From contig NZ_JABFHG010000001.1 in assembly GCF_013112485.1 (NCBI RefSeq), positions 62,001 to 126,000 on the forward strand: DNA of 64,000 nucleotides, in the 5' to 3' direction. This document shows positions 1-64,000 of the stretch, in pieces; positions within the stretch are counted from its first letter, which is position 1, and each line of letters opens with the position of its first letter. The translations under genes and the position numbers were made by a program. This stretch comes from Roseicella sp. DB1501. GTDB taxonomy: Bacteria > Pseudomonadota > Alphaproteobacteria > Acetobacterales > Acetobacteraceae. The notes beneath the pieces were generated by a model, which saw only the letters and a list, made by a program, of their open reading frames with translations, was not told the DNA's origin and searched no databases.

Positions 1-452
1 TCTTCCTCAGCTATTACGGCCTGGCGCTGGCGGGATTCGACCTGCCGCCGCTGATCGCCGCCACCGTCTCCATGGCGCTCTATGCCAGCGGCTTCCTCGG
101 CGAGATCTGGCGCGGCAGCATCCAGGCGGTGCCCTGGCAGCAATGGGAGGCCTCCTCGGCGCTCGCCTTCTCCCGGCCGCAGCAATACCGCTATGTCATC
201 CTGCCGCAGGCGGTGCGCATCGCCATCCCGCCGACCGTCGGCTTCCTGGTGCAGCTGGTGAAGAACACCTCCATCGTCTCGATCATCGGCGTGGTGGAGC
301 TGGCCCGCGCCGGCAACCTGGTCAACAACGCCACCTTCCAGCCCTTCAAGGTCTTCGGGACGGTGGCGGCGATCTACTTCGTCATCTGCTGGCCGATCTC
401 GCTTCTGGCCCGGCGTCTGGAAGGGAGGCTGCATGCCCGTCGTGCAGGTTGA
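1..452 (+). CDS. Amino-acid ABC transporter permease (HisM/GlnP type), 5' end cut by window
   Basis: C-terminal ~150 residues of an inner-membrane permease that moves polar amino acids; the gene starts before base 1 and is open from the first bases in this frame. The EAA cytoplasmic-loop motif that docks the ATPase is visible (EASSALAFS, then the YRYVILPQAVRIAIP stretch), followed by two hydrophobic segments and a basic tail. The ATPase gene begins 20 bp before this stop, so the two are translationally coupled. Family assignment is firm; the substrate cannot be read from this fragment, and the binding protein is not in the window. Confidence 0.9.
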   Translation, partial: FLSYYGLALAGFDLPPLIAATVSMALYASGFLGEIWRGSIQAVPWQQWEASSALAFSRPQQYRYVILPQAVRIAIPPTVGFLVQLVKNTSIVSIIGVVELARAGNLVNNATFQPFKVFGTVAAIYFVICWPISLLARRLEGRLHARRAG

Positions 453-1164
453 GGGCGTCCACAAGCGCTTCGGCGCGGTGGAGGTGCTGAAGGGCATCGA
501 CCTCGCGGTCGAGGGCGGCGAGGTGGTGGCCATCATCGGCCGCAGCGGCTCCGGCAAGTCGACGCTGCTCCGCTGCATCAACGGGCTGGAGCAGATCCAG
601 TCGGGCCGCATCGAGGTCTCCGGCCACAGCATCGACCCGAGCGGCCGGGGCCTGCGCGAGCTGCGCAAGGATGTCGGCATCGTCTTCCAGAGCTACAACC
701 TCTTCCCGCATCTGCGCGTCGGCGAGAACATCATGCTGGCGCCGCGCATCGTCCTCGGCGTCTCCAAGTCCGAGGCGCGGTCGCGGGCCGAGGAGACGCT
801 GGCCGAGGTCGGCCTCGCCGAGCGCTTCGACGCCTGGCCGGACAACCTCTCGGGCGGGCAGCAGCAGCGGGTCGCTATCGCCCGGTCGCTCGCCATGCGG
901 CCGAAGGTGATGCTGTTCGACGAAGTGACGAGCGCCCTCGACCCCGAGCTCACCGGCGAGGTGCTGGCGACGATGGAGCGACTCGCGCGGCACGGCATGA
1001 CCATGCTGCTGGTGACGCATGAGATGGGATTCGCCCGCCGGGTGGCGACGACCACCGTCTTCATGCACCAGGGCAAGGTGTGGGAGATGGGCCCCTCGGA
1101 GCGGATCTTCGGCGCGCCGGAGACGCCCGAGCTGCGGCAATTCCTCGGCGGCGGGCTGAAATAG
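433..1164 (+). CDS. Amino-acid ABC transporter ATP-binding protein (GlnQ/HisP type)
   Basis: Cytoplasmic ATPase that powers the upstream permease. Of 243 residues, Walker A is GRSGSGKS (36-43), the Q-loop Gln is about 86, the ABC signature LSGGQ is 139-143, Walker B is VMLFDE (159-164), and the H-loop His is about 196 in LLVTHEMGF. Length and motif order are normal for polar amino-acid importers. The start lies inside the permease gene (20-bp overlap). It ends about 100 bp before the thiolase-like gene, so the two groups may be separate transcripts. Confidence 0.95.
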   Translation: MPVVQVEGVHKRFGAVEVLKGIDLAVEGGEVVAIIGRSGSGKSTLLRCINGLEQIQSGRIEVSGHSIDPSGRGLRELRKDVGIVFQSYNLFPHLRVGENIMLAPRIVLGVSKSEARSRAEETLAEVGLAERFDAWPDNLSGGQQQRVAIARSLAMRPKVMLFDEVTSALDPELTGEVLATMERLARHGMTMLLVTHEMGFARRVATTTVFMHQGKVWEMGPSERIFGAPETPELRQFLGGGLK

Positions 1165-1266
1165 CGCGCCGCGACCGGCCTGCCCCGGCTTGACGCCGGG
1201 CCGCGTCCCGGAGAGGCTGCGGCCCCCATAGATAGCTAGCGAAGCAAAGGGAGGGCCGCGGCGCCC

Positions 1267-2439
1267 ATGAGCATCAGTGGCAAGGCCTATATCGCCGGGG
1301 CCTATGAGCACCCGACGCGCAAGGCCGACGATAAGTCGGTGGCGCAGCTGCATGCCGAGGTCGCCTATGGCGCCCTGCAGGATGCCGGGCTGACCAAGGA
1401 CGATGTCGACGGCTATTTCTGCACTGGCGCGGCGCCCGGCCTCGGCCCGCTCAACATGGCCGACTATCTCGGCCTGACGAAGCTGCGGCATCTCGACAGC
1501 ACCGATGTCGGCGGCTCCTCCTACGTGCTGCATGTCGGCCATGCGCTGGAGGCGATCGCGCTCGGCCAGTGCAATGTCGCCCTCGTCACCCTGGCCGGCC
1601 GGCCGCGGGCCGAGGCGATGGCGACCGGTACGGCGCCGCGGAGCTGGGGCGTCAACGTCCCCGACGATCCCTTCGAGATCCCCTATGGCCGCACCGTCGC
1701 CAATGCCTATGCGCTCTGCGCCATGCGGCACATGTACGAGTTCGGCACCACCTCCGAGCAGCTCGCCTGGATCAAGGTGGCGGCCAGCCATCACGCCCAG
1801 TGGAACGAGCACGCCATGCTCCGCAAGGTGGTGACGGTCGAGGACGTGGTGAACTCGCCCATGATCTCCGACCCGCTGCACCGGCTGGATTGCTGCGTCA
1901 TCTCCGATGGCGGCGGCGCCCTCATCATCACCCGGCCGGAGATCGCGAAGAGCCTGAAGCGCCCGCTGGTCAAGGTGAAGGGCCATGGCGAGGCGACCAA
2001 GAACCAGAATGCCGGCTATACCGACCTGACCTATTCCGGCGCCCGCTTCTCCGGCCCCCGCGCCTTCGAGGAGGCCGGCGTCCGGCCTGCGGACATCCAG
2101 TACGCCTCGATCTATGACAGCTTCACCATCACGGTGCTGATCCAGCTCGAGGATCTCGGCTTCTGCGAGAAGGGCCAAGGCGGCAAGTTCGTCGCCGACG
2201 GCAACCTCATCTCCGGCACCGGCAAGCTGCCCTTCAACACCGATGGCGGCGGGCTCTGCAACAACCACCCGGCCAATCGCGGCGGCATGACCAAGGTGAT
2301 CGAGGCGGTGCGCCAGCTCCGCGGCGAGGCGCATCCGAAGGTGCAGGTGCCCGGCTGCACCCTGGCCCTGGCGCATGGCACGGGCGGGCTGCTCGGCACC
2401 CGCCATGGCAGCGCGACCGTCATCCTGGAGAGGGAGTGA
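1267..2439 (+). CDS. Thiolase-superfamily protein lacking the nucleophilic Cys
   Basis: A 390-residue thiolase-fold protein of the SCP2/non-condensing type. The usual Cys-containing nucleophile loop is replaced by a DVGGSS stretch (about residues 80-85), while the C-terminal GGGLCNNHPANRGG and ALAHGTGG loops are recognisable; the second catalytic Cys is also replaced. Members of this group are usually encoded with a DUF35 partner, and here the DUF35 gene starts 5 bp after the stop. In characterised steroid side-chain systems (Ltp2 with ChsH2-DUF35) such Cys-less thiolases are retro-aldolases rather than thiolases. Retro-aldol cleavage of a CoA thioester is therefore as plausible as thiolysis. 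Downstream acyl-CoA genes support a CoA-ester role. Confidence 0.85.
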   Translation: MSISGKAYIAGAYEHPTRKADDKSVAQLHAEVAYGALQDAGLTKDDVDGYFCTGAAPGLGPLNMADYLGLTKLRHLDSTDVGGSSYVLHVGHALEAIALGQCNVALVTLAGRPRAEAMATGTAPRSWGVNVPDDPFEIPYGRTVANAYALCAMRHMYEFGTTSEQLAWIKVAASHHAQWNEHAMLRKVVTVEDVVNSPMISDPLHRLDCCVISDGGGALIITRPEIAKSLKRPLVKVKGHGEATKNQNAGYTDLTYSGARFSGPRAFEEAGVRPADIQYASIYDSFTITVLIQLEDLGFCEKGQGGKFVADGNLISGTGKLPFNTDGGGLCNNHPANRGGMTKVIEAVRQLRGEAHPKVQVPGCTLALAHGTGGLLGTRHGSATVILERE

Positions 2440-2444
2440 TCACC

Positions 2445-2843
2445 ATGGCGACGCCCGCTTCCAACCGCCAGCTTCCCGCCATCCAGGTGGATCCGACCAA
2501 CAAGCCCTATTTCGACGCCGCGCGCGAAGGCCGGCTGCTGATCGGGCTCTGCAAGGATACCAACAAGCATTTCTGGTATCCGCGCGGCTGCTCCCCCTTC
2601 ACCCTCTCGAACAATGTCGAGCTGGTGGAGGCCAAGGGCACCGGCACCATCTACACCTATACGGTGATGCGGACGAAGGAGCCCTATTGCGTCGCCTATG
2701 TCGAGCTGGATGAGGGCGTGCGCGTCTTCACCAACATCGTCGATTGCGACCTCGACAGCCTGAAGATCGGCCAGAAGGTGAAGGTGGTCTTCAAGCCGAC
2801 CCAGGGCGACTCGCCGCCGGCGACGATGTTCACCCCTGCCTGA
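2445..2843 (+). CDS. DUF35 OB-fold protein, partner of the thiolase-like gene
   Basis: About 132 residues with the N-terminal rubredoxin-like segment and C-terminal OB-fold typical of DUF35, which forms complexes with thiolase-fold enzymes and is thought to channel acyl-CoA. An ATG at 2445 follows a GAGAGGGAG ribosome site; a GTG at 2436 overlapping the previous stop is the alternative. The zinc ribbon is degenerate: each expected Cys pair retains one Cys (in GLCKD and PRGCSP), so zinc binding is doubtful. It almost certainly works with the preceding thiolase-like protein. Confidence 0.85.
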   Translation: MATPASNRQLPAIQVDPTNKPYFDAAREGRLLIGLCKDTNKHFWYPRGCSPFTLSNNVELVEAKGTGTIYTYTVMRTKEPYCVAYVELDEGVRVFTNIVDCDLDSLKIGQKVKVVFKPTQGDSPPATMFTPA

Positions 2844-2948
2844 CCCGGGCCGGCGGCCCGCGCCCCGGGCCGCCGGCCATCCTCCTTCCGCTGGCCATGG
2901 CGGCCCCGGCCGCGGCACCATCGCCGCAGCCGCGGAAGGACCCTCGCC

Positions 2949-4139
2949 ATGCGCCGCCGACACCTGCTGGGACGGGCCAGCGCCCTCACCCTCGCCGCGG
3001 CCGGGCCAGCCATCGCGCTGCCGGAGGGCGCGGCGAGCCTCGATCCGCTCCTCGCGCCGATGCTGGCGGAATACCGGCTGCCTGCCCTCGTCGCCGCCCT
3101 GGTGCGGGAGGGCAAGCTGCTCGGCGCCGGCGCGGTTGGCACCCGCTGCTGGGGCCGCGAGGCGCCGGTCCGCCTGGATGACGCCTTCCATATCGGCTCG
3201 GACACCAAGGCGATGACCTCGCTGCTGCTGGCCATGCTCGTCGAGCAGGGCCGGCTGCGCTGGGACACCACCTTGGGCGAAGGCCTGCCCGACCTCGCCG
3301 CCGGCATGGATCCCGGCCTCGCCGGGGTGACGCTGACCCAGCTTCTCTCGCATACCAGCGGCCTGCCCTCCGACAACGAGGTCTTCGAGCGCCTGCTCGG
3401 GCAGTCCTATCTGCAGTCGGGCAATCTCGATTCGCTGCGGTACTGGCTGGTGCAGACCTGGGGCCGGCAGCCCCTCGCCGCCCCGCCCGGCAGCCGCTTC
3501 GCCTATTCCAATCTCGGCTATGTCATGGCCGGCGCCATCGCCGAACGCGCGACCGGCCGGAGCTGGGAGGAGCTGGTCGCCGAGCGGATCTTCGACCCCC
3601 TCGGCCTCGCCACGGCCGGCTTCGGCCCGGCGGCGCGGCTCGGCCGGGTCGATGCGCCGCTCGGCCATCGCTGGCGGCAGGAGGCGGCGCCCGAGCCGAT
3701 GCTGGCCGGGCCCAATGGCGACAACCCGCTGATCATCGGCCCGGCCGGGACGGTGCATCTCTCGATCCTCGATTTCGCCGCCTGGGCGGCCTGGCACGCC
3801 GCCGAGGGCCGCCGCGGCCCGGCCCTGGTCACGCCGGAGACGGTGCGGCGCCTGCACCGGCCGGTCATCGACCTGCCGCCGCGGCCGGATGCGGCGCCCG
3901 GGACGCCGGCGACGGGCGGCTACGCGCTCGGCTGGGGGCGGCTCGCCCAGCCCTGGTCCCGCGAGCCCTTCCTGCAGCATGCCGGCTCCAACACCCTCAA
4001 CCTCGCGCTCGTCATGCTGCAGCCGCGGCTCGACTTCGCCATGGTCATGGCGACGAATATCGGCGGCGAGCGGGCGGACGCGGCGCTGAAGGCGCTGGCC
4101 GAGGCGCTCTACCGGCAGCACGGCCCGGCTCCGGCCTGA
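2949..4139 (+). CDS. Serine hydrolase, class C beta-lactamase/esterase family
   Basis: A 396-residue secreted or periplasmic hydrolase. It has an N-terminal arginine-rich signal-like segment (MRRRHLLGRAS, then hydrophobic), the SxxK nucleophile motif SDTK (about residues 80-83), the YxN motif YSN (about 182-184), and an HAG box near residue 340 in place of KTG. The HAG variant is common in esterases and D-aminopeptidases of this family rather than true beta-lactamases, so antibiotic hydrolysis should not be assumed. A GGAAGG site precedes the ATG. It lies inside the acyl-CoA cluster, so an ester or thioester substrate fits the context; the natural substrate is unknown. Confidence 0.88.
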   Translation: MRRRHLLGRASALTLAAAGPAIALPEGAASLDPLLAPMLAEYRLPALVAALVREGKLLGAGAVGTRCWGREAPVRLDDAFHIGSDTKAMTSLLLAMLVEQGRLRWDTTLGEGLPDLAAGMDPGLAGVTLTQLLSHTSGLPSDNEVFERLLGQSYLQSGNLDSLRYWLVQTWGRQPLAAPPGSRFAYSNLGYVMAGAIAERATGRSWEELVAERIFDPLGLATAGFGPAARLGRVDAPLGHRWRQEAAPEPMLAGPNGDNPLIIGPAGTVHLSILDFAAWAAWHAAEGRRGPALVTPETVRRLHRPVIDLPPRPDAAPGTPATGGYALGWGRLAQPWSREPFLQHAGSNTLNLALVMLQPRLDFAMVMATNIGGERADAALKALAEALYRQHGPAPA

Positions 4140-4207
4140 ACCGGCCGCCATTGCCTGCCGGCGCCCGGCCGCCTTACCTCTGCATCGACGAGGAAGGGAG
4201 AAGGCGG

Positions 4208-5029
4208 ATGTCGAGCCACCACGCCGCAACGGCAGCCAACGAGGCCATGGTGCTGCGCGAGGATCAGGGGCCGGTCGCCCTGCTCACCCTCAACCGCCCG
4301 GCGGTTCGCAACAGCCTCTCCCGCGCCATGCTCGCGGCGTTGCAGGAGGCGCTCGACGGCATCGCCGCGGATGAGCGCATCCGCTGCCTCGTCATCACCG
4401 CCGAAGGACCTGCCTTCTCGGCCGGGCACGACCTCAAGGAGATCACCGCGCATCGCGGGGATGCCGATGCCGGCCGCGCCTTCTTCGAGGACACCATGGC
4501 GGCCTGCAACCGGGTGATGCAGGCGGTGGTCGGCCTGCCGCAACCGGCGATCGCCGCCGTCGAGGGCGTCGCCACCGCCGCCGGCTGCCAGCTCGCCGCG
4601 AGCTGCGACCTCGTCGTCGCCGCCGAGAGCGCCAAATTCTGCACCCCCGGCGTCGATATCGGCCTGTTCTGCACCACCCCCGGCGTCGCCCTCGCCCGCG
4701 CCGTGCCGCGCAAGGCGGCGATGGAGATGCTGCTGCTCGGCGAGATGATCCCGGCGGCCGAGGCGCATCGCATGGGGCTGGTCAACCGCGTCGTGCCGCG
4801 CGGCGAGGCCCTGCCGGCGGCCCTCGGCCTCGCCCGCCGCATCGCCGCCCGCTCCGCCGTCGCGCTCCGCCTCGGCAAGCGCGGCTTCAACCGCCAGGCC
4901 GCCCTGCCGCTGGCCGAGGCCTATGCCGAGGCCGGTACGATCATGGTAGAGAACCTCCTCGCCGGGGATGCCGCCGAGGGGATCGGCGCCTTCCTCGGCA
5001 AGCGCGCGCCGGAATGGCGGCATCGGTAG
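4208..5029 (+). CDS. Enoyl-CoA hydratase/isomerase family protein
   Basis: A 273-residue crotonase-fold protein. The oxyanion-hole segment AGHDLKEI and the second one, VEGVATAAGCQLAASCDL, are clear. The residues following the latter (FCTPGVDIGLFCTTPG) resemble ECHDC3-like members, where the canonical catalytic Glu positions are not both conserved. A hydratase reaction is therefore likely by family but not proven. The ATG at 4208 follows a GAGGAAGGGAGAAGG ribosome site and is preferred over an upstream TTG at 4151. It lies 10 bp before the acyl-CoA synthetase gene, probably in one operon. Confidence 0.88.
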   Translation: MSSHHAATAANEAMVLREDQGPVALLTLNRPAVRNSLSRAMLAALQEALDGIAADERIRCLVITAEGPAFSAGHDLKEITAHRGDADAGRAFFEDTMAACNRVMQAVVGLPQPAIAAVEGVATAAGCQLAASCDLVVAAESAKFCTPGVDIGLFCTTPGVALARAVPRKAAMEMLLLGEMIPAAEAHRMGLVNRVVPRGEALPAALGLARRIAARSAVALRLGKRGFNRQAALPLAEAYAEAGTIMVENLLAGDAAEGIGAFLGKRAPEWRHR

Positions 5030-5039
5030 GACGCTCCCC

Positions 5040-6668
5040 ATGGCCGATTTCGAGACCGGGCTCGCCCGCAACCCCGCGAACCACCAGCCGCTGACGCCGC
5101 TGCTCTTCCTCGAGCGGGCCGCCGCGGTCTTCCCGGAGCATTGCGCGGTGGTGCATGGCGCGCTGCGGCGGAGTTACCGCGCGTTGCGGGATCGCTGCGT
5201 GCGCCTGGCCTCGGCCCTCGCCGGGCGCGGGATCGGCCGCAGCGACACCGTGGCGGCGCTGCTGCCGAACATCCCCGAGATGCTGGAATGCCATTACGGC
5301 GTGCCGATGGCCGGGGCGGTGCTGAACACGCTGAACACCCGGCTCGACGCCGCGACGATCGCCTATATCCTCGATCATGGCGAGGCGAAGGCGATCCTCG
5401 TCGACCGCGAGCTGGTGCCGCTGCTGCGCCTCGCCCTCACCCAATGCGCGGCGCGGCCCCTGGTCATCGAGGTAGACGATCCCGAGGCCACGCCCGAGGC
5501 GCGGGCCAACAGCATGGGCGGCCTCGACTACGAGGCGCTGCTGGCGGAGGGCGATCCCGCCTTCGCCTGGCCCCTGCCGCGCGACGAATGGGACGCCATC
5601 ACCCTCAACTACACCTCCGGCACCACTGGCAAGCCGAAGGGCGTGGTCTACCACCATCGCGGCGCGCAGCTTCTCGCCACCGGCAACGTGCTCTCGGCCA
5701 GCATGGCGCGGCACCCGGTCTATCTCTGGACCCTGCCGATGTTCCACTGCAACGGCTGGTGCTTCCCCTGGACCGTCACCGCCGTGGCCGGCACCCATGT
5801 CTGCCTGCGCGCGGTGCGCGGCCCGGCGATGTGGGCGCTGATGGCCGAGCATGGCGTGACCCATATGTGCGGCGCGCCGGTGGTGATGGCGACGCTGCTC
5901 GACACGCCGGAGGCCGGGAAGCGGGTGCTGCGCCACCAGGTGCAGTTCGTCGCCGCCGGGGCGCCGCCGCCCGAGGCGGTGCTGGCCGCCATGCAGGCTG
6001 CGGGCTTCGCGGTGCTGCATGTCTACGGCCTCACCGAATGCTACGGCCCGGCGGTGGTGAACGAGTGGAACACCGCCTGGGACGCGCTGCCGGCGCCGGA
6101 GCAGGCGAAGCTCATGGCGCGCCAGGGCGTGCGCTACCAGGCGCTCGAGGCGCTTGCCGTGCTCGACCCGGAGAGCCTGCAGCCCGTCCCGGCCGATGGC
6201 GCGACCATGGGGGAGGTCATGATGCGCGGCAATGTCGTCATGAAGGGCTACCTCAAGGACCCGGAGGCCACCGCGAAGGCCTTCGCCGGCGGCTGGTTCC
6301 ATACCGGCGACCTCGCCGTGCGCTACCCGGATGGCTACATCCAGATCAAGGACCGCTCCAAGGACATCATCATCTCGGGCGGCGAGAACATCTCCTCCAT
6401 CGAGGTGGAGGATGCGCTCTACAAGCACCCGGCGGTGATGCTGGCCGCCGTGGTGGCCCTGCCGGACGACAAATGGGGCGAGGTGCCCTGCGCCTTTGTC
6501 GAGCTGCGGCCGGATGCCAGCGCGACCGAGGCGGAGCTGATCGCCCATTGCCGCGGGCTGATGGCCGGCTTCAAGGCGCCGAAGCGGGTGGTCTTCACCG
6601 AGCTGCCCCGCACTTCCACCGGCAAGATCCAGAAGCATGTGCTGCGGCGCCAAGCGCAGGAGGCGTAA
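5040..6668 (+). CDS. Fatty-acyl-CoA synthetase (AMP-binding)
   Basis: A 542-residue adenylate-forming ligase that activates a carboxylic acid with ATP and CoA. The P-loop TSGTTGKPKG is at about 190-199, the adenylate motif YGLTEC at about 330, GGWFHTGDLAV at about 420, and the C-terminal lysine motif RTSTGKIQK near 525. Length and the PMFHCNGWCFPW segment match medium/long-chain acyl-CoA synthetases (AlkK-like). It follows the hydratase gene directly and closes the acyl-CoA cluster. tRNA-Pro starts about 50 bp after the stop. Substrate chain length cannot be told from the sequence. Confidence 0.93.
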   Translation: MADFETGLARNPANHQPLTPLLFLERAAAVFPEHCAVVHGALRRSYRALRDRCVRLASALAGRGIGRSDTVAALLPNIPEMLECHYGVPMAGAVLNTLNTRLDAATIAYILDHGEAKAILVDRELVPLLRLALTQCAARPLVIEVDDPEATPEARANSMGGLDYEALLAEGDPAFAWPLPRDEWDAITLNYTSGTTGKPKGVVYHHRGAQLLATGNVLSASMARHPVYLWTLPMFHCNGWCFPWTVTAVAGTHVCLRAVRGPAMWALMAEHGVTHMCGAPVVMATLLDTPEAGKRVLRHQVQFVAAGAPPPEAVLAAMQAAGFAVLHVYGLTECYGPAVVNEWNTAWDALPAPEQAKLMARQGVRYQALEALAVLDPESLQPVPADGATMGEVMMRGNVVMKGYLKDPEATAKAFAGGWFHTGDLAVRYPDGYIQIKDRSKDIIISGGENISSIEVEDALYKHPAVMLAAVVALPDDKWGEVPCAFVELRPDASATEAELIAHCRGLMAGFKAPKRVVFTELPRTSTGKIQKHVLRRQAQEA

Positions 6669-6720
6669 TGCAGCGGGGGGGCTGGCGGCACGTCGCCGCC
6701 GGTGCTAAGCCGCCCGGCGT

Positions 6721-6797
6721 CGGAGCGTAGCGCAGCCTGGTAGCGCATCAGTCTGGGGGACTGGGGGTCGTGGGTTCAAATCCCGCCGCTCCGACCA
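6721..6797 (+). tRNA. tRNA-Pro (anticodon GGG)
   Basis: A 77-nt cloverleaf. The acceptor stem is CGGAGCG paired with CGCTCCG, the D-arm is GCGC..GCGC, and the anticodon stem is TCAGT/ACTGG with the 7-nt loop CTGGGGG, giving anticodon GGG for CCC codons. The T-arm is GTGGG TTCAAAT CCCGC. The discriminator A and an encoded CCA end at 6797. CCC is a frequent codon in DNA this GC-rich. Confidence 0.97.
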
Positions 6798-6824
6798 TTC
6801 CGGCCTCGCCGCAGCGGCATCGTC

Positions 6825-6995
6825 TCACCGCGAGCTGGGCCGCACCCCTCCTCGCCAGGCCTCGACCAGCCACCGATCCTCGGCGAGTTCGCGCTGCATC
6901 GCCTGCAACCATTCCTCGCGCCCGGCCAGCCGGGCTTCGACCGCGCCGATCCCTGGCGTGGGTGAGGCCGTGATCCTGCCCGCCCTGACCGGCAC
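6825..6995 (-). CDS. Possible small or truncated ORF beside repeat A1
   Basis: An open frame of about 56 codons with strong G/C bias in third positions. It encodes a plausible helical segment (AGREEWLQAMQRELAEDRW) and ends in TGA. No good ribosome site precedes any start, and its 5' side abuts interspersed repeat A1 (7003-7108). This fits either a tiny hypothetical gene or the 3' remnant of a gene cut by the repeat. I do not recognise a family. The rest of the gap between tRNA-Pro and 7174 holds only the repeat. Confidence 0.25.
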   Translation of the reverse strand: MPVRAGRITASPTPGIGAVEARLAGREEWLQAMQRELAEDRWLVEAWRGGVRPSSR

Positions 6996-7002
6996 GGGCG
7001 CG

Positions 7003-7108
7003 CTAGAGCGTGATCGCTTGAGGTGGACTCCCCGAAAAGCGTGACTCGCGCGATCAAACAACGGCCTGGACCATGATCCGCGACCCTGTGTGAGCGGATC
7101 ATGGTCCA
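7003..7108. repeat. Interspersed repeat, family A, copy A1
   Basis: About 106 bp starting with CTAGAG. One half contains TGATCGC (7011-7017) paired with GCGATCA (7050-7056). The other half is a perfect 13-bp inverted repeat, GGACCATGATCCG (7068-7080) and CGGATCATGGTCC (7095-7107), with a 14-nt loop. Near-identical copies lie at 43156, 58001 and 61648 in the opposite orientation. It sits between the plus-strand tRNA and the minus-strand two-component operon, at the 3' ends of both. It is non-coding and may act as a two-way terminator. Confidence 0.85.
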
Positions 7109-7173
7109 GGTACCGCCGCCCGGCTGCGTCGCGTCTCCGGGCTCTGGGGCAACGGCGGCGGGGTCCAGCCGGC

Positions 7174-7386
7174 TCAGCCCGGCGCCGCCCCCGGCATGGG
7201 CATCGGCAGCGGCTCCGGGAGCGCCGTCGCGGCCACTGGTCGCAGCTGCTCCAGCGCCGTCGCCGATTGCGTCACGGCATCGCCACCGGGCCCGGTCTGC
7301 AACGGCCAGCCCTGCGCCCATCCCGCCGCCGGCAGGCCGAGCAGCCCAAGGGCCAGCACGCCGCCACGCCACCACCGCCCCGTCAT
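7174..7386 (-). CDS. Small secreted protein (70 aa), last gene of two-component operon
   Basis: A 70-residue protein with a clear Sec signal peptide: MTGRWWRGG, then a Leu/Ala/Gly core, with likely cleavage after AAGWAQG. About 45 mature residues remain, rich in Pro, Ala and Thr and ending in an MPMPGAAPG tail. The ATG overlaps the histidine kinase stop by 4 bp (ATGA), which argues that it is real and co-translated. I recognise no family. Its position suggests a periplasmic accessory of the kinase, for example a signal or feedback factor; that is inference only. Confidence 0.6.
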   Translation of the reverse strand: MTGRWWRGGVLALGLLGLPAAGWAQGWPLQTGPGGDAVTQSATALEQLRPVAATALPEPLPMPMPGAAPG

Positions 7387-8792
7387 GCCCCGCTCCCCTG
7401 CCCTGGCGTGACGCCGGGGATCGCCAGCGTCACCCGCAGCCCGGGCATCGCCTCGCCGAGATGCAGGTCGATGCCGTGCAGTTCCGCCACCGCCTTGACC
7501 AGCGCCAAGCCGAGCCCGGTGCCGGGCGTCGCGCGCGCCGCGTCCAGCCGGTGGAACCGGTGCAGCACCGCCCCCCGCGCCCCGGCCGGAATGCCCGGCC
7601 CGTCATCCTCCACCGTGAGCACCGCGCCGCCCGAGGACGCCGGCGCCAGGCGCAGCGCGACCCGCCCGCCTGCGCGCCCGTGCTTCACGGCGTTGTCGAG
7701 GAGATTGGACAGCATCTGCGTTACCAAATCGCTGTCCCCGAGCATCTCGAGCCCTGGGGCGATCGCCGTCTCGAGGCTCTGGCCCCGCTCCTCCGCCGCC
7801 GGCGCATGCACCTCGGCGACGGTCTCGGCGACGGCGGAGAGGTCGAAGCGGGTGAAGCCGGCGCGGCGCGCGCCGCTCTCGGCCTGGGCGATGCGCAGCA
7901 GCGCGGCGAAGATGTCGAGCAGCCGCTCGCAATCGAGGATCGCGCCCTCCGTCGCCGCCCGCCAGTCGGCCTCGCCCTGCGCCGTCCGCAGCGCCGCCTC
8001 CAGCCGCTGCCGCAGCCGGTTGAGCGGCGTGCGCAAATCATGCGCGATGTCGTCGGTCACCTGCCGCAGCGCCTGCATCAGCCCCTGCACGCGGTCGAGC
8101 GCGGTGTTGATGCGCCGGGCCAGCCGGTCGAACTCGTCGCCGCCGCGCCGCACCGGCAGGCGGTGGTCGATCTCCCCCGCTTCCACCCGCGCCAGCGCCG
8201 TGCCCATCGCCGCCGCGCGGCGGGTGACGCCGCGGCCGATCAGCAGCCCGCCGCCAAGGCCGAGCAGCAGCGCCACGCCGCCGACCCAGCCGGCGGCGGA
8301 GAGCAGGAAGCCCTCGAGCTGGCGCACCGGCGCGATGTCGCGCCCGACCATGAGGAAGCCGCCGCCCGGCAGGGGGGTGCCCAGCGCGAGCAGCTCCGCC
8401 CCCGCGCCGGCATCCGCGCCCGAGAGGCGAAGCTGCCGCCAGCCCGGCGTCTGCGGCGCGCTGGCGAGGTTGCCGGCCAACCGCGCGCCATCCGGCCCCG
8501 CCAGCAGGTAGTACTGCGTGCCGCTGCGGTCGGAGGCGAGCCGCGCCTCGATCGAGATCGCGGCCGAGCGCGGGCCGCCGATGCGGATCGCCTGCTGCAG
8601 CAGGCCGGAATCCCGCTCCACGTCCTGCGCGAGCTGGCGCAGCGCGAAGCCGGTGCTCGCCCACCAGGCGACACCCGAGAGGGCGAGCGTGCCGATGAGC
8701 GTCAGGACCAGGTGCAGCAGGGTGATGCGGAAGGCGGTGCTGCCCCACCAGCGCGGCCGGTCCTCCCGCGCCCGGGCGTCAGTCCGGGGCAC
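7383..8792 (-). CDS. Sensor histidine kinase (two-component system)
   Basis: A 469-residue inner-membrane kinase. It has a TM helix near residues 20-45, a periplasmic sensor of about 115 residues, a second TM helix near 165-185, HAMP, HisKA with the phospho-acceptor in IAHDLRTPLNRL, and HATPase_c with SNLLDNAVKHG, DDGPGIP and GTGLGLALVKA. The start is a GTG overlapping the regulator gene by 14 bp. The QseC/PmrB-like architecture with its cognate OmpR-type regulator suggests envelope or metal sensing. The gene downstream encodes a small secreted protein and the divergent gene is a DegP protease, so an envelope-stress role is a reasonable inference. Confidence 0.93.
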   Translation of the reverse strand: MPRTDARAREDRPRWWGSTAFRITLLHLVLTLIGTLALSGVAWWASTGFALRQLAQDVERDSGLLQQAIRIGGPRSAAISIEARLASDRSGTQYYLLAGPDGARLAGNLASAPQTPGWRQLRLSGADAGAGAELLALGTPLPGGGFLMVGRDIAPVRQLEGFLLSAAGWVGGVALLLGLGGGLLIGRGVTRRAAAMGTALARVEAGEIDHRLPVRRGGDEFDRLARRINTALDRVQGLMQALRQVTDDIAHDLRTPLNRLRQRLEAALRTAQGEADWRAATEGAILDCERLLDIFAALLRIAQAESGARRAGFTRFDLSAVAETVAEVHAPAAEERGQSLETAIAPGLEMLGDSDLVTQMLSNLLDNAVKHGRAGGRVALRLAPASSGGAVLTVEDDGPGIPAGARGAVLHRFHRLDAARATPGTGLGLALVKAVAELHGIDLHLGEAMPGLRVTLAIPGVTPGQGSGA

Positions 8793-9456
8793 GGAGGCAG
8801 TAGCCGGCGCCGCGCATCGTATGGATCAGCGGCGGCGCCCCCTCGCGGTCGAGCTTGGCGCGCAGCCGCGAGATATGCGTCTCGACCACGCTGGTCTTCG
8901 GGTCGAAGTGGAAATCCCACACCCCTTCCAGCAGCATGGTGCGCGTCACCACCTGGCCGGCGCGGCGCATCAGGAATTCCAGCAGGCGGAATTCGCGCGG
9001 CTGCAGCTCGATGCGCTGGCCGGCGCGGGTGACGAGGCGCTTGAGCAGGTCCATCTCCAGGTCGCCGACCCGCAGGACCGTCGCCTCGGCGCTCAGCGGC
9101 GGCCGCCGCGCGAGCGCGTTCAGCCGCGCCGCCAGCTCGGTGAAGGCGAAGGGCTTGCCGAGATAGTCGTCGGCGCCGGCCTCCAGCCCCTCCACCCGGT
9201 CGCCGACGCCGGTGCGGGCGGTGAGGAACAGCACCGGGCTGCGCACCCCGGCGGCCCGGAGCGCCCGCACCAGGCCGAGCCCGTCCAGCTTCGGCAGCAT
9301 GCGGTCCACCACCAGCACGTCGTAGCCGCCATCGCTGGCGAGGAAGAGGCCCTCCCGCCCGTCGGCGGCGCGGTCGACCGTATGGCCTGCCTCGGTGAGG
9401 CCGCGCACCACGTAATCGGCGGTCTCCGCGTCATCCTCGACGACCAGGATCCTCAC
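8779..9456 (-). CDS. OmpR-family response regulator
   Basis: 225 residues: a receiver domain (acidic pair at EDD 7-9, phospho-acceptor D51 in VVDRMLP, conserved Lys in GKPFAF) followed by a winged-helix trans_reg_C domain ending in HTMRGAGYCLR. The start is GTG. It is the first gene of the minus operon regulator-kinase-small secreted protein. It faces the degP-like gene across 145 bp that hold a candidate palindromic operator (9484-9514), consistent with autoregulation and control of the protease. The signal is unknown. Confidence 0.94.
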   Translation of the reverse strand: MRILVVEDDAETADYVVRGLTEAGHTVDRAADGREGLFLASDGGYDVLVVDRMLPKLDGLGLVRALRAAGVRSPVLFLTARTGVGDRVEGLEAGADDYLGKPFAFTELAARLNALARRPPLSAEATVLRVGDLEMDLLKRLVTRAGQRIELQPREFRLLEFLMRRAGQVVTRTMLLEGVWDFHFDPKTSVVETHISRLRAKLDREGAPPLIHTMRGAGYCLRAPD

Positions 9457-9483
9457 GCGCCGTCCCGCCTCGTTCCAGGGTCA

Positions 9484-9514
9484 TCGACCATACGGATTGG
9501 TATGCTTCGGTCGA
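9484..9514. promoter_or_regulatory. Candidate operator in regulator/degP divergent region
   Basis: TCGACC (9484-9489) pairs with GGTCGA (9509-9514) around an inner ATAC-N6-GTAT (9490-9503). It lies in the most AT-rich part of the 145-bp gap between the response regulator and the degP-like gene. OmpR-type regulators often bind such sites to control themselves and a divergent target. Pattern-based only. Confidence 0.35.
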
Positions 9515-9601
9515 GGATGCCGGCAAGCCTCCTGCGCTTCCATGGCGCCATGCCGTCTCGGGGACAGACCCGTGAGGCGGCCCGCAACCACGGAGGACAG
9601 C

Positions 9602-11056
9602 ATGCCCAGCCCGAACCGTCGCACGAAGATGATCTTCGCCGGTGCCCTCGCCGTCGCCCTCGGCACCACCGCCCTCACCCCGGTGCTGCTGCATGCCGAA
9701 TCGCAGTCCGCGACGGCGCCGGCGCAGCCTGGCACCGCCGTCGCCCTGCCCCGCCCGGCCGGCCCGGACTTCGCCGATCTCGCCGCCCGCGTCGGCCCGG
9801 CCGTGGTCCGCGTCTCGGTGACCGGGCACAGCCCGGTCCAGGGCGTGGCCGACATCCCGCCCGAGCTGCGCGGCACGCCCTTCGAGCGCTTCTTCCAGCA
9901 GCGCATGCAGGGCGCCCGGCCGCACCGCACCATGGGCCAGGGCAGCGGCTTCATCATCGACCCGAGCGGCTATGTGGTGACCAACAACCATGTGGTCGGC
10001 GAGGCCGACAGCGTGAAGGTCGAGCTCGCCGATGGCCGCGACCTGCCCGCCAAGGTGGTCGGCACCGATCCGAAGACCGACATCGCCCTGCTGAAGATCG
10101 AGGCAGGCGACAACCTGCCCACCGTGAAGTTCGGCGACAGCGACCATCTGCGCGTCGGCGAGTGGGTGCTGGCCATGGGCAACCCCTTCGGCCTCGGCGG
10201 CTCGGCGACGGCGGGCATCGTCTCGGCGCTCGGCCGGCAGATCGGCGCGGGTCCCTATGACGACTTCATCCAGACCGATGCGCCGATCAATCCCGGCAAT
10301 TCCGGCGGCCCGCTCTTCAACACCGCCGGCGAGGTGGTGGGCGTCAACGCCGCGATCTTCTCCCCCTCGGGCGGCAATATCGGCATCGGCTTCGCCGTGC
10401 CCTCCGACCTGACGCAGAGCGTCGTCGCCCAGCTCCGGCAGAATGGCCGGGTCGAGCGCGGCTGGCTCGGCGTCTCCATGCAGAAGATCGATCCGGAGCT
10501 CGCCTCGGCGCTCTCGATCAAGGAGAGCAAGGGCGCGCTGATCGGCGGCGTGGAGAAGGACGGCCCCGCGGCCAAGGCCGGGGTGCAGCCGGGCGACGTG
10601 ATCACGGCGGTCGGCGACCGGAAGGTGGCCATACCGCGCGACCTCGCCGAGGCGGTGGCCGCGGTGAAGCCGGGCGGCACGGTGACGCTGCATCTGGTGC
10701 GGGACGGCAAGCCGATCGAGCAGAAGGTGACGCTCGGCCAGGCGCCCGACACGCGCGAGGCCCGGGCGATGGGCGAGGATGGGCAGGGCCGCCCGAATCT
10801 CGGCCTGGCCCTGGCGCCGAACCAGCGTGGCGAGGGCGCGGTGGTGGCCGAGGTTCGGCCTGACAGCGTCGCCGCCAATGGGGGCCTGCAGCCGGGCGAC
10901 GTCATCCTCCGGGCCGGCGACCGCACGGTGAAGGGGCCGCGGGACGTCGTCGAGGCGCTCGGCGCCGCGCGCAAGGACGGCAAGGCGGCGATCGCGCTGC
11001 AGATCCAGCGCGACGGCGGGCGGGCCTTCATGGCGCTGCCGCTGAAAGCCGGCTGA
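9602..11056 (+). CDS. DegP/HtrA-type periplasmic serine protease (Do family)
   Basis: A 484-residue protease/chaperone for misfolded envelope proteins. The signal peptide is about residues 1-32 (cleavage near HAES). The catalytic triad is H130 (TNNHVV), D160 (TDIALL) and S234 (GNSGGP), followed by two PDZ domains (about 270-360 and 395-475). The ATG at 9602 follows a GGAGGA site; an in-frame upstream extension to 9497 has no ribosome site. It is divergent from an OmpR-type two-component operon that may control it. A strong hairpin follows the stop. Confidence 0.95.
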   Translation: MPSPNRRTKMIFAGALAVALGTTALTPVLLHAESQSATAPAQPGTAVALPRPAGPDFADLAARVGPAVVRVSVTGHSPVQGVADIPPELRGTPFERFFQQRMQGARPHRTMGQGSGFIIDPSGYVVTNNHVVGEADSVKVELADGRDLPAKVVGTDPKTDIALLKIEAGDNLPTVKFGDSDHLRVGEWVLAMGNPFGLGGSATAGIVSALGRQIGAGPYDDFIQTDAPINPGNSGGPLFNTAGEVVGVNAAIFSPSGGNIGIGFAVPSDLTQSVVAQLRQNGRVERGWLGVSMQKIDPELASALSIKESKGALIGGVEKDGPAAKAGVQPGDVITAVGDRKVAIPRDLAEAVAAVKPGGTVTLHLVRDGKPIEQKVTLGQAPDTREARAMGEDGQGRPNLGLALAPNQRGEGAVVAEVRPDSVAANGGLQPGDVILRAGDRTVKGPRDVVEALGAARKDGKAAIALQIQRDGGRAFMALPLKAG

Positions 11057-11058
11057 AC

Positions 11059-11093
11059 CCCACCGGGCGGGACGCCTCTCCCCGCCCGGTGGG
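11059..11093 (+). terminator. Hairpin terminator after degP-like gene
   Basis: A perfect 13-bp stem, CCCACCGGGCGGG (11059-11071) with CCCGCCCGGTGGG (11081-11093), and a 9-nt loop, starting 3 bp after the stop codon. There is no T-run, as is common in very GC-rich genomes. Confidence 0.65.
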
Positions 11094-11137
11094 TCACGGG
11101 GCGGCTCGGACCTTGCGGTCCGGCCGCCCTTCGAACT

Positions 11138-11299
11138 CCCCGCAAAACCGCTTCGCGGCTTTGCGGGGGCCCCGTGGAGTCCCCTCCTGCCCCAGAACCG
11201 TCACAGCCTGCTGCGGCAAAGCCGCAGCAGGGCAATGGGTAGCAACGGCTTTGATAGGCGCTTTTCCGCATGCAGGGGCCGCGAAGCGGCTTTGCCGGG
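11138..11299. repeat. Interspersed repeat, family B, copy B1
   Basis: It holds two hairpins: CCCCGCAAA (11138-11146) with TTTGCGGGG (11160-11168), with an inner CCGC/GCGG; then CCTGCTGCGGC (11207-11217) with GCCGCAGCAGG (11221-11231) around AAA. A third small stem lies near 11272-11299. Copies occur at 27915, 37295 and 57902. It lies between the convergent 3' ends of the degP-like gene and rutE. Confidence 0.8.
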
Positions 11300-11304
11300 A
11301 GCTT

Positions 11305-11886
11305 TCAGACGATCTGGCAGGCTTCCTCGAAGGGCAGGCGCGGCAGCTTGCCGAACAGGCCGGCCGGATCGCCATGGCCGAGATTGCAGAGGAAGTTGGA
11401 GCGATAGGTCGTGCCGGCGAAGAAGACCTCGTCCACCTTCGCCTTGTCGAAGCCCGACATGGCGCCGACATCGAGCCCGACCGCCCGGGCCGCCAGCATC
11501 AGATAGGCGCCCTGCAGCGTGCCGTTGCGGAAGGCCGTCTCCTCGGCCAGCGTCGCGCTGCTGGTGAACCAGGATCTCGCATCGGTATGCGGGAAGAGAT
11601 AGGGCAGCTTCTCGTAGAAGGCGGTGTCGTAGGCGACGATGGCGGTGACCGGCGCGGCCATGGTCTTCTCGAGATTGCCTGAGGACAGCGCCGGCTTCAG
11701 CCTCTCCTTGCCCTCCGGCGTGGTGACGAAGACGAAGCGCGCCGGCGAGGAATTGGCTGAGGTCGGGCCCATCTTCAGGATGTCGTAGAGCTCCCGCAGC
11801 TCGGCCTCGGTCACCGGCTGCGAGGTCCAGGCATTGTGGGTGCGCGCCGTGAGGAACAGCGTCTCGATCGCGGCCTTGTCGATCAT
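11305..11886 (-). CDS. rutE: RutE-like nitroreductase, probable malonic semialdehyde reductase
   Basis: A 193-residue FMN-dependent nitroreductase-fold protein matching the RutE subfamily, which reduces malonic semialdehyde to 3-hydroxypropionate at the end of Rut uracil breakdown. Conserved stretches are [26 protein letters not shown] and [16 protein letters not shown]. The ATG at 11886 has a GGAG site 7 nt upstream; an ATG at 11898 is also possible. It lies 162 bp downstream of rutA on the same strand. rutB, rutC, rutD and rutF are not nearby, so it may serve a shortened or scattered pathway. General malonic semialdehyde detoxification is an alternative role. Confidence 0.85.
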
Positions 11887-12048
11887 GCTCGTCTCCATTG
11901 CGGTCTCGGGACCGGCTGGTCTGGGCGCCGGGGATCCCGGCGCCGGTGGCGCAGCGGCGGCAGGGCCGCCATCGCACGGGCCCGGCATCATGCGAGCCCG
12001 CCGGGCGCTCGGCAAACCGGGTGCCGGCGCGGCGCCGGCGGGCCGGGC

Positions 12049-13125
12049 TCAGGCCACGGCCGCGAGATGCCGCCGGCAGCGCATCAGCGGCTGGATGCGG
12101 GTGCCGAACTGCTCCATCCCCACCAGGAAGTCGTCGAAGGTCAGCATGACGCCGGCCAGGCCCGGCGTCTCGGCCAGGGCGTCGAGCTGGCGCGCCACCG
12201 TCTCGTAGGAGCCGATCAGGCGCAGCATGTTGGTCGGCACCCGGTCGGAGCGCACCATGCGCCCGACGGTGCTGTGCGCCTCGGCCCGCACATCGGCCGC
12301 CGCCTGCGAGTCGCGCCAGGCCAGCGCCTGCAGGTCGGTGCCGGCGACGTAGTGGTGCCACTTCGCCATCGCCGCCTCATCCGTCTCGTCGGCAATCACC
12401 ATCATCAGCAGCATGGCCTTGCAGGCGCCGCCCGCCGCCGCATTGGCGGCCAGCAGCCGCTCGGTGTGCGGCCGGACCTGGCTGACATCGTTGATGCCGC
12501 CGGCGCTGATGAAATTGTAATCGGCGTGCTCGGCGGCGAATTGCATGCCGCGATTCGACTGCCCGGCCGAGATGATGTCGATCTTGCGCATTGGGCGCGG
12601 GCTGACCCGGCAATCCCGCATGCGGAAGAACTCCCCCTGGAAATCCGAGCGGCCCGTTGCCCAGAGCTCCTTCATCACGCTGACATATTCCGAGCAGTAC
12701 TCGTAGCGCCGGGCGAAATGCGCCTCGCCGGGCCAGATATCCATCTGCTCATACTCGGCCTTCTGCCAGCCCGAGACGATGTTCACCCCGAACCGGCCAT
12801 GGCTGATGCTGTCGATGGTGACGGCCATCCGGGCGAGCACCGCTGGCGGCACGGTCAGCACGGCGACCGAGGCGAAGAGCCGGATGCGCGTCGTCACGGC
12901 GGCCAGCCCGGCCATCAGGGTGAAGCTCTCGAGGTTATGGTCCCAGTATTCCGAGGGCCCGCCGAAGCCGCGGAGCTTGATCATCGAGAGCGCGAATTCG
13001 AAGCCGTACTGCTCGGCCTTGAGCGTGACCTCCCGATTGAGGTCGAAGCTCGGCAGGTATTGCGGCGAGGTGGTGGAGATCAGCCAGCCATTGTTGCCGA
13101 TCGGAAGGAAGACGCCGAGTTCCAT
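12049..13125 (-). CDS. rutA: RutA-like flavin monooxygenase (pyrimidine oxygenase)
   Basis: A 358-residue luciferase-like, FMN-dependent monooxygenase. It begins MELGVFLPIGNNGWLIST and keeps the RutA-type stretches SMIKLRGFGGPSEYWDHNLE and NIVSGWQKAEYEQM, with QSNRGMQFAAEHADYNF in the middle. RutA opens the uracil ring between N3 and C4 to give ureidoacrylate peracid. The start ATG at 13125 follows a GGAGCAAGG site; the open frame continues much further upstream but only antisense to the acyl-CoA synthetase. It is followed by rutE on the same strand and diverges from the acyl-CoA synthetase across 255 bp in which I see nothing specific. Confidence 0.88.
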   Translation of the reverse strand: MELGVFLPIGNNGWLISTTSPQYLPSFDLNREVTLKAEQYGFEFALSMIKLRGFGGPSEYWDHNLESFTLMAGLAAVTTRIRLFASVAVLTVPPAVLARMAVTIDSISHGRFGVNIVSGWQKAEYEQMDIWPGEAHFARRYEYCSEYVSVMKELWATGRSDFQGEFFRMRDCRVSPRPMRKIDIISAGQSNRGMQFAAEHADYNFISAGGINDVSQVRPHTERLLAANAAAGGACKAMLLMMVIADETDEAAMAKWHHYVAGTDLQALAWRDSQAAADVRAEAHSTVGRMVRSDRVPTNMLRLIGSYETVARQLDALAETPGLAGVMLTFDDFLVGMEQFGTRIQPLMRCRRHLAAVA

Positions 13126-13380
13126 GGCCCTTGCTCCGTGCCGTTCGGCCACAGCATGTTGCAGCGCAGCGGGAGCGGCCAGGGGCCAGCCGCCCTGGAT
13201 CAGGCCATGTCCCGCAGGAATCGCATCGAAATCGGGCATTGGACCGCCGCTTGCCGAGGGAATGCGCACATCCCCCGCGCGAGCGCCCTGCCGCTGGCGC
13301 CCCAGGCGGTTCCGCCCAGGCCAGGGCCCCTTCCCGACGCCGGCTTTTCCTGCTTGCTGGGCGCCCGGAGGAATCGCCGC

Positions 13381-14955
13381 ATGGGCCCTGCCACCGCCAT
13401 GAATCTCGGCCGGCTGCTGACGCAGACCGCTCGCCGCTGTCCCGATGCTGTCGCCCTGGCCTGGGGCGAGCAGCGCTGGAGCTTCGCCGAACTCGATGCC
13501 CGCGTGGACCGGCTCTGCGCCGCGCTCCGCAGCCGCGGCATCGGCCAGGGCGACCGCATCCTGACGCATGCGCGGAACGGCAATGCGATGTTCGAGATGA
13601 TGTGGGCGGCCTTCAAGCTCGGCGCGGTCTGGGTGCCGACCAATTTCCGCCTGACCCCCGCCGAGGTCGGCTATCTCGCCGAGACCTCGCGCGCCCGCGC
13701 CCTGCTGCGGGACCGCGGCTTCCAGGCGCATGCCGAGGCGGTGCGCGGCGCCGGGCATTGCGAGCTCGTCCTCGCGGTCGGCGATGCCGGGCCCGGCGAG
13801 GAGGAGTACGAGGCGGCGCTCGCCACCGCCGCGCCGCCGCCCCCGGACCACGAGGCCGAGGTGCGGTACGAGGACCCCCTCTGGTTCTTCTTCACCTCCG
13901 GCACCACCGGCCGGCCCAAGGCGGCGGTGCTGACGCATGGGCAGATGGCCTTCGTCGTCACCAACCACCTGGCCGACCTCTTCCCGGGCGTCACCGAGCG
14001 CGACGCCTCCCTGGTGCTGGCGCCGCTCTCGCACGGCGCCGGCATCCACCAGCTCGGCCAGGTGGCGCGCGGCGCCCGCACGGTGCTGCTGCCCTCCGAG
14101 CGCTTCGATGTCGAGGAGGCCTGGCGGCTGGTCGAGGAGCACCGGGTGAGCAACATGTTCACCGTGCCCACCATCCTGACCGCGCTGGTCGAGCACCCGG
14201 CCGTTGACCGCTACGACCATTCCTCGCTGCGGCACGTGATCTATGCCGGCGCCCCGATGTACCGCGCCGACCAGAAGCGGGCGCTGGAGAAGCTCGGCCC
14301 CTGCCTCGTGCAGTATTTCGGGCTCGGCGAGGTCACCGGCAACATCACCGTGCTGCGGCCGGACCAGCACAGCCTGGCGGATGACGACCGCTACCCGCTC
14401 GGCTCCTGCGGCAGCGCGCGGACGGGGATGGATGTCGCCATCCTCGATGCCGAGGGGGCGCGGCTGCCGCCCGGCGAGACGGGCGAGATCTGCGTCCGCG
14501 GCCCGGCCGTCTTCGCCGGCTATTTCGAGAATCCGGAGGCGAACGAGAAGGCCTTCCGCGGCGGCTGGTTCCACACCGGCGATCTCGGGCATCTCGACGC
14601 CCGCGGCTTCCTCTACGTCACCGGCCGCGCCTCCGACATGTACATCTCGGGCGGCTCCAACGTCTATCCGCGCGAGGTGGAGGAGGCGATCCTCACCCAT
14701 CCGGCGGTGCTAGAATGCGCCGTGGTCGGCATGCCGCATCCCCGCTGGGGCGAGAGCGGCATCGCCGCCGTGGTGCCGCGCCCCGGCCAGGCGGTAAGCG
14801 AGGCGGATGTGCTGGCGCATCTCGCCGAGCGGCTCGCCCGCTACAAGCAGCCGCTCCGCGTCGTGGTCTGGGAAGCACTGCCGAAATCCGGCTACGGCAA
14901 GATCCCGAAGCGCCTGGTGCAGGACCGGCTGCGCGAGGAGGGCATCGGCTTCTGA
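13381..14955 (+). CDS. Acyl-CoA synthetase (AMP-binding)
   Basis: A 524-residue adenylate-forming ligase with P-loop TSGTTGRPKA, the YFGLGEV adenylate motif, GGWFHTGDLGH and the C-terminal catalytic Lys in KSGYGKIPKR. The ATG at 13381 follows a GGAGGA site; an open extension back to 11836 is antisense to rutA/rutE and not credible. It differs clearly in sequence from the synthetase at 5040, so it probably uses another acid. It is divergent from rutA and 82 bp upstream of an efflux-pump gene. The substrate is not predictable. Confidence 0.92.
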   Translation: MGPATAMNLGRLLTQTARRCPDAVALAWGEQRWSFAELDARVDRLCAALRSRGIGQGDRILTHARNGNAMFEMMWAAFKLGAVWVPTNFRLTPAEVGYLAETSRARALLRDRGFQAHAEAVRGAGHCELVLAVGDAGPGEEEYEAALATAAPPPPDHEAEVRYEDPLWFFFTSGTTGRPKAAVLTHGQMAFVVTNHLADLFPGVTERDASLVLAPLSHGAGIHQLGQVARGARTVLLPSERFDVEEAWRLVEEHRVSNMFTVPTILTALVEHPAVDRYDHSSLRHVIYAGAPMYRADQKRALEKLGPCLVQYFGLGEVTGNITVLRPDQHSLADDDRYPLGSCGSARTGMDVAILDAEGARLPPGETGEICVRGPAVFAGYFENPEANEKAFRGGWFHTGDLGHLDARGFLYVTGRASDMYISGGSNVYPREVEEAILTHPAVLECAVVGMPHPRWGESGIAAVVPRPGQAVSEADVLAHLAERLARYKQPLRVVVWEALPKSGYGKIPKRLVQDRLREEGIGF

Positions 14956-15037
14956 CCGCATGCCCGTCCCAAGAGGTCGCGTGGCAAGGCTGCCTTGCCC
15001 CATGGTGCGCCGCAGCATCGAGTGATAATCGGGCACC

Positions 15038-16210
15038 ATGCCTGCGCTTCCCTGGTTCCTGCCCCTGATCCTCGGCGCCATGGCGGCCTTCGGGCCGCTG
15101 GCGACCGACATGTACCTGCCCGCCTTCCCGACCATCGCCGCCGACCTGCCGGCCGATCCGGCCGAGGTGCAGGGCACGATCGCCGCCTTCTTCGCCGGCA
15201 TGGCGACGGCCCAGCTCGTCTACGGCCCGCTGGCCGACCGGCTGGGCCGCAAGCCGCCCCTGCTCTTCGGCCTTGCGGTCTTCAGCCTCGCCTCGCTCGG
15301 CTGCGCGACGACGGGCGACATCGGCACGCTGACCTGGCTGCGCTTCGGCCAGGGGCTCGGCGGCTGCGCCGGCATGGTCATGGCGCGCGCCATCGTGCGC
15401 GACCTGGCCGAGGGGCATGCGGCGATCCGGCTGATGGCGCAGCTCGGCCTGGTGATGGGGCTGGCGCCGATCCTCGCCCCCTCGATCGGCAGCCTGCTCC
15501 TCGCATTCGGCAGCTGGCGGCTGATCTTCTGGCTGCTGGCGGCCTATGCCGCGACGCTGGCAGTGGCGGTGACGCTCGCCTTGCCGGAGAGCCTCGCGCC
15601 CGAGCGGCGGCGGCGCGACGGGCCGATCGCGGTGATCGCCACCTATCTGCGGCTGCTGCGCGACCGCCACTTCCTCGGCCACACCCTGGCGGTGACGCTG
15701 CCGACGGCGGGCATGTTCGCCTACATCGCCGGTTCGCCCTTCGTCTACATGGAGCTCTTCCACGTCACGCCGCAGCACTACGGCCTGTTCTTCGGCCTGA
15801 ACGCGCTCGGCATCATGGGCTGCGCGCAAGGCGTGGCGCGGCTGGTGCGGCGGGTGCAGCCGGGGCGGCTGCTGCTGGCGAGCCTCGCCGTGATGGCGCT
15901 GGCCGGGCTCGGCCTGCTCGGCGCCGCGACGACCGGCTTCGGCGGCTTTCCCGCCATCGCCGGCCTGCTCTTCCTCTATGTCGCCGGGATCGGCGCGGTG
16001 ATGCCCCTGGCGACCACGCTCGCCATGGGGCCGCAGGGCCGCAATGCCGGCAGCGCCTCGGCGCTGATCGGCACGCTGCAATTCGGCCTCGGCGCGGTGT
16101 CCGGCGCGCTGGTCGGGCTGCTGCATGACGGCACGGCGCGGCCGATGGCGCTGGTGATCGCCGCCTCCGGTATCGGCGGGCTGCTGGCCGTGCGCAGCCT
16201 CGCGCGCTGA
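15038..16210 (+). CDS. MFS drug efflux transporter, Bcr/CflA family
   Basis: A 390-residue, 12-helix major facilitator. It starts with the FGPLATDMYLPAFPTIAADL segment characteristic of Bcr/CflA pumps, has the loop 2-3 motif GPLADRLGRKP, and has the antiporter motif C-like stretch GLAPILAPSIGS. The family exports bicyclomycin, sulfonamides, chloramphenicol or small metabolites by proton antiport. No regulator gene is adjacent. It converges on speE, with repeat C1 between the two stops. Confidence 0.92.
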   Translation: MPALPWFLPLILGAMAAFGPLATDMYLPAFPTIAADLPADPAEVQGTIAAFFAGMATAQLVYGPLADRLGRKPPLLFGLAVFSLASLGCATTGDIGTLTWLRFGQGLGGCAGMVMARAIVRDLAEGHAAIRLMAQLGLVMGLAPILAPSIGSLLLAFGSWRLIFWLLAAYAATLAVAVTLALPESLAPERRRRDGPIAVIATYLRLLRDRHFLGHTLAVTLPTAGMFAYIAGSPFVYMELFHVTPQHYGLFFGLNALGIMGCAQGVARLVRRVQPGRLLLASLAVMALAGLGLLGAATTGFGGFPAIAGLLFLYVAGIGAVMPLATTLAMGPQGRNAGSASALIGTLQFGLGAVSGALVGLLHDGTARPMALVIAASGIGGLLAVRSLAR

Positions 16211-16320
16211 CGGCGCCCGCCGCGCCGCCGCAGCTTAACGGACTGGTCCCCCGGCCGGTCCGAGGCCCCGAACGGGGCCCGCGCGTCGCGCCCATTGGCG
16301 CGCCTAGCGGCGCGACGGCG

Positions 16321-16378
16321 CGCAGCCAAGCGAACCGGAGGTTTGCGCCCGGCGCTTGAGGGCCAGTGGCATTATGCC
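16321..16378. repeat. Interspersed repeat, family C, copy C1
   Basis: A core with imperfect stem (AACC/GGTT flanked by GC/GC and GGGC-type arms) shared with 32461, 35075 and 43104. One edge, read on the minus strand, is GGCATAATGCCACTGG; its TAA is the speE stop codon. It sits between convergent efflux-pump and speE genes. The preceding 16211-16320 is GC-rich with short inverted repeats and no gene. Confidence 0.75.
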
Positions 16379-17235
16379 GGCAGGTGCTCCGCGATATAGG
16401 GCGGCAGGTTGAAGGCGCCGACATGGATCTCCGGCGTCCAGTAGCGCGTGGCGCCGAGGATGCCGGCGGCCTTGGCCCGGCGGCGGATCTCCGCCGCATC
16501 CGCCTGGCGCAATGAGGCATCCTTCGCGGCCCAGCCGAGCGTCATGAAGCCGCCGACATAGGTCGGCACGGCGGCGACATAGGCGAAGACGTCCGGGAAG
16601 GCCTTGCGCCGGCGCAGCGAAGTCTCGCGCAGTTCATCCGCCTGCATGAAGGGCACGCCGCACTGGTTCACCACCAGCCCGCGCCCGCTCAGCAGCCGCG
16701 CGCAATTGGCGTAGAATTCGTCGGTGAAGAGCACCTCGCCGACGCCGATCGGGTCGGTGCTGTCGACGATGACGGCATCGAAGCTCGCGGCCGGCGCCTG
16801 GCGCACATAATCGATGCCGTCGCCGACGATCACCTCCGCCCGGGGATCGGACCAGGCATCGCCGGCGATGCCGGGCAGGTGTTCCTTGGCCAGGCGGATC
16901 ACCTCGCCGTCGATCTCGACCATCACGGCCTTCTCGACCGTCCGGTGCTGCAGCACCCGCCGCAGCACGCCGCCATCGCCGGCGCCGATGATGAGCACGC
17001 GCTTCGCCGCGCCATGTGCCAGCAGCGGCACATGCGCCAGCATCTCCTGGTAGACGAACTCGTCCGCCTCGGTGATCTGCACCACGCCGTCGAGCAGCAT
17101 GACGCGGCCATGCGTCTCGCTCTCGAAGACCATGATGTCCTGGAAGTCGCTCTTCACCCGGGCGAGCTCACGCGACACGCGGAAGCGCTGGCCCCAGGCG
17201 GCGTAGAGCGTCTCATTCACCCACGAATCGGTCAT
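16372..17235 (-). CDS. speE: Spermidine synthase
   Basis: A 287-residue aminopropyltransferase that moves the aminopropyl group of decarboxylated SAM to putrescine. It shows the start MTDSWVNETLYAAWGQRFRV, the SAM-binding GAGDGGVLRRVL, VMVEIDGEVIRLAKEHLP, and the catalytic Asp in VIVDSTDPIGVGEVLF. Length is normal. It lies 78 bp downstream of speD with a small hairpin between (17262-17285), forming the usual speD-speE pair. Its TAA stop lies inside repeat C1. Confidence 0.95.
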   Translation of the reverse strand: MTDSWVNETLYAAWGQRFRVSRELARVKSDFQDIMVFESETHGRVMLLDGVVQITEADEFVYQEMLAHVPLLAHGAAKRVLIIGAGDGGVLRRVLQHRTVEKAVMVEIDGEVIRLAKEHLPGIAGDAWSDPRAEVIVGDGIDYVRQAPAASFDAVIVDSTDPIGVGEVLFTDEFYANCARLLSGRGLVVNQCGVPFMQADELRETSLRRRKAFPDVFAYVAAVPTYVGGFMTLGWAAKDASLRQADAAEIRRRAKAAGILGATRYWTPEIHVGAFNLPPYIAEHLPA

Positions 17236-17313
17236 GCCTTCGGCACCCCTGCATGCAGAGAGGGCGGGACCTTGCGGCCCCGCCCCGCCCCTACCATTCC
17301 ACTCGGTCCGGTG

Positions 17314-17769
17314 TCAGCCGACCAGGCCGCGCTTGTGCTCGGCGAGCTGCACGCGGCCGGGCTGGAACCCCTTCTTCAGCACCGGGATCGCCAGATAGGG
17401 ATTGCAGACGCCGCAGACGAAGATGTCGAGCGCCGCATAGTCCCGTTCCGGCCAGGTGTGGATGGAGACATGGCTTTCCGCCAGCACCAGCACACCGGAC
17501 ACGCCGCTGTTCGGGCCGAAATGGTGGAAGTGACCGTGCAGGATGGTCGCACCGGTCGCCACCGCCGCTTCACGCAGCACCTCATCGATATGCTCGGGAT
17601 CCGCCAGGTTGGTGGCATCCCACAGATCGATGATCAGATGCGTGCCGGCGAATTTCACGCCGTCGCGGCTGACAAAGTAATCCTTGGCCTCGCTCACCGA
17701 GGTTGCAGAGTTCTGGGCTTCGCTCGGGAGCTGCTCCGAGACCATCCCCAGTTGGAGTAGAGAGTCCAT
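17314..17769 (-). CDS. speD: S-adenosylmethionine decarboxylase proenzyme (class 1B)
   Basis: A 151-residue proenzyme that cuts itself at E98-S99 (in AESHVSIHTWPE), turning Ser99 into the pyruvoyl cofactor. The conserved catalytic Cys is in VCGVCNP and His in GHFHHFG. It makes decarboxylated SAM for SpeE downstream. An N-terminal extension of about 25 residues relative to short bacterial SpeD is Ser/Glu-rich. The 156 bp upstream contain the terminator of the next operon and probably the speDE promoter, with no clear riboswitch seen. Confidence 0.95.
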   Translation of the reverse strand: MDSLLQLGMVSEQLPSEAQNSATSVSEAKDYFVSRDGVKFAGTHLIIDLWDATNLADPEHIDEVLREAAVATGATILHGHFHHFGPNSGVSGVLVLAESHVSIHTWPERDYAALDIFVCGVCNPYLAIPVLKKGFQPGRVQLAEHKRGLVG

Positions 17770-17906
17770 CGCGGGCTCCTGTTCCCACCAGTAGATGACC
17801 AGGGTGATCGGGCATCGATCAGGTCAACGGCGGCGGCATATGGGGCAAGGAGGTTGCGGGCGCAAGCCATTTCCCGCTGCACAGGCCGAAAATTTTGCCG
17901 TTCTCC

Positions 17907-17923
17907 CCCGCGTTGGACGCGGG
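17907..17923 (-). terminator. Hairpin at end of flagellar/chemotaxis operon
   Basis: CCCGCGT (17907-17913) pairs with ACGCGGG (17917-17923) around a 3-nt loop. It begins 2 bp past the stop of the TPR-like gene. Read on the minus strand it is followed about 12 nt later by AAAATTTT. A plausible weak intrinsic terminator. Confidence 0.55.
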
Positions 17924-17925
17924 AC

Positions 17926-20718
17926 TCAACGTGCGAGCTGCGAAGCTTCCCGCAATGCCTCCAGCCGCGACGGCAGGTTTCGGAAAAGTTGCAGCTCGCG
18001 CTGCAGCCGCGGCAGATCGGCGAGGCCGCGCAGCGGATCGCCGGTGAGGATGGTGAAGGCATCGGCCAGGGGCCCCTCGCCGATGCGCGCGGCATCGGCC
18101 TCGCGCAGCGCCGCCAATCCCGCCTCGTCGCCCGCCAGCGCCAGCAGCACCGCCTGACGCAACACCTGCCGGCGCTGCGCATCGTCGAGCGCCGCCGGCG
18201 CGGGCGGCAGGGACGCGAGGAGGAGGGCATGCGCCGCCGCGGCGCCCGACCAGTCGGATGCTTCGACGAGCAGTTCGGCCAGGGCCTCGCTGCCGGGCGC
18301 GCCGAGTCCGCGCAACGCGGCCAGCGCCTCGTCGCGATGCCCGCGCCGCGCCTCGATGCGCGCGGCGAGCACGGCGCGCGCGGCCGCCTGCGCCGCCGGC
18401 AGCCCGGCGACGGCGCTGTCCGCCAGCGCGGCGCCGGCCCCGGCGAGATCGCCTTCCTCGAAGCGGAGCTGGGCGAGGCGCAGGCCGAGCGCGGCGCGCC
18501 CCTCGCCCTCGGTCCGTTGCATCACCTGGCGCAGCAGGCCCGCGGCACGCTCGCCGAGATCGAGCGCCGTCAGACGATCGACCAGCAGCAGGATCGCCTG
18601 CTCGCCCGGCGCTCCGGCCGGCAGCAGATCGGGATGCGCGTCATGCAGGGCGATGGCGGCGAGCGGCGGCGCCTCCGCCAGGGCGGTGACGAAGCTCTCC
18701 TGCAAGGCCGGCCGCAGTGCCTTGGCCTGTTCGGGCAGCAGCGCGGCGGTCTCGTTCAGCAGCGCGAGGGCGGCGCGGCCCTGGCCCGCCTGGCGATACA
18801 GCGCCGCAGCGCGCAGCCTCGCCTCCAGCTCGGTCGCATCGCCGCGCCAGGCGAGCAGCCCGGCCTCCAGGGCCTTCGCCGCCGCGGCCGCATCGATCCG
18901 GCCGCCGGCGAGGCGCAGCTCGACCGCCTGCCGGATCGCCCGGGCGCGGGCGCGACGGTCGCGGCCGGCGGCGATCCGGTCATAGGCGGCCAATGCTTCC
19001 TCGATGCGTCCCTCCGCCTCGGCCAGCATGGCGCGCGGCAAGGGGAACGCCCCGCCGGCAGTCCCGGCGGCGGCGAGGAGATGGCGCAGCGTCGCCGTCT
19101 CGCCGGCCTCGGCCAGGGCCTGCGCCGCGAGCGGCAGCAGCCGGGATTTCAGCCCTGCCGGATAGGCGAGGAGCAGCGGCAGGCTGCGCGCGAAGCCGGT
19201 GGCGGCCGGTCGCCACTCGCCCCGCGCCGCCGCCAGGGCGGCCCGCCAGAGCGTGGCCTCGTCGCCCCCGGCCCAGGCGGGGCTGCCGAGGGCCTCGGCC
19301 TCGGCCAGGCGACCCGCCAGCAGCGCGGCGGCGCCGGCCAGGGCGGCATAGGCGGGATCGGCCGCGGCCCGCGGATCCTCGGCGAAGCCGAGGGAGAACA
19401 TCGCCTGCGCCTCCTGCGGCAGGCCGAGCGCCAGCAGCAGCTCGCCGGCGGCGCGCCGCTGCGGCAGGCGCCCGAGCGGCGGCGCCGCGGCGATGCCCGC
19501 CTGGAATGCCTGCAGCTGGGTCAGCAGCTCCGCCTCGGGCCGCGCCGCCAGGGCGAAGCTGCGGGTCATCTCGGGCGCCGGCGGCGGCTCGGCCAGCGTC
19601 GCATCGAGGGCGAGGCGCGTGCCGCCGGCCAGGGCCAGGGTGAAGCGGTCGGTGCCGGCCTGCAGCAGCACGCCGTCCGACCGGGCCAGGACCACGGCGC
19701 CGAGCAAGGTCGGCGGCAGGTCGAGCTCCGGCAGGCGACGGCCGACCTGAACGGCCTCCTGCCCCTGCCGCAGCGTGCCGATCAGCAGCGGCAGGCCGGT
19801 TTCCGGGTCCTGCACCGGCACCACGCGGCCCGGCGAGCCAGCGCGCAGCAGCAGGCGCGGCGGCGGCCCGGCCTCCACGGCGAGGCCGAGATCCGGCGAC
19901 GGGTCGCCGCCCGCCGGGATGGCTTCGACGATCCAGCCCGCCGCCTCGCGCTGCGCCCGGAGCCGGGCCGCGGCGGCAAGCGGCAGGCGGAGCACCGTCG
20001 CGCCCGGCAGGGTCTCGGCGGCGAGAGCCCCGAAGACGGGATCGCCCTGCAGCGGCGCCAGATCAGGTCCGTCCCGGTCGTCGAAGACCAGCAGCAGCGT
20101 GTCGCCGCGGCGCAGGATCGCGGCGCCGGTCCCCGCCGGAAAGGGCAGCAGGATCGCCGGGCCGCCCGAGGGCAGGGCCAGCCGGCTCGCCGGGCGCCTG
20201 GCCGGCGCCGGCATGGGCGAGGCTGGCATGGGTGCGGCGGGCGCTGGCGCGAGGGCTGGCAGCGGCGCCGCGGCATCGCCCGCGGCGCCCTGGCCGCCGG
20301 GCGGCGCGGCGGCGGGGATGGCCGTCTTTCCATCGGAGGAAGGCGCCGCGGGGGCGGCAGCCGGTGCCGCATCCGGCTTCGGATCGAGCACGTCCACCAC
20401 CACGCGGCTGCCCAGGCGGTAATGCCGCGCCCGCGCCCCCGGCCGCAGCGCCAGGCGCAGCGCCTCGCCCTCGGCCGCGAGGCCGGTGACATTCGCCGGC
20501 GGCCGCGGCGGCAGGCGCCATTCGGTCCCCGCCGGAAAGCGCAGCAGCACGCGGTCGCCCTGCTGCTCCAGGCTGTAGGCCGGTGGCGAGGCCCAGGCCC
20601 CGGCCGGGTCGAGGACCAGCCGGCCATAGCCCGGCGCGCTGCCGGCACGGATCGTGACCGGCTCCGCGGCGGCGAGGCCGGGCAGCGCGAGGAGCAGCAG
20701 GGCCGGCGGCAGGCGCAT
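17926..20718 (-). CDS. Large secreted AMIN-like/TPR-like protein of unknown function
   Basis: About 930 residues. A signal peptide ([20 protein letters not shown]) is followed by a beta-rich N-terminal region resembling AMIN domains (about 20-110: LVLDP, VLLRFPAG, LRLALRPGARARHYRLGSRVVVDVLDP). Next come a Pro/Ala-rich linker (about 115-180), another beta-rich region to about 350, and a long alpha-helical C-terminal half with TPR/Sel1-like pairs rich in Ala, Leu, Glu and Arg. The ATG at 20718 overlaps the cheZ stop (TGATG); a GTG at 20721 is possible. It ends the fliL-fliM-DUF6468-motE-cheY-cheZ operon, so a periplasmic role in flagellar or motor assembly is suggested. I know no named function for it. 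Confidence 0.7.
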   Translation of the reverse strand: MRLPPALLLLALPGLAAAEPVTIRAGSAPGYGRLVLDPAGAWASPPAYSLEQQGDRVLLRFPAGTEWRLPPRPPANVTGLAAEGEALRLALRPGARARHYRLGSRVVVDVLDPKPDAAPAAAPAAPSSDGKTAIPAAAPPGGQGAAGDAAAPLPALAPAPAAPMPASPMPAPARRPASRLALPSGGPAILLPFPAGTGAAILRRGDTLLLVFDDRDGPDLAPLQGDPVFGALAAETLPGATVLRLPLAAAARLRAQREAAGWIVEAIPAGGDPSPDLGLAVEAGPPPRLLLRAGSPGRVVPVQDPETGLPLLIGTLRQGQEAVQVGRRLPELDLPPTLLGAVVLARSDGVLLQAGTDRFTLALAGGTRLALDATLAEPPPAPEMTRSFALAARPEAELLTQLQAFQAGIAAAPPLGRLPQRRAAGELLLALGLPQEAQAMFSLGFAEDPRAAADPAYAALAGAAALLAGRLAEAEALGSPAWAGGDEATLWRAALAAARGEWRPAATGFARSLPLLLAYPAGLKSRLLPLAAQALAEAGETATLRHLLAAAGTAGGAFPLPRAMLAEAEGRIEEALAAYDRIAAGRDRRARARAIRQAVELRLAGGRIDAAAAAKALEAGLLAWRGDATELEARLRAAALYRQAGQGRAALALLNETAALLPEQAKALRPALQESFVTALAEAPPLAAIALHDAHPDLLPAGAPGEQAILLLVDRLTALDLGERAAGLLRQVMQRTEGEGRAALGLRLAQLRFEEGDLAGAGAALADSAVAGLPAAQAAARAVLAARIEARRGHRDEALAALRGLGAPGSEALAELLVEASDWSGAAAAHALLLASLPPAPAALDDAQRRQVLRQAVLLALAGDEAGLAALREADAARIGEGPLADAFTILTGDPLRGLADLPRLQRELQLFRNLPSRLEALREASQLAR

Positions 20719-21308
20719 CACTCGAAACTCGCCAGGAGGCGATCGATCTCCGCCTGCGAGGAGGCGGCGGCGGGGAGCTGCGGGCCATTGGCCAGCTTCT
20801 CGCCCTCGGTCCGGAGGTCGGTCGCGGCCTCGCGCGGCTCCGGCGCGGCCTCGGCCCAGGCGAAGGAGGCGGTGACGGCGGCGACGCGCCGCTCGATGGC
20901 CTTCAGTGCCGCGACCACCTTGCCGATGCGCTGGCCGGTGATGTCCTGGAAGCTGCAGGCCTCGTAGATGCGCGTCACGGCGCCGGCGACCACCTCCGCC
21001 GCCTCGCCCGAGAGGCGCGGCGTCAGCGCCTCGAGCTTCTCGCAGGCGTCGAGGATCTCGTTCGTCGCATTCGCGGTGTGCTCGACGACCGCGTCGAGCT
21101 CGTCCGTCGCAGCCGGGATGTGGCTGGCGTTGATGTCGTCGACGCGCAGCGCCGCGATCTCCGACTTGGCGCGGGCCACTTCGCGCCCGAGCGCCTCGAG
21201 CTCGCCGAGCAGCACCGCCTCGGTCGAGGTCAGCGCGCCGGCGAGGCTGCTGAGGACCGCGCGCACCGCCTCCTCGATCCGCTCATGATCCGGCAGGCCA
21301 TCAGGCAT
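20718..21308 (-). CDS. cheZ: Chemotaxis protein phosphatase CheZ
   Basis: A 196-residue, mostly helical protein. It carries the CheZ signature around residues 118-130 ([15 protein letters not shown]; the catalytic Asp/Gln pair is in FQDITGQ) and the C-terminal CheY-binding tail [10 protein letters not shown] after a flexible linker. CheZ removes the phosphate from CheY and resets motor switching. It overlaps cheY by 8 bp and the downstream TPR-like gene by 1 bp. Confidence 0.92.
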
Positions 21309-21681
21309 GGGTGAGCACCTTGGCGATCTTCTCGCGCAGCGTCTCGGCGTTGAACGGCTTGACGATGTAGTTCGATACCCCCGCCTGCTTGGCCGCGATC
21401 ACGTTCTCGGTCTTGCTCTCGGCGGTGATCATGATGAAGGGCGTGTCGCGCAGCCTGGCATCCGCCCGCACCTCCTTCAGCAGGTCGAGGCCGGTCATCG
21501 GCTGCATGTTCCAGTCGCTGATGACCAGGCCGAACTGGCCGGCCCGCAGCTTGGCCAGCGCCTCCTGCCCGTCGGTCGCCTCCTCGACATTGTCGAATTC
21601 GAGCTGCTTGAGCAGGTTGCGGATGATCCGCAGCATGGTCTTGTAGTCGTCGACGATGAGGACGTTGGTGGACTTGTCCAT
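21301..21681 (-). CDS. cheY: Chemotaxis response regulator CheY
   Basis: A 126-residue single receiver domain. The acidic pocket is DD at 11-12, the phospho-acceptor is D56 ([12 protein letters not shown]), and the switch Thr (MITAES) and Lys (IVKPF) are present. Phosphorylated CheY binds FliM at the motor, and fliM lies in the same operon. No CheA or receptor is in this window, so the kinase lies elsewhere. Its stop overlaps the cheZ start. Confidence 0.95.
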
Positions 21682-21724
21682 GGACCGCCTGCGCCTTTCC
21701 GTGGCTTGCTTCGGATGGGGATGG

Positions 21725-22351
21725 TCAGTCGGCGGGGCGCGCCCGGTAGCGGGCCAGCTCCGCGGTGATCGCCCGGGCGCGCTCCGGCTTCATCGCGCCG
21801 AGCACCGGCGCTGCCTTCCGCTCGCCCATGCGGTCGAGGATCGGCAGCAGCACCGACGTCTCGAGATCGTCGAAGATGGCGGCGGCATCGCGCGGCCGCA
21901 TGCCCTCATAGAGCTTCACCATCTGCCGCCAGCCGGCCTCCTCGCGCTCGCCGAGCGTCCGGTCGAAGGCCTGCAGCCGCTGCTGCATGGCGCCGAGCTC
22001 CTCGATGCGCTGGCCGAGTCGCTTCTCCGCCGCGGCCGCGAGCAGCTCGCGCGCGGCGAGCGCCTGCTCGCGGGCATCGAGCTCGCTCCGGCGCGCCCGC
22101 AGGCCCTCCAGCAGGGCGCGTTCCGCCTGCTGCTCGGCGGAAGGCGGCGGCTCGGGCGGCGGGGCTTGCACCGGACGCGCCGGCACGGGCGCGCTGGCCT
22201 TGGCGGGCGCGGCATGGCTGCTGGCCTGGGCCGGTGCCACCAGCGAGAGGGCCGGCGGCGGCCCGGCGGGCAGGACCAGCACGCCCTGCAGCTTCGCAGC
22301 GAGCAGCACGGCCGCCGCGGCGAGCGTCGCCGGCAGCAGGCGCGGGCGCAT
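21725..22351 (-). CDS. MotE-family flagellar protein (MgtE_N-like)
   Basis: A 208-residue protein with an N-terminal membrane anchor or signal (about 1-30), a Pro/Ala-rich linker, a coiled coil (about 75-135, [18 protein letters not shown]) and a C-terminal MgtE_N/FliG-like domain ([32 protein letters not shown]). MotE in rhizobia is a periplasmic chaperone of MotC; related proteins are common in alphaproteobacterial flagellar operons. The start overlaps the preceding DUF6468 stop by 1 bp. Confidence 0.8.
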
Positions 22352-22812
22352 CAGCGGCCGGCCCCGAGGGCGCGCAGCAGGGTCAACTCGGCAAGGCTGC
22401 GTCCCGGCACCTCGGGCGCTCGGTCTGGCGCCCGATCTGGCGCACGGTCCGGCGCGCGCTCCGGCACCGCGGCACTCGGCACCAGGGGCCGGCCGGCGCG
22501 GACCAGCGCCTCCAGCCGGTCGGCCAACGCTTCCGCGCGCTCGACCAGGTAGCGCAGATCGTCGCGCATCGGCTCGGCGGTGGCGAGCTTCTCGGCGAGC
22601 TGCCGGCCGCCGGCCTCGGCCGAGGCGCGCAGGCGGATCGAGGCCGCCTCGGCCAGCCGCGTCGCCTCGGCCAGGGTCGTCGCGCTGCCCTCGAGCGCGC
22701 TGCGGTCGCGCCGCACCGCGGCGAGCGTCCGCTCGAGGCGGAGCAGCAGCGGCAGGGCCGCCGCCAGCAGCAGGATGACGGCGAGCTGCGCCGCCCATTC
22801 GATCCAGCCCAT
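22351..22812 (-). CDS. DUF6468 membrane protein of the flagellar operon
   Basis: 153 residues: one N-terminal TM helix (MGWIEWAAQLAVILLLAAAL), a long helical or coiled-coil region (about 25-95), then a linker made of RAPD-type tetrapeptides (about 117-132) and a short hydrophobic tail. DUF6468 genes typically sit between fliM and motE in alphaproteobacteria; their role is unknown. Stop and start codons overlap on both sides, indicating tight co-translation. The DNA behind the RAPD repeats is a 12-bp tandem repeat. Confidence 0.75.
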   Translation of the reverse strand: MGWIEWAAQLAVILLLAAALPLLLRLERTLAAVRRDRSALEGSATTLAEATRLAEAASIRLRASAEAGGRQLAEKLATAEPMRDDLRYLVERAEALADRLEALVRAGRPLVPSAAVPERAPDRAPDRAPDRAPEVPGRSLAELTLLRALGAGR

Positions 22813-23873
22813 CACCTCTCCTCCCCTTGGGCCCGGCGCAGCTCGCGCGCGATGCGCACCGCGAGTCGGTTCTCGCGCCGGCCGAGATCCGCCTCGAAGA
22901 GCGGCACATCGCCGCAGCGCAGCGTCACCGGCGCCCCCGGTGCCACGTTCAGCGTGATGCGGTCGCCCGGCTGCAGCGACATGACGGAGGAGAGCGGCAT
23001 CGCCTGCTCGTCCAGCACGACGTCGAGCGACAGCTCGGTGTGCCGCAGCTCCTCGGCGAGATGCGTCTCCCAGATCGAGTCCCGGCCGAAGCGCTCGCCC
23101 ATGAACTGCTGCAGCAGCAGCTCGCGGATCGGCTCCAGCGTCGCATAGGGCAGCAACAGCTCGATCTTGCCGCCACGATCCTCCATGTCGACGCGGAGGC
23201 GCGACAGGATGCAGGCATTCGAGAGGCGGGAGACGGCGGCGAAGCGCGGGTTCACCTCCAGCCGTTCGAAGCGGAAATGCGCCGGCGAGAGCGGGCTGAA
23301 GGCATCCGTCAGGTCCTGCAGGACGACGCTGATCAGCCGCTCCACCAGTGTCCGCTCGATCGTCGTGTAGGGCCGGCCCTCGATGCGCATCGCCGCGGTG
23401 CCGCGGCGGCCGCCGAGCAGGACGTCGACGACGGAGTAGATGAGGGCGGAATCGACGACGAGCAGCCCGTAATTGTCCCACTCTTCCACCTTGAACACCG
23501 CCAGCATGGCCGGCAGCGGCACGCTGTCGAGGTAGTCGCCGAAGCGGAGCGAGACGATGCTGTCGATCGAGACCTCGACATTGTCGGAGGTGAAGTTGCG
23601 CAGCGAGGTCGAGAGGATGCGCACCAGCCGGTCGAAGATGATCTCGAGCATCGGCAGGCGCTCGTAGGAGACGAGGCCGGCGCTGACGATGCGCTGGATG
23701 CCGGTCTGGTTCTCCTCCGCCGCGGCGCCGCCGCCGAAGCCGAGCAGGCTGTCGATCTCAGCCTGGTTCAGCACCCGCGCCGAATCCGGCGCCGCCGCCG
23801 CGGCCTCGCCGCCCGCCTCCTGCGCCAGCGCGTCGCCCCAGGCGGCGGCGAGATCCTCCTCGGAGGCGGTCAC
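22812..23873 (-). CDS. fliM: Flagellar motor switch protein FliM
   Basis: 353 residues: N-terminal LNQAEIDSLLGFG (about 36-48, standing in for the usual extreme N-terminal CheY-binding peptide), the CheC-like middle domain with YERLPMLEIIFDRLVR and LDVVLDEQAMPLS, and a C-terminal SpoA domain (LQPGDRITLNVAPGAPVTLRC). It forms the C-ring with FliG/FliN and receives CheY-P. The start is GTG overlapping the fliL stop (GTGA). The CheY-binding-like peptide is preceded by about 35 extra residues, longer than in enteric FliM. Confidence 0.93.
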   Translation of the reverse strand: MTASEEDLAAAWGDALAQEAGGEAAAAAPDSARVLNQAEIDSLLGFGGGAAAEENQTGIQRIVSAGLVSYERLPMLEIIFDRLVRILSTSLRNFTSDNVEVSIDSIVSLRFGDYLDSVPLPAMLAVFKVEEWDNYGLLVVDSALIYSVVDVLLGGRRGTAAMRIEGRPYTTIERTLVERLISVVLQDLTDAFSPLSPAHFRFERLEVNPRFAAVSRLSNACILSRLRVDMEDRGGKIELLLPYATLEPIRELLLQQFMGERFGRDSIWETHLAEELRHTELSLDVVLDEQAMPLSSVMSLQPGDRITLNVAPGAPVTLRCGDVPLFEADLGRRENRLAVRIARELRRAQGEER

Positions 23874-24382
23874 TGGAGCAGGATCTCGGTGAAGAGCACG
23901 TCGGTGATCCGGGCCGGCGCCGCGGCGAGGCTGGCACGGGCGATCAGCTCTTCGCGCAGGCGCTGGGTGCCGGCGCTGCTCCGCAGCTCCTCCGGCCGCA
24001 TCTCCCGCAGATAGGTGGCGTACATGTCGAGCAGCCGCGGCATGGCCGCCTGCACGGCCGCGGCATCGTCCGGCCTGGCGAGCTCCAGCTTGCTGCGCAG
24101 GCGGATGTAGCTGGCGCGCCGGCCCGGCGCGTTGAGGTTGGCGACGATCTCCGGCATGTCGAAGAAGACCGGCGGCTGCGGTGCCGGCGGTGCCTCGGCA
24201 TGCCCGGCCGCGGCCTCATGCGCCTCGCCGCCGGGCAGCCCCGGCAGGATGCCGCTGAACCAGAGCCCGCCGCCGATCGCGGCCAGGGCCAGGGGCGCCA
24301 CGAGCAGCAGCTTCCCCTTGCCTTTGCCCTTCGGCGCCGGCTCGCCTTCCGCCTTCGCTGTCTTGGCCGGTTTTGCCGACAT
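23870..24382 (-). CDS. fliL: Flagellar basal body-associated protein FliL
   Basis: 170 residues: a Lys-rich cytoplasmic N-terminus, one TM helix (about 24-48), a Pro/Ala linker, then the FliL periplasmic domain with FFDMPEIVANLNAPGRRASYIRL and a C-terminal ARITDVLFTEILLQ. FliL rings surround the stator and raise torque. It is the first gene of the minus operon that continues into fliM, DUF6468, motE, cheY and cheZ. It is divergent from flgF over 266 bp. Confidence 0.93.
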   Translation of the reverse strand: MSAKPAKTAKAEGEPAPKGKGKGKLLLVAPLALAAIGGGLWFSGILPGLPGGEAHEAAAGHAEAPPAPQPPVFFDMPEIVANLNAPGRRASYIRLRSKLELARPDDAAAVQAAMPRLLDMYATYLREMRPEELRSSAGTQRLREELIARASLAAAPARITDVLFTEILLQ

Positions 24383-24580
24383 CGCCGCCCCATCTTCTGG
24401 ACGTGGCGATCCTGGCGGGGGCTCTCTTAAGAAAGACTTTCACCCGGCAGATCCGTGCTGGCGGCCGGCAAATCCTGCCGCTGCCCGGCAGAAGGCGCGC
24501 CGCCCCGCAGACCTGGCGGCACCGAGCGCCAGGCGCCGCAAACCACTGATTTCAAATGAATTCGCAACCCCGGCATGGCC

Positions 24581-24595
24581 TGGCACGGGGCTTGC
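24581..24595 (+). promoter_or_regulatory. Sigma-54 (RpoN) promoter of flgF operon
   Basis: TGGCACG (24581-24587), four bases, then TTGC (24592-24595): an exact match to the -24/-12 consensus TGGCACG-N4-TTGC. The flgF start lies 53 bp downstream of the -12 element. Middle-class flagellar operons in many bacteria use sigma-54 with an FlrC/FlbD-type activator, so this very likely drives flgF-flgG-flgA-flgH. I found no equally good site facing fliL. Confidence 0.85.
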
Positions 24596-24648
24596 GCAAC
24601 GGGGCCCGTCACCTGGCGCCAGAACGGCGTCGCCGCAGGAAGGCCCGC

Positions 24649-25383
24649 ATGGACACGCCCGGCTACGTCATCCTCTCCCGCCTCGGCGCCCAGTTCCGCG
24701 CCACGCAGGTGGTGGCGAACAATCTGGCGAATGCCGAGACGCCGGGCTTCCAGGCGGAGCGTCCGGTCTTCGCCAGCCTCATGCAGAAGCAGGCCGAGGC
24801 ATCGACCGGCGAGGCCGTCAGCTACAGCATCGATCGCGCCACCTGGCGGGAGACGGCCAACGGCCCGCTGCAGACCACCGGCAACCCGCTCGACATCGCG
24901 CTGCGCGGCGAGGGCTATTTCGCGGTGCAGACCGCGGCGGGCGAGGAGCGCTTCACCCGCGCCGGCCGCTTCACCCTCGGGACCGATGGCAAGCTGCTCG
25001 ACATGGCGGGCAATGCGGTGCTCGACACGCGCGCCATGCCGATCACCCTGGGCCAAGCCGATACGCGCATCGAGGTCCAGGGCGACGGCACCATCCGCTC
25101 CGAGAACGGGCCGATCGCCCAGCTGCGGATCGTGCGCTTCGAGGCGCCGCAGCGGCTGCGCGCCGAGGGCGACCGGCTGTTTGCCGCGGACGAGACCCCG
25201 CAGCCCCTGGCCCGGCCGGGCGTGGTGCAGGGCGCGGTCGAGGGCAGCAACGTGCAGCCGGTGCTGGAGATGGTGCGGATGACCGAGGAAGTCCGCGAGT
25301 TCCAGAACGCCGTCACCTTCGCCGACCGCGAGGCCGACCGGCTGCAGACCGCCATCGAGCGCATCCTGCGCAAGCGCGGCTGA
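24649..25383 (+). CDS. flgF: Flagellar proximal rod protein FlgF
   Basis: A 244-residue rod protein of the FlgG/FlgE family. It has the N-terminal rod motif VVANNLANAETPGFQAE, the central hook-basal body fold (GNPLDIALRGEGYFAV) and the C-terminal heptad region (QPVLEMVRMTEEVREFQNAV). It is a little shorter than FlgG. The ATG follows an AGGAAGG site. First gene of the sigma-54-driven operon; flgG follows after 64 bp. Confidence 0.93.
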   Translation: MDTPGYVILSRLGAQFRATQVVANNLANAETPGFQAERPVFASLMQKQAEASTGEAVSYSIDRATWRETANGPLQTTGNPLDIALRGEGYFAVQTAAGEERFTRAGRFTLGTDGKLLDMAGNAVLDTRAMPITLGQADTRIEVQGDGTIRSENGPIAQLRIVRFEAPQRLRAEGDRLFAADETPQPLARPGVVQGAVEGSNVQPVLEMVRMTEEVREFQNAVTFADREADRLQTAIERILRKRG

Positions 25384-25447
25384 GCCGCGCGCCGCTCGCC
25401 CCTCCCCAACCCATCACCCGGCCCGCGGCCGGATCAGGAGACCCAGG

Positions 25448-26233
25448 ATGCGCGCCCTGCAGATCGCCGGCACCGGCATGATGGCCCAGCAGACCAATGT
25501 CGAGGTGATCTCCAACAACATCGCCAATATGAGCACCACCGGCTACAAGCGGCAGCGCGCCGAATTCGCCGACCTGCTCTACCAGAACGTCCGACGGGTC
25601 GGCTCGCAGAGCTCGGAGACCGGCAGCGTCCTGCCCTCCGGCGCGCAGCTCGGCCTCGGCGTCAAGACCTCGGCCATCTACCGCATCGGCGAGCAGGGCA
25701 GCCTGCAGCAGACCGAGAACCGCTTCGACCTCGCCATCCGCGGCAACGGCTTCTTTCAGGTGCAGCTTCCCTCGGGCGAGATCGCCTATACCCGCGACGG
25801 AACCTTCGGCCTCTCGGCCGAGGGCCAGGTGGTCACCGCCGAGGGCTTCCTGGTGCTGCCCGGCATCACGGTTCCGGCCGCCGCGGTGGATGTCACCATC
25901 AACGCCGCCGGCGAGGTGCTCGCCAAGCTCGACGGCCAGGTCAACCCGCAGAATGTCGGCCAGATCCAGACCGCGATCTTCGCCAACGAGGCCGGGCTGG
26001 AGGCGATGGGCGGCAACCTGCTGCTGGCGACGCCGGCCTCCGGCCAGGCCCAGCTCGCCGCGCCCGGGCAGCCGGGGCATGGCCAGATGCTGCAGGGCTT
26101 CGTCGAGAATTCCAACGTCAACGTGGTGCAGGAGATCACCAACCTGATCACCGCGCAGCGGGCCTATGAGATGAACAGCAAGGTCATCACGGCGAGCGAC
26201 GAGATGCTCTCCACCCTGTCGCGGATGCGGTGA
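25448..26233 (+). CDS. flgG: Flagellar distal rod protein FlgG
   Basis: 261 residues with the N-terminal rod motif VEVISNNIANMSTTGYKRQRAEF, the middle GNGFFQVQLPSGEIAYTRDG, and the C-terminal QEITNLITAQRAYEMNSKVI helix typical of FlgG. It forms the distal rod crossing the peptidoglycan. Length equals the family norm (about 260). Its stop overlaps a GTG that could start flgA. Confidence 0.96.
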   Translation: MRALQIAGTGMMAQQTNVEVISNNIANMSTTGYKRQRAEFADLLYQNVRRVGSQSSETGSVLPSGAQLGLGVKTSAIYRIGEQGSLQQTENRFDLAIRGNGFFQVQLPSGEIAYTRDGTFGLSAEGQVVTAEGFLVLPGITVPAAAVDVTINAAGEVLAKLDGQVNPQNVGQIQTAIFANEAGLEAMGGNLLLATPASGQAQLAAPGQPGHGQMLQGFVENSNVNVVQEITNLITAQRAYEMNSKVITASDEMLSTLSRMR

Positions 26234-26241
26234 GGCCGGCC

Positions 26242-27186
26242 ATGCGCGCCCTTGCCCTTCCCATGCTCCTCCTTGCCCTGCCGGCCCTGGCGCAGGACCT
26301 CGCCGGGCCGCGGCCGCTGGTGGTCGTCGACCAGCCCATGCTCCGCCTCGGCGACGTCTTCGAGGGGGCCGGCGCCCGCGCCGCGCAGCCAGTTGGCGCC
26401 GCGCCGGCGCCCGGCCGGCAGATGGTCATCGAGGCCGCGCAGCTCCTCGTCCTCGCCCGCGCCAACGGCCTCGCCTGGCGGCCGCTCTCGGCGCAGGACC
26501 GGGTGGTGGTGGAGCGGCCGGGCAAGGCGGTGCCGCGGGAGGCGGTGGCGGCGGCGCTGCGAAGCGAGCTGCTGCGCTTCGGCCTCGATCCCGAGGCGGA
26601 GCTGGAGCTCGGCCCCCTGGCGCTGCCCATGATCCCGCCCGAGGCGGAGCCGCGCCTCGCGGTAGAGGCGGCGAGCCTCGATGCGCCGAGCGGCCGCTTC
26701 TCCGGCCTGCTGAGCATCGGCGCCGAGGGCATGCCGATGCAGCGCCTGCGCATCGGCGGCCGCGCCGTGCCGACCCTGCCGGTGGTGGTGGCGGCGCGGC
26801 GCCTCTTCCTCGGCGAGGTCGTCGCGCCCGAGGATGTCAGGCTGGTGCGGATGCGGGCCGAGCGGGTCCGCCCCGGCGCCGCTGACCGGCTCGAGCAGGT
26901 GGTCGGCCAGCAGCTGCACCGGCCGGTCGGGGCGGAGATGGCCTTGCAGCGCTCCGACCTCGCCCCGCCGGCGCTGGTCGAGCGCAATGCCCTGGTGACC
27001 ATGCTGGTGGAGGCGCCGGGCCTCTCGCTGACTGCGCAGGGCCGGGCGCTCGGCGCGGCGGCGCGCGGCGCCCTGGTGCCGGTGATGAACCTCGCCAGCC
27101 GGACCGTGGTGGAGGCGCAGGTGACCGGGCCCGGCCGGGTCCGCGTCGCCATGGGCGCGGCGCCGCTGCGGCGGGAGGCGGAGTGA
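26242..27186 (+). CDS. flgA: Flagellar P-ring assembly protein FlgA
   Basis: A 314-residue periplasmic chaperone for P-ring (FlgI) polymerisation. The signal peptide is MRALALPMLLLALPALAQ. A beta-rich N-terminal half is followed by a C-terminal SAF/FlgA domain (RRLFLGEVVAPEDVRLVRM, PVGAEMALQRSDLAPPALVERNA). ATG 26242 with TGAGG upstream is preferred over GTG 26230, which overlaps the flgG stop. Its client gene flgI is not in the window. The stop overlaps the flgH start. Confidence 0.88.
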   Translation: MRALALPMLLLALPALAQDLAGPRPLVVVDQPMLRLGDVFEGAGARAAQPVGAAPAPGRQMVIEAAQLLVLARANGLAWRPLSAQDRVVVERPGKAVPREAVAAALRSELLRFGLDPEAELELGPLALPMIPPEAEPRLAVEAASLDAPSGRFSGLLSIGAEGMPMQRLRIGGRAVPTLPVVVAARRLFLGEVVAPEDVRLVRMRAERVRPGAADRLEQVVGQQLHRPVGAEMALQRSDLAPPALVERNALVTMLVEAPGLSLTAQGRALGAAARGALVPVMNLASRTVVEAQVTGPGRVRVAMGAAPLRREAE

Positions 27187-27911
27187 TGCGGGCTGCCCTC
27201 CCGCTCGCCCTGCTGGTCCTGCTCGCCGGTTGCGGCCAGTTCGAGCGCCTGTCGCGCGTCGGCCGCGCGCCCGAGATGAGCGCGGTGCAGGACCCGACCA
27301 GCGACCCCGCCTGGCGGCCGGTGGCGATGCCGATGCCGGCGCCGCAGGACCCGCCGGCCGCGGCCAACAGCCTCTGGCGCCCGGGCAGCCGCACCTTCCT
27401 GCGCGACCAGCGGGCGGCGCAGGTCGGCGACCTCATCACCATCCTGGTCAGCATCGACGACCAGGCGCAGCTGCAGAACCGCACCCAGCGGGCGCGCACC
27501 GGCAACGACGCCATGGGCATGCCGCAGCTCTTCGGCATGCAGACCCGCTGGCTGCCGAAGGCGGCGAGCCCGGATACGCTGATCAGCGCCTCCGGCAGCC
27601 AGACCACCGATGGCAACGGCACGGTGAAGCGGAACGAGAGCGTGACGCTGCGCCTCGCCGCGACGGTCACCCAGGTGCTGCCGAACGGCAACCTCGTGGT
27701 CGGCGGCCGGCAGGAAGTGCGGGTCAGCAGCGAGCTGCGCGAGCTCTCGGTGCGGGGGGTGATCCGGCCGCAGGACATCGCCAGCGACAACACGATCCGG
27801 CACGACCGCCTGGCCGAGGCCCGCATCGCCTATGGCGGCCGCGGCACGCTCTCCGACCTGCAGCAGCCGCGGCTCGGCTCGCAGCTCCTCGACATCCTGC
27901 TGCCGTTCTAG
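27186..27911 (+). CDS. flgH: Flagellar L-ring lipoprotein FlgH
   Basis: A 241-residue outer-membrane lipoprotein. The lipobox is LAGC, with the lipidated Cys at about 16 after a Leu/Ala signal. Later come DQRAAQVGDLITILVSIDD and the C-terminal GVIRPQDIASDNTI and RLGSQLLDILLPF stretches. It builds the bushing around the rod in the outer membrane. ATG 27186 overlaps the flgA stop (TGATG). It is the last gene of the flgFGAH operon; repeat B2 begins right after the stop. Confidence 0.95.
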   Translation: MRAALPLALLVLLAGCGQFERLSRVGRAPEMSAVQDPTSDPAWRPVAMPMPAPQDPPAAANSLWRPGSRTFLRDQRAAQVGDLITILVSIDDQAQLQNRTQRARTGNDAMGMPQLFGMQTRWLPKAASPDTLISASGSQTTDGNGTVKRNESVTLRLAATVTQVLPNGNLVVGGRQEVRVSSELRELSVRGVIRPQDIASDNTIRHDRLAEARIAYGGRGTLSDLQQPRLGSQLLDILLPF

Positions 27912-27914
27912 CGT

Positions 27915-28008
27915 TCCCCACGACGTCGCTTCGCGCCGCCGCGGGGGCCCCGTGATTCGCTTCGGGCCGGAAGCGCGTCACAGCCTGCCGCGGCAAAGCC
28001 GCGGCAGG
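27915..28008. repeat. Interspersed repeat, family B, copy B2
   Basis: It contains the family B hairpin CCTGCCGCGGC (27984-27994) with GCCGCGGCAGG (27998-28008) around AAA, preceded by a GGGGGCCCC stretch. It fills the space between the convergent flgH and flavin monooxygenase genes and probably terminates both. Confidence 0.75.
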
Positions 28009-28037
28009 GCAACGGGAGGCGAGAGGGGCGGCGAGGG

Positions 28038-29804
28038 TTATTCCACCAGCCCGACCTCGCGCGCCTTGATCTGCAGCGCCAGGAATTTCGAGAAGATGCG
28101 GCACTGCGCCAGGCTGCCGGCGGTGAACCAGAGGCCGGGCTGCGGCGTCGGCCGCCACATGTTGCGCAGCTCGCCCCCCTCGTCGAAGCCCCAGACCGGC
28201 CCGATGCGGTCGGCGATCGCATCGCCCAGCGCCCGGCGCGCCACCTCCTGCTGGTTGCGATAGCCGGTCGCCATGACGAGGAGCGAGGCCGGCACCACGC
28301 GGCCGTCCTTCAGCCGCAGCCCCTCGGCCACGAAGCGATCGACCTCGTCCCACTGCACCAGCCCGATCTTGCCGTCGGCGATCAGGTCGGAGCAGCCGAC
28401 ATTGAAGTAGTAGCCGCCGCCCCGCTGCAGGTAGAGCAGCTGGAAGCCGCAGCCCTCGATCCCGTCGCTCAGCCGGAAGCCGCGCGCCTCCAGCCGCTGC
28501 AGCAAGGGCCGGTCGATCTCCTTCGAGGTCGCGGTCATCATCTGGTAGGCGCGCTTCAGCTCGGGATAGGGCAGCGCCGTGGCCAGCAGGTCGCAATCCC
28601 CGGTCGGCAGCCCCTCGGCATAGGTCGAGTAGACCCGCTGCGCCTCCTGCACCGAGACGATATGCGTCGGGCTGCGCTGGATCATGCTCACCCGGGCGCC
28701 GCTGGCGTGCAGGTCCTGCGCCACGTCATGGCCGCTGTTGCCGGTGCCGAGCACGATGGCCGGCTGCCCCTTCCAGGCGGCGCCGTCGGTATAGGCGCCG
28801 GAATGCATCACCGTGCCGCGGAAATCGCCGAGGCCCGGCAGGTCCGGCATGATGGGGATGCCGCTGACGCCGGTGGCAAAGACCAGGTGCCGCGGCCGCA
28901 TGATGCGCTCCCCGCCATCGACGCGGCGCAGCACCACCTCCCACTGCCGCGCCGCCGCGTCCCAGCGGCCGGAGGCCAGTTCGGTCGAGGTCCAGACATT
29001 CAGCTCCAGCGCCTCGACATAGGCCTCTAACCAGTTCGCCAGCATGTCCTTCGGGATGAAGACCGGCCAGGTCGGCGGGAAGGGCATGTAGGGCATGTGG
29101 TTGACATGCACCTCGTTGTGCAGCGTCAGCGAGTGGTAGCGGCGGCGCCAATTGTCGCCGACCCGCGCCTCGCGGTCGATCACCAGCGTGTCGACCCCGA
29201 GCGCCCCGAGCCGGGCGGCGATGCCGAGCCCGGCCTGACCGGCGCCGATGACGATCACCGCCGGGTCGCGATCGGCATAGGCGCGGGCCTCCGCGCGCTT
29301 GTCCGCCCAATTGGGGCCGCCGAAGTCGCGCGAGTAATCCTTCTCCGCCGCCTGCTGCCGCTGGCTGAGATCCGCATGGCCCCGCAACCCCTGCAGCGTC
29401 GTCGCCAGGATCCAGGCGCGCAGTCCGCCGGGCCCGCCCTCGTCCGGCACCAGCCGGGCGACGCCCTCGGCGGTGCCGGCGGCGGTCTCGAAGGCGAGGA
29501 AGCACTCGACCACCTCGCGGCCGACCCGGCTGACCTGGCGCGGCGCGGTGCGGCCCGGCGCCAGGCGCAGCCCGGCCGGGCGGGCGGCGGGCAGGGTCCG
29601 GCGCAGCCGGGCCTCGATATCCGGCGCGCCGCTCACCGTGGCGATGGTCCAGTCGAAGGCCAGGATGTCGCGCCAATGCCCCTCCGGCAGGAAGAGCCGC
29701 GCCGCCGCGGCGGCGTCCCCCTGCTCCAGGACCTCGCCGAGGGCGGCGATCCAGCTGCTGGCCGCAGCCTCGGGCGGCAGCGCCTCGCGGGTCATGACAT
29801 TCAT
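28038..29804 (-). CDS. Flavin-containing monooxygenase with N-terminal NTF2-like domain
   Basis: 588 residues. The first ~150 (GEVLEQGDAAAAARLFLPEGHWRD and on) look like a SnoaL/NTF2 alpha+beta barrel. Then comes a class B flavoprotein: FAD Rossmann motif VIGAGQAGLGIAARLG, a NADPH motif LGTGNSGHDVAQDL, and VMATGYRNQ near the end. Such enzymes oxidise N- or S-groups or ketones using NADPH and oxygen. The start MNVMTREAL at 29804 follows a GGAG site; longer in-frame starts lack one. It is divergent from a Bug receptor gene across 181 bp. The substrate is unknown. Confidence 0.85.
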   Translation of the reverse strand: MNVMTREALPPEAAASSWIAALGEVLEQGDAAAAARLFLPEGHWRDILAFDWTIATVSGAPDIEARLRRTLPAARPAGLRLAPGRTAPRQVSRVGREVVECFLAFETAAGTAEGVARLVPDEGGPGGLRAWILATTLQGLRGHADLSQRQQAAEKDYSRDFGGPNWADKRAEARAYADRDPAVIVIGAGQAGLGIAARLGALGVDTLVIDREARVGDNWRRRYHSLTLHNEVHVNHMPYMPFPPTWPVFIPKDMLANWLEAYVEALELNVWTSTELASGRWDAAARQWEVVLRRVDGGERIMRPRHLVFATGVSGIPIMPDLPGLGDFRGTVMHSGAYTDGAAWKGQPAIVLGTGNSGHDVAQDLHASGARVSMIQRSPTHIVSVQEAQRVYSTYAEGLPTGDCDLLATALPYPELKRAYQMMTATSKEIDRPLLQRLEARGFRLSDGIEGCGFQLLYLQRGGGYYFNVGCSDLIADGKIGLVQWDEVDRFVAEGLRLKDGRVVPASLLVMATGYRNQQEVARRALGDAIADRIGPVWGFDEGGELRNMWRPTPQPGLWFTAGSLAQCRIFSKFLALQIKAREVGLVE

Positions 29805-29985
29805 GGCGTTCGCTCCCGCGGCGGGCCGGCCCGCCGCATCACTGGCATGGATGGGGGCGAGACTGGCCATGGCGCCCAATGAGGACAAGGGGTGAGGACA
29901 AGGAGTGCCACCCTTGCGACGCGGGCGGACCGATTCCACACTCGCCGCAACGGGCCGGCACGCCTCCGGCACAGGGGAGAGCGGA

Positions 29986-30972
29986 ATGTCCAAGATCGCG
30001 CGGCCGGGACGCCGCCTGCTGCTCGCCACCGGCGCCATGGGCCTCGCCATGCCCGGCCTGCTGCGCGCCCAGGGCCGCTATCCGGACCATACGGTCCGGG
30101 TGGTCAATGCCTACAGCCCGGGCGGCACCGCCGACGTGGTCTGCCGCATCCTGTTCACCGCGCTCAGCGAACGCCTCGGGCAGAGCTTCGCCGTGGAGAA
30201 CCGGCCCGGCGCGGCCGGGACGCTGGCCGCGCAGGCCGTCGCCCGCGCCACGCCGGATGCCTACACGCTGCTCTACGACGCGACGGCGCATTCGGTGAAC
30301 CCGTCGCTCTTCGGCAGCCGGCTGTCCTACGACACGCGGAAGGACCTGCTGCCGGTCTTCCTGGCGATGCTGACGCCGAACACGCTGATGCGCGCCAACA
30401 GCCTCGAGGCAAGGACAATCCCCGACCTCATCGCCCTGGCGAAGCGCAGGCCGGGGCAGCTCGACTGCGCCTCGACCGGCATCGGCACGGTGCAGCACGT
30501 CTCGCTCGAGCTCTTCAACATGCGCGCCGGGGTCAAGATCAACCACATCGTCTACAAGGAGATCGCGGCCTCGCGGAACGACCTCGCCGCCGGCCGCATC
30601 CCGCTGCAGTTCAGCAACGTGCCCTCGACGCTCGCCGTCACCCAGTCCAACCAGGCGGTCTGCATGGCGCATTGCGGCCCGGAGCCGATCGGGGTGCTGC
30701 CCGGCGTGCCGGCCATGACGGAATTCCTGCCCGGCTTCGAGACCTGGGAGTGGAACGGCGTCTTCGCCCCCGCCGGCACGCCCTTGCCGCTCATGCGGCA
30801 GCTCAACGCCGCCCTGAACGCGGTGATCCGCGAGCCCGCGGTCGTCGCCCGCCTCACCGAGCTCGGCGCCCTCACCCGGGCCAACAGCATCGAGGACTTC
30901 GCGGCGTTCCGCGAGCAGCAAATCGCCTTCTTCGCCGACATGGTGAAGAAGGCCGATATCCATATCGACTGA
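29986..30972 (+). CDS. Tripartite tricarboxylate transporter (Bug) receptor protein
   Basis: A 328-residue periplasmic solute-binding protein with a twin-Arg-like start (ARPGRRLLLATGAMGLAMPG) and the Bug fold: GGTADVVCR, VENRPGAAGTLAA, LLYDATAHSVNP, STGIGTVQHVSLELF. The first binding loop reads RVVNAYSPGGTAD instead of the common VPF.PGG form, shared with the paralogue at 45989, so the two may bind related ligands. No TctA/TctB membrane genes are near; it is an orphan receptor. An HD-domain gene follows after 25 bp. Confidence 0.9.
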   Translation: MSKIARPGRRLLLATGAMGLAMPGLLRAQGRYPDHTVRVVNAYSPGGTADVVCRILFTALSERLGQSFAVENRPGAAGTLAAQAVARATPDAYTLLYDATAHSVNPSLFGSRLSYDTRKDLLPVFLAMLTPNTLMRANSLEARTIPDLIALAKRRPGQLDCASTGIGTVQHVSLELFNMRAGVKINHIVYKEIAASRNDLAAGRIPLQFSNVPSTLAVTQSNQAVCMAHCGPEPIGVLPGVPAMTEFLPGFETWEWNGVFAPAGTPLPLMRQLNAALNAVIREPAVVARLTELGALTRANSIEDFAAFREQQIAFFADMVKKADIHID

Positions 30973-30997
30973 GCCAGTACCGGGGACGGAGGCTGCC

Positions 30998-31585
30998 ATG
31001 ACCCAGCCCTACAGCATCGACCGCGGCAGCAACTGGCGCCGTCAGGTCGTCCGCGACTGGCTCGTCGGCCTCGATCCGCTGCCCGAGGCGCTGCAGGAGC
31101 GGATCGTCACCGCCTGGGTCAGTTCCTGGGCTTCCTCGACCCACGAGCGGCTGGAGGACATGCCCTTCTCGCCCGGCAGCGGCTTCTATCCGCTCATGCG
31201 GCACGTGAACGAGGTGACGCGCGCCGGCATCGATCTCGGCCGCCGCGCCGCGGCCGATTGGGGCGGCGAGCTGCCGCAGGAGCTGCTGCTGCCGATCCTG
31301 ATCCTGCACGACCTCGACAAGCCCCTGCTCTACCGGCGGGAGGGCGGCGGCGCCGTGCATACCGACCTCTACCACGAGCTGCCGCATGGCGTGATCGGCG
31401 CCATGATGCTGAAGGAGCTCGACTTCCCGCATGTCGTGGTCAGCACCGTCGCCACCCATGCCACCAACGCGCCCTTCCATGGCCGGAACCCGGAGGCGCA
31501 TGTGCTGCACTATGCCGACCTCTTCGCCGCCGACCATGCCTTCCGCAGCATGGGAGAGACGCCGCTCTACCTGCGCCGGCACTGA
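30998..31585 (+). CDS. HD-domain protein, putative phosphohydrolase
   Basis: A 195-residue soluble protein with an HD-type metal site: HVNEVTR (His about 69), the HD pair in ILILHDLDKPLLY (about 103-104), HELPHG (about 128-132), then HATNAPFH and a DLFAADHAF Asp. Architecture resembles HD hydrolases acting on nucleotides or small phosphorylated metabolites, but the spacing fits no named subgroup I know. It follows a Bug receptor by 25 bp and precedes a YedK-type gene by about 80 bp; no shared pathway is obvious. Confidence 0.7.
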   Translation: MTQPYSIDRGSNWRRQVVRDWLVGLDPLPEALQERIVTAWVSSWASSTHERLEDMPFSPGSGFYPLMRHVNEVTRAGIDLGRRAAADWGGELPQELLLPILILHDLDKPLLYRREGGGAVHTDLYHELPHGVIGAMMLKELDFPHVVVSTVATHATNAPFHGRNPEAHVLHYADLFAADHAFRSMGETPLYLRRH

Positions 31586-31666
31586 GCGCGCCGGTACTGA
31601 GCGCGGGGGCATTGACCGCGGGTGGCCGGAATCGACATCCGGCCCCCGCCGCCCCATCTCCTTCCC

Positions 31667-32392
31667 ATGTGCGGACGCTATTTCCAGCAGCGCGGCCCGG
31701 CCGAGCTCGCCCGGTATTTCGAGACGGTCAACGCGTTGCCGAACCTGGCGGCGAGCTGGAACCGCGCGCCCACCCAGGACGCGCTGGTGGTGCGCCGGCA
31801 TCCCGAGACCGGGCAGCGGCATCTCGACCCATTGCGCTGGGGGCTGGTGCCGCGCTGGGCCAAGGATGCCTCGGGCGCGGCGAAGATGATCAACGCCCGG
31901 TCCGAGAGCATCGCCGAGAAGCCGGCCTTCCGCGAGGCCTTCCGCAAGCGGCGCTGCCTCGTCACCGCCGACGGCTTCTACGAATGGCAGGTCGCCGGCA
32001 AGACCAAGCAGCCCTATGCGGTGGCGCTGGCCGATGGCGCACCGATGGCCCTTGCCGGCCTCTGGGAAGGCTGGCGCTCGCCGGAGGGCGAGATCCTGCG
32101 GACCTGCACCATCGTCACCACCGAGGCGAACGAGAAGCTAGCCCCCCTGCATCACCGCATGCCGGTGATCCTGCCGCGCGCCACCTGGCCCGCCTGGCTG
32201 GGCGAGGCGCCGGCCGAGCCGGAGGAGCTGCTCGCCCTGCTCCGCCCCTGCCCGCCGGACATGGTCGCCGCTTGGCCGGTGAGCCCGCGGGTCAACAAGG
32301 TCGCCGAGAACGATGCCGGGCTGCTGGTGCGCGACCCGCTGGCCATGCCGCCGCCAGGGCTGGACGACCCGCCGCCGGGCTTCGGCGATTGA
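31667..32392 (+). CDS. SOS response-associated peptidase, YedK/HMCES family
   Basis: A 241-residue SRAP-domain protein that crosslinks to abasic sites in single-stranded DNA through its N-terminal Cys. It starts MCGRYF, so C2 becomes residue 1 after Met removal. Conserved NARSE, GFYEW, LAGLWEGW and HHRMPVIL motifs are present. The ATG at 31667 is fixed by the Cys requirement; upstream in-frame starts would bury it. It converges on the M20 hydrolase gene with repeat C2 between. Confidence 0.94.
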   Translation: MCGRYFQQRGPAELARYFETVNALPNLAASWNRAPTQDALVVRRHPETGQRHLDPLRWGLVPRWAKDASGAAKMINARSESIAEKPAFREAFRKRRCLVTADGFYEWQVAGKTKQPYAVALADGAPMALAGLWEGWRSPEGEILRTCTIVTTEANEKLAPLHHRMPVILPRATWPAWLGEAPAEPEELLALLRPCPPDMVAAWPVSPRVNKVAENDAGLLVRDPLAMPPPGLDDPPPGFGD

Positions 32393-32460
32393 CCTGGCGG
32401 GGGCGCCCGACACCATCGGCGGACCGGCCGCCTGGCCGGTCCGAGACCCGCGGCCTATGC

Positions 32461-32518
32461 CGCGAAGCCAAGCAAACCGGAGCTTTGCGCCCGGCGTTCG
32501 AGGGCCAATGCCATTATG
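32461..32518. repeat. Interspersed repeat, family C, copy C2
   Basis: Same core and edge as C1 at 16321. Read on the minus strand, the edge GGCATAATGGCATTGG contains the TAA stop of the M20 hydrolase (32514-32516). It lies between the convergent YedK-type and M20 genes. The preceding 32393-32460 holds GC-rich inverted repeats and no gene. Confidence 0.75.
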
Positions 32519-33938
32519 CCGCCTTCGACATGTCGAAGGGCGGCTGCACATCGGGCGAGAGCACCGGCTCATAGGGATTGCCCGCGGTGCGCTCGGCGAG
32601 GTCGGCCCTGGCGGCGGCGACCAGCGCCGGGTCGCGCAGGCAGTCCACCGCCGTCCCCGCCATCACCTTCGCCACATGCACCATGCCCTTATGCGCCGCC
32701 GGCAGCATGCCCTGGGCGGTGAGCTGCCAGGAATGGCCGGGCGTGCCGATGGCATAGGTTGCGCCCCGCGCCTGCACGGTCGGCACCACCCAGGAGACGT
32801 CGCCGACATCGGTCGAGCCCATCATCGGCGCCCCCCGCACCTCGAGCGGCACCACCACGTCGCAGAGCGGCACGCCCTGGCGCATCGGCAGGCCGATCCG
32901 CCGCCAGGAGGCCTGGATGTCCTCCTCGGTGAGCGTCGCCTGGAACTCCGCCGCCTTGGCTCGGTCGGCCGCATCGAAGGGAGGCGGGCCGAGCCGGTCG
33001 AGATTGGCCTGCATGGCGCGCTCGAGCGGCAGGTTGCCGAGCAGGTTGGAGACGCCGGAGACCACCTTCGCCTCGACCCGCGTCTCGGTCATCAACGCCG
33101 CGCCCTCGGCGATCTTGCGCACCCGCGCGATCAGCCGCCGCAACTCCACCAGGTCGCGGGCGCGGATCAGGTACCGCACCTTGGCCGTCGGCTGCACCAC
33201 GTTCGGCGCGACGCCGCCGGCATCGAGATAGGCGTAGTGCACGCGGGCATCGCTCGGCATGTGCTCGCGCATGTAGTTGACGCCGACATTCATCAGCTCG
33301 ACCGCATCCAGCGCGCTGCGGCCGAGATGCGGCGCCGCCGCGGCGTGGCTGGCGCGGCCGGCGAAGCTGAAATCGATGCGGGTATTGGCCAGCGAGACCG
33401 CCTCCTGCACCGCCGCGAAGGCCGCCGGATGCCAGGAGATGGCGATGTCGACATCGGCGAAGGCGCCGTCGCGGACCATGAAGCCCTTGGCGGCGCCGCC
33501 CTCCTCGGCCGGGCAGCCATAGTAGCGCACCCGCCCCGGCAGCCCCTCGGCCGCGAGCCAGTCCTTCACCGCGGTCGCGGCGAGAAGCGAGGCGGAGCCG
33601 AGCAGGTTGTGGCCGCAGCCATGCCCATAGCCCGGCCCGGGCAGCGGCCGCGGCTCGGCCAGGCCGGCCTCCTGCGACAGGCCCGGCAGCGCGTCGTACT
33701 CCCCGAGAATGGCGATCACCGGCCCGCCCTCCCCCGCCTCGCCCATCACGGCGGTCGGGATGCCGGCGAGCTGCTCGGTCACCCGGAAGCCCTGCTGGCG
33801 CAGCATGGCGGCATGCTCGGCGCAGGAGCGGGTCTCGGTATAGGCCAGCTCCGGCATGTGCCAGATGCGGTCGGAGAGTGCCTCGAAATCGGCGCGCCGG
33901 GCCTCGACCAGTTGCCAGATCGCCTCGGTGTTCTGCAT
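32514..33938 (-). CDS. M20-family amidohydrolase (AbgB-like)
   Basis: A 474-residue zinc aminoacylase/carboxypeptidase. Metal and catalytic motifs are GEYDALPG, GHGCGHNLLGSAS, CPAEEGGAAKGFMV (catalytic Glu pair) and ISWHP. The lid domain begins near TRIDFSFAGRASHAAAAPHLGRSALDAVELM. Close relatives cleave amide conjugates such as p-aminobenzoyl-glutamate or indole-acetyl-amino acids. The ATG follows a GGAAGG site. A Bug receptor gene lies 93 bp upstream on the same strand, suggesting uptake and hydrolysis of one amide or carboxylate substrate. Its TAA stop lies in repeat C2. Confidence 0.9.
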   Translation of the reverse strand: MQNTEAIWQLVEARRADFEALSDRIWHMPELAYTETRSCAEHAAMLRQQGFRVTEQLAGIPTAVMGEAGEGGPVIAILGEYDALPGLSQEAGLAEPRPLPGPGYGHGCGHNLLGSASLLAATAVKDWLAAEGLPGRVRYYGCPAEEGGAAKGFMVRDGAFADVDIAISWHPAAFAAVQEAVSLANTRIDFSFAGRASHAAAAPHLGRSALDAVELMNVGVNYMREHMPSDARVHYAYLDAGGVAPNVVQPTAKVRYLIRARDLVELRRLIARVRKIAEGAALMTETRVEAKVVSGVSNLLGNLPLERAMQANLDRLGPPPFDAADRAKAAEFQATLTEEDIQASWRRIGLPMRQGVPLCDVVVPLEVRGAPMMGSTDVGDVSWVVPTVQARGATYAIGTPGHSWQLTAQGMLPAAHKGMVHVAKVMAGTAVDCLRDPALVAAARADLAERTAGNPYEPVLSPDVQPPFDMSKAA

Positions 33939-34031
33939 GGCATTCCTTCCTCGCGCCGTCTCCAAGTCATCGGGGGCCGGCGCCATCCATCGCCCGGTCG
34001 CGCCATCTTGGGCGCCGCGACGAGGCACCGG

Positions 34032-35006
34032 TCAATCCGCCCGGATATGCGCCGCCGCCACCACCTCGCGCATGGTCCGCACCTCGGCGGCGAGGAAGGC
34101 GTCGAGCCCGGCCGGCGGCAGCGGCATCGGGATCGCGCCCTCGCCGGTGAGCACGCGGGCGAAGTCCAGGGCCTGCAGCGCCTCGTTCACCGCCGCGTTC
34201 AGCCGGCCGCGCAGGACGGACGGCAGGCCGCGCGGCGCGAAGAGGCCCCACCAGATGCCGGCCTCGTAGTCGATCCCGGCCTCCTGCACCGTCGGGGCCG
34301 GCGGGCTGCCGGGCACCCGCTCCGGCCCGGTATAGGCGATCACCCGCAGCAGCCCGCCGCGGATCTGCCCGGCGGCGCTGGCGATGGTGGTGAACATCAC
34401 GTCCACCCGCCCGGCGACCAAATCGGTCAGCGCCCCAGCCGTGCCGCGATAGGGCACATGCTGCAATTGCGTGCCGGCGCGCAGGTTGAACAGCGCCGTG
34501 GCGATATGCGTGGTGCTGCCGGGGCCGGAGCTGGCGAAGGTGATGCGCCCCGGCCGCGCCCGATCGGCGGTCAGCAGGGCGGCGATGGACTCGATCGGCG
34601 AGGCCGGCGGCGTCACCACGACCAGCGGCGCCCGGGCCAGCAGCGCCACGGCGTCGAGATCGGCGGTCGGGTCGAAGCCGCTGCCCTGCACCGGGCCGAT
34701 GGCGGCGATGGAGGAAGTGGTCAGCAGCAGGGTCTGGCCGTCCGGCGGGCTCTGCGCCACCGCCTGCACCCCGACCGCGCTGCCCGCCCCCGGCCGGTTC
34801 TCCACCGGGAAGGGCTGGCCGAAGCGGGCCTGCAGCCGCTCGGCCAGCGGCGGGGCGATGGCGTCGTTGCTGCCGCCCGGCGTGAAGGGCACGACGATGC
34901 GCACGGGCCGGGCAGGCCAGCCTTCCGGCTGGGCAAGGGCCGGCCGGACGGGGCCGGCGAGCCCAGCCGCGGCCAGCAGCGCGCGGCGGGCGGGGCGATG
35001 CGGCAT
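34032..35006 (-). CDS. Tripartite tricarboxylate transporter (Bug) receptor protein
   Basis: A 324-residue periplasmic binding protein with signal peptide MPHRPARRALLAAAGLAGPVRPALAQ, the classical loop VPFTPGGSNDAI, VENRPGAGSAVG, and SSGPGSTTHIATALF. A GGGAGAAAGG site precedes the ATG. It lies immediately upstream of the M20 amidohydrolase and is probably co-transcribed. It belongs to a different Bug branch from the 29986/45989 pair. No membrane components are nearby. Confidence 0.9.
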   Translation of the reverse strand: MPHRPARRALLAAAGLAGPVRPALAQPEGWPARPVRIVVPFTPGGSNDAIAPPLAERLQARFGQPFPVENRPGAGSAVGVQAVAQSPPDGQTLLLTTSSIAAIGPVQGSGFDPTADLDAVALLARAPLVVVTPPASPIESIAALLTADRARPGRITFASSGPGSTTHIATALFNLRAGTQLQHVPYRGTAGALTDLVAGRVDVMFTTIASAAGQIRGGLLRVIAYTGPERVPGSPPAPTVQEAGIDYEAGIWWGLFAPRGLPSVLRGRLNAAVNEALQALDFARVLTGEGAIPMPLPPAGLDAFLAAEVRTMREVVAAAHIRAD

Positions 35007-35074
35007 CGGCCTTTCTCCCTGTTGGCCTTCACCAACGGCCGTCGATGCTGACACATCAACGTCCCCCATCCAGT

Positions 35075-35122
35075 GCCCCTTGGCGCCGGGCGCAAACCTC
35101 CGGTTTGCCCGGGCCTTCGCGT
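35075..35122. repeat. Interspersed repeat, family C, copy C3
   Basis: It carries the core GGGCGCAAACCTCC then GGTTTGCCCGGG, as in C1, C2 and C4. Unlike the others it lies in a divergent gap (Bug receptor / nasT) and continues straight into the 27-bp tandem repeat. The gap 35007-35351 otherwise holds only a 7-bp GCGCCCG/CGGGCGC hairpin (35227-35242) and presumably promoters. Confidence 0.7.
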
Positions 35123-35124
35123 CG

Positions 35125-35204
35125 TGCGAACAGCACGCCTTTGGCGTGACATGCGAACAGCACGCCTTTGGCGTGACATGCGAACAGCACGCCTTCGGCG
35201 TGAC
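35125..35204. repeat. Three tandem 27-bp repeats, each a small hairpin
   Basis: Units start at 35125, 35152 and 35179 and begin TGCGAACAGCACGCC; the first two are identical and the third has one T-to-C change. Each unit carries CACGCC-TT(T/C)-GGCGTG, a 6-bp stem with a 3-nt loop. Array length may vary between strains. Confidence 0.85.
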
Positions 35205-35351
35205 GCGTCGTCAGGCACAATCGGCGGCGCCCGTTCGGGCGCTCGGCGTGAATGGGTCATTCATGCCGTTGGCCTTGCGCCAATCCTGGCCCTTCCCGCC
35301 CGGCGCGGTCCATCTCCGTAACGCGGCACGATCCGTGCCTTGCTGCCTGGC

Positions 35352-35939
35352 ATGCTTCCGGGGGGCCGGGCTCTGCGCGTCTTGCTTGTGGACAGTGACA
35401 CCGACCGGGCCGCCGCCGTCGAGGCGGGGCTGGCCGCGGCCGGATGCGTGGTCGTCGGCACCGTGGCCGGCACGGCGGAGCTGACGCGGGCGGTGCGGGA
35501 GTCGGGCGCCGAGGTGATCGTCTGCGACCTGGACGACCCTTCGCGCGACGAGCTCGAGGGCATGCGGGCGCTGCACCGGGACGAGCCACGCCCGGTCGTG
35601 CTCTTCGCCGAGAAGGCCGAGCCGGAGCAGATCGAGGCGGCGCTGGCGGCCGGCGTCGCCGCCTATGTGGTGGAAGGCATGGCGCCGGCGCGGGTGCGGC
35701 CGGTCATCGAGGTGGCGATCCGCCGCTTCCGGGCGCACCAGGCGCTGCGCGAGGAGCTGGCCCTGGCGCGGCAGGACCTCGAGGAGCGCAAACTGGTCGA
35801 CCGCGCCAAGGCGCTGCTCATGCAGCGGCACCGGCTGAGCGAACCGGAGGCCTACCGGCGGTTGCGGCGCCTGGCGATGGATCGCGGGCAGAAGCTGGCC
35901 GCGGTGGCCGCCGAGATCGTGGGCAAGACGAAGGCATGA
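35352..35939 (+). CDS. nasT: ANTAR-domain response regulator NasT (antiterminator)
   Basis: 195 residues: a pseudo-receiver/receiver domain (RVLLVDSD, CDLDD) followed by an ANTAR RNA-binding domain (about 131-192; DRAKALLMQRHRLSEPEAYRRLRRLAMDRG). NasT binds paired hairpins in nitrate-assimilation leader RNAs and lets transcription continue when nitrate or nitrite frees it from NasS. The nasS-like gene follows 107 bp downstream, matching the known NasS/NasT pair. An in-frame TTG at 35340 is an alternative start. Target nas genes are not in the window. Confidence 0.88.
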   Translation: MLPGGRALRVLLVDSDTDRAAAVEAGLAAAGCVVVGTVAGTAELTRAVRESGAEVIVCDLDDPSRDELEGMRALHRDEPRPVVLFAEKAEPEQIEAALAAGVAAYVVEGMAPARVRPVIEVAIRRFRAHQALREELALARQDLEERKLVDRAKALLMQRHRLSEPEAYRRLRRLAMDRGQKLAAVAAEIVGKTKA

Positions 35940-36046
35940 TGTTCATTGTTGCGGCAATAATGGCTGATATCCCGCCATATGACCAAGAAGTGCGCAATTG
36001 TCCTTGACCCTCGCCCCATCCTTCGCTTGGCTGATCCCAGCTTGGC

Positions 36047-37291
36047 ATGACGGCCCGCAACGGCGTGGGCCAGCCGGCCCGGATGCCGCCGAGGCCGGAT
36101 CCTGCCGCCCCTGTCCCGCGGCCCAATGGCGGCCCGCCGCTGGCCGCCGCCGGCCGGAGTTCCGATCCCGTGCCCTCTGAGATCCTGGACCCTGCCCTGC
36201 CTCGTCCCGCCCTCCGCCGGCCGGCCCTGCGCACCCTCCGTCTCGGCTTCCTTCAGCTCACCGACGCCGCGCCGCTGCTCGTCGCCGAGGAACTCGGCCT
36301 GTTCGATGCGGTGGGGCTGCGGGTGACCCTCTCGGCCGAGGGCGCCTGGGCGGCGGTGCGCGACAAGCTGGCCTTCGGCGCGCTGGATGCAGCGCAGCTC
36401 CTCGGCCCGATGCCGATCGCCCTCGCCGCCGGGCTGGACGGGGTCCGCTCCCTGGTCACGATCGGCGCCGGGCTCGGGGCGAACGGCCATACCCTCACCC
36501 TCTCGCTGCCGCTGGCCGAGACGCTCGGCCGCTTCGCCCGGCCGCTGCCCGCCGCCGCCTTCGCCGCCGCCCTGCGCCGCCGCACCGCCGCCAGCCGGCC
36601 GGTCACGCTCGGCGTGGTCTTCCCCTATTCCTCGCACAACTACCTGCTGCGCTGGTGGCTCGCCTCCGGCGGGCTCGATCCCGACCGCGACCTCCGCCTC
36701 GTCACCGTGCCGCCGCCGCTCTGCGCCAGCCGGCTCGCCGAGGGCGCGATCGACGGCTTCTGCGCCGGCGAGCCCTGGGGCAGCCATGCGGCGGAGCGCG
36801 GCCTCGGCAGCATCGTGCTCTCCTCGGGCGATATCTGGCCGAACCATCCGGAGAAGGTCCTCGCCTTCGCCGCCGGCTATGCCGGGCGCGACCCGGAGAG
36901 CGCCATCGCCTGCACCGCCGCCGTCATCGCCGCCAGCCGCTGGCTGGACGCGCCGGAGAACCAGGCCGAGGCGGTGCGGATCCTGCAGCACCGCCTCTTC
37001 CCCGAGCTCGGCGAGCGGGAGATCGCCGCCGCCTTCGAGGGCACCGCAGAGGGCTGGCCGCAGGCGGCGCCGCTGCGCTTCCGCACCGCCACCCTGCCGC
37101 GCCGCGAGCAGGCCGCCTGGTGGCTGCGGCAGATGCGCCGTTGGGGCCATGTGCCGCCCGGCCTTGCCGAGACGACCGCCCTCGCGCCCTGGCGGCAGGA
37201 TATCTGGCGCGCCGCCGCCGCCCGCCTGCGCGAGGTGGAGCCGCCGCCCCCCGCGCCGCCGCCGGGCGAGGCGGCCGAGGCCCGGCGCTGA
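36047..37291 (+). CDS. nasS: NasS-like nitrate/nitrite sensor (NrtA-family binding protein)
   Basis: About 414 residues related to the NrtA/CmpA nitrate-binding fold: LRLGFLQLTDAAPLLVAEELGLF, VFPYSSHNYLLRWWLASGG, GFCAGEPWGSHAAERGLG and NHPEKVLAF. It has no signal peptide, only a Pro/Ala-rich N-terminus, so it is cytosolic as expected of NasS, which holds NasT inactive without nitrate. The exact start is unsure: the first 50 residues are low-complexity and no strong ribosome site is seen. Adjacent nasT and the following cysG (siroheme for nitrite reductase) support the assignment. Confidence 0.85.
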   Translation: MTARNGVGQPARMPPRPDPAAPVPRPNGGPPLAAAGRSSDPVPSEILDPALPRPALRRPALRTLRLGFLQLTDAAPLLVAEELGLFDAVGLRVTLSAEGAWAAVRDKLAFGALDAAQLLGPMPIALAAGLDGVRSLVTIGAGLGANGHTLTLSLPLAETLGRFARPLPAAAFAAALRRRTAASRPVTLGVVFPYSSHNYLLRWWLASGGLDPDRDLRLVTVPPPLCASRLAEGAIDGFCAGEPWGSHAAERGLGSIVLSSGDIWPNHPEKVLAFAAGYAGRDPESAIACTAAVIAASRWLDAPENQAEAVRILQHRLFPELGEREIAAAFEGTAEGWPQAAPLRFRTATLPRREQAAWWLRQMRRWGHVPPGLAETTALAPWRQDIWRAAAARLREVEPPPPAPPPGEAAEARR

Positions 37292-37294
37292 GAA

Positions 37295-37392
37295 ACTCCC
37301 CGCGAAACCGCTGCGCGGCTTTGTGGGGACCCCGGGGGGAGTCCCTCCCGCCCGGGAAACCGTCCAGCCTGCTGCGGCAAAGCCGCAGCAGG
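37295..37392. repeat. Interspersed repeat, family B, copy B3
   Basis: First hairpin ACTCCCCGC..GTGGGGA around a CCGCtgcGCGG core (37295-37329), then CCTGCTGCGGC (37368-37378) with GCCGCAGCAGG (37382-37392). It starts a few bases after the nasS stop, so it may separate nasS from cysG. Confidence 0.75.
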
Positions 37393-37498
37393 GCAATGGG
37401 AAGCGACGGTTTCAGGAGGCACTTAAGGCGCGGCCCGGCGTCTCCTGCCCAAGGGTCGGCTTGCCGCGCCGCCGGCCGGCGGCCACATGCCGAAGCGT

Positions 37499-37605
37499 CT
37501 GGAGCATTGTCCGTTCACATGCGTTCACGCCCAATGCTCCAGCCTGTTGTTTTCAAAGCATCTTCACCCGATCAGGTGAATCCACCTGATCGGGATCTGC
37601 TCTAG
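37499..37605. repeat. Interspersed repeat, family A-like, copy A7 (variant)
   Basis: Same two-hairpin layout and size as family A but different arms: GGAGCATTG (37501-37509) with CAATGCTCC (37532-37540), and CCCGATCAGGTG (37567-37578) with CACCTGATCGGG (37583-37594). It ends in CTCTAG. It lies 13 bp before cysG, so it could affect cysG translation or carry its promoter region. With B3 it fills the 326-bp nasS-cysG gap. Confidence 0.75.
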
Positions 37606-37617
37606 CCGGAAGCCCCC

Positions 37618-38943
37618 ATGCTGCATTTTCCCGTCTTCCTCGACCTCCAGGGCCGGGTCGCGCTGGTCCTCGGCACCGGCGAGGTCGCCGAGCGGAAGGC
37701 CGATCTGCTGCGCCAGGCCGGCGCCACCATCCGCTTCGCCGAGCGCTTCGCCCCCGAGTTGCTCGAGGGCTGCGCCATCGCCATCGGCGCCGATGCCGAG
37801 CCGGCGGAATTGCACGCCCTCGCCGCCGCCTGCCGCGCCCGCGGCATCCCGGTCAACGTGGTCGACAGGCCGGCGCTCTGCACCGCGCTGATGCCGTCGA
37901 TCATCGACCGCGCCCCGGTCACCGTCGCCGTCTCGACCGGCGGCGCCGCGCCGGTGCTGGCGCGGCAGCTGCGGCAAAGGATCGAGGCGGTGCTGCCGGC
38001 CGGGCTCGGCCGCGTCGCGGCCATGGCGGAGCGCTGCAAGGCGGCGGTGCGGCAGCGCCTGCCCGATCTCGCCGCCCGCCGCCGCTTCCTCGACGCCGCC
38101 CTCTCCGGCCCGGCCGCCGACCTGGCCATGGCGGGGCGGGAGGCCGAGGCGGATGCCGCCCTCGCCGCGGCGCTTGCCGGTGCCGATGCGGCGCCGCCGG
38201 GCGTGGTGCATCTGGTCGGCGCCGGGCCCGGCGCCGGCGACCTGCTGACGCTCCGCGCCCTCCGCCTGCTCGGCGAGGCGGATGTCATCGTGCATGACCG
38301 GCTCGGCACGGAGGAGGTGCTGGAGCTCGCCCGGCGCGATGCCGAGCGCATCCTGGTCGGCAAGTCGGGCGCCGATCACTGCCTGCGGCAGGAGGAGATC
38401 AACGCCCTGCTGGTCCGCCTCGCGCGGGAGGGCAAGCGGGTGGTGCGGCTGAAGGGCGGCGACCCGCTCATCTTCGGCCGCGGCGGCGAGGAGGCGGAGG
38501 CGCTGGCCGCGGCCGGGATCGCCTGCGAGATCGTCCCCGGGGTCACCGCCGCCCTCGCCTGCGCCGCTGGCGCCGGCATCCCGCTGACGCATCGCGAGGC
38601 CGCCCGCGCCGTCACCTTCGTCACCGGCCACCGGCGCGAGGGCGGCGTCGATGTCGCCGGCCTGGCGCGGCCGGACCAGACGCTCGCCATCTACATGGGC
38701 ATCGCCATGCTGCCGGCGATCCGCGACGGGCTGGTCGCCGACGGGCTCGACCCGGCGACGCCGGCGGCGGTGATCGAGCGCGGCGGCACCGGCCGGCAGC
38801 GGGTGCTGCGCGGCACGCTGCAGGAGGTGACCGAGCAGGCGCCCGGCTGGGTCGAGGGCGGGCCGGCGCTGCTGCTGGTCGGCGCGGCGGTCGGTCGCGG
38901 CCCCGCCGGCGGCAGCGCGGCAGGCGCCCCGCTCGCCGCCTGA
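37618..38943 (+). CDS. cysG: Siroheme synthase (CysG)
   Basis: A 441-residue bifunctional enzyme. The N-terminal precorrin-2 dehydrogenase/ferrochelatase half has GTGEVAERKADLL and AVSTGGAAPVLARQLRQ; the C-terminal uroporphyrinogen-III methyltransferase half starts near residue 195 (VHLVGAGPGAGDLLTLRAL, VRLKGGDPLIFGRGGEE, VTGHR). It makes siroheme for nitrite and sulfite reductases, in keeping with upstream nasTS. It is slightly shorter than enteric CysG (457). Confidence 0.94.
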   Translation: MLHFPVFLDLQGRVALVLGTGEVAERKADLLRQAGATIRFAERFAPELLEGCAIAIGADAEPAELHALAAACRARGIPVNVVDRPALCTALMPSIIDRAPVTVAVSTGGAAPVLARQLRQRIEAVLPAGLGRVAAMAERCKAAVRQRLPDLAARRRFLDAALSGPAADLAMAGREAEADAALAAALAGADAAPPGVVHLVGAGPGAGDLLTLRALRLLGEADVIVHDRLGTEEVLELARRDAERILVGKSGADHCLRQEEINALLVRLAREGKRVVRLKGGDPLIFGRGGEEAEALAAAGIACEIVPGVTAALACAAGAGIPLTHREAARAVTFVTGHRREGGVDVAGLARPDQTLAIYMGIAMLPAIRDGLVADGLDPATPAAVIERGGTGRQRVLRGTLQEVTEQAPGWVEGGPALLLVGAAVGRGPAGGSAAGAPLAA

Positions 38944-39003
38944 TCGCGGTGGGAGATGCGCCACCGCACAGCCCGCGGCTCCGCCAGGCGGTAAGCGGGA
39001 GCG

Positions 39004-40521
39004 ATGCCGGATGCCGATGCAATCCCCGTGGCGCGTACCAGCTTCGCCGCCGAGCAGTCGCGCCGGCGGCGGCAGGCGCGGCTCTGGGGCCTGCTCTGCC
39101 TCGCCCTCGCCGCCGGCATCGGCGCCGCGCTCAGCACCATCGCCGGGCCGCTGCTGCTGATCCTCGCCGCGGCGGGGCTTCGGCTCCTCGCTTGGCTCGG
39201 CCTCGCGCCGGGGGCGATGCGGCACGCCCTGCATGGGCTGGAGGGCTGGACCGCCGGGCATCTCCGCGCCCTCGACCGGGGTTTCGACCTGCTGGCGGCA
39301 GCCCAGCGGCCGGGCGACCTGCCGATGGCGCTGGCCGCGATGCTCGACGGCGCGGGCCTGCTGCTGCCGGGGATGCTGGCGGCCATGCTGCTCTGGGCCG
39401 GCCTCGCCCGCTTCTACCGCCGCAGCGCCGCCGCCTCCGCCGCGGCCGACCTGCGGGCCCGCCCGCCGCGCCGGCAGGATGCCGAGGAGCACCAGCTCGG
39501 CAACATCCTGGCCGAGCTCGCCCTCGCCGCCGGCCAACCGGTGCCGCGCCTGCTGATGGTCGACGCGCCGGAGCCGAATGCCGGGGCCTTCGGCGCCTCG
39601 CACCGGGAGGCGGTGGTGATCGCCACGCGCGGGCTGCTCGAGCGGCTGGACCGGCGGCAGACCCAGGGCGTGGTCGCGCATCTCCTCGCCGCGACGGGCC
39701 AGGGCGACCTGCGGCTCGCCGCCGCGGTGGAGGCGGTGCTGGGCACGGTCGGCGCCATGGTCCTGGTCTTCGACCTGCCCTTCCGCCGCGGCGCCTGGAC
39801 GACCCTGCGCGACCTGCTGCTGGCGTTGGCCGGCGGCCTGCCCGCGGCCGAGGCCGACCGGCTGCGCGCCGGCCTCGCCGCCAGCGCCTCGGCGAGTTCG
39901 ATGGATGCCATGAACCGGGTGCTCGGCATCGCCGACCGCTGGCCGCCCCTCGGCGCCCTGCTGGTGGCGCCGCTCATCCCCTGGGTGCTGCTGACCCTGG
40001 CGCAGAAGCTGCTCGTCGCGCTCTGGATGCTCTTCGTCTTCGGCTGGCCGCTCGGCCTGCTGTGGCGGACGCGGCGCTACCGGGCCGATGCCGGGGCGGT
40101 CGAGCTGCTGCGCGATCCCGAGGCGCTGGCCGCGGCGCTGCGCCGGATCGACGCGGCGGGCCTGCCGCCCGGCGGCGGGCTGCAGGAGCTCGGCCTGTTC
40201 CATGCGCCGCAGCAGGGCCACGGCCCCGGCTTTCGCGAGCGGGCCAGCCTGGCCTTCCCCCTCACCCCGCCGATCCGGCGCCGGCTGGCGCGTCTCGCCG
40301 CGCTCGGCGCCGAGGGGGGGCAGGCGCGGACGCTCGGGCAAGAGCTGCGCGGCCTCGCGGCGCTGCGCGGCTGGAAGGCGGCGCTGGTGATCGGCCTGAC
40401 GGCGCTGCTGGTGCCGCTCACCGTCGTGCTGGCCATCATGGTCGGCATGCTCATGCTCGGCGCGGCGCTGTTCTCCCTCATGGGCGGGGCGGCGCTCGCC
40501 TCGCTCGTCCTCCGCCTCTAG
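39004..40521 (+). CDS. M48 (HtpX/BepA)-like membrane protein with destroyed zinc site
   Basis: 505 residues: N-terminal TM hairpin (about 27-65), another TM near 118-135, an M48 peptidase-like core (EEHQLGNILAELALAAGQPV through LLERLDRRQTQGVVAHLLAATGQGDLRLA), TM segments near 320-350, and a C-terminal hydrophobic pair. At the HExxH position it reads H226-L-L-A-A230, and the third ligand position (REFLAD in HtpX) reads RRYRAD (357-362). Catalytic Glu and two zinc ligands are thus gone. The surrounding fold is well kept, so it looks like a pseudo-protease rather than decay. lemA, a frequent neighbour of M48 genes, follows. Confidence 0.7.
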   Translation: MPDADAIPVARTSFAAEQSRRRRQARLWGLLCLALAAGIGAALSTIAGPLLLILAAAGLRLLAWLGLAPGAMRHALHGLEGWTAGHLRALDRGFDLLAAAQRPGDLPMALAAMLDGAGLLLPGMLAAMLLWAGLARFYRRSAAASAAADLRARPPRRQDAEEHQLGNILAELALAAGQPVPRLLMVDAPEPNAGAFGASHREAVVIATRGLLERLDRRQTQGVVAHLLAATGQGDLRLAAAVEAVLGTVGAMVLVFDLPFRRGAWTTLRDLLLALAGGLPAAEADRLRAGLAASASASSMDAMNRVLGIADRWPPLGALLVAPLIPWVLLTLAQKLLVALWMLFVFGWPLGLLWRTRRYRADAGAVELLRDPEALAAALRRIDAAGLPPGGGLQELGLFHAPQQGHGPGFRERASLAFPLTPPIRRRLARLAALGAEGGQARTLGQELRGLAALRGWKAALVIGLTALLVPLTVVLAIMVGMLMLGAALFSLMGGAALASLVLRL

Positions 40522-40581
40522 ACCAATGTTTGATCGCGTGATTCACGCTTTCGGTGCGTCCACCTCAAGCGATCACGCTCT
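40518..40581. repeat. Interspersed repeat, family A, short copy A2
   Basis: A half element lacking the GGACCATGATCCG hairpin: CTAGACCAATG, then TGATCGCGTGATTCACGC, ending in GCGATCACGCTCT. Its leading CTAG contains the TAG stop (40519-40521) of the M48-like gene, and its far end is 13 bp before lemA. It lies inside what should be one operon. Confidence 0.75.
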
Positions 40582-40594
40582 GAAGGAAGCCCGC

Positions 40595-41143
40595 ATGGCC
40601 TGGTGGATCCTCGGCCTCGTCGTCCTGCTGCTGGTCCTGGCCGGCCTGCTCTACAACGGGCTGGTCACGGCGCGGAACCGCATCCGCAACGCCTGGTCGC
40701 AGATCGAGGTGCAGCTCCTGCGCCGCAGCGACCTGATCCCGGACCTGGTCGAGACAGCGCGCGGCTACATGCAGCACGAGAGCGGCATCTTCGATCGCAT
40801 CCTGGAGGCGCGCCGGCAGGCGACGGCGGCCGGCGCCGCGATCCCCGCCCGCGCCGCGGCCGAGGCGACGCTCGGGCGGCAGGTGCAGGGGTTGATGGCG
40901 CTCGCCGAGGCGGTGCCGGCGCTGCGCGCGAGCGAGCCCATGCAGCGGCTGCAGGAGGAGCTGGCGACGACCGAGAACCGCATCGCCTTCGCCCGGCAGT
41001 TCTTCAACGATGCGGTGCTCGCCTACAACAACCGCACCCAGACGCTGCCCGGCAGCCTGCTCGCCGGCCCCCTCGGCTTCGGCCCGGAAGCCTATTTCGA
41101 GGCGCCGGCCGAGGCGAAGGCCAAGCCGGTGGTCCGCTTCTGA
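40595..41143 (+). CDS. LemA family protein
   Basis: 182 residues: one N-terminal TM helix (about 3-22), then the long LemA helical bundle (NRIRNAWSQIEVQLLRRSDLIPDLVETARGYM, ENRIAFARQFFNDAVLAYNN, LPGSLLAGPLGF). The exact role of LemA is unknown; it is often encoded with membrane M48 proteases or TPM proteins. The ATG at 40595 follows GGAAG; a longer start would be inside repeat A2. Its partner here appears to be the inactive M48-like protein upstream. Confidence 0.93.
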   Translation: MAWWILGLVVLLLVLAGLLYNGLVTARNRIRNAWSQIEVQLLRRSDLIPDLVETARGYMQHESGIFDRILEARRQATAAGAAIPARAAAEATLGRQVQGLMALAEAVPALRASEPMQRLQEELATTENRIAFARQFFNDAVLAYNNRTQTLPGSLLAGPLGFGPEAYFEAPAEAKAKPVVRF

Positions 41144-41166
41144 GGGCAGCGCGGCGCCGCCCCGGC

Positions 41167-41934
41167 TCAGCCCGGCAGCACCCGCTCCAGCGCCAGGCCG
41201 CGCACGTCCATCTCGTATTCCAGCCCGACCACCGGCGGCCGGCAGAGGTGCCAGGTGACGCCGTGCCGCGCGGCGCCGCGCCGCGCCAGTTCCTCGCCGA
41301 GGAAGGGGTGGATGTCGTGGACGGTGTAGACCTGGGAGGCGGTGGCCATGCCCCAGCCGCCGCCGAGCGCCGCCATCCGCCGCTCCATCTCCTCCAGCAC
41401 GAAGCGCGCCTTGCGCAGCATCCCGGCCGGCGAGGCGTCGCCGAGCGCGATGGTCTTCTCCTCGTAGCTGCCCTTGCCCTCGGTGCTCTCGCCGCTGCCG
41501 GCGGTGACGAAGCTCGGCGCCGCGGCGGCCGCTTCCCCTGCCTCCGGCACGGTGTAGCTGAAGGCGTGGAAGCCCGGCTCCGCCGGCGGGTCCAGCTCGG
41601 GGCAGACATTGCTGCGCGCCACCGGGTTCCAGCCCTCGGACAGGATGCCCCATTCCTCGAGCGTCTTCGCATAGTGCAGGTTGAACTGCCGGAAGCCCTC
41701 CTCGGTGAACTGTCCCGGCGAGCGCAGTTCGCACTGGCAAAAGGCGGTGAGCGGCCGGCCGATCCCCTTCAGGTGCTCGGCGATGCGGGCGAAGCCGTCC
41801 CGCAGCGGCACGGGCCCGGCGAAGCGGGCCCGCTCGATCCGGAAGCCCGGCAGCGCCGCCACGCCCGCCGAGTACTGGAACACCGCGGGAATCGCGCGGT
41901 AGCCATCCGCCGCCCGGTCGCGCGTCTCGTACAT
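41167..41934 (-). CDS. Conserved protein beside ring-opening amidohydrolase; possibly CnbZ-like deaminase
   Basis: A 255-residue soluble protein without signal peptide. Conserved-looking blocks: IPAVFQYSAGVAALPGFRIERARF, RPLTAFCQCELRSPGQFTEEGF, FSYTVPE, ASQVYTVHDIHPFLGEEL. The two-lobed pattern is reminiscent of tandem RidA/YjgF-like folds and, from memory, of CnbZ, a 2-aminomuconate-type deaminase. It is divergent from the barbiturase-like gene by 59 bp, so both may act on the same N-containing ring product. Identity is uncertain. Confidence 0.5.
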   Translation of the reverse strand: MYETRDRAADGYRAIPAVFQYSAGVAALPGFRIERARFAGPVPLRDGFARIAEHLKGIGRPLTAFCQCELRSPGQFTEEGFRQFNLHYAKTLEEWGILSEGWNPVARSNVCPELDPPAEPGFHAFSYTVPEAGEAAAAAPSFVTAGSGESTEGKGSYEEKTIALGDASPAGMLRKARFVLEEMERRMAALGGGWGMATASQVYTVHDIHPFLGEELARRGAARHGVTWHLCRPPVVGLEYEMDVRGLALERVLPG

Positions 41935-41993
41935 CCCTCGCCTCCTCCGTCGCGGCGGCTATGGTGCCACCGAATCTGTCGGACGGACCACCC

Positions 41994-43100
41994 ATGCCCG
42001 CACGCCGCGCCCTGCTCCATCGCGTCCCCATGCGCCATCCCGGCGACACCTCGGCGATCGAGGCGCTGTTCGCGGCCGGGGCGATCGCACCACCGCAGGT
42101 GGCGGCGGTGCTCGGCAAGACCGAGGGCAATGGCTGCGTCAACGACTTCACCCGCGCCTATGCGGTGCAGGCGCTGTCGGCGATGCTCGGCCGGCATCTC
42201 GGCGAGGCGCCGGAGGCGGTCGCCGCGCGCGTCGCCCTGGTGATGTCGGGCGGCACGGAGGGCGGCCTCTCGCCGCATTTCCTGGTGCTCGGCATCGCCG
42301 AGGAAGCGGCGCCGAACCCGGCCGGCGCGCTCGCCATCGGCACGGCCTTCACGCCCGATTTCGCGCCGGAGGAGATCGGCCGCACGCCGCAGGTCGAGGC
42401 GACCGCGGCTGCCGTGCGCGCCGCCATGGCGGCGGCCGGCATCGCCGATGCCGGTGCGGTGCACTACGTGCAGGTGAAATGCCCGCTGCTGACCAGCGAG
42501 CGGATCGCGGCGGCCAGGGTGCGTGGAAGGACGGTGGCGACGGAGGACACCTATCATTCCATGGGCCTATCGCGCGGCGCCTCGGCGCTCGGCGTGGCGC
42601 TGGCCCTCGGCGAGGTCGCCGCCGTGCCGGAGGCGGCGATCGGCGCCGACTGGTCGCTCTTCTCCGGCCGCGCCAGCACCTCGGCCGGGGTGGAGCTGCT
42701 GCGGAACGAGGTGATCGTGCTCGGCATCAGCCGCGACTGGGCCGGCGACCTCACCATCGCGCATGCCGTGATGCAGGACGCGATCGACCTGCCCGCCGTG
42801 CAGGCGGCGCTGCGTGGCGCCGGGTTGCCGGGCGATGGCGGCCAGCTCGACGCCGCGGCGCGGGAGCGCCTGGTCGCCGTGCTCGCCAAGGCCGAGCCGG
42901 CCTCGACCGGCCTGATCCGTGGCCAGCGGCACATCATGTGGGACGACAGCGACATCAACGCCACGCGGCATGCCCGCGCCCTGGTCGGCGGCGTCATCGC
43001 CGCCGCGGTCGGCCGCACCGATCTCTTCGTCAGCGGCGGCGCCGAGCATCAGGGGCCGGATGGCGGCGGCCCGGTCGCGGTGATCGCGCGGCGCGGTTGA
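41994..43100 (+). CDS. Ring-opening amidohydrolase (cyanuric acid hydrolase/barbiturase family)
   Basis: A 368-residue toblerone-fold amidohydrolase. Threefold-related Ser/Lys motifs are visible: VMSGGTEGGLSPH, YVQVKCPLL, GRASTSAGVELLRNEV, and near the C-terminus SGGAEHQGPDGGGPVAVIARRG. The family hydrolyses cyanuric acid or barbituric acid; the two cannot be separated without residue-level comparison. Barbiturase would fit an oxidative pyrimidine route, AtzD a triazine route. ATG 41994 is preferred on family length; ATG 41961 is possible. Confidence 0.88.
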   Translation: MPARRALLHRVPMRHPGDTSAIEALFAAGAIAPPQVAAVLGKTEGNGCVNDFTRAYAVQALSAMLGRHLGEAPEAVAARVALVMSGGTEGGLSPHFLVLGIAEEAAPNPAGALAIGTAFTPDFAPEEIGRTPQVEATAAAVRAAMAAAGIADAGAVHYVQVKCPLLTSERIAAARVRGRTVATEDTYHSMGLSRGASALGVALALGEVAAVPEAAIGADWSLFSGRASTSAGVELLRNEVIVLGISRDWAGDLTIAHAVMQDAIDLPAVQAALRGAGLPGDGGQLDAAARERLVAVLAKAEPASTGLIRGQRHIMWDDSDINATRHARALVGGVIAAAVGRTDLFVSGGAEHQGPDGGGPVAVIARRG

Positions 43101-43103
43101 TCA

Positions 43104-43155
43104 CGGCCCTCGAAGGCCGGGCGCAAACCTCCGGTTCGCCCGGGCCTTCGCGCCG
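43104..43155. repeat. Interspersed repeat, family C, copy C4
   Basis: Core GGGCGCAAACCTCC then GGTTCGCCCGGGCC beginning a few bases after the amidohydrolase stop. It is joined directly to A3, so two repeat families are fused in one convergent gap. Confidence 0.75.
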
Positions 43156-43261
43156 CTAGACCATGATCCGCTCACACAGGGTCGCGGATCATGGTCCAGG
43201 CCGTTGCTTGATCGCGTGAGTCACGCTGTTCGGTGAGTCCACCTCAAGCGATCACGCTCTG
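43156..43261. repeat. Interspersed repeat, family A, copy A3
   Basis: A full 106-bp element: CTAGACCATGATCCG, the 38-bp hairpin, the TGATCGCG/GCGATCA half, ending CACGCTCT. It is nearly identical to A1 and A4. It lies between the convergent amidohydrolase and antiporter genes, 8 bp from the antiporter stop. Confidence 0.85.
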
Positions 43262-43269
43262 GGCGCGCC

Positions 43270-44991
43270 TCATGGCGCGGCGGGCAGGCCGGCCCGCAGG
43301 CGCTCGATCGTCGCCTGCGCCGCCTCGGCCTCGATCCCCAGCCGACGCAGCGCGAAATCGCTGATGCCGAGCGCGATCTCCCGCTCGCCCATCACCGCGA
43401 GGCCGACGCAATCCTCGGCCTGCAGCAAGGCGAGGTCGGACTCGGCATGCACCCGCACCGCCACCTGCACCGCCGCATTGGCCGCCCGCACCAGCTGCAG
43501 CACGCGCCGCGCCGCGGCGGCGTCCGGCAGGGCGAGCACGACCAGCCGCGCCGTCTCCGGCCGCGCCGCCCGCAGCACCTCGGCGCGGCTGGCATCGCCC
43601 CAGAGCACCTCGAGCCCCCGGGCCTGGGCCCGCTCGGCGGCCAGCCGGTCGGCATCGATCACCACGAGGTCGAGCCCGTGATGACGCAGCGCCTCCGTCA
43701 CGACGGCGCCCACCCGCCCGAAGCCGACGATGATCGCATGGTCGGCGAGGCCCGCCGCCTCCGGCCGCAGCAGCAGCGCCGCCGGATGCGCCACGCTCCG
43801 GCGCCGCCAGGCCGCCGAGCCCTCGACTCGCCCACCCAGCCAGGCGAAGCCCCGCTGGGTGAGCGGCAGCAGCAGGATGCCGCCGAAGGCCGCCGCCAGG
43901 ACCGGCGCGTTGGCTGCCGGCGGCAGCAGGCCCTGGCCGATCGCGTAGCTGGTCAGCAGGAAGGAGAATTCGGCGATCTGCGCCAGCGCCCCGGCGACGG
44001 TGGCGGCCATCGCCGGCGGGACGCGGGCGAGGAGCAGCAGCAGGAAGGTTGCGCCACCGATGCCGCAGAGCACGACGAGCAGCGCGCCGAGCGAGAGCAG
44101 CGGCGCGGCCAGCAGCGCCGCCGGCTCCAGCAGCATGCCGACCGAGACGAAGAACAGGGCCGCGAAGATGCGCTGCAGCGGCATCGCCTCGGCCGCCGCC
44201 TGATGGCCAAGATCGCTCTCGCCGAGCAGCATGCCGGCGAAGAAGGCGCCGAGCGCGAAGGAGACGTGGAACAGCTCGGAGGCGGCATAGGCGGTGCCGA
44301 GGGCGGCGACGATGACGCCGAGGGTGAAGAGCTCCCCCGATGGCGCCCGGGCGAGCCGCGCCAGCAGCGCCGGCAGGCCGCGGCGGCCGATCAGCAGCAC
44401 GCAGACGGCGAAGCCGAGCAGCTCCAGCACCGCGCCGAGCAGGGCGGTGGCCAGTCCTTCGGTCTCCGCCCGCGCCGCGGCGGGCACCATGACCAGCGCC
44501 AGCACCGCAAGCAGGTCCTGCACCACCAGCCAGCCGAGCGCGATCCGCCCCGCCGGGCCGCCGATCTGCCCGGCCTCGGCCAGCATGCGCGTCGCCACCA
44601 CGGTCGAGGCGATGCCGAGCGCCAGGCCGAAGATCAGCGCCGCGCCCGGGCCGAGGCCGAGACCCGCGCGGCCGAGCAGCCCGCCGAGCAGCGCGGCGAC
44701 CGCCACCTGCGCCGCCGCGCCCGGCAGGGCGATGTGCCAGACCGCCCGCAGGTCCTGCAGCCGGAAATGCAGGCCGACGCCGAAGAGCAGCAGCGCCACG
44801 CCGACCTCGGCCAGGGTCGCGGTGAGCGCCGCATCGCCGACGAAGCCCGGCGTATGCGGGCCGATCGCCACCCCGGCGACCAGATAGCCGAAGAGCGGCG
44901 GCAGGTGCAGCCAGCGCGCGAGGCTGCCGAGGCCGAGCGCGAGGGACAGCGCCAGGACCAGCGTGGCCAGCATCGGCGCCGCGGAGTGCAT
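43270..44991 (-). CDS. Cation/proton antiporter, KefB/YbaL-type (CPA2) with TrkA-N domain
   Basis: 573 residues: about 12 TM helices with the CPA2 hallmarks (LFGYLVAGVAIGPHTPG, GVALLLFGVGLHF, LVVQDLLAVLALV), then a TrkA-N/RCK NAD-binding domain (about 420-540: HAIIVGFGRVGAVVTEALRHHG, VVIDADRLAAERAQARG). The nucleotide-binding domain gates K+ or Na+ exchange for protons. It is divergent from the MBL hydrolase gene. The ion cannot be named from sequence. Confidence 0.92.
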   Translation of the reverse strand: MHSAAPMLATLVLALSLALGLGSLARWLHLPPLFGYLVAGVAIGPHTPGFVGDAALTATLAEVGVALLLFGVGLHFRLQDLRAVWHIALPGAAAQVAVAALLGGLLGRAGLGLGPGAALIFGLALGIASTVVATRMLAEAGQIGGPAGRIALGWLVVQDLLAVLALVMVPAAARAETEGLATALLGAVLELLGFAVCVLLIGRRGLPALLARLARAPSGELFTLGVIVAALGTAYAASELFHVSFALGAFFAGMLLGESDLGHQAAAEAMPLQRIFAALFFVSVGMLLEPAALLAAPLLSLGALLVVLCGIGGATFLLLLLARVPPAMAATVAGALAQIAEFSFLLTSYAIGQGLLPPAANAPVLAAAFGGILLLPLTQRGFAWLGGRVEGSAAWRRRSVAHPAALLLRPEAAGLADHAIIVGFGRVGAVVTEALRHHGLDLVVIDADRLAAERAQARGLEVLWGDASRAEVLRAARPETARLVVLALPDAAAARRVLQLVRAANAAVQVAVRVHAESDLALLQAEDCVGLAVMGEREIALGISDFALRRLGIEAEAAQATIERLRAGLPAAP

Positions 44992-45111
44992 CGATCGCGT
45001 TTAGCGCAATGCCAGGAGTCGGGACAGGTCCGACACGATGACGAATGGCTGGCGGCGACCTGCCATGGCGCTACACTCCCGTGGAGGGAAGGACGACAAG
45101 GAGGACCGCGG

Positions 45112-45987
45112 ATGAGCAGCAGCTTCCGGCTGGGCGATCTGGAGATCCATCGCGTGATCGAGGAGGAGACGCCGCTCTTCGATCCGTTGGAATTCTTCCC
45201 GACGCTGACGCGCGAGGTGCTGGACGAGAACCGGAGCTGGCTCGAGCCGAAGGCCATCGACCCGGCCACCGGCAAGCTGCGGCTCTGCATCCAGTCCTAC
45301 CTGATCCGCACGCCGCACCACACCATCCTGGTCGATACCTGCGTCGGCAACCACAAGCCGCGCCCGAACCGGCCCTTCTGGAACATGAAGACCGCCGATA
45401 CCTGGGAGCGGAACCTGGCGGCGACCGGCTATTCGGTCGCGGATATCGACTACGTCATGTGCACCCACCTGCATGTCGACCATGTCGGCTGGAACACGCG
45501 GCTGGAGAATGGCCGCTGGGTGCCGACCTTCCCGAAGGCCCGCTACATCTTCGGCGAGAAGGAATACACCTACTGGTCGGCGGAGAACGAGAAGACGCCC
45601 AACCCCGTCATCGAGGACAGCGTGCTGCCCATCGTCGCCGCCGGCCGGGCGGATCTGGTGCGCACGGACGCGGCGCTGAACGACCATGTGCGGCTGACGC
45701 CGACGCCCGGCCATACGCCCGACCACTATGCGGTCGAGCTCGGCAAGGGCGAGACGACGGCGGTGCTGACCGGCGACCTGATCCATTCGCCGCTCCAGGC
45801 CCGCTATCCCGAGCTCTCCATGCGGGCCGACAGCGACCAGGCGGCATCGGCCGCGACGCGCCGGCGCTTCCTCGAATGCCATTGCGACAGCGGCCGGCTG
45901 CTCTGCACCGGGCATTTCCCCTCGCCTTCGACCGGGCATGTCACCCGCTGGGGCGACGGCTTCCGCTTCATGCCGACCGAAGCCTGA
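45112..45987 (+). CDS. MBL-fold metallo-hydrolase
   Basis: 291 residues with the metal motif THLHVDHVG (about 118-126), GHTPDHY (about 200), LTGDLIHSP and GHFPSPSTGHV, i.e. a complete two-metal site. Close in shape to lactonase/quorum-quenching and arylester-type MBL enzymes. GGAGG sites precede the ATG; an open extension upstream is antisense to the antiporter gene. The stop is 1 bp from the next Bug receptor start, so enzyme and receptor are almost surely one operon. The substrate is unknown, perhaps a lactone or ester of the imported acid. Confidence 0.88.
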   Translation: MSSSFRLGDLEIHRVIEEETPLFDPLEFFPTLTREVLDENRSWLEPKAIDPATGKLRLCIQSYLIRTPHHTILVDTCVGNHKPRPNRPFWNMKTADTWERNLAATGYSVADIDYVMCTHLHVDHVGWNTRLENGRWVPTFPKARYIFGEKEYTYWSAENEKTPNPVIEDSVLPIVAAGRADLVRTDAALNDHVRLTPTPGHTPDHYAVELGKGETTAVLTGDLIHSPLQARYPELSMRADSDQAASAATRRRFLECHCDSGRLLCTGHFPSPSTGHVTRWGDGFRFMPTEA

Positions 45988-45988
45988 C

Positions 45989-46954
45989 ATGCATCGCCGG
46001 GCACTGCTCGGCGGCGCCCTCGCCCTGCCCGCCGCCGCCGCCGCCGCCGCCGCCGCGCGGGCGCAGGCCCGGCCGGTGCGGGTGGTCAATGCCTACGGCG
46101 CCGGCGGCACCGCCGACAACGTCTGCCGGCTCTTCTTCGGCCGGCTCGGGGAACGGACGGGCCGCACCTATGTGGTGGAGAACCGGCCCGGCGCCGCCGG
46201 CACCATCGCCGCATCGCTGGTCGCGCGGGCACCGCCGGACGGCCACACGCTGCTCTACGACGCGACCGCCTTCTCGGTGAACCCGGTGCTGTTCGGGCCG
46301 AAGCTGCCCTACAGCGCCCGCGAGGATTTCCTGCCGGTCTTCCTCTCGCTCGTCACGCCGAACGCCATCGTCGCCGCCGAGCGCTTCCCGCCGCGCAACG
46401 TGCGCAGCCTGATCGACGCGGCGAAGGCGGCGCCGGGGCGAATCGATGCCGGTACCACCGGCATCGGCTCGGCGCAGCACATCACCCTCGCGCTCCTCAA
46501 CGCCATGGCCGGGATCGAGATCAACCACGTCGTCTACCGCGACGCGCCGGCGCTGCGGAACGACGTCGTCACCGGCCGCGTCGACCTGCAGGTGGGCAAC
46601 GTGCCGGGCGCCGTGTCGCTGCTGCGATCCGGCGGGATCCGGGTAATCGCCCATACCGGCCTGGCGCCGGTGCAGGTGCTGCCGGGCGTCGAGGCGCTCG
46701 GCGATAGCCTGCCCGGCTTCGAGACCTTCGAATGGAACGGCGTCTTCCTGCCGGTCGGCGCACCCGAGAGCCTCCGCCACGAGCTGAACCAGGCCCTGAA
46801 TGCCACTGCCGCCGAACCCTCCGTCGCGGCGCGGCTGACCGCCATGGGGGGCATCGCCTGGCCGAACACGCCGGAGGAGTTCGCCCGCTTCCTCGACCGG
46901 CAATACGCTCTCAACGCGCGCGTCGTCCGCGCGGCCAACATCCGGATCGATTGA
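45989..46954 (+). CDS. Tripartite tricarboxylate transporter (Bug) receptor protein
   Basis: A 321-residue periplasmic binding protein. The signal peptide contains a long poly-Ala stretch and ends ARAQARP. The Bug core RVVNAYGAGGTADNVCR, VENRPGAAGTIAA and LLYDATAFSVNP is strikingly like the receptor at 29986, so they are paralogues. It overlaps nothing but lies 1 bp after the MBL hydrolase. Orphan: no TctA/TctB nearby. Confidence 0.9.
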   Translation: MHRRALLGGALALPAAAAAAAAARAQARPVRVVNAYGAGGTADNVCRLFFGRLGERTGRTYVVENRPGAAGTIAASLVARAPPDGHTLLYDATAFSVNPVLFGPKLPYSAREDFLPVFLSLVTPNAIVAAERFPPRNVRSLIDAAKAAPGRIDAGTTGIGSAQHITLALLNAMAGIEINHVVYRDAPALRNDVVTGRVDLQVGNVPGAVSLLRSGGIRVIAHTGLAPVQVLPGVEALGDSLPGFETFEWNGVFLPVGAPESLRHELNQALNATAAEPSVAARLTAMGGIAWPNTPEEFARFLDRQYALNARVVRAANIRID

Positions 46955-47024
46955 GACCCGCCCCGGCCGCACCGCTGGCAGGCGGCATCCGGCGCCCCAT
47001 ATGCGCCGCAACGGATGGGAGCGG

Positions 47025-47990
47025 ATGATGGGCCGGATGGTGGACGGGGCCTGGCAGGCCGATGAGGGCGGCACGCCGGGGTCGGGCGGGCGGTTCCAGC
47101 GGCCGGAGACGCAGTTCCGCGACCGCATCGCGCCCGGCACCCGCTTCGCGCCGGCAGCGGGGCGGTACCACCTTTATGTCTCCCTCGCCTGCCCATGGGC
47201 GCATCGCACGCTGATCGTCCGGCATCTGAAGGGGCTGGAGGAGCTGGTCTCGCTCTCGGTCACGCACTGGCTGATGGGCGAGCAGGGCTGGAGCTTCGAG
47301 CCAGGCGAGGGCGTGATCCCGGACGCGGTGAACGGCGCCCGCTACCTGCACGAGGTCTATGCGAAGGCGGCGCCGCGCTACAGCGGCCGGGCCACCGTGC
47401 CGGTGCTCTGGGACCGGCAGGAGGGCACCATCGTCAACAACGAGAGCGCCGATGTCATCCGCATCCTCAACAGCGCCTTCGACGGCATCGGCGCGCGGCC
47501 GGGCGACTGGTACCCGCCGCCGCTGCGCGCCGAGATCGAGGCGGTGAACGAGCGCGTCTACGCCACGCTCAACAACGGCGTCTACCGCGCCGGCTTCGCC
47601 CGCAGCCAGGTGGCCTATGAGGAGGCGGTACGGCCGCTCTTCGCCACGCTCGACTGGCTGGAGGAGCGCCTCGCACGCCAGCCCTTCCTCTGCGGCGAGG
47701 CGGCGACCGAGGCGGATTGGCGGCTCTTCACTACCCTCATCCGCTTCGACGCGGTCTATCACGGCCACTTCAAGTGCAACCTGCGTCGGCTGGTCGATTA
47801 CCCTGCCCTCTGGGATTACACGCGCTCGCTCTACCAGCATGCCGGTGTGTGGCGGACGGTCGATTTCGACCACATCAAGCGGCACTACTATCAGAGCCAC
47901 CCCTGGGTGAATCCGAGCCGGATCGTGCCGCTGGGGCCGATCCTCGGCCTGGACGCGCCCGGATCGCGGCGGGTGGCGCCGCTCGGCTGA
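47025..47990 (+). CDS. Glutathionyl-hydroquinone reductase (Xi-class GST)
   Basis: A 321-residue enzyme that removes glutathione from S-glutathionyl-hydroquinones. The catalytic Cys is in the Xi-class motif SLACPWAHRTLI (about 53-64). Typical later blocks are PVLWDRQEGTIVNNESADVIRILN, NNGVYRAGFA, FTTLIRFDAVYHGHFKCN and HYYQSHPWVNP. ATG 47025 follows GGGAG; ATG 47001 or 47028 are alternatives. It stands alone between the Bug receptor and the permease gene and probably protects against quinones. Confidence 0.92.
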   Translation: MMGRMVDGAWQADEGGTPGSGGRFQRPETQFRDRIAPGTRFAPAAGRYHLYVSLACPWAHRTLIVRHLKGLEELVSLSVTHWLMGEQGWSFEPGEGVIPDAVNGARYLHEVYAKAAPRYSGRATVPVLWDRQEGTIVNNESADVIRILNSAFDGIGARPGDWYPPPLRAEIEAVNERVYATLNNGVYRAGFARSQVAYEEAVRPLFATLDWLEERLARQPFLCGEAATEADWRLFTTLIRFDAVYHGHFKCNLRRLVDYPALWDYTRSLYQHAGVWRTVDFDHIKRHYYQSHPWVNPSRIVPLGPILGLDAPGSRRVAPLG

Positions 47991-48051
47991 TCGGCAGCGG
48001 CGCGCCGCCAGCGGCAGCGGAACCGCCGCAGGCGCGCCTCGTTCGCCTTCC

Positions 48052-49068
48052 ATGACGCGTGCGCAAGGCTCCGTGCTGGTCCTCTTCGGGCTGCTGTTCC
48101 TCCTGCTCTGGCTGGTGCCGGAGGTGCCATTGCTCGGTTTCGCGGCCGTGCTGCTCGCCCTCGCCCTGCGGGCCGGCGGGGAGCCGCTCGCCCACCGCAC
48201 CGGCCTGCCCGACTGGGCCGCGGTGCTGATCGTCGCCATCCTCCTGGTCGCGGCGCTAGGCCTCGCCGGCTGGGCCGCGGCGGGGCCGCTGGCCGAGCAG
48301 GCGACCCAGCTCGCCCAGCGCCTGCCGCAATCGCTCGAGACCCTGCGCGGCTGGCTCTCCGGCACCGCCTGGGGCGACTGGCTGCTGCGCCAGGCCGAGC
48401 CGGGCCAGCTCATCAGCGGCTCCGGCGCCGAGACCGCGGCGCAGGCCGCCGCGCGGGCCGCGGGCAGCACGCTGGGCGGCCTCGGCAACCTGGTGCTGGT
48501 GGTGCTGCTGGCCCTTTATCTGGCGGTGCAGCCGGCGGGCTATCTGTGCGGCCTGCGCAGCCTGTTCGACCCGCGACTCGACGGGCGGGTCGAGGAGACG
48601 CTGGCCGAGATCGGGCATACGCTGCGCGGCTGGCTGCTCGGCCAAGCCTTCGCCATGATCGTCGCGGGCATGCTCACCTGGCTCGGCTTCTGGGCCCTCG
48701 GCATTCCCCTCGCCGGGCTGCTGGCGGCGATCATCGGCCTGCTGAACTTCATCCCGGTGCTCGGCCCGGTCATCGGCGGCGTGCCGGCGGTGCTGCTGGC
48801 GATGACGGAACAGCCCATCCTCGGCCTCTGGGTCGTCGGCGTCATCGTCCTGGTGCAGACGGTGGAGGGCAATTTCCTCACCCCCATGGTGCAGTCCCGC
48901 ACTGCCGACCTGCCGCCGGCCCTGCTGCTGATCGTGCAGGTATTGACCGGAGCGCTGTTCGGGCTGCTTGGCGTGGCGCTGGCCGCGCCGCTCTCGGCGC
49001 TGGGCCTGGTGCTGGCAAAGAAGGCCTATGTGGAGGGCTGGCTGGAGCGCGAGCCGCCCGCAGCGTAA
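48052..49068 (+). CDS. AI-2E family transporter (PerM/YdiK-like permease)
   Basis: A 338-residue integral membrane protein with about 8 TM helices: a hydrophobic N-terminus, a central loop (about 75-130), and the conserved block NFIPVLGPVIGGVPAVLLA followed by VQTVEGNFLTPMVQSR. The family includes autoinducer-2 exporters and Na+/H+ or unknown permeases; most members are uncharacterised. It converges on phzF with a strong hairpin between. Confidence 0.88.
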   Translation: MTRAQGSVLVLFGLLFLLLWLVPEVPLLGFAAVLLALALRAGGEPLAHRTGLPDWAAVLIVAILLVAALGLAGWAAAGPLAEQATQLAQRLPQSLETLRGWLSGTAWGDWLLRQAEPGQLISGSGAETAAQAAARAAGSTLGGLGNLVLVVLLALYLAVQPAGYLCGLRSLFDPRLDGRVEETLAEIGHTLRGWLLGQAFAMIVAGMLTWLGFWALGIPLAGLLAAIIGLLNFIPVLGPVIGGVPAVLLAMTEQPILGLWVVGVIVLVQTVEGNFLTPMVQSRTADLPPALLLIVQVLTGALFGLLGVALAAPLSALGLVLAKKAYVEGWLEREPPAA

Positions 49069-49106
49069 TCGGCCGAGAACCTCCGTCACGGTCGAGACTG
49101 GCCGGG

Positions 49107-49130
49107 GCCGCCACGACACCGCGTGGCGGC
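49107..49130. terminator. Bidirectional hairpin between permease and phzF-like genes
   Basis: GCCGCCACG (49107-49115) pairs perfectly with CGTGGCGGC (49122-49130) around a 6-nt loop, in the 76-bp convergent gap. It is followed on the plus strand by GGAAAATG. It is not related to repeat families A-C. Confidence 0.55.
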
Positions 49131-49144
49131 ATCGTGGAAAATGA

Positions 49145-50035
49145 TTACAGCTCCGCCTCGCCGCGCAGCACCGGCACGCAATGGCCGCCGACGGTCGCGC
49201 GGATGCCGGAGGCGGTGCGCCGCGCGGTGGTCCGCAGCAGGCTGGGGCGCCCCATCTCGACGCCCTGCAGGATGTCGAGGCTCGCCGCCTCCGCGCCCGA
49301 GAGATGCAGCAGGAAGCCGGCGAGCGGCGTCGCGGCGCTGCCGGTCGCCGGATCCTCCCAGGTGCCGGTCAGCGGCGAGAACATCCGCGCCCGCAGCCCC
49401 TCGCCCTCGCGCCGGTAGAGGTAGAGCGAGAGCCGGCCGCATAGCGCCGGATGCGCCGCGACGCAGCGCTGGAAGGCGCCGAGATCGGGCCGGGCGGCGG
49501 CCAGCCCCTCTGCCGTGACCTCGACCAGCACCCGCGGATTGCCGCCATCGGCGGCGAGCTGCGGCGGGTGGCGCGCGGTGACGACCATCGCCGGATCGAG
49601 GCCGGCGCAGGCGGCGATCGCCTCGACAGGCATGGCCGCGCCGACCGCGAGCGGCTGCGGCGCGGCGATGGCGGCGCCGCGGACCGCGCCGGCGGCGTCG
49701 CGCCAGAGCTCCACCTCGACGATCCCGGCGACCTCCTCGAGCCGCAGCCGCCCTGCACCCGCCGGCGCCTGCTGCGCCAGCACCCAGGCCGTGCCGACGC
49801 TCGGATGCCCGGCGAAGGGCATCTCCGCGACGCGGTTGAAGATCCGCACCCGCGCCGTATTGGCGGGGTCCTGCGGCGGCAGCACGAAGGTGGTCTCGCT
49901 GAGATTGAACTCGGCGGCCAATGCCTGCATCTCGGCCTCGTCCAGGCCGCGCGCCTCGGGGAAGACGGCAAGCTGGTTGCCGCCGAAGCGGCGGTCGGTG
50001 AAGACGTCGAGGGTGACGAAGCGGAAGCGGCGCAT
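49145..50035 (-). CDS. PhzF family isomerase/epimerase-like protein
   Basis: A 296-residue PhzF-fold protein with the catalytic Glu in NLSETTFVL (about residue 45), [26 protein letters not shown] and [16 protein letters not shown]. Despite the name, most members are not phenazine enzymes; no phz genes are near. The start ATG overlaps the thiD stop (ATGA), so it is the third gene of glmM-thiD-phzF. The substrate is unknown. Confidence 0.9.
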
Positions 50036-50847
50036 CAGAAGGCGCCGAGCCGCGCCGGATCGATGGTCACGCCATGGTCGAGCGGCCCGTGCCCCTTGCC
50101 GAGCCCGGGCGCGGCGAGGATGGCGGCGCGAACATAGGCGCGCGCGCGGGCCACGGCCGCGACAAGGCTCATGCCCTGCGCCAGCCCCGCAGCGATGGCC
50201 GAGGCCAGGGTGCAGCCCGTGCCATGGGTGTGGCGCGTCTCGATGCGCCGGTCCTCGAAGCGGGTCACGCCGGCCGGCGTCGCCAGGATGTCGACCAGCA
50301 GCTCGCCCGACAGATGGCCGCCCTTCAGCAGCACCGCCCGCGCGCCTCGGCCGAGCAGCGCCATGGCCGCCTCGGGCATCGCCGCCGCATCGGGGATGCG
50401 GCGGCCGAGCAACACCTCCGCCTCGGGCAGGTTCGGCGTGATCAGGGCGGCGACCGGCAGCAGGCGGCGGGTGAGCGCTTCGACCGCCTCGGGCTGCAGC
50501 AGCCGGTGGCCGCCCTTGGCCACCATGACCGGATCGGCGACCAGCGGCACGCCCGGCGCCTCGGCGGCCAGCTCGTCGCAGACCGCCTCGATGGTCTCGG
50601 CATCGTGCAGCATGCCGGTCTTCAACGCATCGGCGCCGATGTCGCGCAGCACCAGGCGGATCTGCTGACGCAGGAAGTCGGCGGGCACCGGCAGCACGCC
50701 CTGCACCCCCTCCGTGTTCTGCGCCGTCAGCGCGGTGATGGCCGTCGCGGCATAGCCGCCGAGCGCCGTCACCGCCTTGAGGTCGGCCTGGATGCCGGCT
50801 CCGCCGCCGGAATCCGAGCCGGCGACGATGAGGACGCGGCCCTTCAC
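50035..50847 (-). CDS. thiD: Hydroxymethylpyrimidine/phosphomethylpyrimidine kinase
   Basis: A 270-residue ribokinase-fold enzyme that phosphorylates HMP to HMP-PP for thiamine. Motifs: [31 protein letters not shown], and the anion-hole [14 protein letters not shown] with its catalytic Asp/Cys region. GTG start overlapping the glmM stop (GTGA). No other thiamine gene or TPP leader is in the window, so it may act in salvage. Confidence 0.94.
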
Positions 50848-52208
50848 GCCGGGACCTTGGCGCGGGAGCGGATGGTCTCGGCGAGGCTCGCCACCGTCTC
50901 CTCCACCAGCCGCTCATCTTCCGCCTCGGCCATGACGCGGATCACCGGCTCGGTGCCGCTGGCGCGGATCAGCACCCGCCCGCGCTCGCCGAGCCGCTCC
51001 TCCTGCGCCGCGATCTCCCGCTGCACGGCGGCATCCTTCAGGGGCGAGGAGCCGCTGAAGCGGACATTCACCAGCTTTTGCGGCAGCGGCTGGAAGCGGC
51101 GGCAGACCTGGCTGGCGGGCCGCCGCTCCTCGACCAGCACGGCGAGCACCTGCAGCGCGGCGATGAGGCCGTCCCCGGTGGTGCCGAAATCGGTCATGAT
51201 CATGTGGCCCGACTGCTCGCCGCCGAGGTTGCAGCCGACCTCGCGCATGCGCTCGCCGACATAGCGGTCGCCGACCGCGGTGCGGAGCAGGCCGACGCCG
51301 CGCTCGCGCAGGTAGCGCTCGAGCCCCATGTTCGACATGACGGTGGCGACGACATGGCCGCCGCGCAGCCGCTCCTGCGCCTGCCAGGACCCGGCGATGA
51401 GGGCGAGGATCTGGTCGCCGTCGACGATGTTGCCGGCCTCGTCCACCATCACCAGCCGGTCGGCATCGCCGTCGAGCGCGATGCCGAGATCGGCCCGGCG
51501 CTCTCGCACCACCTCGGCGAGCTTCGCCGGGGCGGTGGAGCCGACGCCGTCATTGATATTGAAGCCGTCCGGCGAGACGCCGACCGGCACCACCTCCGCC
51601 CCCAGCTCCCACAGCACGGTGGGCGCCACCTTGTAGGCGGCGCCATGTGCGCAATCGACCACGATGCGCAGCTTCTCGAGCGTCAGGCCGCGCGGGAAGG
51701 ATTGCTTCGCCGCCTCGATGTAGCGGCCGGGCGCATCCTCCATGCGGCTGGCGCGGCCGAGACGGGCCGGCGGCACCAGGGCGGCGGCGAGGTCGCCCTC
51801 CATCAGCGCCTCGATCTGCATCTCCTGCGCGTCGGAGAGCTTCAGCCCATCCGGGCCGAACAGTTTGATTCCGTTATCCTCGAAGAGGTTGTGCGAGGCG
51901 CTGATCATGACGCCGAGATCGGCGCGCAGGCTGCGCGTCAGCATGGCGATGGCCGGCGTCGGCAGCGGCCCGACCAGGACCACGTCCATGCCGGTGCCGA
52001 TGAAGCCCGCGGTCAGCGCCGGCTCCAGCATGTAGCCGGAGAGGCGCGTGTCCTTGCCGATCACCACGCGGTGGCGATGCGTGCCGCGGTTGAAGATGCG
52101 GCCGGCCGCCTGGCCGAGGCGCAGCGCCGTCGCGGCGTCCATGGGCGCGCGGTTGGCGGTGCCGCGGATGCCGTCGGTGCCGAAGAGGCGGCGGGTGGAT
52201 GCGGTCAT
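50844..52208 (-). CDS. glmM: Phosphoglucosamine mutase
   Basis: 454 residues; converts glucosamine-6-P to glucosamine-1-P for peptidoglycan and LPS. N-terminal [12 protein letters not shown], phospho-Ser in MISASHN (S104), metal loop LDGDADR, sugar loop GGEQSGHMI and phosphate loop [11 protein letters not shown] are all present. Downstream of folP (73 bp) and translationally coupled to thiD. It is the normal neighbour of folP/ftsH in proteobacteria. Confidence 0.96.
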
Positions 52209-52281
52209 GTCGGCCCCATTGCGCGGAAGATCCGATCCCCCAAGTAGCGAAAGCCGGGCCTCCGGTCCATCAAACGGTCCG

Positions 52282-53379
52282 TCAGACCGCCGCCTCCGGC
52301 ACCATGCCCGCCGCCGCGGCCTGCCAGACGGCGAGCGCCTGCACCGTCTCGGCGACATCGTGCACGCGCAGGATGGCGGCGCCGCGGGAGGCGGCGAAGA
52401 GCGCGCCGGCGACGCTCGGCACCGCCCGCCGCCCGGCCTCGGCGATGCCGCTGAGCCGGCCGAGGAAGCGCTTGCGCGAGAGGCCGACCAGGACCGGGCA
52501 GCCGAGCCCGGCGAAGAGCGGCAGGCGCTCGAGCAGCGCCAGGTTGTGCGCCATGGTCTTGCCGAAGCCGATGCCGGGATCGACGGCGATGCGGGCGCGG
52601 GGGATGCCCTCGGCCTCCAGCGCCGCCACCCGCTCGCGCAGGAACCGCGCCACCTCGAGCACGACATCGCCGTAGCGCGCCTCGGCCTGCATGGTCCGTG
52701 GCTCAGTGCCCGGCATGTGCATCAGCACGGTGGGCGCCTCGGCCGCCGCGACCAGGGCGGCGGCCCCGGCATCGTGGCGCAGGGCGGTGACGTCGTTGAC
52801 GATCTCCGCCCCGGCCTCCAGCGCCGCCGCCATGGTCGCGGCGTGCCGGGTGTCGACCGAGACCGGCGCGGCGCGGGCGAGCTCGCGCACCACCGGCAGG
52901 ATGCGGCGGATCTCCTCCTCCGGCGGCACCGGATCGGCGCCCGGCCGGGTGCTCTCGCCGCCGATATCGAGCAGGTCGGCGCCGGCGGCGAGCATGGCAT
53001 GGCCGCGGGCGATGGCAGCTTCGGCATCCGCCGCCGCGCCGCCATCGGAGAAGCTGTCCGGGGTGACGTTGAGGATGCCCATCACCAGCGGCCGGCCGGG
53101 GAGGCGCGGGGCGATACCGGCGAAGTCCGGCGGCCGGCGGGTCAGCGACAGCAGCAGGCTGCGCCAGGCCTCGGGGATGGCCTGGACCGGCAGGATGCCG
53201 ATGCTGCGTCCCTCGGCCAACAGCCGGACCAGGGGGAAGGCCAGAGGCCCGCCCTGCAGGGGCAGGGCGATGCCCTGGGCCAGACAGGCGGAAGCCGCCG
53301 GACCCTGCAACAGGCCCAGCGGCTCGATCCAGCGTTCGGTCATGCTGCGGGCGGCCAGCGGCCCGGATGCGCGCGGCAT
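52282..53379 (-). CDS. folP: Dihydropteroate synthase
   Basis: 365 residues; joins p-aminobenzoate to dihydropterin-PP for folate. Core motifs: [68 protein letters not shown]. An N-terminal extension of about 95 residues precedes the core, compared with about 280-residue enteric FolP. The ATG at 53379 has a GAGG site; ATG 53343 is possible. It sits between ftsH and glmM, the standard context. Confidence 0.94.
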
Positions 53380-53394
53380 CCGGGCCTCAGGGGA

Positions 53395-55317
<1,923 letters not shown>

Positions 55318-55419
55318 CGATTCATATCCTGTTCCCGCCACGGCCCTTGCGGGCCATGATCCCTTGGGCGCCATGCCCGTGAGTCCGCCGGGCAGTAGAT
55401 AGGGAGACATCCCCGGCAA

Positions 55420-56697
55420 TTAATGGGGCACACGAGCTCGCCATTCGGCTCCCCCGGTCACCGGTCCGGCACACGGGTCGAGATGCATGGGGAATTCGGC
55501 GCAGCATTCGGCGTCAGGATAGCCGAGACAAGGCACGGCGACCAGCATGCCGTTCCGGCGGATGGCCGGCAGGGTGGCGAGGACCAGGGCGGGCAGGCCG
55601 GGCGCCTGCCGCCGCAGCCGCGCCGCCTCGGCGCCGAGGGCGCCCAGCAGGCAGCCGGGCCGCCCCGCGGCGAGCAGGCGGAAGCGCCCGTCCCAGCGCG
55701 CCTCGGCCACCGCCGCGACGGGCGGCGCCACCGCCGCCGATTCGCGCGCCAGCAGCCAGCCGCCCCGCCAGCGCCCGAGGACCGCGCCGCCGAGCGTCCC
55801 GACGCCCCGCCGGCGGAGCGCGGCAACCGCCGCCCGCGGCGGTGGGAAGGCGCCGCCGCCGACCAGGCGCAACAGCGCGCCGAGGGCGGCATCGGCCAGC
55901 GCATCCTCGCCGAGCGCCGCCGGGTCGATCTCGGCATGGCCGGTCGGCAGCAGCCGCGCCGCACGGGCGAGCCGCCCGGCCAGCGCCCCCTCCCCGCGCC
56001 CCCGCCGCGCCGCGAATCCGGCCGCCGCCCCGGCCAGGGCCTCGACCGCCGGACCGGTGCCCGCGGGATCGCCGAGCGCCAGGCGCAGGGCGACGCGGCC
56101 GAAGCGCGGATCGGCATTGCTCGGGTCGCGCACCGGCGCGAGCCCGGCCGCCCGCACCACCGCCTCCAGCCGCGCCGGCGGCTGGCCGAGCAGCGGCCGC
56201 AGCAGCAGCGCCTCCGGCGCCGCACGCAGCGCCGCCATGGCGGCGAGCCCCGCCGCGCCGCTCCCCCGCAGCGCCCGCAGCAGCAGGGTCTCGGCCTGGT
56301 CGGCCCGGTGATGGCCGAGCAGCAGCCAGGGCGTGCCAGCCTCGCCGCAGGCCTGCAGCAGGGCGGCATGGCGGGCGGCGCGGGCCCGCGCCTGCAGCGC
56401 CGCGCCGCCGCCGAGGCCGAGCGGCAGGATGCGGGCGGTGATGCCGCGCCGGGCGAGCTGCGCCGCGACGCCGGCCGCCTCGGCGGCGCTCTCCGGCCGC
56501 AGCCCGTGATCGACGATGAGCGCCAGCAGGCCGCCGCCGCGCGCCCTGGCCCAGGCATCGGCAAGCAGGGCGAGGGCCAGGCTGTGCGGCCCGCCGGAGA
56601 CGCCGGCGGCGAGGCGCGGCGCTGGACCGAAGGGGCCGAGCGGCGCCATCAGCCCGGCGAATTCCGCCGGCCCGATCGGTGTCTCAGCCCCGCCCAT
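55420..56697 (-). CDS. tilS: tRNA(Ile)-lysidine synthase
   Basis: A 425-residue N-type ATP pyrophosphatase that changes C34 of tRNA-Ile(CAU) to lysidine so that it reads AUA. The P-loop variant is AGVSGGPHSLALALLA, with SGGPHS for the usual SGGxDS. Further motifs: IVDHGLRPES, LLLGHHRADQAETLLLRALRGSG, RPLL. The C-terminal half is poorly conserved as is usual. Located between cpoB and ftsH, its standard alphaproteobacterial position. The His in place of Asp in the P-loop is worth checking. Confidence 0.9.
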   Translation of the reverse strand: MGGAETPIGPAEFAGLMAPLGPFGPAPRLAAGVSGGPHSLALALLADAWARARGGGLLALIVDHGLRPESAAEAAGVAAQLARRGITARILPLGLGGGAALQARARAARHAALLQACGEAGTPWLLLGHHRADQAETLLLRALRGSGAAGLAAMAALRAAPEALLLRPLLGQPPARLEAVVRAAGLAPVRDPSNADPRFGRVALRLALGDPAGTGPAVEALAGAAAGFAARRGRGEGALAGRLARAARLLPTGHAEIDPAALGEDALADAALGALLRLVGGGAFPPPRAAVAALRRRGVGTLGGAVLGRWRGGWLLARESAAVAPPVAAVAEARWDGRFRLLAAGRPGCLLGALGAEAARLRRQAPGLPALVLATLPAIRRNGMLVAVPCLGYPDAECCAEFPMHLDPCAGPVTGGAEWRARVPH

Positions 56698-56732
56698 GGC
56701 GCGGCGGCGTCACGGCGCGGCGGGTCCCGGCC

Positions 56733-57608
56733 TCACCGGCAGCCGGCCCGCTGCCGCCCGGCCTCAAGCCGCTCCTTCAGGGGGCCGCGGAGCTGCGGAT
56801 GCTCGCTCTGCACCAGAGCGAAGGCATCGCAGGCCTCGCGCTTCTGGTTGAGGTTGGCGAGCGCGCTGCCGAAGCCGATCAGCGCCTCGGCGGCGCGGCT
56901 GCCCTTCTGGTTGGCCTTGTAGGCCTCGCCATAGGCGACGGCCGCGTCCTGCCAATTGCGCTGGCCGTATTCCGCATCAGCGAGCAGCAGCCGCGCGTCA
57001 TAGCTGCGCGGACTGCCGCGGGCGGCGAGCACCTCCTTCGCCGCGGCCTCGGCGGCGGCGTAGTCGCGCCGGCTGAGCGCCGCCTGGCCCTCGGCCAGGG
57101 CCCGCTCCGGCGTCCGCGCCGCGGCGGCCGGGGCGCTCGCCGCGGCGCCGCCGGCCACCGGCGGCAGCGACTGCGCCGGGCTCGGGCTGCGCGGCGGCGG
57201 CGCGGCGGCGGCGGGCGCCGATCGTGGCGCGCCGCCCTCGACCTGCTGCAGCCGATAATCGAGGTCGCCCTGCAGCTTCTCCACCTGCTGCATCAGGGTG
57301 CGGTTCTGGTACTCCGCCTGGTCGAGCCGCCCGCGCAGCCGGCGCGTCTCCTCCTCCAGCGTCGAGACGCGATCCAGCAGCGCCCCGACCAGCTCGCCCT
57401 GCGGCGCGCCCGGCGCCGCCCCGCGCGGCATCGGCGCCGGGATCGCGGCCGCCCCGCCGCCGCGGCGCAGCTGATCGAGCTCCTGCCGCAATTGCAGGAT
57501 CTGGTTCTGCAGGTAGATCCCCTCGCGGCTCTCGGCCTGCGCCCAGGCCTGGGAGCCGGGCAGCAGCAGCGGCGTGGCGAGGAGGAGAGCAGCCAGGGCG
57601 CGTCGCAT
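56733..57608 (-). CDS. cpoB: Tol-Pal accessory protein CpoB (YbgF)
   Basis: 291 residues: signal peptide MRRALAALLLATPLLLPGSQAWAQ, coiled coil (about 30-105, with LQNQILQLRQELDQLRR and VSTLEEETRRLRGRLDQAEYQNRTL), Pro/Ala linker, then C-terminal TPRs (about 165-285, AEGQAALSRRDYAAAEAAAKEVL, YGQRNWQDAAVAYGEAYKANQ). CpoB couples Tol-driven constriction to peptidoglycan synthesis. The ATG follows a GGAG site. It is separated from pal by almost 500 bp of repeats, which is unusual. Confidence 0.9.
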   Translation of the reverse strand: MRRALAALLLATPLLLPGSQAWAQAESREGIYLQNQILQLRQELDQLRRGGGAAAIPAPMPRGAAPGAPQGELVGALLDRVSTLEEETRRLRGRLDQAEYQNRTLMQQVEKLQGDLDYRLQQVEGGAPRSAPAAAAPPPRSPSPAQSLPPVAGGAAASAPAAAARTPERALAEGQAALSRRDYAAAEAAAKEVLAARGSPRSYDARLLLADAEYGQRNWQDAAVAYGEAYKANQKGSRAAEALIGFGSALANLNQKREACDAFALVQSEHPQLRGPLKERLEAGRQRAGCR

Positions 57609-57706
57609 CGATTCTCCGATCGGGCTCATGGCGGAAGGGCGGGGCCGAGGCATGACGGATGGCATGGCGCGGCCCCGCACGCCGCCGGTGCCGGGTATGC
57701 CGGGTT

Positions 57707-57750
57707 GTAGAGCGTGATCGCCTGCGGTGGAATCACCGAAACATGTGATT
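57707..57750. repeat. Interspersed repeat, family A, partial variant A6
   Basis: GTAGAGCGTGATCGCCTG, then GGTGGAATCACCG, resembles the CTAGAG end of family A with altered arms; the rest is missing. It lies about 100 bp upstream of cpoB. Together with B4 and A4 it fills the gene-free 57609-58103; nothing else is recognisable there. Confidence 0.55.
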
Positions 57751-57901
57751 TGCACGGCCGGCCAATGGCTTAGGGCCCGGTCGGCCGAAGCGGGACCAGC
57801 GCTTCGAACCGAGTGGCGGCGCCCGGGATGCGTCGCTCCGATGCGGCCGCGGCATCGCCCGATGGCATGATGCGCCTATCGAAACCGCCGCTGCCCGTTG
57901 T

Positions 57902-57998
57902 CCTGCCGCGGCTTCGCCGCGGCAGGCTGTGCGGATCCCGAGGCAGGAGGGACGCCACGGCCCCTCCACAAAGCCGCTGCGCGTCTTCGTGGGGAATT
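57902..57998. repeat. Interspersed repeat, family B, copy B4 (inverted)
   Basis: CCTGCCGCGGC (57902-57912) with GCCGCGGCAGG (57916-57926) around TTC, followed by the reversed CCCCTCCACAAAGCC / GGGG hairpin near 57961-57994. It is the inverse orientation of B1-B3, downstream of pal. Confidence 0.75.
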
Positions 57999-58000
57999 CC

Positions 58001-58106
58001 CTAAACCATGATCCGCTCACACAGGGTCGCGGATCATGGTCGAGGCCGTTGCTTGAGCGCGTGAGTCACGCTTTTCGGTGAGTCCACCTCAAGCGGTCAC
58101 GCTCTA
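58001..58106. repeat. Interspersed repeat, family A, copy A4
   Basis: A full 106-bp element beginning CTAAACCATGATCCG and ending CACGCTCTAG. The last CTA (58104-58106) is the complement of the pal TAG stop codon. It separates pal from cpoB within the Tol-Pal operon. Confidence 0.85.
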
Positions 58107-58583
58107 GCGGACGACCGTCACCGCGCGGCGGTTCTGCGCCCAGGCATCCTCGTTCGAGCCCAGCGCCGCCGGACGGTCCTTGCCGTAGGAGATGGTGGAG
58201 ATCCGGCCGCCGGCCACGCCGCCCGCGACCAGCGCGTCGCGCGCCGCATTCGCCCGGCGCTGGCCGAGGGCGAGGTTGTACTCCCGCGTGCCGCGCTCGT
58301 CGGTATGGCCCTCGACGGTGACGGTGACAGAGGGGTTGCTGCCGAGCCAGCTCGCCTGGCGCTGCAGGGTCGAGCGCTGATCGGCGCGGATCGCGCTGCT
58401 GTCGTAATCGAAGAAGACGCGATCGCTGCCCGCCTGGGCGATCAGATCCTCCTGGCTGCCCGGCTGGATCGTGCTGGCCGTGGTCGCCGCGCCAGTGCCG
58501 GTCGCGGCCGAATCCTTCGAGGATTCGCAGGCCGCGAGCAGAGCAACTGCGGCGAAGGCGCCGAGCAGCTTGGTGTTGGTCAT
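58104..58583 (-). CDS. pal: Peptidoglycan-associated lipoprotein Pal
   Basis: A 159-residue outer-membrane lipoprotein. Lipobox LAAC with lipidated Cys about 19, then the OmpA-C domain (FFDYDSSAIRADQRSTLQRQASWL, VEGHTDERGTREYNLALGQRRANAARDAL) with the peptidoglycan-binding Asp and Arg. It anchors the outer membrane to the wall and partners TolB. GGAAGG site before ATG. Its TAG stop lies in repeat A4. Confidence 0.96.
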   Translation of the reverse strand: MTNTKLLGAFAAVALLAACESSKDSAATGTGAATTASTIQPGSQEDLIAQAGSDRVFFDYDSSAIRADQRSTLQRQASWLGSNPSVTVTVEGHTDERGTREYNLALGQRRANAARDALVAGGVAGGRISTISYGKDRPAALGSNEDAWAQNRRAVTVVR

Positions 58584-58732
58584 CCCTCTGGTCCTTCCGA
58601 TGAAGCAGCACTCGGCTGCGGAACATCCACCGGCGCCGTTACAACTCGCAGTCGAGACGGTCAAGGATATCCATCCTGGAACGAAGGGGCTCGCAGCAAA
58701 GGGATAAGCGGCGGCCAGCCCCCCGCCCCCGC

Positions 58733-60109
58733 TCACGACAGCAGGGGCGACCAGGCCGGGTCCGAGGCGTCGGTCGGGGTGAGGATCTGGCGCTCGTTAA
58801 AGCCGGCGACGTCGATCGAAGCGAGGCGCGAGGAATAGCCGCTGCCCCGGGCGTCGCGGGCCGGCGATTCGCGGAAGAACATCATCACCCGGCCGTTCGG
58901 CGCGAAGGTCGGGCCCTCCATGCCCCAGCCCTCGGTGAGGATCCGCTCGCCCGAGCCGTCCGGCCGCATCACCCCGATGCCGAACTGCCCCCCCGCCCCG
59001 CCGAAGCGGGTGAAGGCGATGAGGTCGCCGCGCGGCGACCAGACCGGCGTCGCATAGCGGCCACGGCCGAAGGAGATGCGGCGGATGCCGCCGCCATCGG
59101 CCGACATGACGTAGAGCTGCTGATCGCCGCCGCGATCGGAGTTGAAGACGATCTGGCTGCCATCGGGCGAGAAGCAGGGCGAGACGTCGAGCCCGCCGCC
59201 CGAGGTGAGCTGCCGCTCCCGCCGCGAGCCGAGATCGACCACGTAGATGTTCGCGTCGTTGCCGCGGGTGGCGGAGAGCACCACGCTGCGCCCGTCCGGG
59301 CTGAAGCGCGGCGAGAGGGTCATGCCGGGGAAATTCCCCAGCGGCTCCGGCCGCCCGCCATCGAGGTTGAACAGATAGACCTTCGGCTCGCCGCGCGCAT
59401 AAGACATGAAGGCGATCTGCTGCGCGTTCGGGTGGAAGCGCGGCGTCAGCGCGGCGGAGGAGCCATCGGTCAGGAAGCGGTGGTTCTCCCCGTCCTGGTC
59501 CATGATGGCGAGGCGCCGGGTGCGGCGGTCGCGCGGGCCGGTCTCGGCCACATAGACCACGCGGGTGTCGAAATACCCTTTCTCGCCGAGCAGCCGCTCA
59601 TAGATCACGTCCGAGATCAGATGCGCGATGCGGCGCCAATTGGCGGCCGGGGCGGTGAAGGCAGTGCCCTGGATCTGCTGCTCCGGCAGCACGTCCCAGA
59701 GCCGGAACTCGACGCGCACCCGGTCGCTGCCGGCATCGACCCGGCCGGTGACCAGCGCCTGGGCGCCGATCACGCGCCAGTCCTGGAAGCGCGGCACCGC
59801 CGCCGCCACCTCGGCGGTCTGGATGAAGGCGGCGCGGTCCACCGGGCGGAATAGGCCGCAATTCTTCAGGTTGTTGACCACCACGCGGGCGATGTCGCGG
59901 CCGACGCGCTGGCCGTCGCCGCTGCCGGCGAAATCCGGCACGGCAATCGGGATCGGATCGGTGCGGGCGCGGGTGATGTCGACGACCGAGCTCTGCGCCC
60001 GGGCCTGGCTGCCGAGGCCGCCGATCGCCGGCAGGCCGAGGGCCAGGCCGCCGAACAGCGCGGCCCGGCGCGTGAGGAAGCCCGCCATCGCCTTCTCGTC
60101 CGGGGTCAT
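58733..60109 (-). CDS. tolB: Tol-Pal periplasmic protein TolB
   Basis: 458 residues: signal segment with RR ([20 protein letters not shown]), N-terminal TolB domain ([25 protein letters not shown]), then a six-bladed beta-propeller with repeated SPDG-type motifs ([42 protein letters not shown]). It binds Pal. AGGAGG site before ATG 60109. The twin-Arg start suggests possible Tat export; 149 bp separate it from pal. Confidence 0.95.
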
Positions 60110-60176
60110 GCGTATCCTCCTGAAGATGTGGCGCGAGGGCGGCCGGCGGGCCGCCGCGATGCAAGGGCACGGCGGG

Positions 60177-61403
60177 TCAGCGCAGGCCGAGGTCGCGCGG
60201 GTTGAAACGGAAGATGGTGTCGCGCAGCGCCGCCAGCCGCTCCCGCGGCAGCGGCAAGGGGTTGCATTTCGGGTCGAGCAGCGCCCGCCGCGCCGCCTCG
60301 TAGACCGAGCGGGCCCGCGGGTCGCTCGGCGGCGATCCATTGGCACGGACGTTGCGGACCACGCCGCCGGCATCGACATCGACGCGGAGTTCGACGACGA
60401 CGCTGTTGATGCCGAGCCCGCCGCCATCGACCGACCAGCACTCGCTGATCTTGTCGGCGAGCCCGGCCTTCTCCCCGGCGGAGAGCGTCGCCGTGCCGGT
60501 CGGCGCGCCGCCGCCCTGCTGCGGGGTGCCGGCGGCCGGGCTCGGCTTGCCGGTCGGCGGCCGGTTCTGCTGCGCCGACTGCATCAGCTTGTCGAGCGTG
60601 TTGAGCACGCTGCGGCTGTCCGCCTGCGGCTTCTGGACCGGCGGCGTCCGGCCGGTGCCGGCCTCCTTGCTCGGCTGCGGCGGCGTCGGGGCGGGCGGGC
60701 GCGGCACCGTGGCCTCGGGCCGCGCGGGGGCCGGGGTGGGGCTCGGCTTCTCGGCCTTCTCCGGCTTCGCCTCGGCCACCTGCTGCGGCTTCGGCGCCGG
60801 CTTCTCGGTGGGCTTCTCCGGCTTTTCCACCTTCTCGGGCTTGTCCGGCTTCTCCGCCTTTTCCGGCCGCGTCTCGGCGACCGGCCTGGGCGGCGCCGGC
60901 ACCGGGATGGGCGGCGGCGGCAGGGGCAGCGGGCTCGGCGTCGGCTCGGGCGGCGGCGCCGGGCGCGGCTTCGCCTCCGCCACCTGCTGCGGCGGCTTCG
61001 GCGCCGGCTCGGGCGGCGGGGCGCTCGGCTTCGGCAGGGCCTGCGGCGCCGGGGCCGGGATGGGCGCCTGCGGCGCCGGGGCCGGGATGGGCGCCGGCGG
61101 CGGCGGGGGTGGCGGCGGCGGCGGGCTCGGCACCGCATCGGCCACCGTCGTCTCGCCCGGCGGCTCCGGCCGGGCCGGCTGGGTCACGCTCGGCGGCCCG
61201 GCGACCGGCGCCGGCTGCTCGCCCTGGGCCAGTTGCGGCGCCGTGACCACCTCCACCGCGATCGCCTCCTCCTGTGGTTCCTGCAACGGCCGCGGCAGGC
61301 CGAAGACGAGGCCGAGCACCAGCAGCGCGACATGCAGCGCCGCCGATACCAGACCCCAGAACCGCATTCCCCTCGGCGGCATTGCCGCGCCCCCCGGCGC
61401 CAT
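60177..61403 (-). CDS. tolA: TolA (cell-envelope integrity, TonB-like C-terminus)
   Basis: About 408 residues: one N-terminal TM helix ([20 protein letters not shown]), a very long Pro/Ala/Lys/Glu linker (about 40-300) with internal PIPAPAPQA and EKPEKPT repeats, and a C-terminal TolA/TonB domain ([33 protein letters not shown]). It transmits proton-motive energy from TolQR to Pal. The start is unsure: ATGs at 61403, 61382 and 61367 all lack a well-spaced ribosome site. A repeat-bearing 346-bp gap separates it from tolR. Confidence 0.92.
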
Positions 61404-61647
61404 ATCCAATCCACGCAATCCTGGTTATCCGATCAGCCCGCCGGTCCGCGGCGGCCCGCGCCCGGCGGGACTCGCCACGAGGCCGGCGCCTCGCCGGAGC
61501 GGGGTCCGCGGCCCTTCAGCCATGGAAGCCGCTCCGATCTATTGACCGCGCCTCACCATGGTGGGGGTGCCACGGATGGAAGCCGCGATCCGCCCCCGGC
61601 GCCCCGGTCCTGCCGATCCGCGGCACGTGGCGGAGGGTGCGGGTGCC

Positions 61648-61749
61648 CTAGACGATGATCCGCCCACACAGGTTCGCGGACCATGATCTAGCGCGTTGTT
61701 TGGTCGCGTGATTCGCGCCTTCGGTGAGTCCACCTCAGGCGATCACGCT

Positions 61750-61752
<3 letters not shown>
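61648..61752. repeat. Interspersed repeat, family A, copy A5
   Basis: Element beginning CTAGACGATGATCCGC and ending CACGCTCTAG; the hairpin arms carry a few changes from A1/A3/A4. Its last CTA (61750-61752) is the complement of the tolR TAG stop. It lies between tolR and tolA. The remaining 61404-61647 of this gap has no gene or clear signal. Confidence 0.8.
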
Positions 61753-62268
<516 letters not shown>

Positions 62269-62272
62269 GGCG

Positions 62273-63028
62273 CTACTCCGCGACGGGCGCTGCGCTGCGC
62301 GCCGGATCGCCGATGGCGCTCTCGGTCTGGCGCGAGAGGATGGCGCCGAACTCTGCGGCGAAACCCTCGAGCCGGCCCGCGAAGCGCGCCAGGTCGGTGT
62401 TGATCTTGTTGTAGGCGAGCACCGCCGGGATGGCGGCGACGAGGCCGATCGCGGTGGCGAAGAGCGCCTCGGCGATGCCCGGCGCCACCACGGCGAGGTT
62501 GGTGTTCTGCATGCCGGCGATGGCGGCGAAGCTGTTCATGATGCCCCAGACCGTGCCGAAGAGGCCGACGAAGGGCCCGACCGAGCCGACCGAGGCGAGG
62601 AAGACCATCCAGCGCTCCAGCCGCTCCATCTCCCGCTGCACGGTGACGGCCATGGTGCGGTCGATCCGCTCCTTCAGCCCGGCGGCGACGAGGTCGGAGC
62701 CACCGAGCCGCTGGGCGCCGCGGCGCCATTCCCGCATGGCGGTGACGAAGACCGCGGCCATGGGGTGGGAGGGCCGGTCGCCCTCCTTCCGGTAGAGGTC
62801 GTCCAGGCTGCCGCCGGACCAGAAGGCATCCTCGAAGGCATCCGCCGCGCGGTTCACCCGGCGCAGGCTCGTCACCTTCTCGAAGACGATGGCCCAGACC
62901 CAGACGCTGGCGAGCAGCAGGCCGAGCATGACCAGCTTCACGACCCAGTCCGCCTGCACGAACAGGCCCCAGAGCGACAGGTCGTGCATCGCTGCACCCA
63001 GATCCGTCGCGGTCACGCTGCGATCCAC
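62273..63028 (-). CDS. tolQ: TolQ (ExbB/MotA family proton-channel subunit)
   Basis: 251 residues with three TM helices: the first near 30-50 (VVKLVMLGLLLASVWVWAIVFEK), then the pair in VFLASVGSVGPFVGLFGTVWGIMNSF and GIAEALFATAIGLVAAIPAVLAYN. These form the Tol proton channel. A GTG start at 63028 with GGAG about 8 nt upstream gives the usual alphaproteobacterial length; ATG 62989 (MHDLSLW) is the alternative. First of the Tol genes after ybgC. Confidence 0.95.
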   Translation of the reverse strand: MDRSVTATDLGAAMHDLSLWGLFVQADWVVKLVMLGLLLASVWVWAIVFEKVTSLRRVNRAADAFEDAFWSGGSLDDLYRKEGDRPSHPMAAVFVTAMREWRRGAQRLGGSDLVAAGLKERIDRTMAVTVQREMERLERWMVFLASVGSVGPFVGLFGTVWGIMNSFAAIAGMQNTNLAVVAPGIAEALFATAIGLVAAIPAVLAYNKINTDLARFAGRLEGFAAEFGAILSRQTESAIGDPARSAAPVAE

Positions 63029-63079
63029 CGCATCACTCCATCCGCTGCGGCGGCCAATCCCCCCGACCGGCCGACCCGC

Positions 63080-63592
63080 CTAATCCGCCGTCTCCGCCCG
63101 CCTCCGGGCCATCCCCCCAGGATCACGGGCCGCCGCCGCCTCCAGCGCCGAGCGCCAGGGCTCGGGGATGCGCCGCGGCCGCAACCCGTCTCGGTCGATG
63201 CAGGCCAGCTCGACCCGCAGCGCCGCCAGCGGTCCCGCCACCGCATCCGGCTCCCCATCCGCCACCACCCGCTGGTCCAGCAGCAGGGTGACACCCCGGA
63301 CGGAAACCACCCTGGTTTCAACCACGACTGCGTCATCGAGCCTGGCGGGCCGCCAATACTCCACTTCAATGCGCCGCACCACGAGTATCGAATGGTGACC
63401 TTCCATGAGCATCTGATGCGGCAAGCCCATGGCGCGCAACGATTCCGTCCGGGCCCGCTCCGCCCAGCGCAAGTAGTTGGCGTGATAGGCCATCCCGCCC
63501 GCATCGGTGTCCTCGAAATAGACCCGGAGCGGCCAGCGATGCGCCGGCGCGTCCGGCGCCTGGCGCAGGCCCGGCCGCGCCGCGCGGCTCAC
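63080..63592 (-). CDS. ybgC: Tol-Pal-associated acyl-CoA thioesterase YbgC
   Basis: A 170-residue hot-dog fold thioesterase. The catalytic Asp motif [25 protein letters not shown] is near residues 24-48, followed by the [16 protein letters not shown] strand. It hydrolyses short or long acyl-CoA/ACP and is always tied to the tol cluster. GTG start overlaps the ruvB stop (GTGA). The C-terminus is about 30 residues longer than enteric YbgC. Confidence 0.94.
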
Positions 63593-64000
63593 GACTCGCC
63601 CCCGGCCAGCAGGTCGGGCTGGATGGCGAAGCCGGCCGGCGGGCTGAGCCCGAGATGCTGCCAGCCCGGCACGCCGAGCATGCGGCCGCGCGGCGTGCGC
63701 AGCACCAGCCCCTCCTGGATCAGATAGGGCTCGATGACGTCTTCGAGCGTGTCGCGCGATTCGGCCAGCGCCGCGGCCAGCGTCTCGACCCCGACCGGGC
63801 CGCCATTGTGGTGCACCGCGATGCGCCGGAGATAGCGCCGGTCCATCGCATCCAGCCCCTTGGCATCCACCTCGAGCCGGGTCAGCGCGCCATCCACCAT
63901 CGCCCGGTCCGCCGCGACGCCGCCGACCGCGGCGAAGTCGCGCACCCGGCGCAGCAGCCGCCCGGCGATGCGCGGCGTGCCGCGGGAGCGGCGGGCGATC
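63589..64000 (-). CDS. ruvB: Holliday junction helicase RuvB, C-terminal part (5' end beyond window)
   Basis: The last ~137 codons of RuvB: the [23 protein letters not shown] arginine-rich stretch from AAA domain 2 and the winged-helix C-terminal domain ([51 protein letters not shown]). RuvB drives branch migration with RuvA. The start and Walker motifs lie beyond base 64000. Couples to ybgC by a 4-bp overlap. Confidence 0.95.

Follow-up and report, generated by a model that had tools for sequence, protein, structure and literature searches.

LemA proteins are widespread and, to our knowledge, functionally obscure; MamQ is one of them. Within the M48 proteins, HtpX, Ste24p/ZMPSTE24 and BepA have an active zinc site. 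In the magnetosome island a catalytically dead protease, MamO (PMC7017999), is required along with MamQ; MamO is a serine-protease homologue and not an M48 protein. YqgP is a bacterial membrane protease that serves as a non-proteolytic FtsH adaptor (PMC7231995). Here we describe, from a window of 64,000 nucleotides (the whole stretch of DNA analysed) of Roseicella sp. DB1501, an M48-like membrane protein encoded next to lemA that differs from HtpX, Ste24p/ZMPSTE24 and BepA in having lost the catalytic Glu together with two zinc ligands, the second His and the third ligand (hereafter pseudo-M48). Its likeness to iRhoms and YqgP would be one of proposed logic alone – the fold of a membrane protease put to a use other than cleavage – since these have the rhomboid fold, which is unrelated to M48. 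A literature search, judged by titles and the starts of abstracts, found no description of a pseudo-M48/LemA pair.

The pseudo-M48 gene and its surroundings

The original prediction held that the frame aligns with the M48 core, that HLLAA stands in place of HExxH and that the third-ligand Glu is Arg358. All three statements are borne out. The frame encodes 505 residues, of which 161-380 match Pfam Peptidase_M48 (PF01435; E 6.5e-8, 33.1 bits vs a 20.3-bit cut-off), a score above the gathering threshold that places the protein in the family as a homologue; NCBIfam HtpX models match it only below their cut-offs (best 1.2e-23). Both substitutions occur at the predicted positions in the translation (Table 1), the third-ligand region reading R357-R358-Y-R-A-D as opposed to R-E-[FY]-x-A-D in active M48. 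An AlphaFold2 model, for which the input alignment was restricted to the pseudo clade, has a mean pLDDT of 82.1 and a pTM of 0.80; in structure comparison (VIA-align) the top rows are M48 proteins, and no rhomboid is named among the matches listed. The modelled protein has the M48 fold. Two sequence hallmarks of an active M48 zinc metalloprotease are missing from it, neither HExxH nor a Glu third ligand being present, and a search of the whole translation for a second, intact HExxH found none: the pseudo-protease reading stands. From its residues M48-type catalysis is not to be expected, and the protein is almost certainly a pseudoprotease.

Table 1. Features of the pseudo-M48/lemA locus (positions in the window).
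Feature	Position	Strand	Basis
Pseudo-M48 membrane protein, 505 aa	39004..40521	+	ORF, translation, Pfam, structure model
N-terminal hydrophobic stretch, pseudo-M48 residues 24-72	39073..39219	+	hydropathy; model helix 14-65
Gly at residue 194 of pseudo-M48	39583..39585	+	position comparison, pseudo vs active
HLLAA replacing HExxH, residues 226-230	39679..39693	+	translation and alignment
Trp354 of pseudo-M48	40063..40065	+	position comparison, pseudo vs active
Arg358, third zinc-ligand position of pseudo-M48	40075..40077	+	alignment
C-terminal hydrophobic stretch, pseudo-M48 residues 456-505	40369..40518	+	hydropathy, structure model
Palindromic repeat, 65 nt, at pseudo-M48 stop codon	40517..40581	+	repeat and relatives comparison
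LemA, 182 aa, partner of pseudo-M48	40595..41143	+	PF04011, LemA clade
LemA Ile65	40787..40789	+	position comparison among LemA proteins

The end of the gene coincides with a palindromic extragenic repeat, which supplies the TAG stop codon of pseudo-M48, leaves the end of the protein unchanged and widens the gap to lemA. In relatives these genes are tightly spaced: the pseudo-M48 stop lies within ~20 bases of the lemA start in loci L002, L003, L004, L034 and L005. The 13-base core of the repeat, GCGTGATTCACGC, has 28 exact copies in the genome vs 0 for the reversed control, and the folded RNA has a z of -2.9. Further copies in the window lie at 61687-61751 and 58059-58077, and a 105-nt family overlapping the repeat is found at 43156-43260, 58001-58105 and 61648-61752. 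A candidate lemA start at 40526 falls within the repeat and was replaced by 40595 (MAWWILGL, as in orthologues), which is the most likely start on sequence grounds. The window holds another dispersed repeat family (~127 nt, with a palindromic GCTGCGGCAAAGCCGCAGC core, at 11137-11263, 27915-28040 and 37297-37424), and at 35118-35204 a GCGAACAGCACGCCTTTGGCGTGAC-like sequence occurs as three tandem copies with 27-nt spacing. Upstream of the pair, in the window and in L033, is a siroheme-synthase-like gene (named by eye); the conserved neighbours give no functional clue.

Shared loss of catalytic residues, origin and distribution

Relatives come from the window's family (Acetobacteraceae, broad sense), from that of Reyranella and from Chloroflexota. 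After removal of duplicates the pseudo set comprised 19 distinct proteins, of which 18 were aligned; L110 was left out because it is cut by a contig end, and its motif GHLIGS fits the pseudo pattern (catalytic Glu to Leu). For comparison, 59 active M48 proteins (by our own labels 32 short LemA-linked, 14 large LemA-linked and 13 HtpX) were hand-picked out of the active-type rows fetched (108, of which 105 are distinct), and all 108 carry HExxH. All three ligands and the catalytic Glu are retained in 59 of the 59 aligned active proteins. Among the pseudo-proteins Leu takes the place of the catalytic Glu in 18 of 18 (and in all 19 distinct relatives), while the second His, absent from all 19, is Ala in 8, Ser in 7 and Thr in 3 of the 18 aligned. 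The third ligand, Glu in all 59 active proteins, is Arg in 11 and Cys in 7 of the 18 that reach the site. Ten retain the first His, 7 have Arg there and 1 has Gln; with 10 of 18 retaining it, some members may bind metal weakly. Beyond the catalytic residues, position 194 is Ala in 16 and Gly in 2 pseudo-proteins (the Phe of NAFA in 58 of 59 active), and position 354 is Trp in all 18 (Ser in 58 of 59 active): in the alignment these are two further cleft-motif positions altered along with catalytic loss. Residues 361-380, the rewired third-ligand helix, have a mean entropy of 0.89 bits, against 1.42 overall and a minimum of 0.74 at 161-180.

In a tree built without the catalytic columns the 18 pseudo-proteins form a single clade (100/100), whose sister group is the large LemA-linked M48 proteins (91/90). 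The clade is also set apart by profile score: at least 323 bits, vs at most 157 for other M48 rows. By these sequence relationships pseudo-M48 descends once from an active M48 protease, and the active ancestor was probably LemA-linked. The sister proteins (~620-700 aa, found within the window's phylum but outside its class, in what we take to be Gammaproteobacteria) likewise have the M48 core and a lemA in the fetched stretch, and the two printed share the N-terminal FF..Q..RR membrane start. They differ in keeping HExxH and Glu, in having lemA first and, by eye, in a long non-hydrophobic tail where pseudo-M48 has its C-terminal hydrophobic stretch.

The distribution of pseudo-M48 is patchy. 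At E 1e-30 the gene is carried by 6 of 397 genomes of the window's family, the window's own included; within this family the ligand loss goes with an adjoining lemA of a dedicated sub-type. In even samples of the class (385 genomes) and the phylum (200 genomes) the window's own genome was alone in the pseudo score range, and G001, from the window's own genus, has neither pseudo-M48 nor a LemA match. A pattern-led scan of named genomes gave 10 loci (Roseicella frigidaeris, R. aerolata, Paracraurococcus, Dankookia rubra, Reyranella massiliensis and a Chloroflexi MAG are among the sources), a scan that favours pseudo members because one of its two peptide patterns extends into the HLxxA region. 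Pseudo-M48 occurs in 7 of 75 genomes of the family of R. massiliensis and in 4 of 301 of the phylum of the Chloroflexi MAG, 3 of these 4 falling within a single order, of which 16 genomes were covered. Residence on a phage or plasmid was considered and rejected: none of 23 pattern matches in IMG/VR encodes a relative, and none of 16 matching plasmid records reaches 80% query coverage. At the start of its pseudo-M48 frame the Chloroflexi MAG locus (L041, 1608-1680) has a CxxC...CxxC zinc-ribbon-like segment, unseen in the other printed pseudo-proteins.

The LemA partner

Residues 33-182 of the window's LemA match positions 1-149 of PF04011, that is, the whole model (1.5e-47, 161.6 bits), and an N-terminal hydrophobic segment can be read from the sequence; lemA is intact. 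The statement in the original prediction that LemA is commonly encoded with active M48 proteases agrees with the data: 85 active-type rows (82 distinct) have a lemA in the fetched stretch, and in all 85 lemA comes first. The order is M48 then lemA in 8 of the 9 distinct pseudo loci that have lemA (L034 being so counted from coordinates, its lemA frame staying open far upstream), and the reverse in L031. The 9 LemA proteins from these loci form one clade against 83 others (100/98), and the position of Ile65 is Ile in 8 and Val in 1 of them but Thr in 80 of the 83. This LemA is the sole one found in five carriers of the window's family (G000, G002, G003, G004 and G021) and in G918 and G950 on the Chloroflexota side; G329 has a second. 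In the window's family and two Chloroflexota genomes, pseudo-M48 is, going by LemA sequences, accompanied by its own LemA sub-type. In the Chloroflexota-side locus L143, genes divergent from the pair (3-4605) have, by eye, a PspC-like start, which would fit a membrane-stress setting.

The link is not universal, because seven Reyranella-family carriers have no lemA beside pseudo-M48 and keep a separate active-type pair: in every one of them one or two LemA genes lie elsewhere, and one of these genes adjoins an M48 with HExxH. No LemA at all was found in the Chloroflexota-side carriers G1070 and G780, and both genomes may be incomplete. A check for displaced partners covered five stretches, holding the extra LemA genes (of two Reyranella-family genomes and G329) and two weak M48 C-terminal matches. 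A profile search of these stretches returned no pseudo-M48 relative at E 0.01, and their LemA genes are 34-37% identical to the window's. Among the best 30 M48 loci from 18 genomes (17 carriers plus G001), 28 have HExxH and the other 2 are pseudo loci.

Selection, possible roles and significance

Judged by the residues, zinc would no longer be held in the standard site and water would not be activated. The cleft would instead be remodelled, with Leu for the catalytic Glu, Ala, Ser or Thr for the second His, Arg or Cys for the third-ligand Glu, Trp for Ser, and Ala or Gly for Phe. Together with the membrane helices it could bind a client membrane protein, or else a partner protease (HtpX or FtsH, for example), with LemA assembling with pseudo-M48. 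A binding function is likelier than none because the old active-site helices are among the most conserved segments and because the window's family and two Chloroflexota-side genomes inherit a dedicated LemA along with pseudo-M48. The role would then lie in membrane-protein quality control or protease regulation. The scaffold or inhibitor role, likened to that of iRhoms, which the original prediction put forward would be plausible. That pseudo-M48 acts as a non-cutting membrane adaptor or scaffold is, taken by itself, a tentative proposal made by analogy; taken as a whole, we lean slightly towards the explanation that an obligate, long-established pseudo-M48, usually with LemA, serves in this way. 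More tentative again is the specific case of a two-gene module of pseudo-M48 and a dedicated LemA sub-type, found in Alphaproteobacteria and Chloroflexota, that would act as a non-cutting membrane-protein adaptor: a counterpart of iRhoms and Derlins on an unrelated fold.

Were pseudo-M48 instead the decaying remnant of a LemA-linked protease, not yet lost, its patchiness (6 of 397 family genomes, 4 of 301 in the phylum of the Chloroflexi MAG) and the in-frame stop in L108 would be readily accommodated, as would a dN/dS exceeding that of LemA. The latter, by a simple counting method that is indicative only (it makes no base-composition correction), is 0.34-0.63 for pseudo-M48 vs 0.18-0.39 for LemA (15 pairs each); GC3 is ~96%, so that synonymous change is likely underestimated and absolute values are unreliable, and the comparison suggests a protein that is constrained, but less tightly than LemA. 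Against its nearest orthologue (84% identical) pseudo-M48 differs at 50/49/104 sites of codon positions 1/2/3 (505 codons); the corresponding figures are 11/10/33 for LemA (182 codons) and 17/13/51 for HtpX (309 codons). Frames are unbroken in 16 of 19 copies, L041 and L110 being cut by contig ends and L108, on the Chloroflexota side, having the internal stop, and segments are strongly conserved; L111 stops short of the C-terminal hydrophobic part. Moreover, the same substitutions persist from 84% to ~30% identity across two phyla. Decay, which scattered breakage among orthologues would have signalled, is largely refuted by the relatives and is highly improbable. The view of the original prediction that the gene is otherwise intact and selected is strongly supported by the conserved loss, the single clade, the open frames and the co-inherited LemA clade. 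Since pseudo-M48 is kept in distantly related bacteria, usually beside its own LemA type, it is probably a non-cutting membrane helper.

Such a helper need not be a client adaptor: it could be an inhibitory or modulating subunit of HtpX, an active protease that shares its fold. G000, G002, G003 and G004 encode an HtpX-type M48 whose HExxH is intact, and MamO and MamE provide a case of a dead protease regulating a live one (PMC7017999); but HtpX is unlinked to the pseudo-M48 locus, the other M48 found in G021 (AHELGHFKLNH) looks, by eye, Ste24-like rather than HtpX, and no further M48 was found in G329 (88% complete). This reading is unlikely. A rebuilding of the cleft with other residues, for a different reaction that may need no metal, would suit the strong conservation of the old third-ligand helix, in which W354, R355, R357 and D362 are invariant among 16 aligned pseudo-proteins. 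Those same 16 share no invariant His or Cys, however, and the invariant Asp and Glu are absent from the list of pseudo-specific positions and so look like inherited M48 residues; a new enzyme is improbable. We give as little credence to a metal-binding role, for which the MamO precedent (PMC7017999) might be cited, as might the fact that MamQ is the only NCBIfam model matching the window's LemA (68.1 bits, E 7.2e-19, below its cut-off of 250): the old ligands are not conserved, the first His having given way to Arg in 7 and to Gln in 1 of 18. The non-cutting adaptor or scaffold remains our preferred reading.

A pseudoprotease of long standing, kept by selection and usually joined by a LemA of its own, is a new form of the LemA-M48 pair. 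Pseudo-M48 genes risk being annotated as active M48 metalloproteases. Pseudo-M48 would be an example, among bacterial membrane pseudoproteases, of one that is not a rhomboid, and a lineage in which a conserved dead protease is the partner of LemA would separate the role of LemA from proteolysis, offering a clean genetic system.
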